Below, one piece after another: positions 1 through 64,000 of a stretch of DNA of 64,000 bases (within the stretch, counting starts at the first letter, position 1; each line of letters begins with the position of its first letter). Under the pieces are notes generated by a model. That model ran no database searches and was not told where the DNA came from. It saw only the letters and a program-made list of their open reading frames with translations. A program made the position numbers and the translations under genes. This DNA comes from Thiopseudomonas denitrificans (GTDB lineage Bacteria > Pseudomonadota > Gammaproteobacteria > Pseudomonadales > Pseudomonadaceae). Location of the stretch: NCBI RefSeq assembly GCF_002866065.1, contig NZ_LNJZ01000009.1, forward strand, positions 310,001 through 374,000, read 5' to 3'.

Positions 1-7
1 TCACTGA
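1..7 (+). CDS. ccoN: Cytochrome cbb3 oxidase subunit I, 3' end only (first operon)
   Basis: Only the last codon (His) and a TGA stop lie inside the window. The stop overlaps the ATG of the following ccoO by one base. The complete second copy further downstream also ends in His and is followed immediately by ccoO, so this is most simply the tail of a first ccoN. Nothing else of the gene is visible. Confidence 0.6.
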
Positions 8-618
8 TGAAGTCGCATGAGATACTAGAAAAAAACGTTGCCCTGCTGGCGTTCTTCATGATCCTGGCAGTAAGCGTGGGCGGCCTGACCCAGATCGTTC
101 CGCTCTTCTTCCAGGACGTGGTCAACGAGCCGGTGGACGGTCTCAAGCCCTACACCGCGCTGCAGCTGGAAGGCCGCGACATCTACATCCGTGAAGGCTG
201 TGTCGGCTGTCACTCGCAGATGGTACGCCCGTTCCGCGCTGAAACCGAGCGCTATGGCCACTACTCGGTCGCCGGTGAAAGCGTCTACGACCACCCCTTC
301 CTGTGGGGCTCCAAGCGCACCGGTCCGGACCTGGCCCGTGTCGGCGGCCGTTACTCCGACGACTGGCACCGCGCCCACCTGTACAACCCGCGTAACGTGG
401 TGCCCGAGTCGAAGATGCCTTCCTACCCCTGGCTGGTGGAGAACCATCTGGACGGCAAACATACCGTTGCCAAGATGAAAGCACTGAAAACCCTGGGTGT
501 ACCCTATACCGATGAGGACATGCAGGGCGCAGTTGCCGCCGTCAAGGGCAAGTCCGAAATGGATGCGGTAGTGGCTTACCTGCAGGTGCTCGGTACTGCC
601 ATCAAGAACAAACGATAA
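7..618 (+). CDS. ccoO: Cytochrome cbb3 oxidase subunit II CcoO (first copy)
   Basis: Membrane-anchored monohaem cytochrome c subunit of the cbb3-type terminal oxidase, which carries electrons towards the CcoN haem-copper centre. The 203-residue length is normal. One N-terminal membrane anchor (about residues 12-34) is followed by a periplasmic domain with the haem-binding CVGCH motif at residues 65-69. The start overlaps the ccoN stop, implying translational coupling. The central part is almost identical to the second ccoO copy, while the 3' third differs at many synonymous sites. No ccoQ follows; ccoP is next, 63 bp downstream. Confidence 0.97.
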
Positions 619-681
619 AAACGGATAACGCCTGCCACCCAACGGCAGGCGTCCAGCACACTCATCAAGGAGTACACACCA

Positions 682-1596
682 ATGACATCTTTCTGGAGTT
701 GGTACGTCGTCATCCTGACCACGTTCACCCTGGTGGCCCTGGTCTGGCTGATACTGGCCACCCGCAAGGGCCAGCACAGTGATACCACGGACCAAACCGT
801 GGGCCACGTCTATGACGGCATCGAAGAGTACGACAACCCCCTGCCACGCTGGTGGTTCATGCTCTACATCGGCACCGTCGTCTTTTCCGTCGGCTACCTC
901 GTCCTCTACCCCGGCATGGGCAACTGGAAGGGCATCCTCCCCGGCTATGACGGCGGCTGGACCTCGGCCAAGCAATGGGAGCGCGAAGTCGCACGCGCCG
1001 ACGAAAAATACGGCCCCATCTTCGCCAAATACGCCAGCATGTCCATCGAGGACGTCGCCGCTGACGAAGACGCACAAAAAATGGGCTCGCGCCTGTTCGC
1101 CAACCACTGCGCCATCTGTCACGGCTCCGACGCCAAGGGCTCGCCCGGCTTCCCCAACCTGACCGACAAGGACTGGCGCTGGGGCGGCGATGCAGACACC
1201 ATCATGACCACCATCCTCCATGGCCGCACCGGCGTCATGCCGGCATGGGGTGAAGTCATCGGTGAAGACGGCGTCAAGAACGTCTCCGCCTATGTCCGCG
1301 GCGAGCTCGCCGGACTGCCGCTGACCGATGCCGACTCCTTTGATCTGGAGCATGGAAAGCAGGTTTTCGCACAGACCTGCGTCGCCTGCCATGGTCCTGA
1401 CGGCACCGGCATGGCAGTATTGGGCTCGCCCGACCTGACATCACCCGGCGGCTGGATCTATGGCCAGAGCCTGACACAGATCCAGCAGACCGTACGCTAC
1501 GGCCGCACCGGCGTCATGCCACCACAGCAGGAGTTCCTCGGCAACGACAAGGTCCACCTGCTCGCAGCCTACGTCTACGGACTGTCCAGAGACTGA
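682..1596 (+). CDS. ccoP: Cytochrome cbb3 oxidase subunit III CcoP (first copy)
   Basis: Dihaem cytochrome c subunit that accepts electrons from the bc1 complex or soluble cytochrome c and passes them to CcoO. It has 304 residues with two N-terminal membrane spans (about 6-26 and 57-77) and two haem c sites, CAICH at 143-147 and CVACH at 233-237. AAGGAG lies upstream of the ATG. The second copy differs at only two residues (Ile24/Val and Glu123/Gln), far closer than the flanking ccoO ends, which suggests gene conversion. Confidence 0.97.
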
Positions 1597-1611
1597 CCGT
1601 TACCGCCCCGC

Positions 1612-1638
1612 ACAATGGCAGCCCCCGGCTGCCATTGT
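1612..1638 (+). terminator. Perfect 12-bp hairpin after first ccoP
   Basis: Arms ACAATGGCAGCC (1612-1623) and GGCTGCCATTGT (1627-1638) enclose a 3-nt loop, starting 16 bp after the ccoP stop. There is no uridine tract directly downstream, so this may be a weak or Rho-assisted terminator, or an RNA-stabilising 3' hairpin. Confidence 0.5.
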
Positions 1639-1773
1639 CACGTCAGGCATTTCATTTCCCTCTCCCGCTTCCCGCCCTGTTCATAAGGGCTGCTGATGCG
1701 CTAAGATACGCAGTTCCGCCTGCACTGCCGGGCCATATCGCCACAGAGAAATACAGCGAATGGTCGCACGCTC

Positions 1774-1787
1774 TTGATTTGCATCAA
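1774..1787 (+). promoter_or_regulatory. Anr/FNR box upstream of ccoN-2
   Basis: The 14-mer TTGATTTGCATCAA matches the FNR/Anr consensus TTGAT-N4-ATCAA exactly. It lies about 120 bp upstream of the ccoN start, in the 311-bp gap between the two oxidase operons. In Pseudomonas the second cbb3 operon is the Anr-induced, low-oxygen one, and anr itself is encoded about 10 kb downstream. I could not identify a convincing -10 box at the expected distance. Confidence 0.85.
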
Positions 1788-1907
1788 TTTCTGTAGCATA
1801 AACAAGCTGCTTGCCGATTGCCGGCCAATTCCCCTGCAAGGAGGATCCCTGGCGCAAGGCGCTCGCGGAACACAATTCAAAACTTAGACTTTAGTGGAAG
1901 CCTTAGC

Positions 1908-3347
1908 ATGAGCACTGCAACCCAAGAGAATGCTTATAACTACAAGGTCGTCCGCCAGTTTGCCATCGCAACGGTAATCTGGGGCATTGTAGGCATGAGC
2001 GTGGGCGTACTGATCGCCGCCCAGCTGGTCTGGCCAGACCTGAACTTCGATCTTCCCTGGACCAGCTTCGGACGCCTGCGTCCGCTGCATACCAACGCGG
2101 TGATTTTCGCCTTTGGTGGTTCGGCCCTGTTTGCCACCTCTTATTACGTGGTGCAACGTACCTCGCAAACCCGGCTGCTTTCCGACAGCCTGGCCGCCTT
2201 CACCTTCTGGGGCTGGCAGGCAGTGATCGTGCTGGCCGCCATCACCCTGCCGCTGGGCTATACCACCACCAAGGAATACGCCGAGCTGGAATGGCCGATT
2301 GCCATCCTGCTGGCCGTGGTCTGGATCGTGTACGGCATCGTGTTCTTCGGCACCATCATGAAGCGCAAGACCTCCCATATTTATGTGGGCAACTGGTTCT
2401 TCGGTGCCTTCATCGTGGTCACCGCGATGCTGCACATCGTCAACCACATCTCGATTCCGGTCACTTTCTGGAAGTCCTATTCCGCTTACGCCGGCGCCAC
2501 CGACGCGCTGATCCAGTGGTGGTACGGCCATAACGCGGTCGGCTTCTTCCTGACCACCGGCTTCCTCGGCATGATGTACTACTTCGTGCCTAAGCAGGCC
2601 GAACGCCCGATCTATTCCTACCGCCTGTCCATCGTGCACTTCTGGGCGCTGATCACCCTGTACATCTGGGCGGGCCCGCACCATCTGCACTACACCGCCC
2701 TGCCTGACTGGGCCCAGTCCCTCGGCATGGTCATGTCGATCATCCTGCTGGCACCCAGCTGGGGCGGCATGATCAACGGCATAATGACCCTGTCCGGCGC
2801 CTGGCACAAACTGCGTAACGACCCGATCCTGCGCTTCCTGGTGGTTTCCCTCGCGTTCTACGGCATGTCCTCCTTCGAAGGCCCGGTGATGGCGATCAAG
2901 ACCGTCAACGCCCTGTCGCACTACACCGACTGGACCGTTGGTCACGTCCACGCCGGCGCACTGGGCTGGGTTGCCATGGTCACCATCGGCTCCATGTACC
3001 ACCTGATCCCGCGCCTGTTCGGCCGCGAGCAGATGGTCAGCGTCGGCCTGATCAATGCCCACTTCTGGCTGGCCACCATCGGCACCGTGCTGTATATCGC
3101 CTCCCTGTGGGTCAACGGCATCATGCAGGGCCTGATGTGGCGCGCAGTCAACAGCGACGGCACCCTGACCTACTCCTTTGCCGAGGCCCTGTCCGCCGCA
3201 CACTACGGTTACATCGTACGCCTGATTGGCGGCGCCTTCTTCCTCACCGGCATGTTCCTGATGGCCTGGAACGTATGGCGCACCGTCCGCGTTGCCGACT
3301 ATAGCCGCGCCACCGTCGCCGCCCGCATCGCAGAAGGAGCACACTAA
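1908..3347 (+). CDS. ccoN: Cytochrome cbb3 oxidase catalytic subunit CcoN (second copy)
   Basis: Catalytic haem-copper subunit that reduces oxygen to water in the inner membrane with proton pumping. The 479 residues form about 12 membrane helices. Recognisable metal ligands are the His of RPLHTN (low-spin haem b), the His of WWYGHNAVG and the His pair of GPHHLHYT (CuB), and the His pair in VGHVHAG (haems). An upstream in-frame TTG would add 30 residues unlike the family; the ATG before STATQ, preceded by a GGAAG-type site, is preferred. The gene is followed directly by ccoO. Confidence 0.97.
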
Positions 3348-3958
3348 TGCAAGGTCATGAGAAACTCGAAAAGAACGTCGGCCTGCTGGCCTTCTTCATG
3401 GTCATCGCCGTCAGCCTTGGCGGCCTGACCCAGATCGTCCCGCTGTTCTTCCAGGACGTGGTCAACGAACCGGTGGACGGTCTCAAGCCCTACACCGCGC
3501 TGCAGCTGGAAGGCCGTGACATCTACATCCGTGAGGGCTGCGTTGGCTGCCACACCCAGATGATCCGTCCGTTCCGTGCCGAAACCGAGCGCTACGGCCA
3601 CTACTCGGTTGCCGGTGAAAGCGTCTACGATCACCCCTTCCTGTGGGGCTCCAAGCGCACCGGTCCGGACCTGGCCCGTGTCGGCGGCCGTTACTCCGAC
3701 GACTGGCACCGCGCCCACCTGTACAACCCGCGTAACGTGGTGCCTGAGTCGAAGATGCCTTCCTACCCCTGGCTGGTGGAGAACCATCTGGACGGCAAGG
3801 ATACTGCGGCAAAAATGAAAGCCCTGCGCTTTCTGGGCGTTCCCTACACTGACGAAGATATCGCCAGCGCCAGGAGCGCCGTCAATGGCAAGACCGAAAT
3901 GGAAGCTGTAGTGGCTTACCTGCAGGTTCTGGGTACATCAATCAAAAACAAACGGTAA
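3347..3958 (+). CDS. ccoO: Cytochrome cbb3 oxidase subunit II CcoO (second copy)
   Basis: Monohaem cytochrome c subunit of the second cbb3 oxidase: 203 residues, one N-terminal membrane anchor, and the haem motif CVGCH at 65-69. It starts at the end of the ccoN stop, so the two genes are translationally coupled. Compared with the first copy, the block around 3430-3800 is nearly identical at nucleotide level, whereas both ends carry many silent changes. This mosaic is consistent with patchy gene conversion between operons. Confidence 0.97.
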
Positions 3959-3963
3959 CAGTT

Positions 3964-4140
3964 ATGGAAATTGGAATGCTGCGCGGCCTGGGCACACTGG
4001 TGGTGTTTGTTGCTTTCATCGGGCTGGTTTTCTGGGCCTACAACGGCAAGCGCAAGAGCAGCTTTGACGAAGCTGCCAACCTGCCCTTTGCCGATGATGC
4101 ATCCGATACCACTAACTCCGCAAAAGAACCCAAGGAGTAA
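3964..4140 (+). CDS. ccoQ: Cytochrome cbb3 oxidase small subunit CcoQ
   Basis: A 58-codon gene between ccoO and ccoP. The product starts [11 protein letters not shown], has one membrane span (about residues 8-26) followed by a positively charged NGKRKSS segment and an acidic C-terminus; size and topology fit CcoQ/FixQ, which stabilises the CcoNOP complex. It starts 5 bp after the ccoO stop and ends 4 bp before ccoP. An AAGGAGTAA at its end doubles as the ccoP ribosome-binding site. The first operon has no equivalent. Confidence 0.92.
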
Positions 4141-4144
4141 AGTC

Positions 4145-5059
4145 ATGACTTCATTTTGGAGCTGGTACGTCGTCATCCTGACCACGTTCACCCTGGTGGC
4201 CCTGGTCTGGCTGGTACTGGCCACCCGCAAGGGCCAGCACAGTGATACCACGGACCAAACCGTGGGCCACGTCTATGACGGCATCGAAGAGTACGACAAC
4301 CCCCTGCCACGCTGGTGGTTCATGCTCTACATCGGCACCGTCGTCTTTTCCGTCGGCTACCTCGTCCTCTACCCCGGCATGGGCAACTGGAAGGGCATCC
4401 TCCCCGGCTATGACGGCGGCTGGACCTCGGCCAAGCAATGGGAGCGCGAAGTCGCACGCGCCGACGAAAAATACGGCCCCATCTTCGCCAAATACGCCAG
4501 CATGTCCATCCAGGACGTCGCCGCTGACGAAGACGCACAAAAAATGGGCTCGCGCCTGTTCGCCAACCACTGCGCCATCTGTCACGGCTCCGACGCCAAG
4601 GGCTCGCCCGGCTTCCCCAACCTGACCGACAAGGACTGGCGCTGGGGCGGCGATGCAGACACCATCATGACCACCATCCTCCATGGCCGCACCGGCGTCA
4701 TGCCGGCATGGGGTGAAGTCATCGGTGAAGACGGCGTCAAGAACGTCTCCGCCTATGTCCGCGGCGAGCTCGCCGGACTGCCGCTGACCGATGCCGACTC
4801 CTTTGATCTGGAGCATGGAAAGCAGGTTTTCGCACAGACCTGCGTCGCCTGCCATGGTCCTGACGGCACCGGCATGGCAGTATTGGGCTCGCCCGACCTG
4901 ACATCACCCGGCGGCTGGATCTATGGCCAGAGCCTGACACAGATCCAGCAGACCGTACGCTACGGCCGCACCGGCGTCATGCCGCCACAGCAGGAGTTCC
5001 TCGGCAACGACAAGGTCCACCTGCTCGCAGCCTACGTCTATGGACTGTCCAGAGACTGA
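4145..5059 (+). CDS. ccoP: Cytochrome cbb3 oxidase subunit III CcoP (second copy)
   Basis: Dihaem cytochrome c subunit of the second cbb3 oxidase: 304 residues, two membrane spans, and haem motifs CAICH (143-147) and CVACH (233-237). A longer in-frame reading from inside ccoQ exists, but the ATG before TSFWSWY, 5 nt after AAGGAG, matches the first copy. I count about eight nucleotide differences from that copy over 915 bp, four of them within the first 25 bases. Confidence 0.97.
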
Positions 5060-5073
5060 TGTCACCTGAAAAT

Positions 5074-5109
5074 GGCTGCGGCGGCACTTTGCCGCAGCCT
5101 TGTTTTTCT
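5074..5109 (+). terminator. Rho-independent terminator of the second cbb3 operon
   Basis: GGCTGCGGC (5074-5082) pairs with GCCGCAGCC (5091-5099) and is followed by TTGTTTTTCTT. It lies 14 bp after the ccoP stop and separates the oxidase operon from ccoG. Confidence 0.85.
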
Positions 5110-5200
5110 TGTATGGGCGTATCATTTCAAGGGTGAACAAACCTGTTCCGGCCGGTATACTACCGACAGAGCATGCTAGTAATCCATACAAGGCACAAAC

Positions 5201-6604
5201 ATGAGCAATCAAATACCCGTCAAGAACGTTACACCGCCCACACAAGGCGGTGACTTGTACGCAAAACGCGAAAAGATTCACACCCGCGCCTTCACCGGGC
5301 TGTTCCGGACGGTACGCATGTATGTGGGTGCTTTCCTCTTTTTACTCTTTCTGGGTACCGCCTGGCTCAACTGGGATGGCCACCAGGCCGTCTGGTGGAA
5401 CCTGCCAGAGCGCAAATTCTATGTATTTGGCGCCACCTTCTGGCCCCAGGATTTCATGCTGCTGTCCTGGCTGCTGATCATTTCCGCCTTTGCCCTGTTT
5501 TTCGTCACCGTATATGCCGGCCGCGTCTGGTGCGGCTATGCCTGCCCACAAACCACCTGGACCTGGATCTTCATGTGGGTGGAAAAAGTCACCGAAGGTG
5601 ACCGCAACAAGCGCATCAAACTGGACAAGGCCCCGATGTCGCTGGAAAAATTCCTGCGCCGCTTTGCCAAACACAGCCTGTGGCTGCTAATCGGTCTGGT
5701 CACCGGGCTGACTTTTGTCGGCTACTTCACCCCGATCCGCGAACTGCCGATGGACCTGCTGACCGGCCAGGCCAATGGCTGGGCCTATTTCTGGGTCGGC
5801 TTCTTCACCGTCATGACCTATCTGGCTGCCGGCTTCCTGCGCGAACAGGTCTGCATCCACATGTGCCCCTACTCCCGCTTCCAGAGCGTGATGTTCGACA
5901 AGGACACCCTGATCGTTTCCTACGATGCCAAGCGCGGTGAAAACCGTGGTGCCCGCAAAAAAACCGCCGATTACAAGGCCGAAGGCCTGGGCGACTGCAT
6001 CGACTGCACCCTGTGCGTGCAAGTGTGCCCGACCGGCATCGACATCCGTGACGGCCTGCAGATTGCCTGTGTCAGCTGCGCCGCCTGTATCGACGTCTGT
6101 GACGAGGTCATGGACAAGATGGGCTACGAAAAGGGCCTGATCCGTTACACCACCGAGCACAACCTGTCCGGTGAAAAAACCAAACTGCTGCGTCCACGCC
6201 TGGTTGGTTATGCGGCGGCCCTGCTGATCATGATCAGCCTGTTCTCCTATACCGTTTTCAATCGCACACTGGTCGAGCTGAACGTGATCAAGGACCGCAT
6301 CCCTTACCGCGAGAACATGTCCGGCCGCATCGAGAACGTCTACCTGCTGCGCATCATCAACAAGGACCAGCACGCCCACACCTATGTGCTGGAAGCCAGC
6401 GGCCTGTCCGGCATCACACTGGAAGGCAAGCAGAACTTCGAGGTACAGGCCGGGGAGATCTTCTCCGCACCGGTTTCAGTTTCGGTTGATCCGGAAAACA
6501 TCGGTTCCAGCACCAACAAGATCGAATTCACCATCCAGTCGGTGGACGACCAGAGCATTTCCCGCTCGTCCAAATCCACCTTCACCGGCCCCGTCATCCG
6601 TTAA
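5201..6604 (+). CDS. ccoG: Cytochrome oxidase accessory protein CcoG (FixG)
   Basis: Inner-membrane iron-sulfur protein needed for cbb3 assembly, where the family acts as a cupric reductase for copper delivery to CcoN. The 467 residues carry about five membrane segments, a CGYACP motif near residue 109, and a ferredoxin-like double 4Fe-4S region beginning at Cys266 (CIDCTLCVQVCP, then CVSCAACIDVC). The last 100 residues form the periplasmic Ig-like FixG C-terminal domain. It heads the ccoGHIS assembly group, with ccoH 18 bp downstream. Confidence 0.96.
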   Translation: MSNQIPVKNVTPPTQGGDLYAKREKIHTRAFTGLFRTVRMYVGAFLFLLFLGTAWLNWDGHQAVWWNLPERKFYVFGATFWPQDFMLLSWLLIISAFALFFVTVYAGRVWCGYACPQTTWTWIFMWVEKVTEGDRNKRIKLDKAPMSLEKFLRRFAKHSLWLLIGLVTGLTFVGYFTPIRELPMDLLTGQANGWAYFWVGFFTVMTYLAAGFLREQVCIHMCPYSRFQSVMFDKDTLIVSYDAKRGENRGARKKTADYKAEGLGDCIDCTLCVQVCPTGIDIRDGLQIACVSCAACIDVCDEVMDKMGYEKGLIRYTTEHNLSGEKTKLLRPRLVGYAAALLIMISLFSYTVFNRTLVELNVIKDRIPYRENMSGRIENVYLLRIINKDQHAHTYVLEASGLSGITLEGKQNFEVQAGEIFSAPVSVSVDPENIGSSTNKIEFTIQSVDDQSISRSSKSTFTGPVIR

Positions 6605-6622
6605 ACAAGAGGAATACCCGTC

Positions 6623-7135
6623 ATGCAACAGACCGCGCAAACAAGCAGCCGCTGGTACAAGGAACCCTGGGCCTGGTTCGTGCTGGGCATCCTGGGCTCC
6701 TCGGTAGTGCTCGGTCTGTCGCTGTTGACCATCGCCATCAATAACCAGCCGAGCATGGTGGTAGACAACTACTACGATGCCGGCAAAGGCATCAACACCT
6801 CGCTGGAGCGCGAGCGCCTGGCAGTCAAGCTCAACATGCAGGCACTGCTGGTGCTGGACAGCGAGCGCGGCGAGGTGTTGCTGGAGCTGCAGGGCATGAG
6901 CCAGCCGCAACAGCTGGTACTCAACCTGATCTCCCCCACCCAGCCCGAGCGTGACCGCCGCATCGTACTGCAACCCGGCCAGCTTGCCGGCCAGTATCGC
7001 GGACTGCTGACCGAAGAGATCAGCGGCCGCCGCTTTGTCGAACTGCTGGGCGCTGAAGAGGGTCATGACTGGCGCCTGTTTGAAGAGGAAGAACTGAGCC
7101 CCGGCCAGCCTGTCGAGCTGGGCGAAGCCCTCTGA
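6623..7135 (+). CDS. ccoH: Cytochrome oxidase assembly protein CcoH (FixH)
   Basis: A 170-residue FixH-family protein required for stable cbb3 oxidase; known members bind the assembling complex. It has a short cytoplasmic N-terminus, one membrane span at about residues 14-36 and a periplasmic domain. It starts 18 bp after ccoG behind AAGAGGAA, and ccoI starts 25 bp after its stop, so the genes are probably cotranscribed. Confidence 0.93.
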
Positions 7136-7160
7136 GGCATGCCCTGACGGCCGCATCCCG

Positions 7161-9575
<2,415 letters not shown>

Positions 9576-9667
9576 CTCTGTTGCGCAGCAACAAGAAACG
9601 TTTGCATACGGTTCGTTGTTTGCAGTCAACCGGCAAGCCGCTCACACCTACACAGGAGACATCTCGC

Positions 9668-9862
9668 ATGGCTGCACTCTATATCATGATCCCGGTGGCC
9701 ATGGTCATAGTCGGCCTCGCCATCTGGCTGTTCTTCTGGGCCGTCAACAGCGGCCAGTTCGACGATCTGGACAGTCCGGCCCACAGCATCCTGTTTGACG
9801 ACACCGAGCCCTTTGCCGACAAGGGCAACCGCGACAACGAAAGCAGGCCGGCCGATGACTGA
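9668..9862 (+). CDS. ccoS: cbb3 oxidase maturation protein CcoS (FixS)
   Basis: A 64-residue single-span membrane protein (about residues 4-26) with the family's LFFWAVNSGQFDDLD segment just after the membrane helix. FixS/CcoS proteins are required for cofactor insertion into cbb3 oxidase. The ATG before AALYIMIP, preceded by CAGGAGA, is chosen over an in-frame upstream start that would add 29 atypical residues. The stop overlaps the start of the next gene (ATGACTGA). Confidence 0.93.
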   Translation: MAALYIMIPVAMVIVGLAIWLFFWAVNSGQFDDLDSPAHSILFDDTEPFADKGNRDNESRPADD

Positions 9863-10541
9863 ACTCCTGCCTCTGCTGCTGTCCGCCTTCACCCTGGGCC
9901 TGCTCGGCGGCGGTCACTGCTTCGGCATGTGTGGCGGCCTGATGGGGGCGCTGGGCATGGCCATTCCCGCCGATCAGCAACAGCGCAAGCTCCAGTATCT
10001 GGTACTGTACAATCTGGGCCGCATTCTCAGCTATGCCCTGGCCGGCTTTCTCTTCGGTCTGGCCGGCTGGGCCATCGATCAGAGCCCGGCAGCCAATATT
10101 CTGCGCATCCTGGCCGGCCTGCTGTTGATCAGCATGGGCCTCTACCTGGCTGGCTGGTGGTTCGGCCTGACCCGCCTGGAACAGCTGGGGCAGCACTTCT
10201 GGCGACCCATCCAGGCATTTGCCCGGCGTTTCATGCCCCTGCGTCGCCGCCGCCACGCCCTGCTGCTGGGCACCCTGTGGGGCTGGCTGCCGTGCGGACT
10301 GGTGTACAGCACCCTGATCTGGTCGGCCAGCCAGGGCAGCGCCGCACTCGGCGCCCTGTTGATGCTCTGCTTTGGTCTGGGTACCTGGCCGGTGCTCATC
10401 GCCTCGGGACTTGCCGCAGAAAAGCTGGGACACTTCCTGCGCAAACGCAGCGTGCGCGCTACCGCCGGCATCCTGATCATCCTGTATGGCATCTGGACCC
10501 TGCCCGGCCCCCACCAGCACCTGCTCATGGGCGGCCACTGA
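9855..10541 (+). CDS. TauE/SafE-family membrane protein of the cbb3 cluster
   Basis: A 228-residue polytopic membrane protein with about six helices and the conserved GGHCFGMCGGL motif in helix 1 and LPCGLVYS in a later helix. The Cys/His/Met-rich motifs suggest metal handling, and genes of this family follow ccoS in many proteobacteria, so a role in copper supply to the oxidase is plausible but inferred. It overlaps ccoS by 8 bp. An in-frame start 60 bp earlier is rejected because it lies inside ccoS and gives a non-membrane, low-complexity extension. Confidence 0.85.
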   Translation: MTELLPLLLSAFTLGLLGGGHCFGMCGGLMGALGMAIPADQQQRKLQYLVLYNLGRILSYALAGFLFGLAGWAIDQSPAANILRILAGLLLISMGLYLAGWWFGLTRLEQLGQHFWRPIQAFARRFMPLRRRRHALLLGTLWGWLPCGLVYSTLIWSASQGSAALGALLMLCFGLGTWPVLIASGLAAEKLGHFLRKRSVRATAGILIILYGIWTLPGPHQHLLMGGH

Positions 10542-10564
10542 GCGGCTCGCCCCCGGTAACCAGC

Positions 10565-10606
10565 TTGATACAGGTCAAGCACCCGTGATCTGCCACTGTT
10601 TATACT
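10565..10606 (+). promoter_or_regulatory. Probable Anr-dependent promoter of the HemN-like gene
   Basis: TTGATACAGGTCAA (10565-10578) differs from TTGAT-N4-ATCAA at one base. A TATACT -10 box lies at 10601-10606. A start near 10613 would place the centre of the Anr site at about -41.5, the standard class II FNR/Anr activation position. The promoter fires towards the gene starting at 10646. Confidence 0.75.
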
Positions 10607-10645
10607 CCGTACCGGACCAGAGGTGATGACAGTCAAGGATCAAGC

Positions 10646-11620
10646 ATGAACCAAGCTGCGCAGCGGACAGGCAGATACAGCGAGCAGAATTTTTGCGCCA
10701 TTCCCCGGCCATGCGCCCCCTGTGCACAGGCCAGCATGGTCGAAATCAGCGCATTCGAACGCTACCGGGCACTGCAGAACCTGCAGCTGGCCGATGCCGG
10801 CCTGATCATCCTGCTGCATATCCCGCCGACGGAACTGCTGCAGCCTCCGCTGTCTGCCGGGCATTATCTCGATGCCCTGCTCGCCGAGACCAGCCTGGCC
10901 TGCAAACACCTGCCGGACAACCCGCAGTTGCACCAGCTGCACGTTTATGGCGATGTTGCCCTGTTCAGTCAGCAGCAACTGCAGCAACTGTTTGCAGCAC
11001 TGCGCCAGCACCTGCAACTGCCATCAAACAATTTCGCCTGGTTCTCGATCGGCATCACCCCTGGCCACTCAAGCTGGGCCGCACTGGGCAAGCTGCGTGA
11101 CGCCGGCTTCAACCGCATCACCCTGAACTGCAACGAACCCTGCTTCCAGGCGGCCGAAAGCCTTTACGATGCAGCCCGCGCCCTGCAGTTCAACACCATT
11201 ACCATGCGCGCCAGATATAGCCCCGACGGCTCCGGCCGGCTCTGCCCGCGCCTGCAGGCAATGGCCCGCCTGCAACCTGACCGCATCGTGCTTGAACACG
11301 CCGACGAATCCCTGTACGACAGTCCGCCGGATGCGGCACTGGTCGCCTACCTCAAGCAGGCCGGCTACGTCCAGGCAACCCACAGCTGCTTTGTCCTGCC
11401 CGACGACGAGCTTACCGAGTACTGTGACAGCCTGGCCGACAATTGCATCAGCAGCTCCGCCCACCCGGTTCTGGGCCTGGGTGCCGGCGCCAGCAGCCAG
11501 CTTGAGCGCCTGTATTTTTGCAACGACAGCCCACTGGAACCCTACATCCGGACGCTGGCCGGCAATCAACTGCCCCCGGCTCGCGGCTACCGGAGCGAAA
11601 GCCCTTCCAGGCCGAAATAA
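10646..11620 (+). CDS. HemN-derived protein lacking the radical-SAM cluster motif
   Basis: This occupies the hemN position upstream of anr. It is recognisably derived from oxygen-independent coproporphyrinogen III dehydrogenase: HemN-like segments include [11 protein letters not shown] (150-160), [10 protein letters not shown] (173-182), [17 protein letters not shown] (249-256) and [10 protein letters not shown] (277-286). The essential YxHIPFCxxxCxYC motif is reduced to [10 protein letters not shown] (57-66), so the CX3CX2C cysteines are absent; the Gly-rich GGGTP is replaced by YGDVA; and the C-terminal domain is missing (324 residues against about 450-460). The frame is intact, an AAGGA site precedes the ATG, and an Anr promoter lies upstream. 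It cannot be a normal HemN; its real role is unknown. Confidence 0.85.
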
Positions 11621-11718
11621 GATCCGCCTTTTCAACCAGTCATGGCTGGCAGCTTTGTATAGGCTGGGGTAATCTATATGCATCCGTTTATATATTACCG
11701 GCCGAGAGACCCAGAAAT

Positions 11719-12453
11719 ATGGCTGAAGTTATCAGCGTTCGCAGCACACACCAGGCCCACTGCAAAGATTGCAGCCTGGCAGCACTATGCCTGCCATTGT
11801 CACTCGAAATGAACGACCTGAATGCACTTGATGCCATCGTCAAGCGTAGCCGCCCACTGAAAAAGGGCGAATACCTGTTCCGCCAGGGCGATACGTTCAG
11901 CTCGGTTTATGCAGTACGTTCCGGCAGCCTGAAAACATTCAACATCACCGATTGCGGCGAGGAACAGATCACCGGCTTCCACCTGCCCAGCGAGTTTGTC
12001 GGCCTCTCGGCCATGGACACTGAAATGTACCCCGTTTCCGCCATCGCCCTGGAAACCACCTCGATTTGCGAAATTCCCTTTGACTGTCTTGACCAGCTCA
12101 GTGTCAGCATGCCCCAGCTGCGCCGTCAGCTGATGCGCATCATGAGCCGGGAAATCCGCGACGAGCAGCAAATGCTGCTGTTGCTGTCGAAGAAAAACGC
12201 CGAAGAGCGCATTGCCACCTTCCTGGTCAACCTGTCTGCCCGCTTCCGTGCCCGTGGCTATTCGCCCTATCAGTTCCGTCTGGCCATGTCACGCAATGAA
12301 ATCGGCAACTACCTGGGGCTGGCGGTCGAAACCGTCTCCCGCGTCTTTACCCGGTTCCAGCAAAACGAGCTGCTCAAGGCCGAAGGCAAGGAAATCCATC
12401 TGCTCAACCTGATGGATCTGTGCGCCCTGGCCGGTGGCAGCATGGAGCCCTGA
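11719..12453 (+). CDS. anr: Anaerobic transcriptional regulator Anr (FNR type)
   Basis: Oxygen-sensing CRP/FNR-family activator: a [4Fe-4S] cluster permits dimerisation and DNA binding at low oxygen. The four cluster cysteines are at residues 15, 18, 24 and 117. A cyclic-nucleotide-binding-like beta-barrel is followed by the dimer helix and a helix-turn-helix with ETVSR, matching the FNR recognition helix that reads TTGAT-N4-ATCAA. A longer in-frame start upstream runs through the end of the HemN-like gene; the ATG before AEVISVR matches Pseudomonas Anr. Predicted target sites lie upstream of ccoN-2 and the HemN-like gene. Confidence 0.97.
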
Positions 12454-12489
12454 TCCATATCCGTCACAGTACACCTGAAGGAGCGCACC

Positions 12490-13038
12490 ATGATTTTTGA
12501 CGATTTTGCGATCAAGTCCCTGATCCGGGCAATTCCCGATTTTCCCCGCCAGGGCAACATCTTTCGTGACATCACTCCGGTCTTCCAGTCACCGAAAGCA
12601 ACCCGCATGGTGGTTGACGGCCTGGTGCAACGCTATGTGGAAAGCGACTTCACCCATATCGGTGCCATCGAGGCTCGCGGTTTCTTGCTCGGCTCCATGG
12701 TGGCCTATGCCCTGAACAAACCGCTGGTGCTGTTTCGCAAGCAGGGCAAACTGCCCGATGACGTGCTGAGCGAGCCCTATGACACCGGTTACGAGCAGTC
12801 CCTGCTGGAAGTGCACAAAGATGTCCTGTGTGAAGGTGACAAGGTTCTGCTGATTGACGACATCATTGCCAGCGGTGCCACTTTCATTGCCGCCGCCAGC
12901 CTGATCCGCCGCATGGGTGCGTCCGTCTACGAGGTTGCCGCCATCGTCGACCTGCCCGAGCTGGAAGGCTCACAGCGCCTGCAGGACGCCGGCATTCCCA
13001 GCTACAGCCTGACCGCCTTTGCCTGCGACGAGCGCTGA
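12490..13038 (+). CDS. apt: Adenine phosphoribosyltransferase
   Basis: Salvages adenine to AMP using PRPP in the cytoplasm. The 182 residues include the PRPP-binding loop [13 protein letters not shown] and the N-terminal [16 protein letters not shown] segment typical of Apt. A GAAGGAG site precedes the ATG. It follows anr on the same strand by 36 bp, as in other pseudomonads, and is convergent with the patatin gene. Confidence 0.97.
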
Positions 13039-13112
13039 AACTCCCCCGCCAGAACAATTCCCCCGGTGACTACAAGGTGCAAGCCCGTGGTCACCCGGCC
13101 AACCCGCCGATG

Positions 13113-14318
13113 CTATGGGCGATGACCCGGCTCATGCTGCAGGCAGGGCTCGAAAAATCGCTGCAGCCGCTCCTTCTGAGCGATCGCATCCTGATAGCCC
13201 AGCTCGACCAGCTCCCGGCAGTAATCCTTTTCAAACAGCAAATAGCTCAGAACGCCGCCGCCCGTGCTGCGGGTTGCACCCGGCCCCCGCAGAAAAGTAC
13301 GGATCGATGACGGCAGCTGGTGCCGGTGTCGCACGGCAATGTCATCGATGATCTGGCTGGGCTGGATCACCAGCACCTCGACCGGTGCCAGCCCTTCCTG
13401 CAAGTGGTGGTACTCGCCCGGAATCAGGTTCCCGAGCTGGTTGAGCCGCTCCAGCAGCTCCAGGTCGGACTCAAGGTTGTCAGTAAAGGTGCTGTTGAGC
13501 AGGTGACCGCTGATCTGGGCCAGCGTAGGTGCTCGCAGTTGCAACCGGCTGTTGGCCTGTTCCTGCAAGCGGCTGTTGACGCCCACCACCAGAATCCGGT
13601 TAGCGCCCAGATGCAGCGCAGGGCTTATCGGCGCGGCCTGGCGCACCGCGCCGTCACCATAGAAACTGCTGCCAAGGCGCACCGGCGGAAACAACAGCGG
13701 AATGGAGGCGCTGGCCAGCAAATGATCCAGCCCGAGCCGGGTCGGAACGCCCTGACGCCGGTAGCGCTGCCAGGGCAGCACGGTGCCCCGGCTCTGGTAA
13801 AACGTGGTGGACTGGGCATCCTGATAGGAAAACGCGGTGATGCCGATTGCCCTCAGCTTGCGCCGGGCAATTGCCAGGCTGATGCCGCTGAAATCCAGCT
13901 CGCTGGCCAGCAGCTCGCGCAACGGCTCATTATTGAGCAGGGCCAGCGGTACCTGCCCGCGCCCCAGTCCCAGAAGATGCACACGACTGAAACGCATGGC
14001 CTGCTGCAACACCCCCGGCCAATCGGTGCGGTATACCTTGTTGGTGGTGAAGTTCTGCCAGACCTGTTCCAGTTGCTGTATCGAGCGCTTGAAATGCACG
14101 GCACCACACGCCAGGCTGACCGCGTTGATGGCCCCGGCCGAAGTGCCGACAATCACCTGAAAGGGGTTTTCCTCCGGCTGCGGCCACAGGTCACCAATGG
14201 CCTTCAACACACCGACCTGATAGGCCGCGCGTGCACCACCTCCGGACAGGATCAGGCCGGTAACCGGGGGGGCCGGCCGCACGATCTTCTTGCGGAACAG
14301 ATGCTCACCGATACTCAA
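13113..14318 (-). CDS. Patatin-like phospholipase
   Basis: Serine lipid acylhydrolase of the bacterial patatin family. From the proposed start it has 401 residues: oxyanion loop GGGAR (26-30), nucleophile elbow GTSAG with Ser60, and the catalytic DGA with Asp222. The open frame extends upstream to an ATG inside the acyltransferase gene, but a TTG overlapping that gene's TGA stop (TTGA), 10 nt after GGAAGGCGAGG, is the more natural coupled start. It therefore appears cotranscribed with the acyltransferase. The substrate is unknown. Confidence 0.88.
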   Translation of the reverse strand: MSIGEHLFRKKIVRPAPPVTGLILSGGGARAAYQVGVLKAIGDLWPQPEENPFQVIVGTSAGAINAVSLACGAVHFKRSIQQLEQVWQNFTTNKVYRTDWPGVLQQAMRFSRVHLLGLGRGQVPLALLNNEPLRELLASELDFSGISLAIARRKLRAIGITAFSYQDAQSTTFYQSRGTVLPWQRYRRQGVPTRLGLDHLLASASIPLLFPPVRLGSSFYGDGAVRQAAPISPALHLGANRILVVGVNSRLQEQANSRLQLRAPTLAQISGHLLNSTFTDNLESDLELLERLNQLGNLIPGEYHHLQEGLAPVEVLVIQPSQIIDDIAVRHRHQLPSSIRTFLRGPGATRSTGGGVLSYLLFEKDYCRELVELGYQDAIAQKERLQRFFEPCLQHEPGHRP

Positions 14319-15235
14319 TAGACTCGAGCCTCGCCTTCCGGCCGGGTTTTGAAACGCCTGTGGCTCCACAGATACTGCTCGGGATGCGCGGTGATCGCCT
14401 GTTCGACCCACTGGTTGATACGCAGGCAATCCTGTTCTTCACTTGCACCCGGGAAATCCTGCCAGGCCGGCTCCACCTGAATCAGATAACCCTTGCCGCG
14501 TGGCAGGCGGGTCTGGCGCATGGGTATCACCACGGCCCGGCCCAGCCGGGTAAAGCTGCTGGTCGCCGTCACCGTGGCCGCCGGTACGCCAAACAGCGGA
14601 ACAAACAGGCTCTGCCTGGCACCATAATCCTGATCCGGTGCGTACCAGATCGCCCGCCCCTGGCGCAAATGCCGGATCATGGTGCGCACATCCTCGCGCT
14701 CGATGGCAATCGCGTCGGCATTGTGGCGCTCGCGCCCCTTGCGTTGCACATAATCGAACAACGGATTCTTGTGCGCCCGGTACATTCCGTCGATGGTGTG
14801 TTGCTGCCCCAGCAGGGCCGCCCCGATCTCCAGCGTGGTAAAGTGGATCGCCATCAGGATCACCCCCTGCCCGGCCTGCTGAGCCTGCTGCAGATGTTCC
14901 AGCCCCTCGATGCGCACCAGCCGCTGCAGGCGCTGCTGCGGCCACCACCAACTCATCGCCATTTCAAAAAAGGCAATGCCGGTGGAAGCGAAGTTCTGCC
15001 GCAACAGGTAGTCCCGCTCGGTCACCGTCAGCGCCGGAAAACACAGCTCAAGGTTACGCCTGGCAATATGCCGGCGGGAGCCGGCAAAACGGTACATCAG
15101 CGCCCCCAGCAATCGTCCGAGCCGGAGCAAGAACGGATAGGGCAGGCGTACCAGCAACCACAGCACGCCCAGTCCCAGCCACAACAACCAGAAGCGGGGG
15201 TGCAAAAATTGTCCGCTGAAGCGGTTTTCCTTCAT
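14315..15235 (-). CDS. Lipid A biosynthesis acyltransferase (LpxL/HtrB family)
   Basis: Inner-membrane acyltransferase adding a secondary acyl chain to the lipid A precursor. The 306 residues have an N-terminal membrane anchor (about 13-31), the catalytic HX4E dyad HFTTLE (His131, Glu136), and an APDQDYG segment typical of the family. The stop overlaps the patatin gene start. Whether it is the lauroyl transferase or a paralogue for another chain cannot be told here. Confidence 0.9.
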   Translation of the reverse strand: MKENRFSGQFLHPRFWLLWLGLGVLWLLVRLPYPFLLRLGRLLGALMYRFAGSRRHIARRNLELCFPALTVTERDYLLRQNFASTGIAFFEMAMSWWWPQQRLQRLVRIEGLEHLQQAQQAGQGVILMAIHFTTLEIGAALLGQQHTIDGMYRAHKNPLFDYVQRKGRERHNADAIAIEREDVRTMIRHLRQGRAIWYAPDQDYGARQSLFVPLFGVPAATVTATSSFTRLGRAVVIPMRQTRLPRGKGYLIQVEPAWQDFPGASEEQDCLRINQWVEQAITAHPEQYLWSHRRFKTRPEGEARVY

Positions 15236-15336
15236 GTCGTGCCTTCCACACCTGAAAACCGCTCCAGTTTACGGAAAAATTTGCAGACTCGCACGCTTGC
15301 GGCTATAAGACTATTTTTTGCGCACTGGACCCAAGC

Positions 15337-16071
15337 ATGGAACAAACCGATTTACTGGAACAGGAACCGGAACAGCAGGCACCGGCTTTCCAGCTCAAGG
15401 GCAGCATGCTGACCCTGACCACCCTCGAGCTGCTGAGTAACGACCTGGCGGCCCTGGATAGCCAGCTGGCCGAAAAAGCGGCCCAGGCTCCGGACTTCTT
15501 CCGCGATGCCCCGCTGATCCTGGCACTGGACAAACGCCAGCCCGGCGACCTGCCCGACCTCGCCGAGTTGCTGACCCTGTGCCGTAACCACGGTCTGCGC
15601 CCGCTGGCCATCCGTAGCGAGCAGGAAGAGGAGCTGGCCGCAGCAGCGGCCATCGACCTGCCGGTACTGCCGCTGTCACTGGCCCGCGACCGCAACCTGC
15701 CGGCCCAGCCGCAGCCCGCAGCCCCCAAAGAGCCCGAATTGCTGCCGGCCCGCATCATCAACAGCCCGGTACGCAGCGGCCAGCAGATCTATGCGAAAAA
15801 TGCCGACCTGATCGTCACCGCCTCAGTCAGTGCCGGAGCCGAACTGCTGGCCGACGGTCACATCCATGTCTATGGCGCGATGCGCGGGCGTGCGCTGGCC
15901 GGCATCAACGGCAACACGCAGGCACGCATTTTCTGCCAGCAACTGGGCGCCGAACTGGTATCCATTGCCGGCCAGTACAAGATCGCCGAAGACCTGCGTC
16001 GTATTCCGGCCTGGGGTAATGCCGCCCAGATTTACCTCGATGGTGAACAGATGCACATTATTGCACTCTAA
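15337..16071 (+). CDS. minC: Septum site-determining protein MinC
   Basis: FtsZ-polymerisation inhibitor that blocks polar septa. The 244 residues include an N-terminal FtsZ-interacting domain (about 15-105), an Ala/Pro-rich linker (about 125-140) and a C-terminal beta-helix domain with the [12 protein letters not shown] motif that dimerises and binds MinD. It is the first gene of minCDE, with minD 99 bp downstream. Confidence 0.96.
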
Positions 16072-16170
16072 GCACGGCAGGCAGGCTTTTGTACGTGCGC
16101 ACGCTGTTTCAAGCCGTTATAATTGCACGCATTTGTTCGGCCTCTTTCCATTCATTTTAAGGTGACTCCC

Positions 16171-16980
16171 TTGGCAAAAATTCTTGTTGTAACTTCAGGC
16201 AAAGGCGGCGTCGGCAAGACAACAACCAGTGCCGCCCTGGGTACCGGTCTGGCCCTGCGCGGACACAAGACAGTCCTCGTCGACTTTGACGTGGGCCTGC
16301 GCAACCTTGACCTGATCATGGGCTGCGAGCGCCGGGTGGTATATGACTTCGTCAACGTCATCAATGGCGACGCCACCCTCAACCAGGCCCTGATCAAGGA
16401 CAAGCGTCTGGAGAACCTCTACATACTGGCCGCCAGCCAGACGCGCGACAAGGACGCCCTGACCCAGGAAGGCGTGGAAAAAGTCATCGCCGAACTGGCC
16501 GAAGACTTCGATTACGTCATTTGCGACTCCCCCGCAGGCATCGAAAAAGGCGCCCACCTGGCCATGTATCTGGCCGATGAAGCCATTGTCGTGACCAACC
16601 CGGAAGTATCCTCGGTACGCGACTCCGACCGCATGCTGGGCCTGCTGTCAAGCAAATCCAAACGTGCCGAAGAAGGCCGTGAGCCGATTGTCGAACACCT
16701 GCTGCTGACCCGCTACAGCCCCGAGCGGGTAGAAACCGGCGAAATGCTCAGTGTCGAGGACGTCGAGGAAATCCTCTCCATCAAGATGATCGGCGTGATT
16801 CCCGAGTCCCAGGCAGTGCTCAAGGCCTCCAACCAGGGTATCCCGGTAATTCTGGATGAGGAAAGCGATGCCGGCCAGGCATATAGCGATGCCGTCGAAC
16901 GCCTGCTGGGCAAAGACATTCCCCACCGTTTTCTTGAAGTCCAGAAAAAAGGCTTCCTCAAGCGCATGTTCGGAGGCTGA
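16171..16980 (+). CDS. minD: Septum site-determining ATPase MinD
   Basis: Membrane-cycling ParA-type ATPase that recruits MinC and is displaced by MinE. The deviant Walker A GKGGVGKTT lies near residue 10, and the C-terminal KGFLKRMFGG is the amphipathic membrane-targeting helix. A longer in-frame ATG at 16123 would add 16 unrelated residues. The TTG at 16171, 5 nt after AAGGTGA, gives 269 residues and the family N-terminus (M)AKILVVTSGKGG, so a TTG start is assigned. minE follows after 9 bp. Confidence 0.95.
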   Translation: MAKILVVTSGKGGVGKTTTSAALGTGLALRGHKTVLVDFDVGLRNLDLIMGCERRVVYDFVNVINGDATLNQALIKDKRLENLYILAASQTRDKDALTQEGVEKVIAELAEDFDYVICDSPAGIEKGAHLAMYLADEAIVVTNPEVSSVRDSDRMLGLLSSKSKRAEEGREPIVEHLLLTRYSPERVETGEMLSVEDVEEILSIKMIGVIPESQAVLKASNQGIPVILDEESDAGQAYSDAVERLLGKDIPHRFLEVQKKGFLKRMFGG

Positions 16981-16989
16981 CAAATCACA

Positions 16990-17244
16990 ATGAGCATCAT
17001 CAATTTTTTCCGTTCCCGCAACAAACCCAGCAGTGCTTCCATTGCCAAGGAGCGCCTGCAAATCATTGTTGCCCACGAGCGTGGCCAGGCCGACGAGCCC
17101 GACTACCTGCCCGAGCTGCAGAAAGAACTGGTCGAGGTCATCCGCAAATACGTCAACATTGACAGCGACCAGGTGCAGGTGGCACTGGACAACCAGGGCA
17201 ACTGCTCCATCCTGGAGCTGAACGTCACCCTGCCCGACCGCTAA
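16990..17244 (+). CDS. minE: Cell division topological specificity factor MinE
   Basis: An 84-residue regulator that stimulates MinD ATPase and drives pole-to-pole oscillation. The N-terminal membrane-targeting [10 protein letters not shown] and the anti-MinCD helix region ([13 protein letters not shown]) are followed by the C-terminal topological specificity domain. It ends minCDE. Confidence 0.96.
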
Positions 17245-17308
17245 GCCGTCGTTTCCATCCCTTGCGGCCTGTGCATACAGGCCTCATTCTCTGCCGGTAC
17301 CCTGCCGC

Positions 17309-17944
17309 ATGCCCCTGTCCGACATCCCCGTGCTCTACGCCGACCGGCACCTGCTGGTGGTCAACAAGCCGACCCTGCTGCTGTCGGTGCCGGGCCGCGC
17401 CGAAGACAACAAGGACAGCCTGATCCTGCGCCTGCAGCAAAATGGTTATCCCGAAGCACTGATCGTGCACCGGCTCGACTGGGAAACCACCGGTTTGATG
17501 GTCATCGCCCGCTCGCCCCGGGTACATGCAGAACTCTCACGCATGTTCCGCGAACGCCAGGTGCAGCGCAGCTATCACGCGCTGTGCTGGGGCAAGCTGA
17601 CCGGACAGGCCGGACAGATTGAATTGCCGATGCGCTACGACCCGCCCAACAAACCCAGGCAAACGCTCGACTGGGTGGAGGGCAAGCGGGCACTGACCTT
17701 CTGGCAACGGCTGGAGCAACACGACACCTACAGCCGGGTAAAACTTACCCCGCATACCGGACGCTCGCACCAGCTGCGGGTCCATCTCAACAGCCTGGGG
17801 CATCCCATTCTCGGCGACCCGCTGTATGCCCATCCGGAAGCCCTGCAGGCGGCACCACGCCTGTGCCTGCATGCCACGGAGCTGGCCTTTGCCCATCCCG
17901 GCGACGGCCGACCACTGCATTTTCACTGCCCGGCAGCCTTTTGA
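17309..17944 (+). CDS. rluA: RluA-family pseudouridine synthase
   Basis: Converts specific uridines to pseudouridine. The 211 residues, without an S4 domain, fit RluA (dual 23S rRNA U746/tRNA U32 specificity) rather than RluC/D. The catalytic Asp57 sits in HRLDWETTG, and the later PHTGRSHQLRVH motif is conserved. It lies 64 bp after minE, the usual pseudomonad arrangement. The exact RNA target is inferred from size and context. Confidence 0.88.
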   Translation: MPLSDIPVLYADRHLLVVNKPTLLLSVPGRAEDNKDSLILRLQQNGYPEALIVHRLDWETTGLMVIARSPRVHAELSRMFRERQVQRSYHALCWGKLTGQAGQIELPMRYDPPNKPRQTLDWVEGKRALTFWQRLEQHDTYSRVKLTPHTGRSHQLRVHLNSLGHPILGDPLYAHPEALQAAPRLCLHATELAFAHPGDGRPLHFHCPAAF

Positions 17945-18044
17945 GCCGCCACTTGCCCGGATCGGCATGCCTCACCGGAGCCGCTTTCACATCGGGCGGT
18001 TTTCCGGATAAACTGGCCCGGTCCCGTTTACCCTGGCAGCCATC

Positions 18045-19004
18045 ATGAAACACCGTGAAGCCATCCTTGACTTGCGCCATTATCTGGCCAGCCAGATTCA
18101 TGGCCAGGAACATCTGCTGGACCGCCTGCTGATAGCCCTGCTGGCGGACGGTCACCTGCTGGTGGAAGGCGCACCCGGGCTGGCCAAGACCAAAGCCATC
18201 AAGGACCTGGCACTGGGCGTGGATGCCAGTTTCAAGCGCATCCAGTTCACACCCGACCTGATGCCCGCCGACATCACCGGTGCCGACATCTACCGCCCCG
18301 AGCAGGCCCGCTTCGAGTTCATGGCCGGCCCGGTCTTCCACAACCTGCTGCTGGCCGACGAAATCAACCGTGCCCCGGCCAAGGTGCAGTCGGCACTGCT
18401 TGAAGCCATGGCCGAGCGCCAGGTCAGCGTAGGCCAGCACACCTATGCCCTGCCCGAGCTGTTTCTGGTCATGGCTACCCAAAACCCGATTGAGCAGGAA
18501 GGCACCTACCCGTTGCCGGAAGCCCAGCTGGACCGTTTCCTCATGCAGGTCAATGTCCACTTTCCGGAAGCGGCGGTAGAACGGAAGATCATCCAGCAGG
18601 CACGCGAACAGGCCCTGCATGGCCAGGCGGTACCCCAGCAGAAGTTGTCGATTGATGACATTTTCCAGGCGCGCAAGGAAATTCTTTCCCTGTACATGGC
18701 CGAAAACGTCGAAGCCTATCTGGTCCAGCTGGTCATGGCCACGCGCTACCCCGCCAAATATGACAGCGAACTGGCCAGCTGGCTGCACATGGGTTGCAGC
18801 CCGCGCGGCTCGATCGCTCTTGACCGTTGCGCCCGGGCACATGCCTGGCTGGCCGGCCACGACTTTGTCAGCCCCGACGACATCCAGGCGGTACTCGCGG
18901 ACACCTTCCGGCATCGCCTGAGCCTGTCGTTCACCGCACTGGCCGCCGGCATCGATACCAGGCAGGTGATGCAGCGCATTCTCGACTCGGTACCCGTGGC
19001 CTGA
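18045..19004 (+). CDS. MoxR-family AAA+ ATPase
   Basis: A 319-residue chaperone-like ATPase with Walker A GAPGLAKT (near residue 44), Walker B LLADEINRAPAKVQ and the sensor motif MATQNPIEQEGTYPLPEAQLDRF. MoxR proteins work with von Willebrand factor A partners in maturation or envelope stress. It heads a compact same-strand cluster (DUF58, DUF4381, two VWA proteins, BatD) with gaps or overlaps of a few bases. Confidence 0.94.
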   Translation: MKHREAILDLRHYLASQIHGQEHLLDRLLIALLADGHLLVEGAPGLAKTKAIKDLALGVDASFKRIQFTPDLMPADITGADIYRPEQARFEFMAGPVFHNLLLADEINRAPAKVQSALLEAMAERQVSVGQHTYALPELFLVMATQNPIEQEGTYPLPEAQLDRFLMQVNVHFPEAAVERKIIQQAREQALHGQAVPQQKLSIDDIFQARKEILSLYMAENVEAYLVQLVMATRYPAKYDSELASWLHMGCSPRGSIALDRCARAHAWLAGHDFVSPDDIQAVLADTFRHRLSLSFTALAAGIDTRQVMQRILDSVPVA

Positions 19005-19007
19005 CCC

Positions 19008-19940
19008 ATGGACAGTCTGGGGCTTACCCATGTCCATCTGGACAAGCTGGTCAATGCCCGGCTATGGCTGTCACAACTGCCCGGCAAATACGGCCGACAG
19101 CTCCCGGGAGGCGCCGGCGGACAGCATCTGACACGGCTGCACGGCCAGAGCACCGAGTTCGACCAGGTACGCGACTACCAGCATGGTGATGATGCCCGGC
19201 ATATCGACTGGCGGGCCAGTGCCCGTGCCGGCGGCATCCAGACCCGCCTGTTCCAGCGTGAGCGGGACCGTCCGGTGTTCATTGCGGTCGAGCAGGGGCC
19301 GGACATGTTTTTTGCCAGTACCGGCAACTTCAAGTCGGTGCAGGCCGCCCTGGCTGCCAGCCTGTTTGCCTGGGCAGCGGATTCGGTGCATGACCGTGTC
19401 GGTGGCCTGGTTTTTGGCCGCGAGACGGTTCGTCTGACCTTGCCGGCCCGCAATCGCCAGGGAATCCTGCATTTGTTGCACAACGTCAGCCAGGAAAACC
19501 TGCAACTGGACAGCCCGTTTCCGGCAGATGGAATACCGCCGCTGCAACAGGCGCTGGAACATTGCCGGATACAGCTGCAGCCCGGTGCCGTACTGGTGCT
19601 GATCTGCAGCGAAAGCCATCTCGACAGCGACAGTGCAAAACAGCTTGGCACCCTGGCCTCCCGTCATCAAAGCATCTGGCTGCCCGTATCCGACCCGCTG
19701 GAGCACCAGCTGCCGGAACAACCCGGCCTGGCTTTTTCCGGACAACAACAGCGGCTGCAGCTTTCCCGGCAACAGCTGCGCCTGCGCCACCAGTGGCAGC
19801 AACAGGCCCGGGCAACCCGCCAGCGCTGGCAACGGCTGGCCGGCCAGCACGGAGCCATATTGCTGCCGGTCTGTACCTCAAGCAGCCTGGCCGACCAGCT
19901 GCCCGTCCTGCAGGAGGGTCTCCATGCCGCCTGCACTTGA
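19008..19940 (+). CDS. DUF58 domain protein
   Basis: A 310-residue soluble protein starting 3 bp after the MoxR gene. It contains the DUF58 core signature around residues 49-80 (EFDQVRDYQHGDDARHIDW) and a von Willebrand-like fold downstream. DUF58 proteins invariably accompany MoxR ATPases and are thought to be their adaptor or substrate; the precise function is unknown. The 3' end overlaps the next gene by 17 bp. Confidence 0.9.
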   Translation: MDSLGLTHVHLDKLVNARLWLSQLPGKYGRQLPGGAGGQHLTRLHGQSTEFDQVRDYQHGDDARHIDWRASARAGGIQTRLFQRERDRPVFIAVEQGPDMFFASTGNFKSVQAALAASLFAWAADSVHDRVGGLVFGRETVRLTLPARNRQGILHLLHNVSQENLQLDSPFPADGIPPLQQALEHCRIQLQPGAVLVLICSESHLDSDSAKQLGTLASRHQSIWLPVSDPLEHQLPEQPGLAFSGQQQRLQLSRQQLRLRHQWQQQARATRQRWQRLAGQHGAILLPVCTSSSLADQLPVLQEGLHAACT

Positions 19941-20421
19941 GTCGATGCATCCGTTGATCTACCCGACAACAACCCTGCAGCAGGCGTCCACTCTGCCGGC
20001 GTATGCATGGTTGCTGGCCGCGCTTCCAGTCATCACTCTGCTCCTGTTCCGGCTGCAGCGCAGACGCCGCCAGGCGATCACCGCACCACCTGCTGCCGAG
20101 CCGGCCAGCCAGCTCGGCGAGGCCCTGAGCCAGCTGCAACAGCTATCCCGTCCCGCACCTGACGAGCAGGCCGGCCCCTGGCTGCAGCAACTCAACCTGT
20201 TGCTCAAACGCTTTTGCGCGGTACGTTACCCCGATGTCGCCAGCCACCGGCTGAGCGGACGCGAATGGCTGGCTTTCCTTGATAGCCGCTGCCCGGCCGC
20301 CGGCCTGACCCGCTGGATGATTCTGGTACAGGGCAGCTACCTGCCCGACTGCCGACTGAGCGAGACGGATGTTGCAGCGCTGCACCATTCAGTAACCGTC
20401 TGGATGCGTGCCCATGTTTGA
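19924..20421 (+). CDS. DUF4381 membrane protein
   Basis: A 165-residue protein with one membrane span (about residues 26-43) followed by an Arg-rich stop-transfer (RLQRRRRQ) and a cytoplasmic helical domain typical of the DUF4381 proteins between DUF58 and VWA genes. A longer in-frame reading begins inside the DUF58 gene, but the ATG at 19924 has GGAGGG 6 nt upstream. It overlaps both neighbours, implying translational coupling. Confidence 0.85.
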   Translation: MPPALESMHPLIYPTTTLQQASTLPAYAWLLAALPVITLLLFRLQRRRRQAITAPPAAEPASQLGEALSQLQQLSRPAPDEQAGPWLQQLNLLLKRFCAVRYPDVASHRLSGREWLAFLDSRCPAAGLTRWMILVQGSYLPDCRLSETDVAALHHSVTVWMRAHV

Positions 20422-21388
20422 TCTGGCCTGGCCCTGGCTGCTGCTGCTCGCCCCCCTGCCCATATTTTTGCGCCTGCTGCTGCCAGCCAGCCCGCCGGCC
20501 GACACCGCTCTGCTGATTCCCTTTTTCAGCCGCCTCGCCGCCCTGGCCGGCAGGGACAAACAGCCGGTCTACCGCCTGCACCTGCGCTTGCTGGTTCCTG
20601 CACTGATCTGGCTACTGCTGGTGTTTGCAGCCAGCCGCCCGCAATGGCTGGAGCCGCTGAGAACCCTCAACCCGGATGGCCGCAACAGCATGCTCGCCGT
20701 CGACCTGTCCGCCTCCATGCTGACCCGCGATGTGGCCGGCAGTAACGAAAACCGCTTCACCATCACCCGGACCCTGCTGTTGCAACTGCTCGACAGGCGC
20801 CCGGACGACCGCTTTGGCCTGATCCTCTTTGCCAGCCAGGCGTTTCTACAGTCACCCCTGACCTTCGACCACGACAGCCTGCGTCACTGGTTGCACACCA
20901 TCGAACCCGGTATTGCCGGGGACAATACCGCCATTGGCGATGCCATCGGCCTTGGCATCAAGCGGCTGCGCGACCTGCCGGCCAGCGACAAGAACCTGAT
21001 CCTGCTCACCGACGGCGCCAACAATAGCGGCATCATGCCGCCGCGTACCGCTGCACGCTTTGCCGCCCGCGAGGGCATCAGGATTCACAGTCTGGGCATT
21101 GGCGAAGCCGGTAACGGCAATCAGGACGGACCGGACCTGGCCCTGCTGCAAGACATTGCCTGGCTCACCGGCGGATACTACCTGCATGTCGACTCCACGG
21201 CTTCATTGGCAGATGCCATCCGTTTTTTTGACAATCTGCCCGCCAGCAACGAGCCGGCCCGCACACGCTGGCAAACACGGGAGCTTTATCACTGGCCACT
21301 GGCCGCTGCCCTGTCGCTGGCCCTGCTCGCCGGCCTCATCACACTGGCTGGCAGCACGGCCTCACGCCGACGGGAACAGCGGCAATGA
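20414..21388 (+). CDS. VWA-domain membrane protein, BatA type
   Basis: A 324-residue protein with N-terminal hydrophobic segments (about 5-20 and 55-75), a von Willebrand A domain with intact metal-ion-dependent adhesion site DLSAS (about residues 98-102), and a C-terminal membrane helix. The ATG at 20414 (MFDLAWPW) overlaps the upstream stop and resembles BatA N-termini; an in-frame GTG 6 bp earlier is less likely. It probably acts with the MoxR ATPase in the envelope. The stop overlaps the next start by 4 bp. Confidence 0.88.
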   Translation: MFDLAWPWLLLLAPLPIFLRLLLPASPPADTALLIPFFSRLAALAGRDKQPVYRLHLRLLVPALIWLLLVFAASRPQWLEPLRTLNPDGRNSMLAVDLSASMLTRDVAGSNENRFTITRTLLLQLLDRRPDDRFGLILFASQAFLQSPLTFDHDSLRHWLHTIEPGIAGDNTAIGDAIGLGIKRLRDLPASDKNLILLTDGANNSGIMPPRTAARFAAREGIRIHSLGIGEAGNGNQDGPDLALLQDIAWLTGGYYLHVDSTASLADAIRFFDNLPASNEPARTRWQTRELYHWPLAAALSLALLAGLITLAGSTASRRREQRQ

Positions 21389-22926
21389 ACGTCCTGCTGC
21401 CCGTCTTCGAGCGGCCTGCGGCACTGCTGCTGACTATTGCCGCCTGGCTGCTGTTATGGTTGCTCCACCGGCTCCGGCAACATGGCGGTTACTGGCAGCG
21501 ACAGCTGCCAGCCGCGTTTCAGCCCTGGTTGCTGCAACAGGGGCGCCCATCGCACCACAACGCCCCGCTGTTGCTGCTTGCCCTGGCCGCGCTGCTGGCC
21601 GGGCTGGCCCTGTCTGCGCCCCGTCTGGCAGGTAGCAGCGGCAGCCTGGTGCCCGTTCCCGAGCCGCTGGTGGTAGTGCTGGAGCTGACCCCGGACATGC
21701 TGGCCAGCGACCTGCCGCCCAGCCGCCTGCACCTGGTGCGCGACAAAACCATGCGCTTGCTGCAGACACAGCTGCCGGGGCAAACCGCAATCGTGGTGTA
21801 CGCCGGTTCGGCCCATACCCTGCTGCCACTGTCGACCGATCCGGCCATGGCCAACAACATGCTGCAGGCACTGCATCCCTCGCTGATGCCACAACCCGGC
21901 CGCAACGCGGCAGCCGGCGTAGCCAGGGCACTGGAGCTGCTGCAGCAGGGCGCCAACGGCCATGGACGTATCGCCCTGCTGACCCATGCACTGTCGATAA
22001 CGGAACAGGCAGCCATTGCCCGGCTGATGCACACACACCCGGTCAAACTTGGCATCATTGGTGTCGGCAGCCTCCAGGGAGCTCCGGTTCCGCTGAACGG
22101 TAACGGTCACTTTGTTGCCGAGCAGCCGCTCAGCCGTCTGCAGGAGCAACAGCTGCAGCAATTTGCCGTGCAACAGGGCAGCGGCTACGCCCGGCTCGAC
22201 CCGGATCACCTCGACCTGCTGCAGTCAGGGCTGTTTGTCCGCAGCACAGACGGACAGCTGCAGGCGACCCGCAGCAGCGCTGCTACTGACCAGGGATACT
22301 GGTTATTGCTGCCCATACTGTTGCTGCTGGCACCCATGGCCCGCAAAGGCTGGCTGTTTGCACTGCTGCTGGCCCTGCCCCTGCTGCCACGGGAAACCCT
22401 GGCAAACGAAGGCATTGACGCCCCCGCGCTGCAGCAGATCAGGCAGGACCCGCTGGCCGCCCTGCAACAACTGGATGATCCGCTCTGGCTCGGCATCGCC
22501 GCCTACCACGCCGGCAACTACCTGCTGGCCCACGACTATTTCGCCGGCAGTCCGGGCGCAATCGCACATTACAACCGTGGCAACAGCCTGATGCAGCTTG
22601 GCCGCTATGATGACGCCGCCGCAGCCTATCTGCATGCACTCGAGCTACAACCCGGCCTATGGCAGGCACATGACAACCTGGCTCTGGCCCGGCAACTGCT
22701 GCAACAGACTGAAACCGCCAGCGAGGTTCCGTCCGATACCGGCAGCAACGATCCGCAGCAGGCGGCAAGCGACAGCGGGCAAAGCGGAAAAACTGCTACA
22801 CTGCCCCTTCCCGACCCGGATTATCAGCACGGCTCTCTTGACTCATGGCTCCAGCAAATTCCCGACAACCCTGCCATCCTGCTCAAACGCCAGTTCCAGC
22901 GCGAGCTGGCTCAGCCCGTACCCTGA
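21385..22926 (+). CDS. VWA and TPR fusion protein (BatB/BatC type) with altered metal site
   Basis: A 513-residue protein with two N-terminal membrane segments (about 10-28 and 61-79), a von Willebrand A domain (about 90-285), a further membrane region (about 307-340) and a C-terminal tetratricopeptide part (about 390-440), ending in an acidic, Ser-rich tail. It combines what BatB and BatC do separately in some bacteria. The MIDAS position reads ELTPD instead of DxSxS, so metal-dependent ligand binding is probably lost. It overlaps both neighbours. Confidence 0.85.
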   Translation: MNVLLPVFERPAALLLTIAAWLLLWLLHRLRQHGGYWQRQLPAAFQPWLLQQGRPSHHNAPLLLLALAALLAGLALSAPRLAGSSGSLVPVPEPLVVVLELTPDMLASDLPPSRLHLVRDKTMRLLQTQLPGQTAIVVYAGSAHTLLPLSTDPAMANNMLQALHPSLMPQPGRNAAAGVARALELLQQGANGHGRIALLTHALSITEQAAIARLMHTHPVKLGIIGVGSLQGAPVPLNGNGHFVAEQPLSRLQEQQLQQFAVQQGSGYARLDPDHLDLLQSGLFVRSTDGQLQATRSSAATDQGYWLLLPILLLLAPMARKGWLFALLLALPLLPRETLANEGIDAPALQQIRQDPLAALQQLDDPLWLGIAAYHAGNYLLAHDYFAGSPGAIAHYNRGNSLMQLGRYDDAAAAYLHALELQPGLWQAHDNLALARQLLQQTETASEVPSDTGSNDPQQAASDSGQSGKTATLPLPDPDYQHGSLDSWLQQIPDNPAILLKRQFQRELAQPVP

Positions 22927-24512
22927 CACTGATCTTTACCCTGATGTTCCTCATGCTCGGCAGCCTGGCACAGGCTGCCAGCTTTACCGCACGGGCAGAC
23001 CGCTACCAGCTGCAACCCGGGGAAAGCCTGCTGTTGACCCTGGAGCTGGACCAGCCGGACTACTTCGTTGACCCCGACATCGAACCCCTGCAGCAGGATT
23101 TCGAGCTGATATCCAGTAGCCATCAGCCCCTGATTGAAGAAAACGGCCACGCCTACAGCCGCTGGATACTGCGCTTGCAGCCCAGGCGCGAAGGCAACCT
23201 GACCATTCCCGCCTTGCGGCTCGGCGAGCTGCTGTCGGCCCCGCTACGCATCGAGGTCAAGACCCGTGCAACAGGGCAGCCGGCCAGTCTGGAGCCGGTG
23301 TACATCGACTCCAGCCTGGACCGGGAAGAACTCTACGTCCAGGCGCAGGCGGTGCTCACCGTCAAGATCCACCACTCGATTCCCCTGTACAGCGACGGCC
23401 AGCTCAGCCCCCTGACCATCAATGGTGCACGGGTCCACAGTCTGGGAGAGCCGGCCACCTATCAGCAATATATTCATGGCATCCGCTATGGCGTCATCGA
23501 AATGCGCTATGCAATTTTTCCGCAGTCGGCGGGCACCCTGACCATAGCTCCGCAAACCTTTGCCGCCACCCTGGCCGGTGATGATGCTTCCTCGATCAAT
23601 GGCCCGCAGCTGACAGCGCCCGGGCGCAAGATCGAGGTAAAAAGCGCGCAGATTCCGCTAGTGGTCAAGCCACCGCCGCCCGGGTTTCCAGCTAACGCCA
23701 TCTGGTTGCCGGCACGCCAGCTAAGTCTGCATCAGCAGCTTTCTCCTGCAGACGGCAGCATCCATCCCGACCAGGTCATTGAACGCCGTCTCACCCTCGA
23801 TATCGAAGGCCTGCCGGCCGGTTTTCTGCCGGCCCTGTTGCCCGAACACGTGACCGGTTTCCGCACCTACAGCAACCCGGTCGAACATGCACAAAAGGAA
23901 ACGGCTACCGGCATGCACACCCAAACACAGGAGCAGCAACTGCTGGTTGCCCTGCAGGCGGGTACGACGGAGCTGCCGGCCCTGCAACTGCCCTGGTGGA
24001 ATACGGAAAGCGATACGCTGGAGTGGGCCTCCGCACCGGCACAAAGCCTGCAGGTGGTCAGTACCGGCCAATCTGAAAACCTGACTCCGCACACCACCGG
24101 GGAAAGCATCAGAACCTGGCAACTGGTCTCGCTGACACTGGCCTTGCTCTGTCTGCTGCTGGCCTTTCTGTGGCGCCGCGCTCGGCGTTTGCCGGCGATC
24201 ATTCCGCCGGCCCCGGCAGCACGCAAATCATCACGCCTGCTGGAGGAGCTGAAAAAAGCCTGCATCAACAGCCAGCCCCAGCAGGCACGTACGCTACTGG
24301 ATCAGTGGCTGCGCCAGCATGATTACCATCTGACCAGCCTTGCCCGTACCCAGCCGGAGTTGCAGACCGCAATGCGCGAGTTGAACCAGGCCCTGTATTC
24401 ACCGAGTGAGCAGAACTGGGATGGCGACCAGTTATGGCATGCGGTAACCCTGATGCTGGAGCGGCAACAGCAAAACAACAGCCAGCAGCTACCGCCGCTG
24501 TACCCGCCGTAA
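22845..24512 (+). CDS. BatD-like protein
   Basis: A large periplasmic protein anchored by a C-terminal helix (about residues 427-445), with a Sec-type signal (TLTLIFTLMFLMLGSLAQA) and Ig-like BatD repeats. The first ATG gives 555 residues but lies 82 bp inside the previous gene; an ATG at 22944 would leave only a short, truncated signal. The true start is unsettled. It completes the MoxR/Bat operon, proposed to act in envelope integrity or stress resistance. Confidence 0.82.
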   Translation: MAPANSRQPCHPAQTPVPARAGSARTLTLIFTLMFLMLGSLAQAASFTARADRYQLQPGESLLLTLELDQPDYFVDPDIEPLQQDFELISSSHQPLIEENGHAYSRWILRLQPRREGNLTIPALRLGELLSAPLRIEVKTRATGQPASLEPVYIDSSLDREELYVQAQAVLTVKIHHSIPLYSDGQLSPLTINGARVHSLGEPATYQQYIHGIRYGVIEMRYAIFPQSAGTLTIAPQTFAATLAGDDASSINGPQLTAPGRKIEVKSAQIPLVVKPPPPGFPANAIWLPARQLSLHQQLSPADGSIHPDQVIERRLTLDIEGLPAGFLPALLPEHVTGFRTYSNPVEHAQKETATGMHTQTQEQQLLVALQAGTTELPALQLPWWNTESDTLEWASAPAQSLQVVSTGQSENLTPHTTGESIRTWQLVSLTLALLCLLLAFLWRRARRLPAIIPPAPAARKSSRLLEELKKACINSQPQQARTLLDQWLRQHDYHLTSLARTQPELQTAMRELNQALYSPSEQNWDGDQLWHAVTLMLERQQQNNSQQLPPLYPP

Positions 24513-24516
24513 ATAC

Positions 24517-24540
24517 CCGGGCCGGCCCCGGCTATTTTTT
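24517..24540 (+). terminator. Probable terminator after the Bat operon
   Basis: CCGGG (24517-24521) pairs with CCCGG (24527-24531) and is followed by CTATTTTTT. It lies just past the batD-like stop and overlaps the last codons of convergent xerC. Confidence 0.5.
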
Positions 24541-25419
24541 GCGTTTGGCTCTGGGATGGGCCTGATCATAGACCTGGGCCAGGTGCTGAAAATCAAGATG
24601 GGTGTAGATCTGGGTGGTACTGATGCTGGCATGCCCCAGCAACTCCTGTACCGCCCGCAAGTCCTGCGACGATTCAAGCATATGGCTGGCAAACGAGTGG
24701 CGCAGCATGTGGGGATGCAGATGCTGGCCCAGCCCTGCCTGACCTGCCGACGCCAGTGCCTTGCGCACCACACTGGTGTGGATGCGTGCACCCCGCAGGC
24801 CGACAAACAGCGCCTGCGGTTCCCTGGCCATCCGTTCACGCACCTCCAGCCAGTCACGCAATGCCTGGCAGGCACGGCGGCCAACCGGCAGCAACCGCTC
24901 CTTGTTGCCCTTGCCCAGCACCCTGACCTGGCCCGTTGTCAGGTCAAGGTCCGGCAGATCCAGCCCGGCCAGCTCCGACAGGCGCAGCCCGGACGAATAG
25001 AACAACTCAAGTATGGCCCGGTCACGCAGCTGTTGCGGGCTGTCCGCCGGCAACTCGTCCAGCAGCTGGCCGGCACGGTCCACATCAAGAACCCTGGGCA
25101 AACGTTTTTCACCGCGCGGCGGGCGAACTCCCTGTGCCGGGTTGTTGACCAGCACGGTCTCACGCTGCAGATGGCGGAAAAAGCTGCGCACAGAGGACAA
25201 CATGCGGGCGATACTGGCCGGGGCATAACCGCTGCGCCGCAGTCCTGCCAGCCAGCTGCGTACATCGGCCGGGGTGACCTGCACCCAGTCAGCAATGCCG
25301 TTTGCCTGCCAGAACGCCAGTGCCTGCTGCAGGTCGCGCCGGGCAGCCTCGATACTGTGTGCTGACAGCTGGCGGCCGGCGCGGCGGCCTTGCAGCCAGC
25401 ACTCCAGCTGCTCCTGCAT
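24532..25419 (-). CDS. xerC: Tyrosine recombinase XerC
   Basis: Site-specific recombinase that, with XerD, resolves chromosome dimers at dif. The 295 residues comprise an N-terminal core-binding SAM-like domain and a catalytic domain with Arg146, Lys170, His237, Arg240, His263 and nucleophile Tyr272. It overlaps the DUF484 stop by one base and follows the dapF-position gene and DUF484, as in Pseudomonas. Confidence 0.96.
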   Translation of the reverse strand: MQEQLECWLQGRRAGRQLSAHSIEAARRDLQQALAFWQANGIADWVQVTPADVRSWLAGLRRSGYAPASIARMLSSVRSFFRHLQRETVLVNNPAQGVRPPRGEKRLPRVLDVDRAGQLLDELPADSPQQLRDRAILELFYSSGLRLSELAGLDLPDLDLTTGQVRVLGKGNKERLLPVGRRACQALRDWLEVRERMAREPQALFVGLRGARIHTSVVRKALASAGQAGLGQHLHPHMLRHSFASHMLESSQDLRAVQELLGHASISTTQIYTHLDFQHLAQVYDQAHPRAKRKK

Positions 25420-26117
25420 CAGGGCCCGTCTACGCTGCTGCGGCAGTGTTCCTGCAGCAAGGGAGGTAGCACCCTGGCCAGCACCTGGGCAATGAAGCCG
25501 AGAAACAGCGTACCTACGGTATGGCTGTATTTCTGTGCATCCGGGCTGCCCAGCGCCAGCATGCCCAGCGCCAGCGGTTGGCCAAAAGTAGCCACCGCAG
25601 CAGAGCGCACCCCGGCAGCTACCTCCTCGCCAAACAGGAACGCCAGCTCGTGTTCACGCAGGGCACCGCTGACCACCTGGTCATTCAGCATCGCCGGCAC
25701 CTGTTGCCTGGCCTGTGCCAGGGAGACACCCCGCGCCACGTCGAGCTGATAATCGGTAAAGATCAGCAAGCTCACCGCCGGCACCTGGAAACGTTCGCGC
25801 AGGCCGTCCTCCAGTGTCGCCACCAGAGCTTCCAGGCTGCCGGCATCCAGCAGTTCAAGGGTAAGCTGGCGGGTCAGTTCGAACAGGCGATCATTGTCAC
25901 GTGCCACCTCCACCAGCCGGTTCAGGCGCTGGTGCATGTCCAGACTGCGGCCACGCAATACCGTCAACTGGCGTTCAACCAGCGAGATGGATGAACCGCG
26001 AGCATGGGGAATGCGCAAATCGGCCAGCAGGTCATCCTGCTGCAAAAAAAACTCGGGATGCCGGCGCAAGTACTCTGCCACCACGTCGTCATCCAGAATC
26101 CGGATCTCTTCAGTCAT
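25419..26117 (-). CDS. DUF484 family protein
   Basis: A 232-residue cytoplasmic protein with an N-terminal helical region, a probable coiled coil (about 45-80) and a GAF-like C-terminal domain. Members lie between dapF and xerC in many gammaproteobacteria; the function is unknown. It overlaps the upstream DapF-like gene by 4 bp (ATGA) and xerC by 1 bp. Confidence 0.9.
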   Translation of the reverse strand: MTEEIRILDDDVVAEYLRRHPEFFLQQDDLLADLRIPHARGSSISLVERQLTVLRGRSLDMHQRLNRLVEVARDNDRLFELTRQLTLELLDAGSLEALVATLEDGLRERFQVPAVSLLIFTDYQLDVARGVSLAQARQQVPAMLNDQVVSGALREHELAFLFGEEVAAGVRSAAVATFGQPLALGMLALGSPDAQKYSHTVGTLFLGFIAQVLARVLPPLLQEHCRSSVDGP

Positions 26118-26914
26118 AAACGTATTTGTCCTTCATAGGCCGGCCAGGCCCGGGCACACAGCTGCACACTGTCCTGTTGCGGGGAAAACTCCAGCAACAG
26201 GCAGTCCTGCTGCCACTCGACCTGCACCGCCTGCTGTGGCCAATTTTGTTGCACCATGCTGGCGATCAGCCAGACCGGGTCATGCCCTGCCGGCTCCGCA
26301 TCAGCTTGCCAGCCCTGCACGCGAATGTGCTCTTCATGGGTGTACAGCCAGAGCAGCTGCCAACCGCGCAGCTTGCGTGCCACCGGCTGCAACAGGCGGT
26401 GCAGACGCTGCGGCGGTGCCTGGTCGGCCCAGACCAGCAGCTGCCGGCCATGGGCCTGCCAGTCCAGTATCAACGCATGCCTTTGCGCCAGCTGCTGCAA
26501 ATACCGCTCCAGTTCTTCTGGCAGTACATCGGTACCAAGGAGTCCGATATTGCCATAGCTGGCCGATACCCAGCCGTCATCACGCATGTGGATGTCGACG
26601 CAACCACCGGCAGTCTGCAAACGCAAACCGGGCTGATTGGTCAGGCGCTTGTCGTGCAGAAAGCGGGCAGCACAACACAGATCGGCAAAACAGCTGTCAA
26701 CCTCGCTGCCGTTGCGGTCAAAACTGCGGCAGTCGAAATCGGCTGCCGGGTCGCGGGGAATGTCCACCACCACCAGCCTCCTGAAGCCGACCCCCTGGGT
26801 CCGCCGTGACCACTGCTGGATCAATGACGGCTCAAGCTGCGCCTGCTGGGCGAGATTGTCGACCAGCATCAGGTCATCGCCCAGACAATACAGTTTGCCA
26901 AAACGCAACAACAT
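26114..26914 (-). CDS. DapF-derived protein lacking most epimerase active-site residues
   Basis: This sits where dapF normally lies, between lysA and DUF484. The 266 residues are recognisably DapF-derived: MLLRFGKLYCLGDD at the start, GVGFRRLVV (41-49), RNGSEVDSC (67-75), DKRLT (88-92) and the YEGQIRL end. Cys75, corresponding to the first catalytic Cys, remains, but the following GNGxR is FADLC, and the second active-site segment (ACGTGAC in DapF) is AGHDPVW (209-215). The early substrate-binding Asn is Asp. It is unlikely to epimerise LL-diaminopimelate, so the cell should have another DapF or an equivalent. The ATG at 26914 is chosen over an extension into lysA. Confidence 0.82.
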   Translation of the reverse strand: MLLRFGKLYCLGDDLMLVDNLAQQAQLEPSLIQQWSRRTQGVGFRRLVVVDIPRDPAADFDCRSFDRNGSEVDSCFADLCCAARFLHDKRLTNQPGLRLQTAGGCVDIHMRDDGWVSASYGNIGLLGTDVLPEELERYLQQLAQRHALILDWQAHGRQLLVWADQAPPQRLHRLLQPVARKLRGWQLLWLYTHEEHIRVQGWQADAEPAGHDPVWLIASMVQQNWPQQAVQVEWQQDCLLLEFSPQQDSVQLCARAWPAYEGQIRL

Positions 26915-26918
26915 GCAG

Positions 26919-28166
26919 TTACTCCGGCAGAACCTGCTCGCTGGCAAACAGCTCGGTTACGGTTTCGCGCCGGCGCACCAGATGGTGCCGGTCGCCGTCC
27001 ACCATGACCTCGGCGGCGCGTCCGCGGGTGTTGTAATTGGACGCCATGACAAATCCGTAGGCTCCTGCCGAACAAACCGCCAGCAGGTCACCTTCTTCCA
27101 CGACCAGTGTCCGGTCCTTGCCGAGAAAGTCTCCGGTTTCGCAAACCGGTCCGACCACATCATAGTTGCGGCCGCTACCCTGACGGGGTGTCACCGGCAC
27201 GATATCCATCCAGGCTTCATACAGCGCCGGACGGATCAGGTCGTTCATGGCAGCATCAACCACGGCAAAGGATTTGCCCTCGTTGATCTTCAGGCATTCG
27301 ATCCTGGTCAACAACACACCTGCATTGGCGGCAATGTAGCGGCCCGGCTCGAACAGCAGCTTCAGGTTGCGGCCAGCGGTGCGCTCCCGCACCCGGGCCA
27401 TGTATTCGCTGGCAGACGGCGGCTGTTCATCACGGTAACGCACGCCAAGGCCGCCGCCCAGATCCAGATGTTCCAGGTGGATGCCGCATTCCGCCAGACG
27501 ATCGACCAGCAACAGCACCCGGTCCAGCGCGTCCATGAAGGGGGCAAGGCTGGTCAATTGCGAACCGATGTGACAATCGACACCGGTAATGCGCAAGTTG
27601 GGCATGCGGGCCGCCTGCAGGTACACCTCTTCGGCATCCTCGATGGGAATGCCGAACTTGTTTTCCTTCAGCCCGGTCGAGATGTACGGATGAGTACCGG
27701 CATCCACGTCAGGGTTTACCCGCAAAGAGATGGATGCCTGCACACCAAGCTCTGCAGCCACCTGTTGCAAGCGTTCCAGCTCGCTGACCGACTCGACATT
27801 GAAACAGTACACCCCTGCTTCCAGGGCACGGCGCATTTCATCACGCTGCTTGCCAACGCCGGAGAACACCACCTTGCCGGGGTCGCCACCGGCAGCCAGT
27901 ACCCGTTCGAGCTCACCGACCGAGACGATATCGAAGCCGGCACCCAGACGGGCCAGCACATTCAGCACGGCGAGATTGGAGTTGGCCTTGACCGCAAAAC
28001 ACACCAGATGATCAACACCCTGCAAGGCATCGGCATAATCGAGATACTTGCGCTCGAGGTGGGCGCGGGAATAGACATAGACGGGGGTGCCATGGGTGCG
28101 GGCAATCTGCTCCAGTGCCACGTCCTCGGCGAACAGCTGTCCGTCATGCAAGGAAAAATCAGTCAT
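26919..28166 (-). CDS. lysA: Diaminopimelate decarboxylase
   Basis: PLP enzyme that decarboxylates meso-diaminopimelate to L-lysine. The 415 residues include the PLP-binding Lys60 in CFAVKANSN, the GGGLG phosphate-binding motif, and CSAGAYGFVMASNYN near the C-terminus. All expected elements are present, in contrast to the altered dapF-position gene 4 bp downstream. A second in-frame ATG four codons upstream overlaps lptM; the chosen start gives MTDFSLHDG. Confidence 0.96.
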   Translation of the reverse strand: MTDFSLHDGQLFAEDVALEQIARTHGTPVYVYSRAHLERKYLDYADALQGVDHLVCFAVKANSNLAVLNVLARLGAGFDIVSVGELERVLAAGGDPGKVVFSGVGKQRDEMRRALEAGVYCFNVESVSELERLQQVAAELGVQASISLRVNPDVDAGTHPYISTGLKENKFGIPIEDAEEVYLQAARMPNLRITGVDCHIGSQLTSLAPFMDALDRVLLLVDRLAECGIHLEHLDLGGGLGVRYRDEQPPSASEYMARVRERTAGRNLKLLFEPGRYIAANAGVLLTRIECLKINEGKSFAVVDAAMNDLIRPALYEAWMDIVPVTPRQGSGRNYDVVGPVCETGDFLGKDRTLVVEEGDLLAVCSAGAYGFVMASNYNTRGRAAEVMVDGDRHHLVRRRETVTELFASEQVLPE

Positions 28167-28174
28167 GCCGGCCC

Positions 28175-28315
28175 TCACAGCTCGAACTTGTCTTTGCGGT
28201 GCTCGCGCGCGGCTTTTTCGTCATCCGGATGGTACAGCGGACCTTTTTGCCCACAGGCACTGGTCAGTCCCAGCAAAACCATCAAGCCAATCAGGGGCAG
28301 AATGCGGCGCTTCAT
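28175..28315 (-). CDS. lptM: LPS translocon maturation lipoprotein LptM (YifL/LppL)
   Basis: A 46-residue lipoprotein beginning MKRRILPLIG, with a lipobox ending TSAC (lipidated Cys21), followed by GQKGPLYHPDD, the LptM/YifL signature. In E. coli LptM promotes oxidative maturation of LptD. AAGGAAA lies upstream of the ATG. It is the first gene of the lptM-lysA-(dapF position)-DUF484-xerC transcript and is divergent from cyaY. Confidence 0.92.
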   Translation of the reverse strand: MKRRILPLIGLMVLLGLTSACGQKGPLYHPDDEKAAREHRKDKFEL

Positions 28316-28484
28316 TTGGAATTTCCTTTACTCTTGGGGTAAATTGCCAAAGTATACCTATGGAAACACCGAATACATAGACAAGTCACGCATCAGGCCC
28401 GGATCAGTTTTGCCCGCACAGCATTTGGTGCGGGTGTTTCCGGCCACAACCGGCCGGCCCTGTCCGTCAGCCCGAGGAATCCCC

Positions 28485-28817
28485 ATGTCCCTGAACAGCA
28501 GCACCTTTCATGACCTGATCGACGAGGTCCAGCAACAAATCGAAGACATTCTCGACGAAAGCGACCTTGACCTGGATATCGAGAACAGCGGCGGCATCCT
28601 GACCCTGATTTTCGCCAACGGCAGCCAGATCATTCTCAGCCGCCAGGAACCGGTGAAACAGCTGTGGGTGGCCGCGCGCCAGGGCGGTTTCCACTTCGAC
28701 TATGACCCGGGCAACCAGCGCTGGCTGTGCAGCAACGAGCAGCGCAGCCTGGGAAACCGGCTCAGCGCGCTGTGTCTCGACCAGGCCGGCGAGCATATCG
28801 ATTTTCCGGGGCTTTAA
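28485..28817 (+). CDS. cyaY: Frataxin homologue CyaY
   Basis: A 110-residue iron-binding frataxin that modulates Fe-S cluster assembly. The acidic N-terminal helix (about 9-32, many Asp/Glu) and the central beta-sheet with QLWVAARQGGFHF are typical. CGAGGAA precedes the ATG. A very long open reading from 26637 is an antisense artefact of lysA and is ignored. The gene is divergent from lptM and convergent with cyaA. Confidence 0.94.
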   Translation: MSLNSSTFHDLIDEVQQQIEDILDESDLDLDIENSGGILTLIFANGSQIILSRQEPVKQLWVAARQGGFHFDYDPGNQRWLCSNEQRSLGNRLSALCLDQAGEHIDFPGL

Positions 28818-28838
28818 AGCAAAGGGCCGATGCCCACG

Positions 28839-31658
28839 TCACTCTGCCAGTTGTTGCAGTGCCTGGTTCAGCAGGCTTTCCAGCTGATATTTTTTCTGCA
28901 GCAGCTCAACGGTATGCAGTCGGCCTGCAGCCTGTTCTTGCGGCAGATCAAGGTCGGTGATATAGCAGGGATAGCGCTCGCCATTGCGGCGGGCAGAAAG
29001 GATTTCCGTCGCAACTTGCCGGTACAGCTGCTCGCCATGATCCAGCCGGGAAAATTCGCGCCCGTTGCAATAGAGGGTCAATGCTCCGCTGCTGCCAACA
29101 ATCGCCTGCACCGCATAAAACTGTTCGGCGACATGTACCTGCACCTGGCAGGCCTCAATGCCCCGGGCACGCGCTCCGCCGGCAGGAACAATCCGGAAGT
29201 AGCGCACATCCAGCCCCGGCCGCAAGTCGCCATCACTGGACAGCCGGGCGTTTCGCCGAAACTGCAGGGCGGCAAAAAACCGTTGCCAGGGCAGCAACAG
29301 CCCGGACTCGCCGACAAAGGGTGAGCGTTGCCGGAACAAGCGATTGCCTTCATCAAACAGGTACAGCTCGGCACTGTCACCCTGCACCTGAAAATACAGC
29401 TCGATGCGGCCCGGTACAGCCTGCATCAGCAAGTACCGCAGCGGATGCCCTTCCAGGGCCTGCTGGTCCAGCAGCCACGGCAGGCAGATATGGCGCGGGT
29501 CGGCAATAAAGGCCTCCAGTGCCTGAATATCAGGCAATGCACAGGCATCTACCGCCCCTTCGTTCCATTCCAGCACATGAAAGCCCGCGCGCAGCTGCAG
29601 CAGGTAGCGGACATTGCCCTGGCGCGCCGCCTGCAACAGCTGCTGCGCGACCTCTTCCACCCGCGCGGCAATGGCTGGCGCCCGGGTACGCCCGAAACTG
29701 TATACCCGCAAACCCGGCTCCAGCGGATGAACCGTTTCGGCCAACAGGGAGGACAGGCAGTCAGCCAGGGCATCCGCTCCTTCCCAGGACTGCACCAGCA
29801 GTTCGTTCCAGCTATTCAAGCTGAGGCGGTCGATGCTGCGTACCAGATTGACCCGCCGCCCGGAAAAATCCAGCGGATTGGTCTGGCCAGTGGCGATCTG
29901 GATGTCCTCCTGCACCAGCATCGGAAAGGGATCACGGGCCAGGTTGACCACCAGCATGCCGTGCACCGTGCGTGCCGGCTGTAACAACACCTGTTCGGCA
30001 ACCTCGTCGCCGCCAAGGGGAAATTCCTGCGCCATGCGTTGCAGCACATCATGCAAATCACGCTCGCTGAAGCTGCCGTCTTCGGTCAGCACCGTCAGGC
30101 TGCTGGCCGCATCGACAATACCGTTGCGGTAGGCCCAGGCCAGCAATTCGAGCAGGCCCGGCATGCGCTTGAGCGGGCTATGGAACTCCAGCTCGCTTCG
30201 TCGCAGATTGCCGGGGTAGAAGGCCCAGTGGGTATATTCATCGTCGGCCACCCTGTATTCCGCCAGGGTCAGAAAGGGTTCCGACATGTCATCGGAAATT
30301 TGCGGATTGATGTGCTCGATCTTGTCAGCCTTGCGCTCGAAGGCAGCATACAGGCGCCGCCCCAGCACAGCCAGATCACGGGCGCTGGTGCCCGCCAGAC
30401 TGCCGCTACGCTGCGCCCAGTCACCGAGAAAGCGGTAACTGGCCATCAACTCACGCACCAGCAATCGCCGTTCACTCCGCACTTCGCCGACCCGCCACTG
30501 ATTGCGGCGGTCAAGGTTCTTGAGCTGCTTATCTGTCCAGCCCCATTCACTCACCAGCTGCCACAACAGGTTACGCTGCCAGTCGCTACGTCGCCGTGCC
30601 CCGGGCTGCCCCATGCGGATACCGATTTTCAGGTAAAAACAGCGACGCACCAGCTCCAGTCGTTCCCACTCGTTGCGTTGCTGCAAATAACGCTCAAGTT
30701 GCCGGTACAGCATGACATAGGCATCCAGACTGTCAGCATCCTGTTCGTTATCATACAGGGCCCGCTTGAACTGGCGGCTGACACAGTCAACCTGCGGATA
30801 CTGCCCGGCATACACCTCGATCAGCAACAGCTTGAGCAGCGACTTGTAGGGCTCGGCAATCCCCTTGTAGATCTGCCACATGCCGGCCCCGGCAAATTCC
30901 CGCGCCGGAATCTGCGCCAGATGGCCCAGGTCGACCACCTCTTCCCGCCGGACAAAACGCTTTTCCAGCAGAATCGCGCAATATTCGCCATAACGGTGCT
31001 CCTCGTAATCGGGTACATACCACCACAGCGGTGTGCGTCCGGCCAGCCAGACACTGGTACGGTAAAACTCGTCAAGCAGCAGATAATGCTGAGTGGTGCC
31101 GCAATCATCGGAGGTCAGTACGCCATCACGCGCGCCCGATACATAGTGCTCCGGATTGATCAGGAAGATATGGATTTGCGCTCCCAGGCTGCCGGCCCAC
31201 TTCTGCAGGGCATCGCACTTGCGGCGCAAGCTGGCCAGCGCGGCCGCATCCAGTTCCGGAGCGTGACACAGCCAGAAATCCATGTCGCTTTGCACGCCAT
31301 GGCCAATGGAGCCGACACTGCCCATCAGGAACAGGCTATAAAGGCTGAAACGGTCGTAACCGGTGCGCACCCGGTAACTGAATGAGCGCGCCAGCCCCTG
31401 AGCTTCCTGTATCAGCCCCGGGTCGGGCTCATACCCGCCGAAACCGGCCGGTGTCGCCGCCGACACATAGCCGGGCAGCAAGGGGTGGGAAACGTGCAGC
31501 AAGAGCGGCAGCAGGCGCAACACCTGCTGCTGACGGGCAGACAGGCTTTGTCCGGCCCGCTCCAGCCGTACCTGGTTCAACTGCAGAAAACGGCTGCGAA
31601 TGCGTGACAGATCCTTGCGGTCTATGCCTTCTTCGATGACAGGCCGAATCTGCACCAT
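28839..31658 (-). CDS. cyaA: Class I adenylate cyclase
   Basis: Makes cAMP from ATP for Vfr/CRP-type regulation. The 939 residues are slightly longer than the E. coli enzyme. The nucleotidyltransferase motif GSVGS (113-117) and the metal-binding acids in SDMDFW (124-129) are intact, and the large C-terminal regulatory domain is complete. It starts 9 bp after the TIGR02647 gene and is probably the last gene of the argH-containing transcript. Confidence 0.95.
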   Translation of the reverse strand: MVQIRPVIEEGIDRKDLSRIRSRFLQLNQVRLERAGQSLSARQQQVLRLLPLLLHVSHPLLPGYVSAATPAGFGGYEPDPGLIQEAQGLARSFSYRVRTGYDRFSLYSLFLMGSVGSIGHGVQSDMDFWLCHAPELDAAALASLRRKCDALQKWAGSLGAQIHIFLINPEHYVSGARDGVLTSDDCGTTQHYLLLDEFYRTSVWLAGRTPLWWYVPDYEEHRYGEYCAILLEKRFVRREEVVDLGHLAQIPAREFAGAGMWQIYKGIAEPYKSLLKLLLIEVYAGQYPQVDCVSRQFKRALYDNEQDADSLDAYVMLYRQLERYLQQRNEWERLELVRRCFYLKIGIRMGQPGARRRSDWQRNLLWQLVSEWGWTDKQLKNLDRRNQWRVGEVRSERRLLVRELMASYRFLGDWAQRSGSLAGTSARDLAVLGRRLYAAFERKADKIEHINPQISDDMSEPFLTLAEYRVADDEYTHWAFYPGNLRRSELEFHSPLKRMPGLLELLAWAYRNGIVDAASSLTVLTEDGSFSERDLHDVLQRMAQEFPLGGDEVAEQVLLQPARTVHGMLVVNLARDPFPMLVQEDIQIATGQTNPLDFSGRRVNLVRSIDRLSLNSWNELLVQSWEGADALADCLSSLLAETVHPLEPGLRVYSFGRTRAPAIAARVEEVAQQLLQAARQGNVRYLLQLRAGFHVLEWNEGAVDACALPDIQALEAFIADPRHICLPWLLDQQALEGHPLRYLLMQAVPGRIELYFQVQGDSAELYLFDEGNRLFRQRSPFVGESGLLLPWQRFFAALQFRRNARLSSDGDLRPGLDVRYFRIVPAGGARARGIEACQVQVHVAEQFYAVQAIVGSSGALTLYCNGREFSRLDHGEQLYRQVATEILSARRNGERYPCYITDLDLPQEQAAGRLHTVELLQKKYQLESLLNQALQQLAE

Positions 31659-31667
31659 GGGGCTTTG

Positions 31668-31904
31668 TCAGCCTGCGGCAAGGATCGTTTTCAGTGATTG
31701 CAGCTGCTGTGCCGCCTCCAGTCCGAGCAGGGTCAGATAACCGCCATCATCCTGGGTAATCAGCCCCTTGGCAAACAGCCGCCCGGCAGCGTTGATGCGT
31801 ACCGGAGACGCGTCGCTATGGATTTTCAGTCCTTCCTGCAGGCTGTTCACCGGGAACAGACTCAGCAATTGCATTTCTTCCAGCAGTTCTTGGGTCAAGG
31901 CCAT
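31668..31904 (-). CDS. TIGR02647 family protein
   Basis: A 78-residue protein resembling the conserved gammaproteobacterial family TIGR02647, usually found next to cyaA; its function is unknown. It has a small helical fold with the KGLITQDDGGYLTLLG segment. The ATG before ALTQELLEEM, with GAGGAA 7 nt upstream, is preferred to an in-frame ATG eight codons earlier. Confidence 0.82.
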   Translation of the reverse strand: MALTQELLEEMQLLSLFPVNSLQEGLKIHSDASPVRINAAGRLFAKGLITQDDGGYLTLLGLEAAQQLQSLKTILAAG

Positions 31905-31943
31905 GGTCCATTCCTCATTTTCATTCAAGACAAAATATTCTGT

Positions 31944-32237
31944 TCAAGTCTCGTCCGCCGGCAATTCGGGCAGCTCGCGCAACATCCTTTCATAATTGCC
32001 CGCATCAAATCCGCGCTCCTGCTGCAGGCTCTGCCGAATTTCCACTGCCAGCACATAGGCCATCATTTCAACAACTTCTTCGCGCTCCATGCCGACCAGA
32101 GTCAGCTTGTTGAGCACGGCCTGCACACAGGCCGGATCAGTGGCCAGCAACTGGTTTTCAATCGCTTCGACCAGCTGCTGACGAACCTGGTCGTCTTCGT
32201 CCTGTCCGGCAACATCATCATCTTCATATTCAAACAC
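31944..32237 (-). CDS. Hypothetical acidic 97-residue protein
   Basis: Not recognised. A GTG start at 32237 is supported by GGAGGAAA 5 nt upstream. The product is mostly helical with a strongly acidic N-terminus (FEYEDDDVAGQDEDD) and an acidic tail (ELPELPADET). It lies 16 bp after argH and 39 bp before the TIGR02647 gene, so it is likely cotranscribed. A longer upstream reading overlaps argH and is rejected. Confidence 0.75.
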   Translation of the reverse strand: MFEYEDDDVAGQDEDDQVRQQLVEAIENQLLATDPACVQAVLNKLTLVGMEREEVVEMMAYVLAVEIRQSLQQERGFDAGNYERMLRELPELPADET

Positions 32238-32253
32238 GGCTTTCCTCCGGCTG

Positions 32254-33660
32254 TCAGCGCTGCGCCAGCAGCGCACGGCCCCTTGCCACGGCAGCACGCA
32301 CCTGTGCCGGAGCAGTACCGCCAATGTGATTGCGGGCGTTGACCGAGCCTTCCAGCGTCAGCACGGCAAACACGTCGTCGTGGATTTTGTCACTGAACTG
32401 GCGCAACTCGTCCAGGCTCATTTCAGCCAGATCCCTGTTCTGCTCCACGCCATAGCGCACGGCAAGCCCGACAATCTCGTGACAGTCACGGAACGGCAGG
32501 CCCTGGCGCACCAGGTAGTCGGCCAGATCGGTGGCAGTGGAGAAGCCACGGCGGGCCGCTTCACGCATGAACTCGCGTTTGGGCTCGATGGCCGGGACCA
32601 TATCAGCAAAGGCCCGCAGGCTGTCACGCAGGGTATCAGCCGCATCAAACAGCGGTTCCTTGTCTTCCTGGTTGTCCTTGTTGTAGGCCAGCGGCTGGCC
32701 TTTCATCAGGGTCAAAAGACCAGTCAGTGCACCAAATACACGGCCGGATTTCCCACGGATCAGTTCGGGCACGTCGGGGTTCTTCTTTTGCGGCATGATC
32801 GAGCTGCCGGTGCAGAAACGATCGGGCAGATTGATGAAATTGAACTGCGCCGAAGCCCACATCACCAGCTCTTCGGAAAAACGCGACAGGTGCATCATCG
32901 CCAGGCTGGCGGCGGCACAAAACTCGATGGCAAAGTCACGGTCGGAGACGCCATCCAGCGAGTTGCCTGAAATGGCTTCAAAGCCCAGCAGCTCACAGGT
33001 GACGGTGCGGTCAATCGGATAGGTGGTGCCGGCCAGCGCGGCGCTGCCCAGCGGCATGCGGTTGGTGCGCTTGCGGCAGTCGACCAGGCGCTCATGGTCG
33101 CGACTGAGCATCTCGAACCAGGCCAGCAGGTGGTGACCGAAAGTCACCGGCTGGGCGGTTTGCAGGTGGGTGAAACCGGGCATGATGGTGTCGGCTTCAC
33201 GCTCGGCCAGCTCCAGAAGGCCCTGTTGCAAGCGGGTAATTTCGGCAAGGATTGCATCGATCTCGTCACGCAGCCACAGACGGATATCGGTAGCCACCTG
33301 ATCGTTACGGCTGCGGCCTGTGTGCAGTTTTTTGCCGGTAATACCAATGCGCTCGGTCAGCCGTGCCTCGATGTTCATGTGTACGTCTTCAAGGTCGGTG
33401 CGCCATTCGAACTGGCCAGCCTCGATTTCCTGCTGGATGGCGTTCAAGCCATCTTCGATGGCCTTGAGTTCGTCCGCATTGAGCACACCTACCCGGGTCA
33501 ACATGTTGGCGTGGGCCAGCGAGCCCATGATGTCGTGACGGTACAGACGCTGGTCAAAATCGACGGAAGCGGTAAAACGGGCAACAAAGGCGTCCACTGG
33601 CTCGCTGAAGCGGCCACCCCAGGACTGGTTGGTCTTTTCGGTATTCTGGTTTGCGCTCAT
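32254..33660 (-). CDS. argH: Argininosuccinate lyase
   Basis: Last step of arginine synthesis: cleaves argininosuccinate to arginine and fumarate. The 468 residues carry the fumarase-superfamily signature [12 protein letters not shown] and the N-terminal WGGRF segment. An in-frame extension of 52 residues upstream has no family similarity; the ATG before SANQNTEK is chosen. It is transcribed away from algZ/algR, as in other pseudomonads, though separated from them by three extra genes. Confidence 0.96.
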
Positions 33661-33742
33661 GGTGGTTCCGGTGCAGGTTAAAACATGTCGCGCATGATAA
33701 CAGATGCAAGTGCTGTTTGGCTTGGAGCCAGCTCTGGTCAGG

Positions 33743-34114
33743 TCAGGCGTTGCTGTCCTGCCACTGGCGATCGGCATCCTTTGCCTTGAGCAACAGGGCC
33801 AGGGCAGCAACGCCAAACGAAACCATCAATACGATGGTGCCGGTCAGCGACAGATAACCCGCCCACAGCACCAGCCATACTACCCATGCGCTCCGGCTCC
33901 GGCCCGTCAGCGCCAGCACCGCCGGACCCACCGACAGCACCAGGCCGTGCAGAACAATGGTTAGCGGCATGCCGTGAAAAAACATCGGCAACAGCTCGCT
34001 GGAGCCCAGATTGTGCAACTGCGACGAAGCCCGCAGCAGTACAAAATACATCAGCCCGATCAGCAGCCAGTTGATCAGCAGGAACGGCAACACTTTCTTG
34101 GCAATTGCTCGCAT
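33743..34114 (-). CDS. Hypothetical four-helix membrane protein
   Basis: Not recognised. The 123 residues have hydrophobic segments at about 9-27, 43-68 and 74-110 (the last probably two helices) and a charged C-terminal tail. No signal cleavage site or catalytic motif is visible. It lies between argH and trxC on the same strand with non-overlapping gaps. Confidence 0.7.
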
Positions 34115-34151
34115 CGTTTGAACCTCTGGAGTGGTATGGCTGACAAAATAC

Positions 34152-34187
34152 CTTGATGGAGCTGCATTTCAATGCATCACGATCAAG
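34152..34187 (-). terminator. Nested hairpin between trxC and the membrane-protein gene
   Basis: Outer arms CTTGAT (34152-34157) and ATCAAG (34182-34187) flank inner arms TGCAT (34163-34167) and ATGCA (34172-34176) with a TTCA loop. Read on the minus strand it follows trxC and is trailed by GTATTTTGT, so it may terminate trxC transcription. Confidence 0.45.
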
Positions 34188-34199
34188 AAATCCGGTTTT

Positions 34200-34637
34200 T
34201 CAGGGTTCAATACCCTGCTGCCGCAGCCACGCCAGCAACTGCGGCAACGCCATCGCACCGCTCTGGCGGGCGACTTCCTTGCCGTTGCGGAACAGGATCA
34301 GCGCTGGAATGGAGCGGATGCCAAGCTGGCCGGCCAGTTGCTGCTCCTGCTCGCTGTTGAGCTTGGCCAGACGGCACACGCCCTGTAGCTGCCGTGCAGC
34401 CTGATCAAAGACCGGCGCAAACTGCCGACAGGGGCCGCACCACCCGGCCCAGACATCCACCAATAGCGGCAGATCGCCCCTGATCTGACGGCTGTAACTG
34501 GCTGCCGTCAGCTCCAGCGGCGTGTCACGCAACACTGCCTGTCCACACACACCGCATTTGGGACGGTCCATGACACGCAGGGCCGGTACACGATTGGCGG
34601 CATCACAGTGGGCGCAGGGGATAACAAGAGCTGACAT
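34200..34637 (-). CDS. trxC: Thioredoxin 2 (TrxC) with N-terminal zinc ribbon
   Basis: Cytoplasmic disulfide reductase. The 145 residues have two N-terminal zinc-binding pairs (Cys8/Cys11 and Cys28/Cys31) and the thioredoxin active site WCGPC (66-70). The ATG before SALVIPCAHC is chosen over a 28-residue upstream extension because TrxC proteins start just before the first CxxC. Confidence 0.93.
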   Translation of the reverse strand: MSALVIPCAHCDAANRVPALRVMDRPKCGVCGQAVLRDTPLELTAASYSRQIRGDLPLLVDVWAGWCGPCRQFAPVFDQAARQLQGVCRLAKLNSEQEQQLAGQLGIRSIPALILFRNGKEVARQSGAMALPQLLAWLRQQGIEP

Positions 34638-34778
34638 GAGCACTCCTCGGGTAATGGCTGCAAGACACTTTATATCCCATACAGGTATGTCCGTGAAAAT
34701 ATTTTTCAACTCTTCGAGCAAGCCGGATTACCGTCAACAGTAGTCAAGGACGACATGCGGTATCGCAAGGAGGCGCTC

Positions 34779-35297
34779 ATGCATACCCGGGAACAGGGCA
34801 TCACCCTGGTCGAGCTGCTGATTGTAATCGCCTTGCTGACGGTGATCGCCCAGGTCGCATTGCCGGCATGGCAGACATTCATCATGAAGAATCGCTCACA
34901 GGCATTGCAGCACAGCGTCGAACGTGCGGTGCATCTGGCACGCTCCCGGGCGGTAACAGGCCGCACGACGATCGAGCTTTGTGGCAGCCGCAACGGGGAA
35001 AACTGCAGCAGCGACTGGTCCTCCGGCTGGCTCATGCAGGCCGTGCCACCCGGCCGGCAAGCGGAGCCTCCGGAACAGGTCACACAGCTCGACCCGCGTC
35101 ATCTGCAACTGCAGTGGGCCGGCTTCCGGCCCAAAATCGCCTTTAACGCCAGCGGTTACAGTGCCGCCAGCAACGGCCGCTTTTTTGTCTGCCGCGATCA
35201 TGCGATTGACTGGCAGCTGATCCTCAACCGACAGGGGCGTCTACGCCGGGGCAGCGTCCGGGAAAATCGCGAACAGGATCACCGTTGCGCCAGATAG
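34779..35297 (+). CDS. FimT/GspH-type pseudopilin
   Basis: A 172-residue type IV pilin-like protein. A short leader ends in Gly, followed by ITLVELLIVIALLTVIA: the prepilin peptidase site, the conserved Glu at +5 and the N-terminal hydrophobic helix. The residue at +1 is Ile rather than the usual Phe. The C-terminal GspH domain contains several cysteines. AAGGAGG 6 nt upstream supports the ATG at 34779. It stands alone immediately upstream of algZ-algR rather than in a fim/pil minor-pilin cluster. Confidence 0.85.
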   Translation: MHTREQGITLVELLIVIALLTVIAQVALPAWQTFIMKNRSQALQHSVERAVHLARSRAVTGRTTIELCGSRNGENCSSDWSSGWLMQAVPPGRQAEPPEQVTQLDPRHLQLQWAGFRPKIAFNASGYSAASNGRFFVCRDHAIDWQLILNRQGRLRRGSVRENREQDHRCAR

Positions 35298-35345
35298 CCG
35301 GGGAAAGCTGTTGCCTGATCAACAATGGCAGGCGACACTGGCTCC

Positions 35346-36440
35346 ATGAACAAACATGTACCGCCCCGAAACGGGGACACTGATTTTTTCCTGCCGGAGC
35401 TGTGCCGTGGCGAGGCACTACTGGGTCTGGTACTGCTGGCCGAATTGCTGGTCATGGTACTGGTACTGGCCGAGCCGGGCATTTCCGGGCTCGACTGGAG
35501 CAGGCTGGCGCTGGTGTCATTTTTTGTGCAGTGGGTGGTCCTGCTGACCGTGGCCCTGCTGTGTCCGTTACGCCCCTGGCTGATGCACCTGAATTCGGTG
35601 CATTCCAGCCTGCTGACCTGCTTGCTGGTGGTGCTGGTGACACTGGCCTGCACCGCCGCCAGTCAATATCTGGAGCATTTTTATCAGGGTGTCCCCCGCG
35701 AACCGGCGGATACCGTCGTCTATCTGAAAAACGCGCTGATCAGCCTGATCATGTCCGCCATCGTGGTACGGGTGCTGTACTTGCAAAGCGAATCCCGGCG
35801 CCAGCAGCGGGCAGAATTGCAGGCACGCCTTCAGGCCCTGCAGGCACGCATACGGCCACACTTCCTGTTCAACAGCATGAACAGCATTGCCAGCCTGATC
35901 GAGCTGGACGCAGAGCAAGCCGAACGCGCCCTGCTGGACCTGTCAGACCTGTTCCGGGCAGTGCTCGCCCAGGGTGACGGTCCGTCCAGCTGGCAACAGG
36001 AAGCGGGGCTGGCCCGTCAGTACTTGTCACTGGAGCACTACCGGCTGGCCGACAGGCTACAGGTGGAGTGGCATACCGGACAGCTGCCGGACGACCTGCC
36101 AATCCCGCACCTGACCCTGCAACCCCTGCTGGAAAACGCCATCCTGCATGGCATTCAACCCCTGTCGGCTGGCGGAACCATCAAGGTCAGCGCACGGCTT
36201 GATAATGGCCTGTTCCGCCTGCAACTGGAAAACCCGCTACCGGCACAACCCGGTTTGCATCGTGGCAGCGGCACCGCCCTGGACAATATCCGCATGCGGC
36301 TGGTCGCGTTGTTCGGTCCTGCTGCCAGCTTGACTACCCACACCGGCGATGGTGTCTTTATTACCAAAATCCAGTACCCTTTACCCCATGTAGCAGCGGA
36401 GACCCCCGTCAAACATGAAAGTACTGATCGCCGACGATGA
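35346..36440 (+). CDS. algZ: Sensor histidine kinase AlgZ (FimS)
   Basis: LytS-type membrane histidine kinase partner of AlgR, controlling type IV pili, alginate and virulence genes in Pseudomonas. The 364 residues (from the second ATG) have about four membrane helices in 26-145, a short coiled coil, the His_kinase phosphoacceptor region RPHFLFNSMNS (His172) and an ATPase domain with LQPLLENAILHG. An ATG 21 bp upstream is an alternative start. The 3' end overlaps algR by 26 bp. Confidence 0.9.
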   Translation: MNKHVPPRNGDTDFFLPELCRGEALLGLVLLAELLVMVLVLAEPGISGLDWSRLALVSFFVQWVVLLTVALLCPLRPWLMHLNSVHSSLLTCLLVVLVTLACTAASQYLEHFYQGVPREPADTVVYLKNALISLIMSAIVVRVLYLQSESRRQQRAELQARLQALQARIRPHFLFNSMNSIASLIELDAEQAERALLDLSDLFRAVLAQGDGPSSWQQEAGLARQYLSLEHYRLADRLQVEWHTGQLPDDLPIPHLTLQPLLENAILHGIQPLSAGGTIKVSARLDNGLFRLQLENPLPAQPGLHRGSGTALDNIRMRLVALFGPAASLTTHTGDGVFITKIQYPLPHVAAETPVKHESTDRRR

Positions 36441-37152
36441 ACCCCTGGCCCGCACCCGGCTGGCGCGCATGGCCGCACAACTGCCCGGTTGCCGGGTACT
36501 GGACGAGCAGGCCGCCACTGGCACACAGGTACTGGAGCTGTGTGAACGGTTACAGCCGGACATCCTGTTGCTCGACATCCAGATGCCCGAGCTGGACGGA
36601 CTGGAGGTTGCCGCAATTCTCGACCGGCGGGAAAACTCGCCGGCCATCATTTTCTGCACAGCACATGACGAGTTTGCCCTGCCCGCTTTTGCAGTGAATG
36701 CCCTGGGATACCTGGTCAAGCCGGTACGCATGGAGCAATTGCAGCAGGCAGTTGAACGGGCGGCACGGCTCAACCCGATGCAACGTGCCGCCCTGCGCCA
36801 AAGCGCCGAACCTGTGCCCGGCCGGACACATATCAGCGCCAAAACCCATAAAGGCATTGAGTGCATCGCCCTGGAGGATGTCCTGTACTTCCAGGCCGAA
36901 CACAAGTATGTGACCGTCTACCACATCAACGGTGAAACCCTGATCGACGAGTCACTCAAGACCCTGGAAAACGAGTTTCCGGAACTGCTGTTGCGCATCC
37001 ACCGCAGCATCCTGGTCAACCGCACAATGATCGAGCGCATGCAGCGCAATTCTGCCGGCCAGCAGCACCTCTACCTGAAAGGACAGGATCTGCCCTTGCC
37101 GGTCAGCCGCCGTCACGCCACTCCGGTACGCGAGCTGATGCACAGGCTCTGA
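36415..37152 (+). CDS. algR: Response regulator AlgR (LytTR family)
   Basis: Response regulator paired with AlgZ. The 245 residues comprise a receiver domain with phosphoacceptor Asp54 in LLLDIQMPELDG and a C-terminal LytTR DNA-binding domain (about 138-240). It overlaps algZ, so translation is coupled. In many pseudomonads hemC follows algR; here a convergent TerC-type gene does. Confidence 0.95.
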   Translation: MKVLIADDEPLARTRLARMAAQLPGCRVLDEQAATGTQVLELCERLQPDILLLDIQMPELDGLEVAAILDRRENSPAIIFCTAHDEFALPAFAVNALGYLVKPVRMEQLQQAVERAARLNPMQRAALRQSAEPVPGRTHISAKTHKGIECIALEDVLYFQAEHKYVTVYHINGETLIDESLKTLENEFPELLLRIHRSILVNRTMIERMQRNSAGQQHLYLKGQDLPLPVSRRHATPVRELMHRL

Positions 37153-37212
37153 GTTTGTTGCTCACCAACGGTCGAAACAGTCATTCAGGCCAGACAGCCG
37201 GCCTGCCGGCAC

Positions 37213-38778
37213 TCAACCTGCAGCAGGGCCGACACGGGCCAGCTCAACCTCGGCAATGCGCACTCCGTCAATGATGTGTGCAACCCTGATCAGCCAGTCA
37301 TCCACCAGTAACTCTTCGCCCTCTTGCGGCATGTACTCCAGACGATCAAGAATCAGGCCCGCCAGCGTGGTGTAATCTTCAGCCGCTGGCAGCGGACAGG
37401 GCAGATGACGGTTGATTTCATTCAGGCTTTCACCGGCATCGACCCGGTAAGAGCCTGTCTCCAGCAACTCGACACAAGGCTCGTATTGCGGCTCGTCACC
37501 TTCGCTGATATCACCGGCAATCGCTTCCAGAATGTCCTTGAGGCTGATGATGCCTTCCAGGGTGCCGAATTCATCAACCACAAAAGCCAGCTGGCGACCA
37601 TCACGACGAAAAGCTTCCAGTGCATTGATCGATGTTTGTGTCTCGAGCAGCACCGTGGCCGGCTCCAGATGCTTCTCCACATCCGGCTGCTCGCCACGCA
37701 GTATGGCATGCAGCAGGACTTTCTTCTGGACGATGCCCAGCGGCTCGTCCTGCCGCCCATCGCGGATGACCACTATCCTCGAGTGCGGGCTGGCCAGCAG
37801 CTGTTCCCGCTGCTGTTCAGCTCCGGCAGCCAGATCCAGCATGTCGACTTCGCGGCGGTGGGTCATCAGCGCCTTGACGTTGGTTTCGGCCAGTTTCAGC
37901 ACGCCCCGGACCATGTCACGCTCGTTGTCCTGAAACACCTGCTCCTGCTCATCCTGTCCCCCGGCACCACCCGGACCCTGCTGCCCGGATATCGCATTGC
38001 GACCGAGCAAACGCAGGATATTGCCGGCAGTACGCTCGCGCAGGGTACCGGCACTGTTGAGCCACTTTTCCTTGTTGTGCTGCGCCACCTGGTTGAACAG
38101 CTCGACCATGATCGAAAAACCGATAGCGGCGTACAGATAACCCTTGGGAATCTTGTAACCCAACCCCTCGACAATCAGGCTAAAGCCGATCATCAGCAAA
38201 AAACCAAGGCACAGGATCACCAGCGTCGGCCGCTGATTGACGAAACGGGTCAGGCCCTTGCTGGCGGCCAGCATCACGCCCATCGCGACAATCATTGCCA
38301 CCGCCATCACGGCCACCTCGTCGGCCATGCCGATGGCAGTGATCACTGAGTCAATCGAGAATACCGCATCCAGCACCACGATCTGGGTCACCACCACGCC
38401 AAAACCGGCATAAGCCACCGGCACGCCGCCTTCATGCTGGCGCCCTTCCAGCCGTTCATGCAGCTCCATGGTCGCCTTGAACAGCAAGAACAACCCGCCC
38501 ACCAGCATGATCAGGTCACGCACCGAATAGCCGTGCCCAAACAGGCTGAACAGCGGTGTGGTCAGGGTCACCAGCCAGGCAATGCTCAACAGCAGGAGCA
38601 AACGCATCACCAGCGCCAGCGACAGGCCGACTACCCGTGCCTTGTCGCGTTGCTCCGGCGGCAGTTTTTCAGCCAGCACCGCAATGAACACCAGGTTGTC
38701 GATACCCAGCACGATTTCCAGCGCAATCAGCGCCAGCAGACCGGCCCAGACGGTCGGATCAGCAAGCCATTCAAACAT
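37213..38778 (-). CDS. TerC-family membrane protein with CBS and CorC/HlyC domains
   Basis: A 521-residue protein of the YegH/YoaE type. An N-terminal TerC domain (about residues 1-240, seven helices, with [12 protein letters not shown] and the acidic [11 protein letters not shown] motif) precedes a pair of CBS domains (about 300-425) and a CorC/HlyC transporter-associated domain (about 435-515). TerC relatives export manganese or other divalent metals; the substrate here is not known. It is convergent with algR. Confidence 0.9.
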
Positions 38779-39073
38779 GCCGGCAACCCTCCGCCGGGCA
38801 TGGCGTCAGGCGCACCCTGCCATCTGTTGCAGGCAGCACACGGCACAACAATCCGGCCGGCCATGCAAGTGCATGCAGACTATGCGCCAGATACCAATGA
38901 AGAAGGGAATGAAAAACGAGAAGGGAGCATGCAGCGGGAGGTTTGTCGGGCTGTTGCCGACACGACTCAGTGTCCAAGACAGGGATTCCTGTAAAAATAA
39001 AACCGCTTTTTATCGAAAAAATGCGCCAAATGCAAGAAAACAAATATGACACCAGACCAGCGGTGTCTTGCTT
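38779..39073. other. Intergenic region between TerC-type gene and sugar dehydrogenase
   Basis: This 295-bp gap holds the upstream region of the TerC-type gene and the end of the dehydrogenase transcript, both on the minus strand. I see no convincing terminator, repeat, RNA or small gene. The open readings that cross it lack family similarity. Confidence 0.5.
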
Positions 39074-40258
39074 TCACTCGTTGGGCGTAACCCGCAGCAG
39101 CGCTCCCCGCGCGGCATCTGTCAGCAGCATGATGGCGCCGTCCGGGGCGATCGCCACATCGCGGATGCGCCCGTGCTCGCCCTGCAGATAGCGGGCTTCT
39201 CCGGTCACCCGGCCATCCTTGAGCCTCAGGCGAATCAGTGACTGGCTGGCAAGACCGCCAATCAGCGCGTCACCCTGCCAGCCGGCAAATAGTTCACCCT
39301 GGTAGAAAACCATGCCGCTGGGAGCAATGACCGGGTCCCAATAGTACACCGGCTGCTCCATGCCCTCACCGGCGGTCAGGCCGTCACCAATGGCACGCCC
39401 CGAGTACTCCACACCATAGGTGATGAGCGGCCAGCCGTAATTGCGCCCGGGAAGTGGCCGGTTCAGCTCATCACCGCCACGTGCACCATGCTCGACGGTC
39501 CAGAGACGGCCATCGGCAGCCAATGCGGCGGACTGGATATTGCGATGTCCGTACGACCAGACTTCCGGCTGGCCGCCTGCAATCAGCGGATTGCCTGCAG
39601 CCGCCCCGCCCTCCGGGTTGATCCGCAGCACCTTGCCAATATGGGTGCCGACATCCTGCACCAGGGCACGCGCCTGGTTGCGGTCACCGGTGGTAACGAA
39701 CAGCATGCCTTCCCTGTCAAACACCAGCCGGGACCCGAAGTGCGCACTGGAGCGCCACGCTGGATTTTGCCGGAAGATCACCCGGACATCCGTCAGCTGG
39801 CGGTAGTCAGCGGACAACACGGCCGTTGCCACGGCAGTGGCACTGCCCTCTTTGGCGCGAGGTTCGGCATAGCTCCACCAGACGCGACGGGTTTGCTCAA
39901 AGTCATCCGCAATCACCACATCCAGCAGCCCGCCCTGCCCGTGGGCGTCGACGACGGGGACGCCGGCAACCGGAGCCGAGACCTGGCCCGTTGCAAAAAC
40001 CCGCCGCATCCGTCCGGGGCGCTCCGTCACCAGCCATGAACCGTCCGGCAGCAGTGCCATGCCCCAGGGATGTTCCAGCCCGCCAGCAATGACTTGGACC
40101 TGCAATTGATGATGATCCTGCAGCAGCGGCGCACGGGTTTGCCCGGCAAACGCCGGTTGCTGGCCCCTGGCATTGGCAGCACGGGCATTGAAGTCCTGCG
40201 CCTGCCCTGTTTCGGCAAGACAGCAGAACAACATGAAATGAACCAGCAGCTTGTTCAT
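39074..40258 (-). CDS. Periplasmic PQQ-type aldose sugar dehydrogenase (YliI family)
   Basis: Soluble quinoprotein glucose/sorbosone dehydrogenase family; E. coli YliI oxidises aldoses with PQQ. A signal peptide (MNKLLVHFMLFCCLAETGQA) precedes a six-bladed propeller of about 370 residues with HPWGMALLPDG, FGSRLVFD and the GDRNQ and YGHRN segments typical of the family. The ATG with a GGGGAAAG site is chosen over a 39-residue upstream extension that would hide the signal. Confidence 0.9.
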   Translation of the reverse strand: MNKLLVHFMLFCCLAETGQAQDFNARAANARGQQPAFAGQTRAPLLQDHHQLQVQVIAGGLEHPWGMALLPDGSWLVTERPGRMRRVFATGQVSAPVAGVPVVDAHGQGGLLDVVIADDFEQTRRVWWSYAEPRAKEGSATAVATAVLSADYRQLTDVRVIFRQNPAWRSSAHFGSRLVFDREGMLFVTTGDRNQARALVQDVGTHIGKVLRINPEGGAAAGNPLIAGGQPEVWSYGHRNIQSAALAADGRLWTVEHGARGGDELNRPLPGRNYGWPLITYGVEYSGRAIGDGLTAGEGMEQPVYYWDPVIAPSGMVFYQGELFAGWQGDALIGGLASQSLIRLRLKDGRVTGEARYLQGEHGRIRDVAIAPDGAIMLLTDAARGALLRVTPNE

Positions 40259-40424
40259 CTTTCCCCCCCGGCATGATGCATGGTCATGCGCCAGGATTCT
40301 GGCCAGCCAGTGCCCGCCTACGGGCTCCCCGACCACGCAACACAATCGCGATGCACCGTGTTTCAGCGTTCTCACGTCACCGGCTGACAGACAGCAAGGA
40401 GGCGGCCCGGCTGCAGGCCGGCTC

Positions 40425-41543
40425 TCAGCTCATCACCAGATTATCCCGGTGAATCAGTTCCGCGTCACCGACATAGCCCAGAATTTCAGCAATCTGGTCC
40501 GACGGGCGACGCATGATTCTGGCGGTTTCCATGGCGTTATAGTTGGTCAGGCCACGGGCCACTTCCAACCCGCGCTCGTCGACACACACCAGCATTTCGC
40601 CACGGCGGAACTGGCCGCTGACCGCCAGCACTCCGACCGGCAGCAGGCTCTTGTGACCGTCACGCAATGCCTTCACCGCACCGGCATCCAGGGTCAGGGT
40701 GCCACGGGTTTGCAGGTGGCCGGCCAGCCACTGCTTGCGCGCGGCATCGCGACACTGGTCGGAAGTCAGCAGGGTACCCAGTGGTTCTCCCTCTTTCAGG
40801 CGCTCGATCACCCGCTCGATACTGCCGCCGACAATCATGCTATGGGCACCTGAACGTGCCGCCAGCCGTGCCGCGCGCAGCTTGGTCTGCATGCCGCCTC
40901 GGCCCAGCGCCCCGGCACTGCCGCCGGCCGCCGCATCCAGTGCCGGGTCATCGGCACGGGCCTGCACAATCACCTGCGCGGCAGGGTTGGTACGGGGATC
41001 GGAGTCGTACATGGCATCCTGATCGGTGAGAATCACCAGCAGGTCAGCCTCGACCAGATTGGCCACCAGTGCGGCCAGGGTATCGTTGTCACCAAAACGG
41101 ATCTCGTCAGTGGCCACGGTGTCATTTTCGTTGATCACCGGGATCACGCCCAGCTCCAGCAAGGTGGTCAGGGTACTGCGGGCGTTCAGGTAACGCTTGC
41201 GGTCAGACAGGTCATCATGAGTCAGCAGGATCTGTGCGGTGCGCTCGTTGTGATCGGCAAAGCTGCTTTCCCACGCCTTGATCAGGCTCATCTGCCCGAC
41301 CGCCGCTGCGGCCTGCAACTCGCTGACCCGTTCCGGCCGTTGTGTCCAGCCCAGCCGGCTCATGCCGGCAGCCACCGCACCGGAGGACACCAGCACCAGG
41401 TCAATGCCGGCCTCGCGCAGGGCCACCATCTGGCGCACCCAGATGGCCATGGCGTTACGGTCAAGCCCGCGCCCGTCAGCAGTCAGCAGGGCGCTACCAA
41501 TCTTGATGACCCAGCGACGGGCCTGAGTTACCTGTTCACGCAT
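40425..41543 (-). CDS. proB: Glutamate 5-kinase
   Basis: First step of proline synthesis: phosphorylates glutamate. The 372 residues comprise an amino-acid kinase domain (about 1-255, with KIGSALLT and SSGAVAAG motifs) and a C-terminal PUA domain (about 280-360). It follows obgE on the same strand, separated by two REP-like repeat pairs. This is the standard pseudomonad order rplU-rpmA-obgE-proB. Confidence 0.96.
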
Positions 41544-41554
41544 TCAAAGCATCC

Positions 41555-41659
41555 TGTAGGTGCGAATTCATTCGCACACGATACGTTACTACCCGGCATT
41601 TCCAAATGGATCAGCACAATTTTGGTGGACGTTTTTGTTCGAATAAATTCGAACCTACA
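41555..41659. repeat. REP-like palindrome pair 1
   Basis: Two 24-bp units in opposite orientation: 41555-41578 (TGTAGGTGCGAATTCATTCG plus CACA) and, inverted, 41636-41659, separated by 57 bp. Each unit contains its own palindrome around CGAATT. The unit resembles repetitive extragenic palindromes common in Pseudomonas. The pair lies between proB and obgE. Confidence 0.85.
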
Positions 41660-41716
41660 ATCGTCATCAACCTGCCGTTGCCGGGCGATGACGACCATTC
41701 ACGAATGTATTCATCC

Positions 41717-41782
41717 TGTAGATGCGAATTCATTCGCACAACCCGAAAGGACGTTCTTTGTTCGAATAAATTCGAACCTACG
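41717..41782. repeat. REP-like palindrome pair 2
   Basis: Second inverted pair of the same 24-bp unit: 41717-41740 and, reversed, 41759-41782, with an 18-bp spacer. The second unit abuts the obgE stop codon. The outer stem base pair is G-C in the first unit and T-A in the second. Confidence 0.85.
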
Positions 41783-43000
<1,218 letters not shown>

Positions 43001-43064
43001 TCAGTCCTGCACTTGGGTGCCGGTATTATATAGGTATATGGCCCTGCCGCATGGCCTTTGCTTT

Positions 43065-43127
43065 TGTAGGTACGAATTTATTCGTACACACCTGCATACC
43101 CTGTGTGCGAATAAATTCGCACCTACA
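43065..43127. repeat. REP-like palindrome pair 3
   Basis: The same 24-bp unit as between proB and obgE, at 43065-43088 and inverted at 43104-43127, with a 15-bp spacer, upstream of obgE. The outer stem base pair is A-T in the first unit and G-C in the second. Confidence 0.85.
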
Positions 43128-43156
43128 TATAGCCTGCAGACAGCTCGGAGTTTGCG

Positions 43157-43264
43157 GCAGCGCCGGGGCATGAGTGGAGCAAACCTTCAACGCCATGGAT
43201 GGCGTTGCAGAGCCTGCAGGGACGTACTTGCGGCGTGTTTGCGTAGCCCATGCCCCGGCGCTGC
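43157..43264. repeat. 108-bp compound hairpin element
   Basis: Perfect 16-bp outer arms (43157-43172, GCAGCGCCGGGGCATG, and 43249-43264, its reverse complement) enclose second arms GCAAAC (43179-43184) and GTTTGC (43237-43242), then a 20-bp palindrome CAACGCCATGGATGGCGTTG (43188-43207) and CCTGCAGG (43213-43220). It has no coding potential. The terminal inverted repeats suggest a MITE-like repeat or a structured RNA; it lies between rpmA and obgE. Confidence 0.75.
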
Positions 43265-43321
43265 TTCCATCAAGCTAAAGGGAACAGCCTTGCAATATCT
43301 TATAAAAACAAAAAACCAAAA

Positions 43322-43350
43322 CAAAAAAGCCCCGTCAATCTGACAGGGCT
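43322..43350 (-). terminator. Rho-independent terminator of rplU-rpmA
   Basis: On the minus strand AGCCCTGTCA pairs with TGACGGGGCT (one mismatch, 3-nt loop) and is followed by TTTTTTGT, 18 bp after the rpmA stop. It separates the ribosomal genes from obgE. Confidence 0.85.
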
Positions 43351-43367
43351 TTTGCGAATCAGGGGAT

Positions 43368-43625
43368 TCAGGCGTTGACTACGCTTACGTAGCGACGGCC
43401 GAACGCGCCCTTGACTTCAAACTTGACCACGCCTTCCTGCTTTGCAAACAGGGTGTGATCCTTGCCCATGCCTACGCCGTAACCAGCGTGGAACTGGGTG
43501 CCGCGCTGACGCACGATGATGTTGCCTGCCTGGACAACCTGGCCGCCGTACATCTTGACGCCAAGGCGTTTCGATTCCGAGTCGCGACCGTTGCGGGTAC
43601 TACCGCCAGCTTTTTTCGTTGCCAT
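43368..43625 (-). CDS. rpmA: 50S ribosomal protein L27
   Basis: An 85-residue bL27 that reaches the peptidyl transferase centre. The N-terminus begins [20 protein letters not shown], directly at the Ala after Met, without the cleaved extension seen in Firmicutes. ACAGGAGA lies upstream. It follows rplU by 32 bp. Confidence 0.97.
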
Positions 43626-43657
43626 GAGTTCAGTTCTCCTGTGATTAACCCAAGCGC

Positions 43658-43969
43658 TTAGGCTTGAATACCAGTGATTTTGACTTCAGTAAACCACTGA
43701 CGGTGGCCCTGACGCTTCATGCTGTGCTTGCGGCGGCGGAACTTGATGATGCGGATCTTGTCGTGACGACCCTGGGAAACCACCTCGGCGGTAACCTTGG
43801 CACCTTCAACGACCGGCGCACCGATTTTTACATCTTCGCCATTACCGACCAGCAGAACGCGGTCGAAAGTGATGCTGTTGCCGGTAGCTTCTTCCAGCTT
43901 CTCGATTTTCAAGAATTCGCCTTCGGCGACCTTGTACTGCTTGCCACCAGTTACAATAACTGCGTACAT
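43658..43969 (-). CDS. rplU: 50S ribosomal protein L21
   Basis: A 103-residue bL21 component of the large subunit, with the canonical N-terminus [18 protein letters not shown] and the C-terminal [19 protein letters not shown]-binding segment. GGAGATATACG lies upstream. It is the first gene of rplU-rpmA and divergent from ispB. Confidence 0.97.
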
Positions 43970-44179
43970 CGTATATCTCCGTAATTCCTGCTCACCCGGA
44001 CCTTTTTAAGAATAGGTAGTGTCCGGCATGGCTGTCAGCCGCTGGATGGGCCACTGACAATTGCGTAAGGCAGGCTGCCTGAAACCGGATGGGCGGCGAA
44101 TCCGCACATCCATAACTTTGGAGCGCGAATTGTACGCAAGGTGGACACAGGTTTCAAGCCCTGCCCCACTGCTCTTTTC

Positions 44180-44208
44180 TTGACATCACCGAATGCTGAA
44201 CCTAGCAT
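44180..44208 (+). promoter_or_regulatory. Sigma-70 promoter of ispB
   Basis: A consensus -35 TTGACA (44180-44185) and a -10 TAGCAT (44203-44208) are separated by exactly 17 bp, 31 bp upstream of the ispB ATG. The rest of the 270-bp divergent gap to rplU shows no other clear element. Confidence 0.75.
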
Positions 44209-44239
44209 GCTGCACAGTCTATTTGGAGCCTTGCCTGCC

Positions 44240-45208
44240 ATGCAACCACAGAGTTTCTACCAGGTCGTCACTGACGACTTTGCCACCGTTGACCGGCTGA
44301 TCCGCGAACAGCTGTCTTCACGCGTTCCACTGGTGGAAAAAATCGGCGACTACATCATCTCTGCCGGTGGCAAACGCCTGCGCCCGCTGCTGACCCTGCT
44401 GGCCGGCAATGCGTTGGGCCAGTGCGACGAGCGCACCTGCAAGCTGGCTGCCTCCATCGAGTTCCTGCATACCTCCACCCTGCTGCATGACGATGTGGTC
44501 GACAAGTCCGACCTGCGTCGTGGCCGTGCCACCGCCAATGCCAAGTGGGGCAACTCGGCCAGTGTGCTGGTCGGCGATTTCCTGTATGCCCGCTCGTTCG
44601 AGCTGATGGTGCAACTGGAGTCCATTCCTGTATTGCAGGTGCTGTCCAACGCCACCCGCGTGATTGCCGAGGGCGAAGTATTGCAGCTGACCAAGGTGCG
44701 CGACGCCAGCACCAGCGAAGAAACCTACATGGAAGTGATCCGCGCCAAGACCGCCATGCTGTTCGAGGCATCGACCCAGTGCGCAGCCCTGCTGGTCAAC
44801 GCACCGGCCGAGCAGACCGAAGCCCTGCGCCAGTACGGTGACAAACTGGGTATCGCCTTCCAGCTGATGGATGACCTGCTCGACTACCAGGGCGACGCCG
44901 AAACCCTGGGCAAGAACGTTGGTGACGACCTGGCCGAGGGCAAACCGACCCTGCCACTGATTGTCGCCATGCGCCAGGGCACACCTGAGCAGGCACAACT
45001 GGTGCGCACCGCCATCCAGAAAGGCGGTATCGAAAACCTCGACGCCATCAGCCAGGCGGTTCGCGACAGTGGCGCGCTGGACTATACCGCCAGCAAGGCC
45101 CGCCAGTTTGCCGACGAGGCGATTGACTGTCTCGACACCCTGCCCGATTCCGCCTACAAAAGCGCCATGGCCGACCTGGCCCGCTTTGCGGTCGAACGCA
45201 GCCTGTAA
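44240..45208 (+). CDS. ispB: Octaprenyl diphosphate synthase
   Basis: Trans-prenyltransferase that makes the ubiquinone side chain. The 322 residues carry the two Asp-rich motifs, in LLHDDVVDKSD and LMDDLLDYQGD, and the GGKRLRP segment near residue 42. A GTG-initiated reading 99 bp earlier overlaps the predicted promoter; the ATG before QPQSFYQVV is chosen. It is divergent from rplU, the standard arrangement. Confidence 0.95.
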   Translation: MQPQSFYQVVTDDFATVDRLIREQLSSRVPLVEKIGDYIISAGGKRLRPLLTLLAGNALGQCDERTCKLAASIEFLHTSTLLHDDVVDKSDLRRGRATANAKWGNSASVLVGDFLYARSFELMVQLESIPVLQVLSNATRVIAEGEVLQLTKVRDASTSEETYMEVIRAKTAMLFEASTQCAALLVNAPAEQTEALRQYGDKLGIAFQLMDDLLDYQGDAETLGKNVGDDLAEGKPTLPLIVAMRQGTPEQAQLVRTAIQKGGIENLDAISQAVRDSGALDYTASKARQFADEAIDCLDTLPDSAYKSAMADLARFAVERSL

Positions 45209-45297
45209 GCACGGGCTGCCGGCTTATATATTCCTTCGCCTAAAATCGCCAAATCGCTTACACTAGCGGCAATTTCAACAACCTGTAAGTGAACGCC

Positions 45298-46698
45298 GTG
45301 CTCAAGGCACTCAAGAAAATCCTGCCACACAAAGAAGCCCTGCCAGAAGCAGCCGAACAACCCCGGCCCGCTGCCACAGCTCCGGCCAGTCCCGCGCAGC
45401 CGGCTACCGACACAACGGCCAAAAAAGAGCGTAACCGCAAAGGCCGCCAGGCCCGCAAATCCCGGGAGCAGGCCGCCGACAACTGGAGCATCGACGATTT
45501 CGTCGTCGAGCCGATGGAAGGCAAGACCCGTTTTCACGACTTCCAGCTCAGGCCCGAACTGATGCGTGCCATCCAGGCACTGGGTTTTCCCTACTGCACG
45601 CCAATCCAGGCCCAGGTGCTTGGCCATACCCTCAAGGGCCGCGATGCCATTGGCCGTGCCCAGACCGGTACCGGCAAGACCGCCGCATTCCTGGTGTCCA
45701 CCATCAGCCAGCTACTGGAAAACCCGCCACCGGAAGAACGCTACATGGGCGAGCCCCGCGCCCTGATCATCGCGCCGACCCGCGAGCTGGTCATGCAGAT
45801 CGCCAAGGATGCCGAGGAGCTGACCCGTTTCTGCAAGCTCAACGTGATGAGTTTTGTCGGTGGCATGGACTTTGACAAGCAGCTACGCCAGCTGGAAGCC
45901 CGTTACTGCGACATTCTGGTGGCCACCCCCGGCCGCCTGCTCGACTTCAACCAGCGCGGCGAGGTGCATCTGGACCTGGTCGAAGTGCTGGTGCTGGACG
46001 AGGCCGACCGCATGCTGGACATGGGCTTCATTCCCCAGGTGCGCCAGATCATCCGCCAGACGCCACGCAAGGACCAGCGTCAAACGCTGCTGTTCTCGGC
46101 CACCTTCACCGATGCGGTGATGGACCTGTCACGCCAATGGACGGTCGAGCCGGCTGTGGTGGAAATCGAACCCGAACAGGTGGCCAGTGATACCGTCGAG
46201 CAACACGTATACGCCGTGGCCGAAAAAGACAAATACAGCCTGCTGTACAACCTGATCAGCGAAAACGACTGGAACCGGGTGATGGTCTTTGCCAACCGCC
46301 GTGACGAGGTGCGCCGCATCGAGGAGCGCCTGCTGCGCGACGGCGTCAACGCCGCCCAGATGTCCGGCGAAGTGCCGCAACAGAAGCGGGTACGGGTGCT
46401 GGAGCAGTTCCGCGAAGGCAAGATCAAGGTGCTGGTGGCCACCGACGTGGCCGGGCGCGGCATTCACGTCGACGACATCAGCCACGTCATCAACTACACG
46501 CTGCCCGAAGACCCCGACGACTACATCCACCGCATCGGCCGTACCGGACGTGCCGGCAGCAGCGGTGTCTCCATCAGCTTTGCCGGCGAGAACGATGCTT
46601 TCGCCCTGCCTCCCATCGAGGAACTGCTGGGGCGCAGGATTGACTGTGAAACACCACCGCAGCACTTGCTGAAGCGTCCGCCACGTCCGGGGCGTTAA
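45298..46698 (+). CDS. rhlB: DEAD-box RNA helicase RhlB
   Basis: ATP-dependent RNA helicase, a degradosome partner of RNase E. The 466 residues have an unstructured basic N-terminus (about 15-60), Walker [16 protein letters not shown], and the C-terminal [10 protein letters not shown] motif. Two in-frame GTG starts are possible (45289 and 45298); the second gives the usual (M)LKALKKIL start and better spacing to the weak TAAGTGA. No ATG is available. Confidence 0.92.
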
Positions 46699-46782
46699 CC
46701 ACAAACCCGGTCACTACGGCGTCACCATTGCGCCCGGCGCGGCAACTTCCGCGTCCGGCACCTCAGGTACCGGACGACCTTC

Positions 46783-48603
46783 CTAACGTCTTCTGCCGCG
46801 CCGGTGCAAGCCGGTCAATACCAGCACAACCACCAGCAGCAGCGGCATGACCAGCAGGTTGAACAGCTTGACGGTACGGCCCAGGGCTTCGATATCGGCA
46901 TATTGCTGATACCTCACTTCACGCAGCTCCTTGCGCACGGCCAGCTGCTCCTGCCGGTACTGCTGCAGCAATTGCTGCTCTTCCCCGCTGCTGTCCAGTC
47001 CCTCTTCCGGGATCACCTGCAAATCGGCGATCTGTTGCTCCAGACGGGTCAGACGTAATTGCAGCTGTTGTTCGGTATCGCGAAAGCGCTCTTCAGCACT
47101 GCGCCGGATACGCTCAACCAGGGTAAAGGGCCGGCTGAAATCACCGTGAGCACGCACGCTGATCAGCGCTTGCGAACCGCTCAGGTTTTCCAGTGCATTG
47201 AGCACCAGGTTGCCATTATCCGCCCAGGGGCGCGGCAGTAGCTGACCGGCAACGTCCTGCTGCTGCACCCACAGGCCGTCACCCAGCATGTCGGTGTCGG
47301 CCACCACCAGCACCTCGATGGCATCAGACCGCACCAGCCCCGGCAACTGCCCTTCCAGTCCATCAGGAAAGGCACTACGTGCCGGCCCGCTGATACGGGC
47401 AGCAACGGTGTAGCGTTCGCCGGTGGGTTCCATGTCAGCATACAGCTCGCCGGGATGCGCAAGCCGGGTTAACCGGGATACACCAAAAGGCATTGCCGCC
47501 GTCGAGCTTTCGACCAGCGGTGTGAACCGGGTGGTGGCCTGCTCCAGCGACTGCAGGATGCCCGCCGTGGCCAGTGTCAGCCGTTCCAGACGGGCCGTGA
47601 CCACATCGTTCCGGTTGAGCCCCTGTTCCGGCACTGTCAGCCAGGCTAGGTGACGTACCGGACGCTGCTGCTCGCCCGCCGCCACACTCATGGCATAGCT
47701 CGCATCACCCAGCACCCGCCCCGGCAGCATCCGTACCCCCCACGCCTGCAGCAAGCTGTCCAGTTCCGAATGGCGCCCCTCTCCCAGCACCTGCTGCAAA
47801 TCCGTCTGCGCATCCAGCTCGCTGAGTGGATCAACAAACGCCAGCAAGCGGCCACCACGCAGGACAAACTGGTCGATCGCATACAGGGCAGGCAGAGACA
47901 ACTGCTGCGGATGCACCAGCCAGAGCACGTCAATCTGCTCTGGAATCCGGTCAACAGCGCTATCCAGAAACTCCAGAGAAAACTGCTGGCGCACCTGTTC
48001 CAGCACCGTCCACGGCTGCTGCATGCCGCCAGCAGTAAACCCGCCCTCCAGCGGCAGCCCCGACATCAGCCCCACCACCGGCCGTTTGCTGCGTGACAGG
48101 TCATGCAGCAAACGGCTCAGCTCGTACTCGAGAAAGCGCTCCTGATCCAGCGCGAACAGGGGAACCGCCGCCTGCCGGCCACTGCTGTTACGACCGGACA
48201 GACCCAGATAGAGCACATCGCCCAATGGCATCGGGACCGGCTGCAAGCCCAGCGCAGCGGCCTGGTCTTCCTGTTCGGAGAAGGGTTCCGGGTCAATCAC
48301 CAGCAGACTGAGCTTGCCGTTGGCATGCTGCACATAGGTTTCCAGCAACTCCTGCACGCGCCGTGCGTACTGGCGCACCTGCGGCAGATCGCGGGCGGCC
48401 CGGCCGGAAAAGAACAACTGCAGCTCAACCGGCTCCTCCATCTGCTGCAGCAGATGGAGGGTGCCGGGTGACAGGCTGTACAGCTGCCCTTCGGTCAGGT
48501 CCAGCTGTGCATGCTTCAGCAGCGTGCCGGCCACGGCGTTGAACAGCAGAAATGCACCGGCAATCATCGCCAGTCCCAAGGTCGAGCGCATCAGTCTGGC
48601 CAT
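46783..48603 (-). CDS. GldG-type ABC transporter auxiliary protein
   Basis: A 606-residue protein with one N-terminal (about 10-30) and one C-terminal (about 580-600) membrane helix, and a large periplasmic GldG/ABC_transp_aux domain followed by a coiled coil (about 500-560). Homologues sit with a GldF-like permease and an ATPase. Here the three genes are nearly fused: 2-bp gap to the permease, which overlaps the ATPase by 4 bp. The substrate is unknown. Confidence 0.85.
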   Translation of the reverse strand: MARLMRSTLGLAMIAGAFLLFNAVAGTLLKHAQLDLTEGQLYSLSPGTLHLLQQMEEPVELQLFFSGRAARDLPQVRQYARRVQELLETYVQHANGKLSLLVIDPEPFSEQEDQAAALGLQPVPMPLGDVLYLGLSGRNSSGRQAAVPLFALDQERFLEYELSRLLHDLSRSKRPVVGLMSGLPLEGGFTAGGMQQPWTVLEQVRQQFSLEFLDSAVDRIPEQIDVLWLVHPQQLSLPALYAIDQFVLRGGRLLAFVDPLSELDAQTDLQQVLGEGRHSELDSLLQAWGVRMLPGRVLGDASYAMSVAAGEQQRPVRHLAWLTVPEQGLNRNDVVTARLERLTLATAGILQSLEQATTRFTPLVESSTAAMPFGVSRLTRLAHPGELYADMEPTGERYTVAARISGPARSAFPDGLEGQLPGLVRSDAIEVLVVADTDMLGDGLWVQQQDVAGQLLPRPWADNGNLVLNALENLSGSQALISVRAHGDFSRPFTLVERIRRSAEERFRDTEQQLQLRLTRLEQQIADLQVIPEEGLDSSGEEQQLLQQYRQEQLAVRKELREVRYQQYADIEALGRTVKLFNLLVMPLLLVVVLVLTGLHRRGRRR

Positions 48604-48605
48604 GT

Positions 48606-49340
48606 TCAGTCCGCCTTTTTCAATTCAAGCAGAATGCCGTTGGCCAGCAGCCAGGCGATGATGAAACTGGCAAAAAACAGCAGATCCCGCGCATCCAGCA
48701 CACCACGGCTGATGGCCTGAAAGCGGGTCAGGAAACTCAGTGAGGCCAACAGGTCCAGCCACCACTGCGGTGCCCAGCCGCGAAAGGCATCCAGCACCAG
48801 CGCATGTCCCGGCAGCAAGAACAGGAAACACACCACCACAGCCATGATAAAGGCCACCACCGGGCTGGTGCTGTTTGCCGACAGGCAGGCACTCACTGCC
48901 AGAAAGGCACCGGCCAGCAGCCAGCTGCCCAGATAACCGGTGACAATGGCACCATTATCCGGTGAGCCGAGAAAATTCACCGTCAACACCAGCGGAAAAG
49001 TCAGCAGCAGCGCCATGCCGGCAAACAGCCAGGCGGCAAGGAACTTGCCCAGCACCAGTTCGCGCATGCGCACCGGCAAGGTCAGCAGCAACTCAATGCT
49101 GCCGCTTTTGCGCTCTTCCGACCACAACCGCATGCCGAGTGCCGGCAACAGGAACAGGTACAGCCAGGGATGAAAGGCGAAAAACACCTGCAGGTCTGCC
49201 TGCTCGTTTTCATAAAAGCCGCCCATGTAAAAGGTCAGGGCACTGGCCAGCACCAGAAACACCAGCAAATAGACATAGGCCAGCGGCGTGGCAAAATAGG
49301 CGCGGAACTCGCGGCGGATCAGGACAGGCAAGTGGCTCAT
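48606..49340 (-). CDS. ABC transporter permease (GldF/ABC-2 type)
   Basis: A 244-residue membrane protein with about six helices, starting MSHLPVLIRREFRAYFATPLA, typical of ABC-2 permeases that work with a single ATPase. It overlaps the ATPase gene by 4 bp (ATGA) and is followed 2 bp later by the GldG-type gene. In gliding bacteria GldA-GldF-GldG supports motility; in gammaproteobacteria the role is unclear. Confidence 0.88.
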   Translation of the reverse strand: MSHLPVLIRREFRAYFATPLAYVYLLVFLVLASALTFYMGGFYENEQADLQVFFAFHPWLYLFLLPALGMRLWSEERKSGSIELLLTLPVRMRELVLGKFLAAWLFAGMALLLTFPLVLTVNFLGSPDNGAIVTGYLGSWLLAGAFLAVSACLSANSTSPVVAFIMAVVVCFLFLLPGHALVLDAFRGWAPQWWLDLLASLSFLTRFQAISRGVLDARDLLFFASFIIAWLLANGILLELKKAD

Positions 49341-50260
49341 GACGACTCCCCCCGGGTCAGGCGACGAAACACCTCGTCCAGCCGGCCAGGCTCGACCGTC
49401 AGTTCATCCAGTGCCCAGCCCTGCTGCTGCACCAGCGCGTTGACGGCAGGCAACAACATGCATCCCGGTTCCGGGACCAGAGTGAGCGCCCCGCCTGCTG
49501 CAGCTTCCACTGCCTGCACGCCCGGCACTGCCGCCAGAAGTTGCTCATCCAGCTGCGTCACACTGCTGCGTAGGGTCACCGCCTGCCAGTAGCGCGACCG
49601 TTGCTGCAACTGGTGCGGGGTGGCATCGGCCCGCAGCTCGCCACCGGCAATCAGCAATACCCGGCTGCAAATCGCGCCGACCTCTTCAAGAATATGGGTG
49701 GAAACGATAATGGTACGCCCCGGCGCCAGGCGGCGGATCAATTCACGCACCTGGTGCTTCTGGTTGGGGTCCAGGCCATCGGTCGGCTCATCCAGAATCA
49801 ATACATGCGGATCATGCAGCACCGCCTGGGCCAGGCCGACCCGGCGGTTGAAGCCTTTGGACAGGGTGTCGATCCGCTGCTCCCGCACCTCGTGCAGCTC
49901 AAGCAGATCCAGTACCCGCCCGATGCGGTTTCCAAGTTCTGCACCGCGATAACCCCGGATGCGGGCAATGAAGTCCAGAAAGTCGTGCACGCGCATCTCG
50001 CCGTAGCAGGGGGCGCCCTCCGGCAGATAGCCGAGCAGCCGTCGTGCCGCTACCGGCTGACGCGTCACATCAAGGCCGCACAGGCGGGCGGTGCCCGCAT
50101 CCGCGGCGAGAAAACCGGTCAGCATCTTCATGGTGGTGGACTTGCCGGCACCATTGGGTCCGAGAAAACCGGCCACCTCGCCAGGGCGTACCGAAAAAGA
50201 CAGCCCGCGTACGGCCGCCCTGCCGGCAAAGGCCTTGCACAATCCGGATGCTTCTATCAT
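49337..50260 (-). CDS. ABC transporter ATP-binding protein (GldA/CcmA-like)
   Basis: A 307-residue ATPase with Walker A GPNGAGKST, LSKGFNRRVGLA (a variant signature motif), Walker B LILDEPTDGLD and the switch His in STHILEE. The ATG before IEASGLCKAF gives the usual N-terminus; a 17-residue extension is rejected. It forms a compact three-gene exporter with the permease and the GldG-type protein. Confidence 0.9.
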   Translation of the reverse strand: MIEASGLCKAFAGRAAVRGLSFSVRPGEVAGFLGPNGAGKSTTMKMLTGFLAADAGTARLCGLDVTRQPVAARRLLGYLPEGAPCYGEMRVHDFLDFIARIRGYRGAELGNRIGRVLDLLELHEVREQRIDTLSKGFNRRVGLAQAVLHDPHVLILDEPTDGLDPNQKHQVRELIRRLAPGRTIIVSTHILEEVGAICSRVLLIAGGELRADATPHQLQQRSRYWQAVTLRSSVTQLDEQLLAAVPGVQAVEAAAGGALTLVPEPGCMLLPAVNALVQQQGWALDELTVEPGRLDEVFRRLTRGESS

Positions 50261-50373
50261 GACCTCGAACCCCGTTTCCACGTCGGCGGCAAGTGTAACA
50301 AAAGCCGCCAACGGGCTGGCAACTATTCAGGACGGCTTGCTTTTGCCTGCGGCAATCCGTACCATGCGGTCCG

Positions 50374-50501
50374 TCTTGAGGGAGTAGTCTGCCGTGCCGT
50401 GCACGGTGCCTGCGTCAACATACTTGATCAACCGATCATGGCGCCGGCGATCCGATCACAGTGACCTGTAGTCACGTGATCCGGTTTGACGAGACTCATG
50501 A
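50374..50501 (+). ncRNA. yybP-ykoY manganese riboswitch
   Basis: The segment shows the family's conserved landmarks: GGGAGTAG (50380-50387), GTCAACATACTTG in the middle and GACGAGAC (50488-50495). TCTTGAG (50374-50380) and CTCATGA (50495-50501) can pair to close it, with one mismatch. Mn2+ binding is known for this class. It lies just upstream of a GDT1-family Mn exporter homologue, so it probably turns that gene on when Mn2+ is high. Confidence 0.88.
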
Positions 50502-50575
50502 TACGCGCAGCCACCGGGTGGATCGTTGCGTGTGTCATGGTGCTCGCAAACCTGATCCGCCCTCTGGAACCCGTC

Positions 50576-51151
50576 ATGTTTGAAGCCCTGTTCGTCTCCA
50601 CCGGTATCGTCACCCTGGCGGAAATCGGTGACAAGACCCAGCTACTGGCTTTCATTCTCGCTGCCCGTTTTCTCAAGCCTGTCCCGATCATCTGGGGCAT
50701 CCTGGTCGCCACCGTGCTGAATCATGCGCTGGCGGCTGCCGTTGGCAACCATGTCGCAAACTACTTCAGCGAAACCACCCTGCTGTGGCTTCTGGCTGCC
50801 AGTTTTCTGGCGGTAGCCGCCTGGACCCTGATTCCGGACAAAATGGATGATGGCGGCAGCCTGCTCAGCCAATACGGGCCTTTTGTCGCCAGTCTGGTTG
50901 CATTTTTTGTGGCCGAAATGGGCGACAAGACCCAGGTCGCCACGGTAATGCTGGCAGCCCAGTACCCCTGGTATCTGGCCGTGGTCGCCGGTACCACGCT
51001 GGGCATGCTGCTGGCCAACGTTCCCGTGGTGCTGGTCAGCAACTTTGCCGCAGCCCGGCTGCCATTGACGCTGATCCGCAGCCTGGCCGCCCTGTGCTTC
51101 CTGCTACTGGCCCTGTATGCAGCGATACGGGCCCTGGGCTGGCTGGCGTAA
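50576..51151 (+). CDS. TMEM165/GDT1-family Mn2+ exporter (MneA type)
   Basis: A 191-residue, six-helix membrane protein built from two homologous halves, each with the family motif (AEIGDKTQ and AEMGDKTQ). Bacterial members such as MneA export manganese. The riboswitch immediately upstream supports a manganese role. A TTG-initiated reading 90 bp upstream would run through the riboswitch; the ATG before FEALFVSTG is chosen. Confidence 0.9.
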
Positions 51152-51248
51152 AACGCCCATTACGCCGGCTGCAAATCTGCCTCCAGCCGGCAGCCCCGTG
51201 CTATGCTGCATGCCATTCTTCTCGCCGACAAAGGAACACCCCAGTCCC

Positions 51249-52268
51249 ATGGCCAAACGCATCCTGACCCGCCGCCAGAGCTGGCGCATTGACAAAATCC
51301 AGCAGGAGCGCATCGCCCGTGCTGAAAAGCGCGAAGCACGCATGCTCGACGAACTGCAAGGCGGCGAGCTGGGCCATGAACAGGAAGGACTGGTGATTGC
51401 CCACTTTGGCGTACAGGTGGAAATCGAGGCGCTGGAGGGCGATCTGCAGGGCGAGCACTACCGCTGCTACATTCGCGCCAACCTGCCGGCACTGGTCACC
51501 GGTGACCGCGTCATCTGGCGACCGGCACGGCAGGGTGCCGGCGTGATCATCGCCCAGCGCCCCCGGCGATCAGAGCTGTGCAGGCCCGACATGCGCGGCC
51601 AGCTCAAGCCGGTCGCGGCCAACGTCGACCAGATCGTGATTGTCTTTGCACCCTTGCCTGAGCCCCACGCCAACCTCATCGACCGCTACCTGGTAGCGGC
51701 CAGCCATGCCGGCATCCGTCCCCTGCTGCTACTGAACAAAGCCGATCTGCTGGATGGCGAACACGGCGGCAAGGCCCGCGAACTACTGGCCGTCTATAAA
51801 ACCCTGGGGTATGCCATTCTCGACGTGTCCGCCGAACAGGGTGACAGGCTGGAAACGCTGCAGGACCTGCTCAGGGACAAAACCAGTGTCTTTGTCGGCC
51901 AGTCCGGCGTAGGCAAATCATCACTGGTCAACCGGCTGCTGCCGGATGCGCAAATGGCGGTTGGCGCGCTCTCGGAACTGACCCACAAAGGCACCCACAC
52001 CACCACCACCGCCCGCCTGTTCCATTTTCCCTGTGGTGGCAGCCTGATCGACTCGCCCGGCATTCGCGAATTCGGCCTGGCGCATGTGGATGCCGCGGAT
52101 GTGGAAGCCGGTTTCATCGAGTTTGCCGACTTCCTTGGCCGCTGTCGCTTCCGCGATTGCAGCCACGAGCACGAACCCGGCTGCGCCCTGCTCGCTGCTG
52201 TCGACAGCGGCCATATCAGCTCACCCCGGCTGGAAAGCTTCCGCATGCTGCTGAAGAATATTGAATAA
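51249..52268 (+). CDS. rsgA: Ribosome small subunit-dependent GTPase RsgA
   Basis: Late 30S assembly GTPase. The 339 residues comprise an OB fold, a circularly permuted GTPase domain (G4 NKADLL precedes G1 GQSGVGKSS and G3 DSPG) and a C-terminal zinc motif with Cys/His in [14 protein letters not shown]. The ATG before AKRILTRRQ is chosen over a 44-residue extension crossing the intergenic gap. Proximity to motAB is typical for pseudomonads. Confidence 0.95.
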
Positions 52269-52278
52269 AGGCCCCGGC

Positions 52279-53241
52279 CTAGCCTCGCCCCTGTTCAAGC
52301 TGTAGCAGACCATCCTCAAACAGGTTCATGCGCTCCCGCGCCGGCCTGCCTGCAGGCGCAGTCGAAGGCTGCGCTTCCGTACCGGCATCTGCCTCTTCAG
52401 CCTGCTCTTCCAGGTCCTGCTGGGCCTTTTTGGTCAGCACCACGATATCAATGCGGCGGTTGACCGGGCTATACGGATTTTTGCGGTCAAACAGCACCGA
52501 TGAGGCGTAACCGGCCACCCGCGCAACCTGGTTGTCCTCCAGGCCACCGGCATGCAGGGCACGGCGGGCCGCATTGGCCCTGCCGGATGACAACTCCCAG
52601 TTGCCAAAATCCGCCTGCCCCGAATACGGTTTGGCATCGGTGTGTCCGCCAATGCTGATCTTGTTGGGTACGCTGCGGATCGAACCGGCCATCATGTACA
52701 GGATGTCTTCAAAGTAGGTCTGCAGCCGGGCACTGCCCAGCGCAAACATCGGCCGTTTCTCGTCATCGACAATCTGGATGCGCAGCCCTTCCTGGGTAAT
52801 GGACAGGTGAATCTGCTCGCGATAGGGACGCAGCATGTCATTCTCGTCGACCTTGGCCTGCAGTTCCAGCAGCAGCATTTGCAGACGCTCCTGCTCCAGC
52901 TGTTCCATCAGGCCGTCAAGGTCCTCGTCAGGGTCCATTTGCGGCATTGAACTGTCTTCCGGCAGCTCCGGGTTCAATGTGTTATCCGGTGCCGGGGTCG
53001 GCGTACCGCCCAGATCGATCACATAGGGGCTGGCAGAGGAGCTGAAACCGATAGGGTCCTGAAAATAACCGGAAATGGCTTTTTTCTGCTCCGGCGTGGC
53101 CGATGACAGCAACCACATCACCAGGAAAAACGCCATCATGGCCACGGCAAAGTCGGCAAAGGCGATCTTCCAGGCACCACCATGGTGGCCGCCCACAACT
53201 TTCTTGACGCGCTTGATGATGATCGGCTGATTGGTACTCAT
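52279..53241 (-). CDS. motB: Flagellar motor protein MotB
   Basis: Stator protein that anchors the motor to peptidoglycan. The 320 residues carry one membrane span (about 25-46) with the proton-accepting Asp30 in FADFAVAMM, and a C-terminal OmpA-like domain (about 150-275). It starts 9 bp after motA. The tail is acidic and Ala-rich. Confidence 0.96.
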   Translation of the reverse strand: MSTNQPIIIKRVKKVVGGHHGGAWKIAFADFAVAMMAFFLVMWLLSSATPEQKKAISGYFQDPIGFSSSASPYVIDLGGTPTPAPDNTLNPELPEDSSMPQMDPDEDLDGLMEQLEQERLQMLLLELQAKVDENDMLRPYREQIHLSITQEGLRIQIVDDEKRPMFALGSARLQTYFEDILYMMAGSIRSVPNKISIGGHTDAKPYSGQADFGNWELSSGRANAARRALHAGGLEDNQVARVAGYASSVLFDRKNPYSPVNRRIDIVVLTKKAQQDLEEQAEEADAGTEAQPSTAPAGRPARERMNLFEDGLLQLEQGRG

Positions 53242-53250
53242 GACAGGTCA

Positions 53251-54102
53251 CTAACCGCCGCGCACGGCTTGCTCCAGCTCCGAGAAGCTGGGCCGGTGGC
53301 CGGGATACAGCACCTTGCGGCCAAATTCGACCGCAAGACTGGGCGGCATGCCGGACGCCGACGCTACCAGGGTCGCCTTGATCGCCTCATACAGGTTGAG
53401 CTCTTCTGCCGCATCATGATTGAGCGAGGAGGCCAGCGGCCCCATGAAGCCGTAGGCCGCCAGAATACCGAGAAAAGTACCAACCAGGGCCGCCCCCACG
53501 TGCTGGCCGATGGCACTTTGCTCGGCCTCGCCGAGCATCGCCATGGTAACGACGATACCCAGCACCGCAGCCACGATGCCAAAACCGGGCAGGCCATCGG
53601 CAACCTGGGTCACCGCATGCGCCGGGTGTTCCAGATCCGATTTGAGCGACTCCAGCTCCATCTCGAACAGTCCCTCGAACTCGTGCGGCGCCATGTTGCC
53701 GGAAGACAAGATGCGCAGATAATCGCAGACGAAGGCTGTCATCTGCTCATCTTTCAGCACCGCCGGGTACTTGCTGAATATCGCGCTGGCGTTCGGATCT
53801 TCGATATCGGCCTCGATCGCCATCATGCCTTCGCGGCGGCTCCTGTTCAGCACCTCGTAGAGCATTTTCAGCACGTCCAGATACAGCGCCTTGTTGAAAC
53901 GGCTGCCGAACATCTGCATTGATTTTTTCAGCACCCGTTTTGTGGTCGAAGCCGGGTTCGACTGTAAAAAAGCACCGAATGCCGCTCCGCCGATAATCAG
54001 CACCTCGAAAGGTTGCACAATGGCCATGATATGGCCGCCGGACAGGATATAACCACCCAGTACACAGCCCAGGACTACCAGTATGCCGACAATTTTAATC
54101 AT
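53251..54102 (-). CDS. motA: Flagellar motor protein MotA
   Basis: Stator subunit forming the proton channel with MotB. The 283 residues have four membrane helices (two near the N-terminus, two at about 170-220) and the cytoplasmic loop that contacts FliG. The N-terminus MIKIVGILVVLGCVLGGYI is typical. motB follows on the minus strand; the upstream gap to the HDOD gene is divergent. Confidence 0.96.
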   Translation of the reverse strand: MIKIVGILVVLGCVLGGYILSGGHIMAIVQPFEVLIIGGAAFGAFLQSNPASTTKRVLKKSMQMFGSRFNKALYLDVLKMLYEVLNRSRREGMMAIEADIEDPNASAIFSKYPAVLKDEQMTAFVCDYLRILSSGNMAPHEFEGLFEMELESLKSDLEHPAHAVTQVADGLPGFGIVAAVLGIVVTMAMLGEAEQSAIGQHVGAALVGTFLGILAAYGFMGPLASSLNHDAAEELNLYEAIKATLVASASGMPPSLAVEFGRKVLYPGHRPSFSELEQAVRGG

Positions 54103-54213
54103 TGTTTTTCACGTACACTCTAAGTTCTGATAAAAGCCAATGGCACCCTGATATTTGCTAACATCGGCCCATACGGGCAGCACTCCGGTTCGACGTTACA
54201 GGAATAGCACTCA

Positions 54214-55767
54214 ATGGGTCACAGTATACTCCAACCAAAACCACTAAATGAATGGTTAAAGCTTCTGGACCGCACTGCCCTGCCCGTTCATACCGGTCAA
54301 AAAGAGCGCGTACAGCGCGTGATGGCAAATCCGGACAGCTCATTGAGTGAAATATCACGGGCCATTACCGAGGCACCCAGCATTGCCCTGATCCTGTTTC
54401 GCGAAGCCAATCGCTCAACCAGCTACCTGTCAGAGCCTGCCCACAACCTGGATGTCGTGCTCAAGCGGCTTGGCATGGCACACTGTACCCGCCTGTTGTC
54501 ATCACTGATGGACGAAAGCAGGGTACCGATTCCGGCCAACCTGCGCCAGATCTGGCTGATCGGACAGCATGCCAACCGCCAGGCCAACACCCTGTTCGCT
54601 AACAAGATGGCCCGCCTGTGGCAGGAAATCCACTGGGGCAGCCTGCTGTTTTTTTCGCCCCTGTGGCCACTGCTGACACGCTACCCGGAATTGCTCCCCA
54701 TCTGGGAACAACGGGTGCTGGGCAATCAGGAGCCTGCCTACAAGGTCGAACGCGAGCTGCTTGGCGTCCCCCTGGTCAAACTGTGTCATGCCCTTGCCGT
54801 ACAATGGTCATTGCCGCAGTGGATCATCGACGGCTACGCCACACTGGGGAGCAACCGGCAGATGATGGCGCGGGCCCTGCATGTCGCCCGTCTGCACCAC
54901 GCCCCGCTTGAGCAACAGCGGCGGCTGGATGAACAAAAAGACCTGAATGCCTGGCTGGGCCAGCCAGCCAACAGCATCGTGCTGGCCAGCGGCCTGGCGC
55001 TGGCCAGTCACAATTCCTGGGGCGACAATCATTGCCTGCGCTGGCAGCGCCTGATCAGCCTCTATCTGCGCCAGCCGCTACCTGTCGTTCAGCAAAAAAA
55101 CCACCAGACCAGCGTCGAGCATGCACGGTACCTGGGCACGACCAACCTCTGGCATCCGGCACGTGCACTACTCTGGCCATGGAATGCCCGGCGGATCCCC
55201 CCCGCCCGCATGCCAGTCATGCCTCCCGCCGCCATGCAGGCCGAAAACCCGGGTAGCACCGCAAACGACAGTAGCAAACTGGACGTGGAACAATGGCGCG
55301 AGCAGGCCCGGCAACTCTTGTTGCGGCCTTCCCCGTTTCGCAACACCCTGCAGCTGCTGACCCACTATGCAAACATGCTGCAGCACGGTGCCCTGTCAAG
55401 AGTACTGATACTGCGTGTACAGCAAGCCAGTGACAGCCTGATGCCGGTATGCCAGCTCAACTACCAGTTTACCCTGCAAAAGCCGCTGGCCAGCCATGCC
55501 ACTAACCCGGTGTTCCGCCACGTTATGCAAAACCGGGACACACTGCATGTCCACGCCGGAAACCACGGCAAGATCACCGCACACCTGGATGCCGGCCTGC
55601 TGGCAACCCTTGGCGGCGACAACCTGGTCATGGGCAGCATCTGGCACAAGGACAAGCCGGTATTGCTGGTCATTGCCGATGACTGGGGACACCCGCTGTC
55701 GGCGGAAAGCCTGAAAGCCTTCAGCGCCAGCAACCGCTACCTGGAACAATCACTCAGCCTGCGCTGA
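54214..55767 (+). CDS. HDOD domain protein
   Basis: A 517-residue soluble protein with an N-terminal HDOD domain (about residues 15-225), a helical middle with Pro-rich linker (about 345-365), and a C-terminal part that may be GAF-like. HDOD proteins are signalling scaffolds related to HD hydrolases but usually lack catalytic His/Asp. CAGGAA lies upstream. It is divergent from motA; no specific function can be assigned. Confidence 0.82.
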   Translation: MGHSILQPKPLNEWLKLLDRTALPVHTGQKERVQRVMANPDSSLSEISRAITEAPSIALILFREANRSTSYLSEPAHNLDVVLKRLGMAHCTRLLSSLMDESRVPIPANLRQIWLIGQHANRQANTLFANKMARLWQEIHWGSLLFFSPLWPLLTRYPELLPIWEQRVLGNQEPAYKVERELLGVPLVKLCHALAVQWSLPQWIIDGYATLGSNRQMMARALHVARLHHAPLEQQRRLDEQKDLNAWLGQPANSIVLASGLALASHNSWGDNHCLRWQRLISLYLRQPLPVVQQKNHQTSVEHARYLGTTNLWHPARALLWPWNARRIPPARMPVMPPAAMQAENPGSTANDSSKLDVEQWREQARQLLLRPSPFRNTLQLLTHYANMLQHGALSRVLILRVQQASDSLMPVCQLNYQFTLQKPLASHATNPVFRHVMQNRDTLHVHAGNHGKITAHLDAGLLATLGGDNLVMGSIWHKDKPVLLVIADDWGHPLSAESLKAFSASNRYLEQSLSLR

Positions 55768-55852
55768 CACCGATACGGGGCCATCCCGGGACAGGACAAC
55801 ACCCGCGCTTGCTGCCGCAGGCAACGTCAACAGGCCTGACAGGTTTCGCCAG

Positions 55853-56800
55853 TTACAACTCCAGCACCAGCTTGCCATTGACCTGGTTGCTGGCCAGACG
55901 GGCAAACGCCTGTTCCGCATCGGCCAACCCGAACACCTCCCCGGCCTGCGGGTCCAGCTTGCCGGCAGCGAACAGCGGCCACACATTATCATGCAGCGAG
56001 GCCATCAGCCCGGCCTTGAAATCATCATCACGGGTACGCAACGTCGAACCGATCAAACGGATGCGCTTGCCCAGCAACTGGGCGAGGTCCAGTTCGACCC
56101 GGCGACCGCCCATCAGGCCGATATTGACCCAGCGACCGTCAACCGCCAGCATCTTCAGGTTCTGCACGGCATAACTGGCACCGACCGGGTCCAGAATCAC
56201 GTCAAAAGGGCCCAGCTCCTGCAGTCCCTCAATGCCATCACCACGGATCACGCCACCTTTGGCACCCAGGCCGACACAATAATCCAGTCGCTCCTGCGAG
56301 CCAACACTGACCCAGCAGTCGATATCCAGCGCCTTGCACAGCTGGATGGCCGCCGAACCCACGCCGCTGGCACCCGCATGGATCAGTACCCGGTCACCTT
56401 TTTTCGCCTCACCCAGCATGAACACGTTCAACCAGGCCGTGGCATATACCTCGGGTACCGCCGCCGCTTCCAGCAGCGTCAGCCCCGGCGGCAATGGCAA
56501 CACATGGCGGGCATCGACACACACCTCTTCGGCCATGCCGCCACCGGCCAATAACGCGCACACCAGGTCGCCAACCTGCCAGCGGCCACCTTCATCCGCC
56601 TCGATGATCTCACCGGCACATTCAAGGCCCAGCACGTCAGACACACCGGGTGGTGGCGGGTACAGCCCGGCCACCTGCAACAGGTCGGCACGGTTGACGC
56701 CGGTCGCCGCCACACGGATGCGCACCTGCCCGGCACCACGCAACGGAACAGCCACATCGACGATCGCCGGTTTTTTTTCAACTGCTTGTAAAGCTTTCAT
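55853..56800 (-). CDS. NAD(P)H-dependent quinone oxidoreductase (PIG3 family)
   Basis: A 315-residue zinc-independent medium-chain dehydrogenase with an N-terminal GroES-like domain and a Rossmann fold with GASGVGSAA nucleotide-binding loop. The VNRADLLQVAGLYPPPPG segment matches the p53-inducible PIG3-like quinone reductases. The physiological acceptor is unknown. It is convergent with the HDOD gene and divergent from prc. Confidence 0.9.
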   Translation of the reverse strand: MKALQAVEKKPAIVDVAVPLRGAGQVRIRVAATGVNRADLLQVAGLYPPPPGVSDVLGLECAGEIIEADEGGRWQVGDLVCALLAGGGMAEEVCVDARHVLPLPPGLTLLEAAAVPEVYATAWLNVFMLGEAKKGDRVLIHAGASGVGSAAIQLCKALDIDCWVSVGSQERLDYCVGLGAKGGVIRGDGIEGLQELGPFDVILDPVGASYAVQNLKMLAVDGRWVNIGLMGGRRVELDLAQLLGKRIRLIGSTLRTRDDDFKAGLMASLHDNVWPLFAAGKLDPQAGEVFGLADAEQAFARLASNQVNGKLVLEL

Positions 56801-56996
56801 TCTGCCTCCATAGTAGTGCGCAGGACACCTTGCCTTATGCCAGGATTTAGCACACCAGTGAACTCCCGGATCAATATACTACCTAACCGGCCATATCAGG
56901 GATGAAAACGCCATGGCCGTTAGCCGCTTTCCTGTCACCAGCCGGTTTGACCCGTAGTTTTTCACCCGGATTGCCAAACAGCCACCCAACCAAAGA

Positions 56997-59096
56997 ATGA
57001 AGCCTATGAAACTGCCCTCTCCGAGTATTCTGACAGCAGGCCTGTTTGCCCTGCTGCTGTCCCTGGGCGCCCAGGCTGTCAGCAAGCCTGACGACTGGGC
57101 ACATTTGCAGCCCGAACGCGAGCAGGTCATTGCCAGCCTCAATGTGGTCGAGTTGCTCAAGCGCCATCATTACGACAAACCGCCACTGGATAATGCCCGC
57201 TCGCAAAAAACCCATGCCAACTACCTGAAAAGCCTGGATCCGGCCCGCCTGCTGTTTACCCGGCAGGATATCGAACACTACAGCAGCTGGGAGTACCGGC
57301 ACGATGACTTCCTGCACAAAGGTGAGCTGGAACCCGGCTTCGAGCTGTACCGCCTGTACCTGCAACGTCAGTCACAGTACCTTGAGCAGTCACTGGAAAC
57401 CCTGAAAAACGGCGTGGCCAGCCTTGATTTCGACCGCGACGAGACGCTGGAAACCGATCGCGAGAAGGCACCCTGGCCGGCCGACATGGACGAACTGCAG
57501 GAGCTGTGGCGCAAACGCCTGAAAGACGAAGTGCTACGCCTGAAACTGGCCGGCAAGGACGAGGCGGCCATCGCCGAACTACTCACCAAACGCTATCGCA
57601 ACCAGCGCAAGCGCATGCAGCAGATCCGCAGCGAAGATGTATTCCAGACCTACATCAATGCCTTTGCCCAGACCTACGACCCGCACACCAGCTATCTGTC
57701 CCCGGAAAACGCGGAAAACTTCGACATCAACATGAGCCTGTCACTGGAAGGTATCGGGGCCGTGCTGCAGAACGACAACGAGCATGTCAAGGTCGTGCGT
57801 CTGGTTCCGGCCGGCCCTGCCGACAAGAGCAAACAGCTGGCTCCGGCCGACCGTATCATCGCCGTTGGCCAGGGCGACAAGGCACTGGTCGATGTCATTG
57901 GCTGGCGGCTGGACGAAGTGGTCAAGCTGATTCGCGGTCCCAAGGGCACCCAGGTCAGGCTGGAAATCATCCCGGCCAGCAATGCGCCCAACGACCAGAG
58001 CAGCAAGGTTGTCAGCATCATCCGCGAAGCCGTCAAACTGGAGGAACAGGCCGCCAAGAAGTCCATCCTTGAACTGGAGCAGGACGGTCACAAGGCAAAA
58101 ATCGGCGTGATCGAGATTCCGACCTTCTACATCGACTTCAAAGCCTACCGTGCCGGCACACCGGATTACAAAAGCACCACCCGCGACGTCAAGCGGCTGA
58201 TCAGCGAACTGCAAAAGGAACAGGTCGAAGGCATTGTCATCGACCTGCGCAACAATGGCGGCGGCTCCCTGCAGGAAGCCACCGAGCTGACCAGCCTGTT
58301 CATCGAACGTGGCCCCACCGTGCTGGTACGCAACAGCAATGGCCGTGTCGACGTACTGGCCGACGAGGAAGCCAGTGGTCCCTTCTATCGCGGCCCGGTC
58401 GCGGTACTGGTCAACCGCCTGTCGGCTTCGGCTTCGGAGATTTTTGCCGGCGCCATGCAGGACTACCACCGCGCACTGATCGTCGGCGGCCAGACCTTCG
58501 GCAAGGGTACCGTGCAAAGCATCCAGCCCCTCAACCATGGCGAACTCAAGCTGACGCTGGCCAAGTTCTATCGTGTTTCCGGCCAGAGCACCCAGCATCA
58601 GGGGGTGATTCCGGACATCCACTATCCGGCTCTGGTTGACGTCGAGCAGATTGGCGAAAGCGCCCTGCCCGAAGCCATGCCCTGGGACAGCATAAAGCCG
58701 GCCATTGCACCACGCAATGATCCGTTCAAACCTTACATGGATATTCTGCAGGCTCGCCACGATGACCGTACCGGACAGGACCCGGACTTTGTCTACACCC
58801 GCAAGCGTCTGGAGCTGGCTCGCCAACTGATGCAGGAAACCGTGGTCAGCCTGAAGGAAAGCACCCGCCGTGCCGAACAGGAGCGGATCGAGAAGCTGCA
58901 GCTTGACCTGGAAAACCAGCGTCGCGAAGTCAAGGGGGAGGAACTGCTCAAAGCCCTGAAGGACGAGGATGAAGAAGACAGCATCAACCCGCACGACAGC
59001 GACAACAAGGACCCGATGGACGATGCCTACCTGAAGGAAACCGCATACATCCTGCTCGACTGGACCAACCTGAACCAGGTTGCCCGTCACCCCTGA
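56997..59096 (+). CDS. prc: Tail-specific periplasmic protease Prc (Tsp)
   Basis: Carboxy-terminal processing protease that degrades periplasmic proteins with nonpolar C-termini. The 699 residues have an N-terminal signal (LTAGLFALLLSLGAQA), a PDZ domain (about 245-335), and a Ser-Lys catalytic site: SASASE (476-481) and Lys503 in TFGKGTV. A second in-frame ATG 9 bp downstream is an equally good start. The C-terminal tail is acidic and Lys-rich. Confidence 0.95.
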   Translation: MKPMKLPSPSILTAGLFALLLSLGAQAVSKPDDWAHLQPEREQVIASLNVVELLKRHHYDKPPLDNARSQKTHANYLKSLDPARLLFTRQDIEHYSSWEYRHDDFLHKGELEPGFELYRLYLQRQSQYLEQSLETLKNGVASLDFDRDETLETDREKAPWPADMDELQELWRKRLKDEVLRLKLAGKDEAAIAELLTKRYRNQRKRMQQIRSEDVFQTYINAFAQTYDPHTSYLSPENAENFDINMSLSLEGIGAVLQNDNEHVKVVRLVPAGPADKSKQLAPADRIIAVGQGDKALVDVIGWRLDEVVKLIRGPKGTQVRLEIIPASNAPNDQSSKVVSIIREAVKLEEQAAKKSILELEQDGHKAKIGVIEIPTFYIDFKAYRAGTPDYKSTTRDVKRLISELQKEQVEGIVIDLRNNGGGSLQEATELTSLFIERGPTVLVRNSNGRVDVLADEEASGPFYRGPVAVLVNRLSASASEIFAGAMQDYHRALIVGGQTFGKGTVQSIQPLNHGELKLTLAKFYRVSGQSTQHQGVIPDIHYPALVDVEQIGESALPEAMPWDSIKPAIAPRNDPFKPYMDILQARHDDRTGQDPDFVYTRKRLELARQLMQETVVSLKESTRRAEQERIEKLQLDLENQRREVKGEELLKALKDEDEEDSINPHDSDNKDPMDDAYLKETAYILLDWTNLNQVARHP

Positions 59097-59117
59097 CAGG
59101 CCACGTACCTGCTACCG

Positions 59118-59144
59118 CCGCCAGTGCCCCTGAGGCACCGGCGG
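59118..59144. terminator. Hairpin between convergent prc and pdxB
   Basis: CCGCC-A-GTGCC (59118-59128) pairs with GGCAC-C-GGCGG (59134-59144) around a 5-nt loop, with one mismatch. It lies in the 56-bp gap between the two stop codons. A uridine tract is lacking on either strand, so function as a bidirectional terminator is only possible. Confidence 0.4.
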
Positions 59145-59152
59145 ATCCTGAT

Positions 59153-60322
59153 TTACACTACTTGCCAGGGCATGCCCAGCGCATCAGCTGCCTGCTGCAG
59201 TGCCGAACTGCCGGTCGGCAGGCACAGGCAGGTTGCCTGCATCTCGCGCCGTACCGGATATTGCTTGCGCAAACGGTCAAACGCCGCAGCCCGCTGTCCG
59301 GCATCATCCAGCAGCAGTGTCGCACGCAGCGCGGCATCATCTGTCAGCGGATCATAGAACAGCGCCGGCAGCCGCTGCAGCAACTGTGCCGCCGTCAGTG
59401 AGCCACCTGCCGCAAGGGAACTGATTTCCGCTGCCGGATACACAATCGAAGCCCCCTCTTCCAGGCCAAAATGCCGGCAAAACGCCCGGTAGATCATTTC
59501 GGTACCCCGAATCTTGCCGTCCAGGCTGTAACCGGCGATATGCGGCGTTGCCAGCTCGCACAGTGCTGCCAGCTGCGGGTCGACTACCGGCTCGTGCTCC
59601 CAGACATCCAGCACCACCGCCAGGTCATCACGTTGTCGCAATGTGCCCAACAACGCCGTATTGTCGATCACCGGCCCGCGCCCGGCGTTGATCAGCCAGC
59701 TGCCGGGCCTGAGCCGCGCCAGCTGCGATTCGCCCAGCAGGTGACGGGTTGGCCAGTCTCCGTCCAGCGTCAGTGGCGTATGCAGGCAAATCACATCACA
59801 GTGCTGCAGCAGCTCGTCCAGACTGACAAACTGCTGGCCGTAGCAACCAGACACCCCGGGTGCCTTGCTCCCGTGCTGACGTGGCGGGTCGCAAAGCAGC
59901 ACCGACCAGCCCAATCCGCTGAAAACATTGGCCAGCCGCTGGCCAACCTCTCCCGCTCCAACAATCCCGAAACAGCGCTGTGCCAGCGCCGCCTGCCGGC
60001 GCATGGACAGCAGCCGCAGGGCCGCCAGCACATACTCGACCACCGAACGCGCATTGCAGCCCGGCGCATTACTCCAGGCAATACCGTTATCCGCCAGCCA
60101 GGCGGTATCAAGGTGGTCGGTGCCGATGGTACAGGTACCGACAAACCTGACATTGCTGCCCTGCAATAATGCGGCATCAACCCGGGTCACCGAACGCACA
60201 ATCAACGCATCGGCATCCCGTACGTCAGCTGTAGCCAGGGCACGTCCGGGTAACCTTTTCAGCTCTCCGTGCCGGGCAAACACATCAGCGACCGGGATAT
60301 TCTCGTCTGCAACAATACGCAT
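59153..60322 (-). CDS. pdxB: Erythronate-4-phosphate dehydrogenase
   Basis: NAD-dependent D-2-hydroxyacid dehydrogenase in pyridoxal phosphate synthesis. The 389 residues include the MRIVADENIP N-terminus, the GAGEVG nucleotide loop, LINAGRGPVIDN, and HIAGYSLDGKIRGT, which supplies the catalytic His, followed by the PdxB-specific C-terminal dimerisation domain. It is convergent with prc and is preceded by the cheR terminator. Confidence 0.95.
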   Translation of the reverse strand: MRIVADENIPVADVFARHGELKRLPGRALATADVRDADALIVRSVTRVDAALLQGSNVRFVGTCTIGTDHLDTAWLADNGIAWSNAPGCNARSVVEYVLAALRLLSMRRQAALAQRCFGIVGAGEVGQRLANVFSGLGWSVLLCDPPRQHGSKAPGVSGCYGQQFVSLDELLQHCDVICLHTPLTLDGDWPTRHLLGESQLARLRPGSWLINAGRGPVIDNTALLGTLRQRDDLAVVLDVWEHEPVVDPQLAALCELATPHIAGYSLDGKIRGTEMIYRAFCRHFGLEEGASIVYPAAEISSLAAGGSLTAAQLLQRLPALFYDPLTDDAALRATLLLDDAGQRAAAFDRLRKQYPVRREMQATCLCLPTGSSALQQAADALGMPWQVV

Positions 60323-60352
60323 GTTCTGCTCCGCCTGCTTTCAGTCACTTGC

Positions 60353-60393
60353 AAAAAGAAAAAGGGCTGCGTGTTGTCACCAACAGGCAGCCC
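60353..60393 (-). terminator. Rho-independent terminator of cheV-cheR
   Basis: On the minus strand GGGCTGC (from 60393) pairs with GCAGCCC (to 60364) and is followed by TTTTTCTTTTT. It lies in the gap after cheR, before pdxB, and insulates the two transcripts. Confidence 0.88.
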
Positions 60394-60455
60394 TGACATC
60401 CATCGAAACACCGGACATGCCGGCAAGCGGTCTTATGCCATGCCGGCAGCCATCA

Positions 60456-61283
60456 TCATTTGGCCTGATAAATGATGCCCGGACTGCACTGCACCATGGA
60501 GTACAGCTCAGGCAAGCCATTAAGCGCCTCGGAAGCGCCAAGAAACAGGTAACCGCCCGGTTTGAGGGTGGCGTGGATGCGGCGCAAGATATCCTTTTTC
60601 ACATCTGCCGAGAAGTAAATCAGGACATTACGGCAAAACACCACATCAAACTTGCCCAGCAGGGCATAGCTTTCCAGCAGGTTCAGCTGGCGGAAGTCGA
60701 CACGCTGACGCACCGGCAGTTTGAGGCGCCAGCGACCGCCCTCAAGCTTTTCAAAATAGCGCTGCTGACGTTCGACCGACAAACCGCGCCCCATGGACAG
60801 GGCGTCGTACTCCCCGCCCTTGCATACGTCCAGCATGCTGGCTGACAGGTCAGTCGCGACAATCTGCACACCGGCACGCAGCTGCCCCGGGTTGGCACGC
60901 TCATACTCGTCCAGCAGCATCGATAGCGAGTAGGGCTCCTGGCCCGACGAGCTGGCCGCCGACCAGATGCGCAGGCGCTGGTTCGGGTATTTTTGCACCA
61001 ACTCGGGCAATACCCGGGTCCTCATCACCTCGAACGGATAACCATCGCGAAACCAGAGGGTTTCATTGGTCATCATGGCATCGATGACCTGCTGATACAG
61101 GCCGCTACGCGGCTGGGACTGCATCCGCCTGACCAGTTCGGCCAGGGACTGCAGCCGCTCATTTTCCATGATCTTCCTGAGCCGGCTGGTTACCAGGTAT
61201 TGCTTGTTGTCACCAAGCAAGATGCCTGACTGTTTTTCCAGATAATCACGGAACAGATCAAAATCCAGATTCGTCACTGACAC
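60456..61283 (-). CDS. cheR: Chemotaxis protein methyltransferase CheR
   Basis: SAM-dependent methyltransferase that methylates glutamates of chemoreceptors. The 275 residues have an N-terminal helical domain (about 1-80) and a Rossmann-type methyltransferase domain with IWSAASSSGQEPYS for cofactor binding and the VFCRNVLIYF segment. No TPR extension. It follows cheV on the minus strand; cheV-cheR next to flgA is normal for pseudomonads. Confidence 0.95.
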   Translation of the reverse strand: MSVTNLDFDLFRDYLEKQSGILLGDNKQYLVTSRLRKIMENERLQSLAELVRRMQSQPRSGLYQQVIDAMMTNETLWFRDGYPFEVMRTRVLPELVQKYPNQRLRIWSAASSSGQEPYSLSMLLDEYERANPGQLRAGVQIVATDLSASMLDVCKGGEYDALSMGRGLSVERQQRYFEKLEGGRWRLKLPVRQRVDFRQLNLLESYALLGKFDVVFCRNVLIYFSADVKKDILRRIHATLKPGGYLFLGASEALNGLPELYSMVQCSPGIIYQAK

Positions 61284-61410
61284 GGCATGCGCCTTTAATA
61301 ATGAATGATGCGGGTCTGATTATAAATCATTTGCCACCCTTTTGACCGGGCATTGTACCATCGTGACATTCCCCGCTTCCTCGGCATGCTCCGGCAAGCA
61401 TTCGCGCCTG

Positions 61411-62337
61411 TCAGGACAGGCTGCGCAAACGTGTAATCACCTTGTCGGCCAGCTCGTTGGGCTTGAACTTGGCAAGGAACTCGTTGGCACCCACCTTCTC
61501 GACCATCGCCTGGTTGAATACACCGGACAACGAGGTATGCAGCATGATGTACATGTCCTTGAGCTCCGGGTTGCTGCGGATTTCCGCCGTCAGGGTATAG
61601 CCATCCATTTCCGGCATCTCGATATCCGAAATCAACATGGCAAACTCGCCCGCCGGGCTTAGCCCGCGCTTCAACAGGTCATGCAGGTAGTCATAGGCAG
61701 CCCGGCCATCATTGAGGACCACCAGCTCGACACCGATATCTTCCAGCACACGACGCAGCTGTTTGCGTGCCACCGATGAATCATCGACAATCATGATCTT
61801 GCGCCCGCCGGCAGCGCTGCGTACCTGCTCGTCAATCACCCCGTCATCCACGGTTTCATCACCGGGCACAACCTGCGCGAACACCTTCTCCACATCAATG
61901 ATCTCAACCAGCTGCTCGTCAACGCGGGTCACTGCAGTCAGATAGTGATCATGGCCACTGCCGGGCGGCGGCGGCAACACCGCTTCCCAGTTCAGGTTGA
62001 CAATGCGCTCCACGCCACTGACCAGAAAGCCCTGCACCCGGGTGTTGTACTCGGTAATGATGACAAAGCTGTGCTCAAGATCGGTTTTTTCGCGCCGGCC
62101 CGTGGCCAGTGCCAGATCAATGATGGGCACCGTGGTCCCCCGTACCGACGCCACCCCGCGTACCACCTCGCTGGCATACGGCAAGGAAGTCAGGGGCGGA
62201 CACGGCAGCACCTCGCGCACCTTGAACACGTTGATGCCGTACAGTTGCGAGCCTGACAGGCGAAACAGCAGCAGCTCCAGGCGATTCTGCCCCACCAGCT
62301 GCGTTCTCTGGTTGACCGAATCCAAAATACTTGCCAT
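61411..62337 (-). CDS. cheV: Chemotaxis coupling protein CheV
   Basis: Hybrid adaptor that links chemoreceptors to CheA. The 308 residues have an N-terminal CheW domain (about 15-165) and a C-terminal receiver domain (about 175-305) with MIVDDSSVARKQ and the phosphoacceptor Asp in LISDIEMPEMDG. A continuous upstream reading of over 280 residues crosses the flgA gene antisense; the ATG preceded by GGAGAAAG before ASILDSV is the true start. Confidence 0.95.
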   Translation of the reverse strand: MASILDSVNQRTQLVGQNRLELLLFRLSGSQLYGINVFKVREVLPCPPLTSLPYASEVVRGVASVRGTTVPIIDLALATGRREKTDLEHSFVIITEYNTRVQGFLVSGVERIVNLNWEAVLPPPPGSGHDHYLTAVTRVDEQLVEIIDVEKVFAQVVPGDETVDDGVIDEQVRSAAGGRKIMIVDDSSVARKQLRRVLEDIGVELVVLNDGRAAYDYLHDLLKRGLSPAGEFAMLISDIEMPEMDGYTLTAEIRSNPELKDMYIMLHTSLSGVFNQAMVEKVGANEFLAKFKPNELADKVITRLRSLS

Positions 62338-62514
62338 ACACTTTCTCCAGCCTTGTTCAGCGCGCACATCCGTGGCGTCTGGAAGCTCTTCATAAAATTC
62401 ATGTTGTAATGCAGGCCGCAGCGTCATCACAGACGCACAACTGGACCCCCTGCATCCATGTGTTAACCTAAAGCCCTTCACCAGCAAAACCCGTAGCAAA
62501 ACAGGAGCCCGAGC

Positions 62515-63270
62515 ATGTCGATCAAAGCGCCCATGGCGTACTCCGGATACCTGCGCAGCGGGTTGCTGGCGCTGATACAGGGGAGCCTGATTTCTTTCGG
62601 CGGCCAGGCAATGGCAGCAGGTTACACAAGTGTTGACGACATTATCGGCACCACCGAGTCTTTTCTTGAACAGCAGGCCCGGGAATATTTGACTACAAGC
62701 AAGATTCCAGGCCGCCATCAGGTCAGGGTTGGCCGGCTTGACCCCCGCTTGCGCATGCACAGTTGCAGCGAACCGCTGCAAGCCAGCCTGGAAAACAACG
62801 ATACCCCGGTTGGTCGTCTGACAGTACGCGTTCGCTGTACCGGTACCACGCCCTGGAGTATTTTTGTACCTGCCCAGGTCAGTCTGCATCTGGATATCGT
62901 CGTGACCCGTCACCCGGTAAAACGCAACAGTCTGTTGCAGACCAGCGACCTGATGCTGGCCGAGCGCGACATCAGCCAGCTCAACCAGGGATACTTCCTG
63001 GAGCTTGAACAGGCCGCCGGAGCCATGGCCACCCGCGCCATGAGTGCCGGACAACCCGTCCTGCCCAACCAGATCCGCATCCCGCCCATGATCCGGCGTG
63101 GCGATCAGGTCGTGATCAGCGCCACCAGTGGCACGATCAGCGTCCGCATGCCCGGAGAAGCACTGGGTGACGGCAGTCTGGGCCAACAGATCCGTGTACG
63201 CAACACCCGCTCACAGCGGGTCGTACACGCCCGGGTGACCGCACCTGGACAGGTAGAAGTCCCCATGTAG
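62515..63270 (+). CDS. flgA: Flagellar basal body P-ring formation protein FlgA
   Basis: Periplasmic chaperone for FlgI assembly into the P ring. The 251 residues have a signal peptide (about 1-35), a central SAF-like domain and the C-terminal FlgA domain with MIRRGDQVVI and VRMPGEALGDGSLGQ. ACAGGAG precedes the ATG. It is divergent from cheV. In Pseudomonas flgM and flgN follow flgA; here the next gene is a minus-strand rnfH. Confidence 0.93.
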   Translation: MSIKAPMAYSGYLRSGLLALIQGSLISFGGQAMAAGYTSVDDIIGTTESFLEQQAREYLTTSKIPGRHQVRVGRLDPRLRMHSCSEPLQASLENNDTPVGRLTVRVRCTGTTPWSIFVPAQVSLHLDIVVTRHPVKRNSLLQTSDLMLAERDISQLNQGYFLELEQAAGAMATRAMSAGQPVLPNQIRIPPMIRRGDQVVISATSGTISVRMPGEALGDGSLGQQIRVRNTRSQRVVHARVTAPGQVEVPM

Positions 63271-63343
63271 CCGGACCAGACGTTCCGTTTCAGTGCGCAA
63301 CCCCCATACAGGCACAGACCGCACCGGGCAAACCGGCACCGCT

Positions 63344-63661
63344 TCAGTCTTCGTCAGCTTGTTGATCGTCAGCCTTGGTACGGGCCGCCCGTTCGGCACG
63401 CTGCTTGCGCACCTCTTTCGGGTCCACCAGCAAGGGCCGGTAAATCTCGACCCGCTCCCCGTTTTCCAGCAATTGCTCATCCGGCTTGCCAACCGCCTTG
63501 CCAAAAATGCCCAGCGGGCTGTTTGCCAGATCAAGGCCGGGAAAATCCCGTTCCAGCCCCGACTGCAATGCCGCCTGGCGTACCGTGGTGCCTGCCGGCA
63601 CCTGCAGCTGCACGATTTTCTGCTTGTCGGCCAGTGCATAGGCCACCTCAATATCCAGCAT
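63344..63661 (-). CDS. rnfH: RnfH family protein
   Basis: A 105-residue ubiquitin-like (beta-grasp) protein of the RnfH/UPF0125 family, named for association with rnf operons and often beside ratA; function uncertain. Conserved elements are VAYALADKQ at the start and GERVEIYRPLLVDPKEVRKQR near the end. A start four codons upstream, overlapping the ratA stop, is also possible. The acidic tail (DDQQADED) is unremarkable. Confidence 0.9.
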   Translation of the reverse strand: MLDIEVAYALADKQKIVQLQVPAGTTVRQAALQSGLERDFPGLDLANSPLGIFGKAVGKPDEQLLENGERVEIYRPLLVDPKEVRKQRAERAARTKADDQQADED

Positions 63662-63665
63662 CGCT

Positions 63666-64000
63666 TTACCCATACAGTTGTTGTGCCCGCTGGCAGAATG
63701 CATCCACCATGGTGTTGGCGGCATGGTTGAACAGCGGGCCCAGGGTGGCCCGCATGATAAAGCCGGAATAATCAAATTCCAGATCCAGACTGATCTTGCT
63801 CGCCTCGTCCGTCAGGGTCTGGAAAGTCCAGACCCCGTGCAGATGGCTGAACGGCCCTTTGACCAGCCGCATTTCGATACGCTTACCCGGCACCAGCCGG
63901 TTTTGTGTGGTGAACTGATGGGACAGGCCGGCCTTGGCCACGGTCAGTTCAGCCTTCATCTGCTCCGCATCGGCCTCCAGAATCTTCGCTGCCGAGCACC
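63666..64000 (-). CDS. ratA: RatA-type START-domain protein, partial (5' end beyond window)
   Basis: C-terminal 110 codons of a coenzyme Q-binding/polyketide-cyclase-like START protein (YfjG/RatA). Family segments FSHLHGVW, DLEFDYSGF and the VDAFCQRAQQLYG end are clear. The frame is open past the apparent ATG at 63957-63959 to the window edge (CSAAKILEADAEQ), so the gene continues upstream. RatA has been proposed as a toxin that inhibits 70S assembly and as a CoQ-binding protein. Its stop overlaps the alternative rnfH start region. Confidence 0.92.
   Translation of the reverse strand, partial: CSAAKILEADAEQMKAELTVAKAGLSHQFTTQNRLVPGKRIEMRLVKGPFSHLHGVWTFQTLTDEASKISLDLEFDYSGFIMRATLGPLFNHAANTMVDAFCQRAQQLYG

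Follow-up and report, generated by a model that had tools for sequence, protein, structure and literature searches.

What occupies the dapF position of Thiopseudomonas denitrificans, and why is it kept there if it no longer works as an epimerase? The window, a stretch of 64,000 nucleotides, carries at this position a gene that a preliminary description, made from the letters alone, took to be DapF-derived: GNGxR after the first catalytic cysteine and the second-cysteine motif were seen to be replaced, next to an intact LysA that needs meso-diaminopimelate (meso-DAP). It argued that the reaction must be done elsewhere and that the 4-bp overlap with the DUF484 gene points to selection. The observation is confirmed here; the interpretation is partly supported. 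The features of the locus are collected in Table 1.

Table 1. Features around the dapF position (window coordinates; bit scores followed by the family cut-off)
Feature	Position	Strand	Description
xerC	24532-25419	-	downstream of DUF484; TIGR02224 351.6 bits (cut-off 335.15)
DUF484 gene	25419-26117	-	shares 4 bases with the 26114-26914 gene; PF04340 183.9 bits (cut-off 24.2)
Conserved C-terminal YEGQIRL codons	26114-26140	-	also house the GAAGGA ribosome-binding site and the ATGA overlap of DUF484 (16/16 genomes)
Gene of the DapF-derived protein, a probable pseudoenzyme	26114-26914	-	266 aa; ATG at 26914; active site replaced
Remodelled first active-site stretch, EVDSCFADLCCAAR region	26682-26705 (approximate)	-	Cys at position 73 of the E. 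coli numbering; other residues in place of Gly-Asn-Gly-Ala-Arg
lysA, diaminopimelate decarboxylase	26919-28178	-	intact upstream neighbour; TIGR01048 531.1 bits (cut-off 297.9)

Four bases (26915-26918) separate the lysA stop from the reading frame, whose TGA overlaps the DUF484 ATG by four bases (ATGA). The gene is the sole match to the DAP-epimerase family PF01678 in a 2.84-Mb genome rated 100% complete, and this match straddles the cut-off of 34.7 (33.1 bits in the protein scan, 34.8 bits in the genome scan). The protein reaches 49.1 bits with the DapF family TIGR00652 (cut-off 114.65), in a match that covers residues 15-135 alone, that is, the N half (protein read from an upstream TTG). 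In the AF2 model (pLDDT 88.1), the two-domain DapF fold is predicted to be retained, and the model aligns with P. aeruginosa DapF 8qzy_A over 254 residues (Z 24.7, rmsd 3.3). The same fold is predicted for the copy of Denitrificimonas caeni, from the sister genus (pLDDT 90.4); the alignments fed to AF2 contained 21 true DapFs. From gene order and predicted fold, we judge the gene to be a DapF without the DapF active site.

To see how far this loss extends, we compared 16 genomes, 12 from the sister genus (including D. caeni, G057) and four from the window's genus, several of them incomplete (76-93%). In all 16, lysA and/or xerC lies on the same stretch as the dead dapF, and the four copies of the window's genus are all at the lysA-DUF484 junction. 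The residues that bind the substrate in DapF are presumably N11, Q44, N64, G74-N75, N157, N190 and E208-R209 (E. coli DapF numbering, obtained by aligning the clade proteins to true DapFs, with the C half aligned less surely). C73 and C217 are the catalytic cysteines of E. coli DapF, according to PMC4227774. The window protein has a Cys at 73, with a Cys pair close to it, but carries N11D, Q44R, N64D, G74F, N75A and E208Q and has no Cys at 217. It thus lacks the pair of catalytic cysteines and the set of substrate-binding residues of a DapF; its TIGR00652 score is also below the cut-off. The first catalytic cysteine read in the preliminary description is real in this genome and absent from its 15 relatives: at position 73, the 12 sister-genus proteins have Leu or Gln, and the four window-genus proteins have Cys, Ser, Thr and Ser. 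Cys217 is found in 0/16. Across the clade, all 16 proteins have Arg for Q44 and Gln for E208, 15 of them have Asp for N64 and the remaining one has Ala there, and G74, N75 and R209 are replaced throughout, as are N157 and N190 in the 15 proteins with a residue at those positions. N11 is retained in 11 of the 12 sister-genus proteins and in none of the four others. Arg36 is present in 16/16, and position 268 is Tyr or Phe in 16/16. As G061 and G020 share one protein sequence (100% identity), the count of 16 comprises 15 distinct proteins. Five replacements (F13L, Q44R, Y60C, G76D, E208Q) are identical in all 16 proteins, which most likely dates the dismantling of the active site to before the split of the two genera. 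The combination of active-site loss with an open frame in 16 genomes of two genera is beyond chance. A sequencing error or one broken strain is ruled out by the 16 genomes.

How, then, is meso-DAP made? By established biochemistry, Ddh aminates tetrahydrodipicolinate directly to meso-DAP, a single step that makes both LL-DAP and an epimerase dispensable. The preliminary description had proposed to look for a complete dapF, dapL or ddh. A search of the window genome found no complete dapF elsewhere, and none of its six aminotransferase matches reaches the TIGR03540 (DapL) cut-off. A ddh gene was found on contig 8: its product scores 465.6 bits with TIGR01921 (cut-off 180.6) over positions 2-324 of 324, and 326 of its residues align with 3wyb, a meso-DAP dehydrogenase of solved structure. 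The view that the reaction is done elsewhere thus needs changing: epimerisation has probably been bypassed by Ddh rather than relocated. On this contig (L046, G000:C8:58000-71000, 3985-8957), ddh lies at 6112-7098 between putative trpE and trpD-trpC, names read by eye. As to DapL, the conclusion for the window genome rests on the TIGR03540 genome search and on family scoring of the six matches, which are best described as two other aminotransferases, an alanine-aminotransferase-like protein, two HisC and a MocR-type regulator. DapL as the replacement was rejected, since TIGR03540 matches occur in 8/8 genomes and none is above the cut-off.

Ddh exceeds its cut-off in 15 of the 16 clade genomes (4/4 of the window's genus, 11/12 of the sister genus); it was not found in the sister-genus genome G065, which is 82% complete. 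Among 370 genomes drawn across the class, only four reach this cut-off, the window genome counted, and two more members, at 120.7 and 105.7 bits, are below it and were left out of the count. DapE was searched for in six clade genomes (the four of the window's genus and two of the 12 sister-genus genomes) and found in none of them; both outgroups have it. The four genomes of the window's genus yielded no DapD either, so LL-DAP should not be made there. The two sister-genus genomes sampled for both enzymes, out of 12, have a diverged DapD (416-418 bits, cut-off 518). In these proteins, the GGGCSTMGTLSGGG stretch is altered (L065, G020:C1:1179384-1180352; L066, G035:C4:284137-285111), and DapE was not found; this DapD is perhaps a second pseudoenzyme of the same pathway branch.

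These results bear on whether the protein could still be an epimerase or racemase acting through other residues. Its predicted fold would allow this, and the window protein offers Cys73 with the Cys pair nearby. However, Cys73 occurs in one of 16 proteins and position 217 is never Cys, Q44, N64, N75, N190 and E208 have given way to other residues wherever the position is present, and, since DapE was not found, LL-DAP is not expected to be available as a substrate. We regard residual catalysis of this kind as very remote.

Ddh is 74-79% identical between the two genera (10 sister-genus and four window-genus proteins compared), and clade Ddh is 62-68% identical to the Ddh of G017, G263 and G358, G066 excepted. 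Because Ddh is closer between the genera than to these three, a single acquisition before the split would fit. The G066 Ddh (L220, G066:C251) is 64-69% identical to clade Ddh and 76% to that of G017, which may reflect a separate origin or contamination of this 76% complete assembly. G017, G263 and G358 have both PF01678 halves in addition to Ddh. Since they keep DapF beside it, Ddh is ruled out as a sufficient cause of DapF loss: it permits the loss and does not force it.

Three sister-genus genomes (G035, G057 and G062) have a complete DapF elsewhere (TIGR00652, 299-301 bits) and retain the dead copy too. That the dead copy is kept despite the complete one counts for selection on it. On one stretch of G035 (L045, G035:C2:160000-178000; 6137-6988, 13601-14869 and 14876-16114, minus strand) and on one of G057 (L089; 5050-5901, 13400-14668 and 14675-15913, minus strand), a complete DapF is found together with a DapL (TIGR03542, 585 and 592 bits) and with a second gene resembling lysA, whose scores of 295 and 286 bits are just below the cut-off of 297.9. 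In addition to Ddh, some sister-genus genomes thus have a complete set for the route through LL-DAP. The second DapF of G058 (L090, G058:C94, 7771-8759, plus strand) looks broken, as it is spread over two overlapping reading frames.

The family models separate these complete copies poorly from the dead ones. Four sister-genus dead copies score 115.2 (G035), 113.3, 112.8 and 104.5 bits with TIGR00652, one of them above 114.65, and the three checked against the Pfam cut-off (G020, G035 and D. caeni) all exceed it. With dead copies in this range, the TIGR00652 cut-off fails to tell dead from live DapF. The G035 protein (L043, G035:C1, 4460-5290, minus strand) exceeds it without either catalytic Cys, so that TIGR00652 can label a dead copy an epimerase. 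This is an annotation trap: automatic calls can assign a DAP epimerase to bacteria that probably lack one, and thereby mask Ddh as the likely route to meso-DAP.

Is the dead gene maintained? Frameshifts in relatives, named in the preliminary description as grounds for rejecting its reading, were looked for and not found: the frame is without a stop in 12/12 sister-genus genomes and in 4/4 of the window's genus. The G001 copy is shortened to 199 aa (L067, G001:C45, 4114-4713, minus strand), with the C half mostly missing in frame and the N half and EGQIR tail kept. The sister-genus proteins are 60-100% identical to the G020 copy (12 genomes); under simulated drift by substitution alone, the frame is still open in 0.1% of runs at 20% divergence. 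Between the window gene and three congeners, 119 of 222, 136 of 265 and 132 of 289 differences fall at third positions, an excess with P values of 5e-14 to 4e-10 (four pairs). In the sister-genus N half, differences at the three codon positions are 0.134, 0.034 and 0.462. Codon positions 1 and 2 are thus constrained, by a test that is independent of dN/dS ratios.

The dN/dS ratios are rough, because synonymous sites are near saturation in most pairs, including those of the window's genus; pairs with dS above 2.5 or undefined were dropped. In the sister genus, the N half comes out at 0.054 (usable pairs: 52 of 66) and the C half at 0.217 (usable pairs: 47 of 66), next to 0.067 for xerC, 0.073 for DUF484 and 0.039 for lysA (five of the 12 genomes). 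For the window's genus, the ratio over the entire gene is 0.156 (three of six pairs usable) versus 0.136 for xerC, 0.23 for DUF484 and 0.065 for lysA. With the LysA rate set to 1, that of the N half is 1.30 in the sister genus (eight of the 12 genomes, picked because lysA and xerC were found by motif), 2.86 in the window's genus (three genomes; 2.85 with G001) and 0.77 in true DapF (49 loci). The corresponding C-half rates are 6.64, 3.44 (5.25 with G001) and 1.29. Constraint on the dead DapF is relaxed as compared to true DapF, and these rates indicate a firm hold on the N half in the sister genus and a looser one in the window's genus. The comparison of substitution rates suggested in the preliminary description thus reveals protein-level constraint, strongest in the sister-genus N half. 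A phylogenetic tree came with long-branch warnings and was left out of the argument.

In addition, the 12 sister-genus proteins agree without exception on 20 N-half and six C-half residues that none of 65 true DapFs has; since all but three of the latter were picked by the motif CGNGAR, novelty at positions 74-76 follows from this choice. Examples of the fixed residues in the N domain are W72, D76, V80, L83, A85, A93, H101 and H109. Five of the 26 are common to all four window-genus proteins, namely the shared replacements given above. New residues that then stop changing are the mark left by a new or narrowed function.

The tail of the gene calls for a separate reading. In 16/16 genomes, the YEGQIRL end holds a GAAGGA-like ribosome-binding site and the DUF484 start, which explain the conserved tail and the overlap, and not the N half. 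The selection that had been read from the 4-bp overlap is borne out by codon positions and dN/dS, but the overlap on its own says little in favour of the protein, given that the same end carries this ribosome-binding site; the N domain is the better evidence. An RNA element behind the conservation was also considered, and no Rfam match at the gathering threshold was found at three loci.

Translational coupling is the core of a further explanation, in which dapF became useless after Ddh and persists mainly as a relaxed frame that couples lysA translation into DUF484 and xerC. The ATGA overlap and ribosome-binding site kept in 16/16 genomes, the roughly fivefold relaxation of the sister-genus C half, the raised rates throughout the window's genus and the shortened G001 copy are all consistent with such a relict. 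However, coupling requires an open frame and not a fixed amino-acid sequence, which agrees poorly with the codon-position differences and dN/dS of the sister-genus N half and with new residues that are now fixed there. We find this explanation unlikely; it is harder to exclude in the window's genus. The protein encoded at 26114-26914 is not simply a decaying relict.

Overall, the sequence comparisons favour, with a probability of about 0.7, a clade-wide DapF pseudoenzyme that would be non-catalytic and under selection following the Ddh bypass. Against this reading count the relaxed constraint relative to true DapF, the near-saturated dS in the window's genus and the loss of most of the G001 C half. 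An ancestral dapF would have become a pseudoenzyme at its native locus: the acquisition of Ddh would have removed the need for an epimerase, and catalytic and substrate-binding residues would then have been replaced. DapF would have been kept for a non-catalytic binding job, which would now be its sole one and would depend chiefly on the N domain. The protein may still form a DapF-like dimer, given Arg36 and Tyr/Phe268. Going further, we tentatively suggest, with the odds somewhat against it, that the DapF of this lineage already had a non-catalytic job able to survive alone, and that after Ddh it shed catalysis to become a dedicated binding protein, perhaps an RppH-type activator of mRNA decay.

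To our knowledge, a second, non-catalytic DapF role is known from E. coli only. The best-precedented job would be to bind and stimulate RppH, an mRNA 5'-end hydrolase. Tight binding and stimulation of RppH are seen with E. coli DapF and likewise with its C73A/C217A variant (PMC4227774), which means that a DapF without catalysis can have a job. According to PMC7144940, the E. coli R36A/Y268A protein forms no dimer and has no catalysis, and still binds and stimulates RppH. As RppH binding needs no dimerisation there, the conservation of Arg36 and Tyr268 gives an RppH role no support. The RppH gene (NF001938 above cut-off) is present in all ten genomes searched; since both outgroups are among them, it permits a role in the clade without singling it out. 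A P. aeruginosa two-hybrid screen reported PA2504 to be the only partner of RppH (PMC8466066), which counts against this reading. By analogy with E. coli, RppH would be the leading candidate for a partner, if a doubtful one.

Another partner or ligand may be considered, with the protein regulating the DAP/lysine pathway, as a meso-DAP or lysine sensor or as a partner of LysA or Ddh, instead of acting in mRNA decay. This is a branch of the pseudoenzyme reading, set apart since it names another partner. The dead dapF adjoins lysA, and some of the newly fixed residues occupy positions that formerly bound the substrate (44, 64, 74-76, 208 and 209). On the other hand, the main substrate-binding residues are replaced, so the ligand would need to have changed. 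We hold this branch to be improbable.

The Ddh bypass and pseudoenzymes are already known kinds. We found no report of a clade-wide, selected, catalytically dead DapF orthologue at its native locus in the titles and abstract starts of the open-licence papers that our searches brought up, and the T. alkaliphila genomics paper (PMC11302033) has no mention of lysine, diaminopimel or dapF. The clade is a natural separation-of-function mutant, with catalysis removed and the protein kept. It could reveal what the non-catalytic role of DapF is and which surface serves it.

Compared with the DapF family (TIGR00652, PF01678), the clade proteins share the gene order lysA-x-DUF484-xerC, the predicted two-domain fold, N-half motifs, Arg36 and Tyr268; unlike it, they have the two-cysteine apparatus and most substrate-binding residues replaced (16/16). 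The window genome resembles the Ddh variant of the DAP pathway in its full Ddh (466 bits, aligned to 3wyb), and differs from the other three Ddh-bearing class members (G017, G263 and G358) in that their DapF stays complete. With E. coli DapF as an RppH stimulator, it would share a catalysis-independent DapF role, and the window genome does carry an RppH gene. However, one E. coli protein does both jobs, whereas the window protein lacks catalysis and its link to RppH is drawn by analogy. Like pseudoenzymes generally, the clade proteins have a conserved fold, have lost the catalytic motif and remain under constraint. Many pseudoenzymes sit beside an active copy; in contrast, the dead copy is the only DapF found in the window genome.
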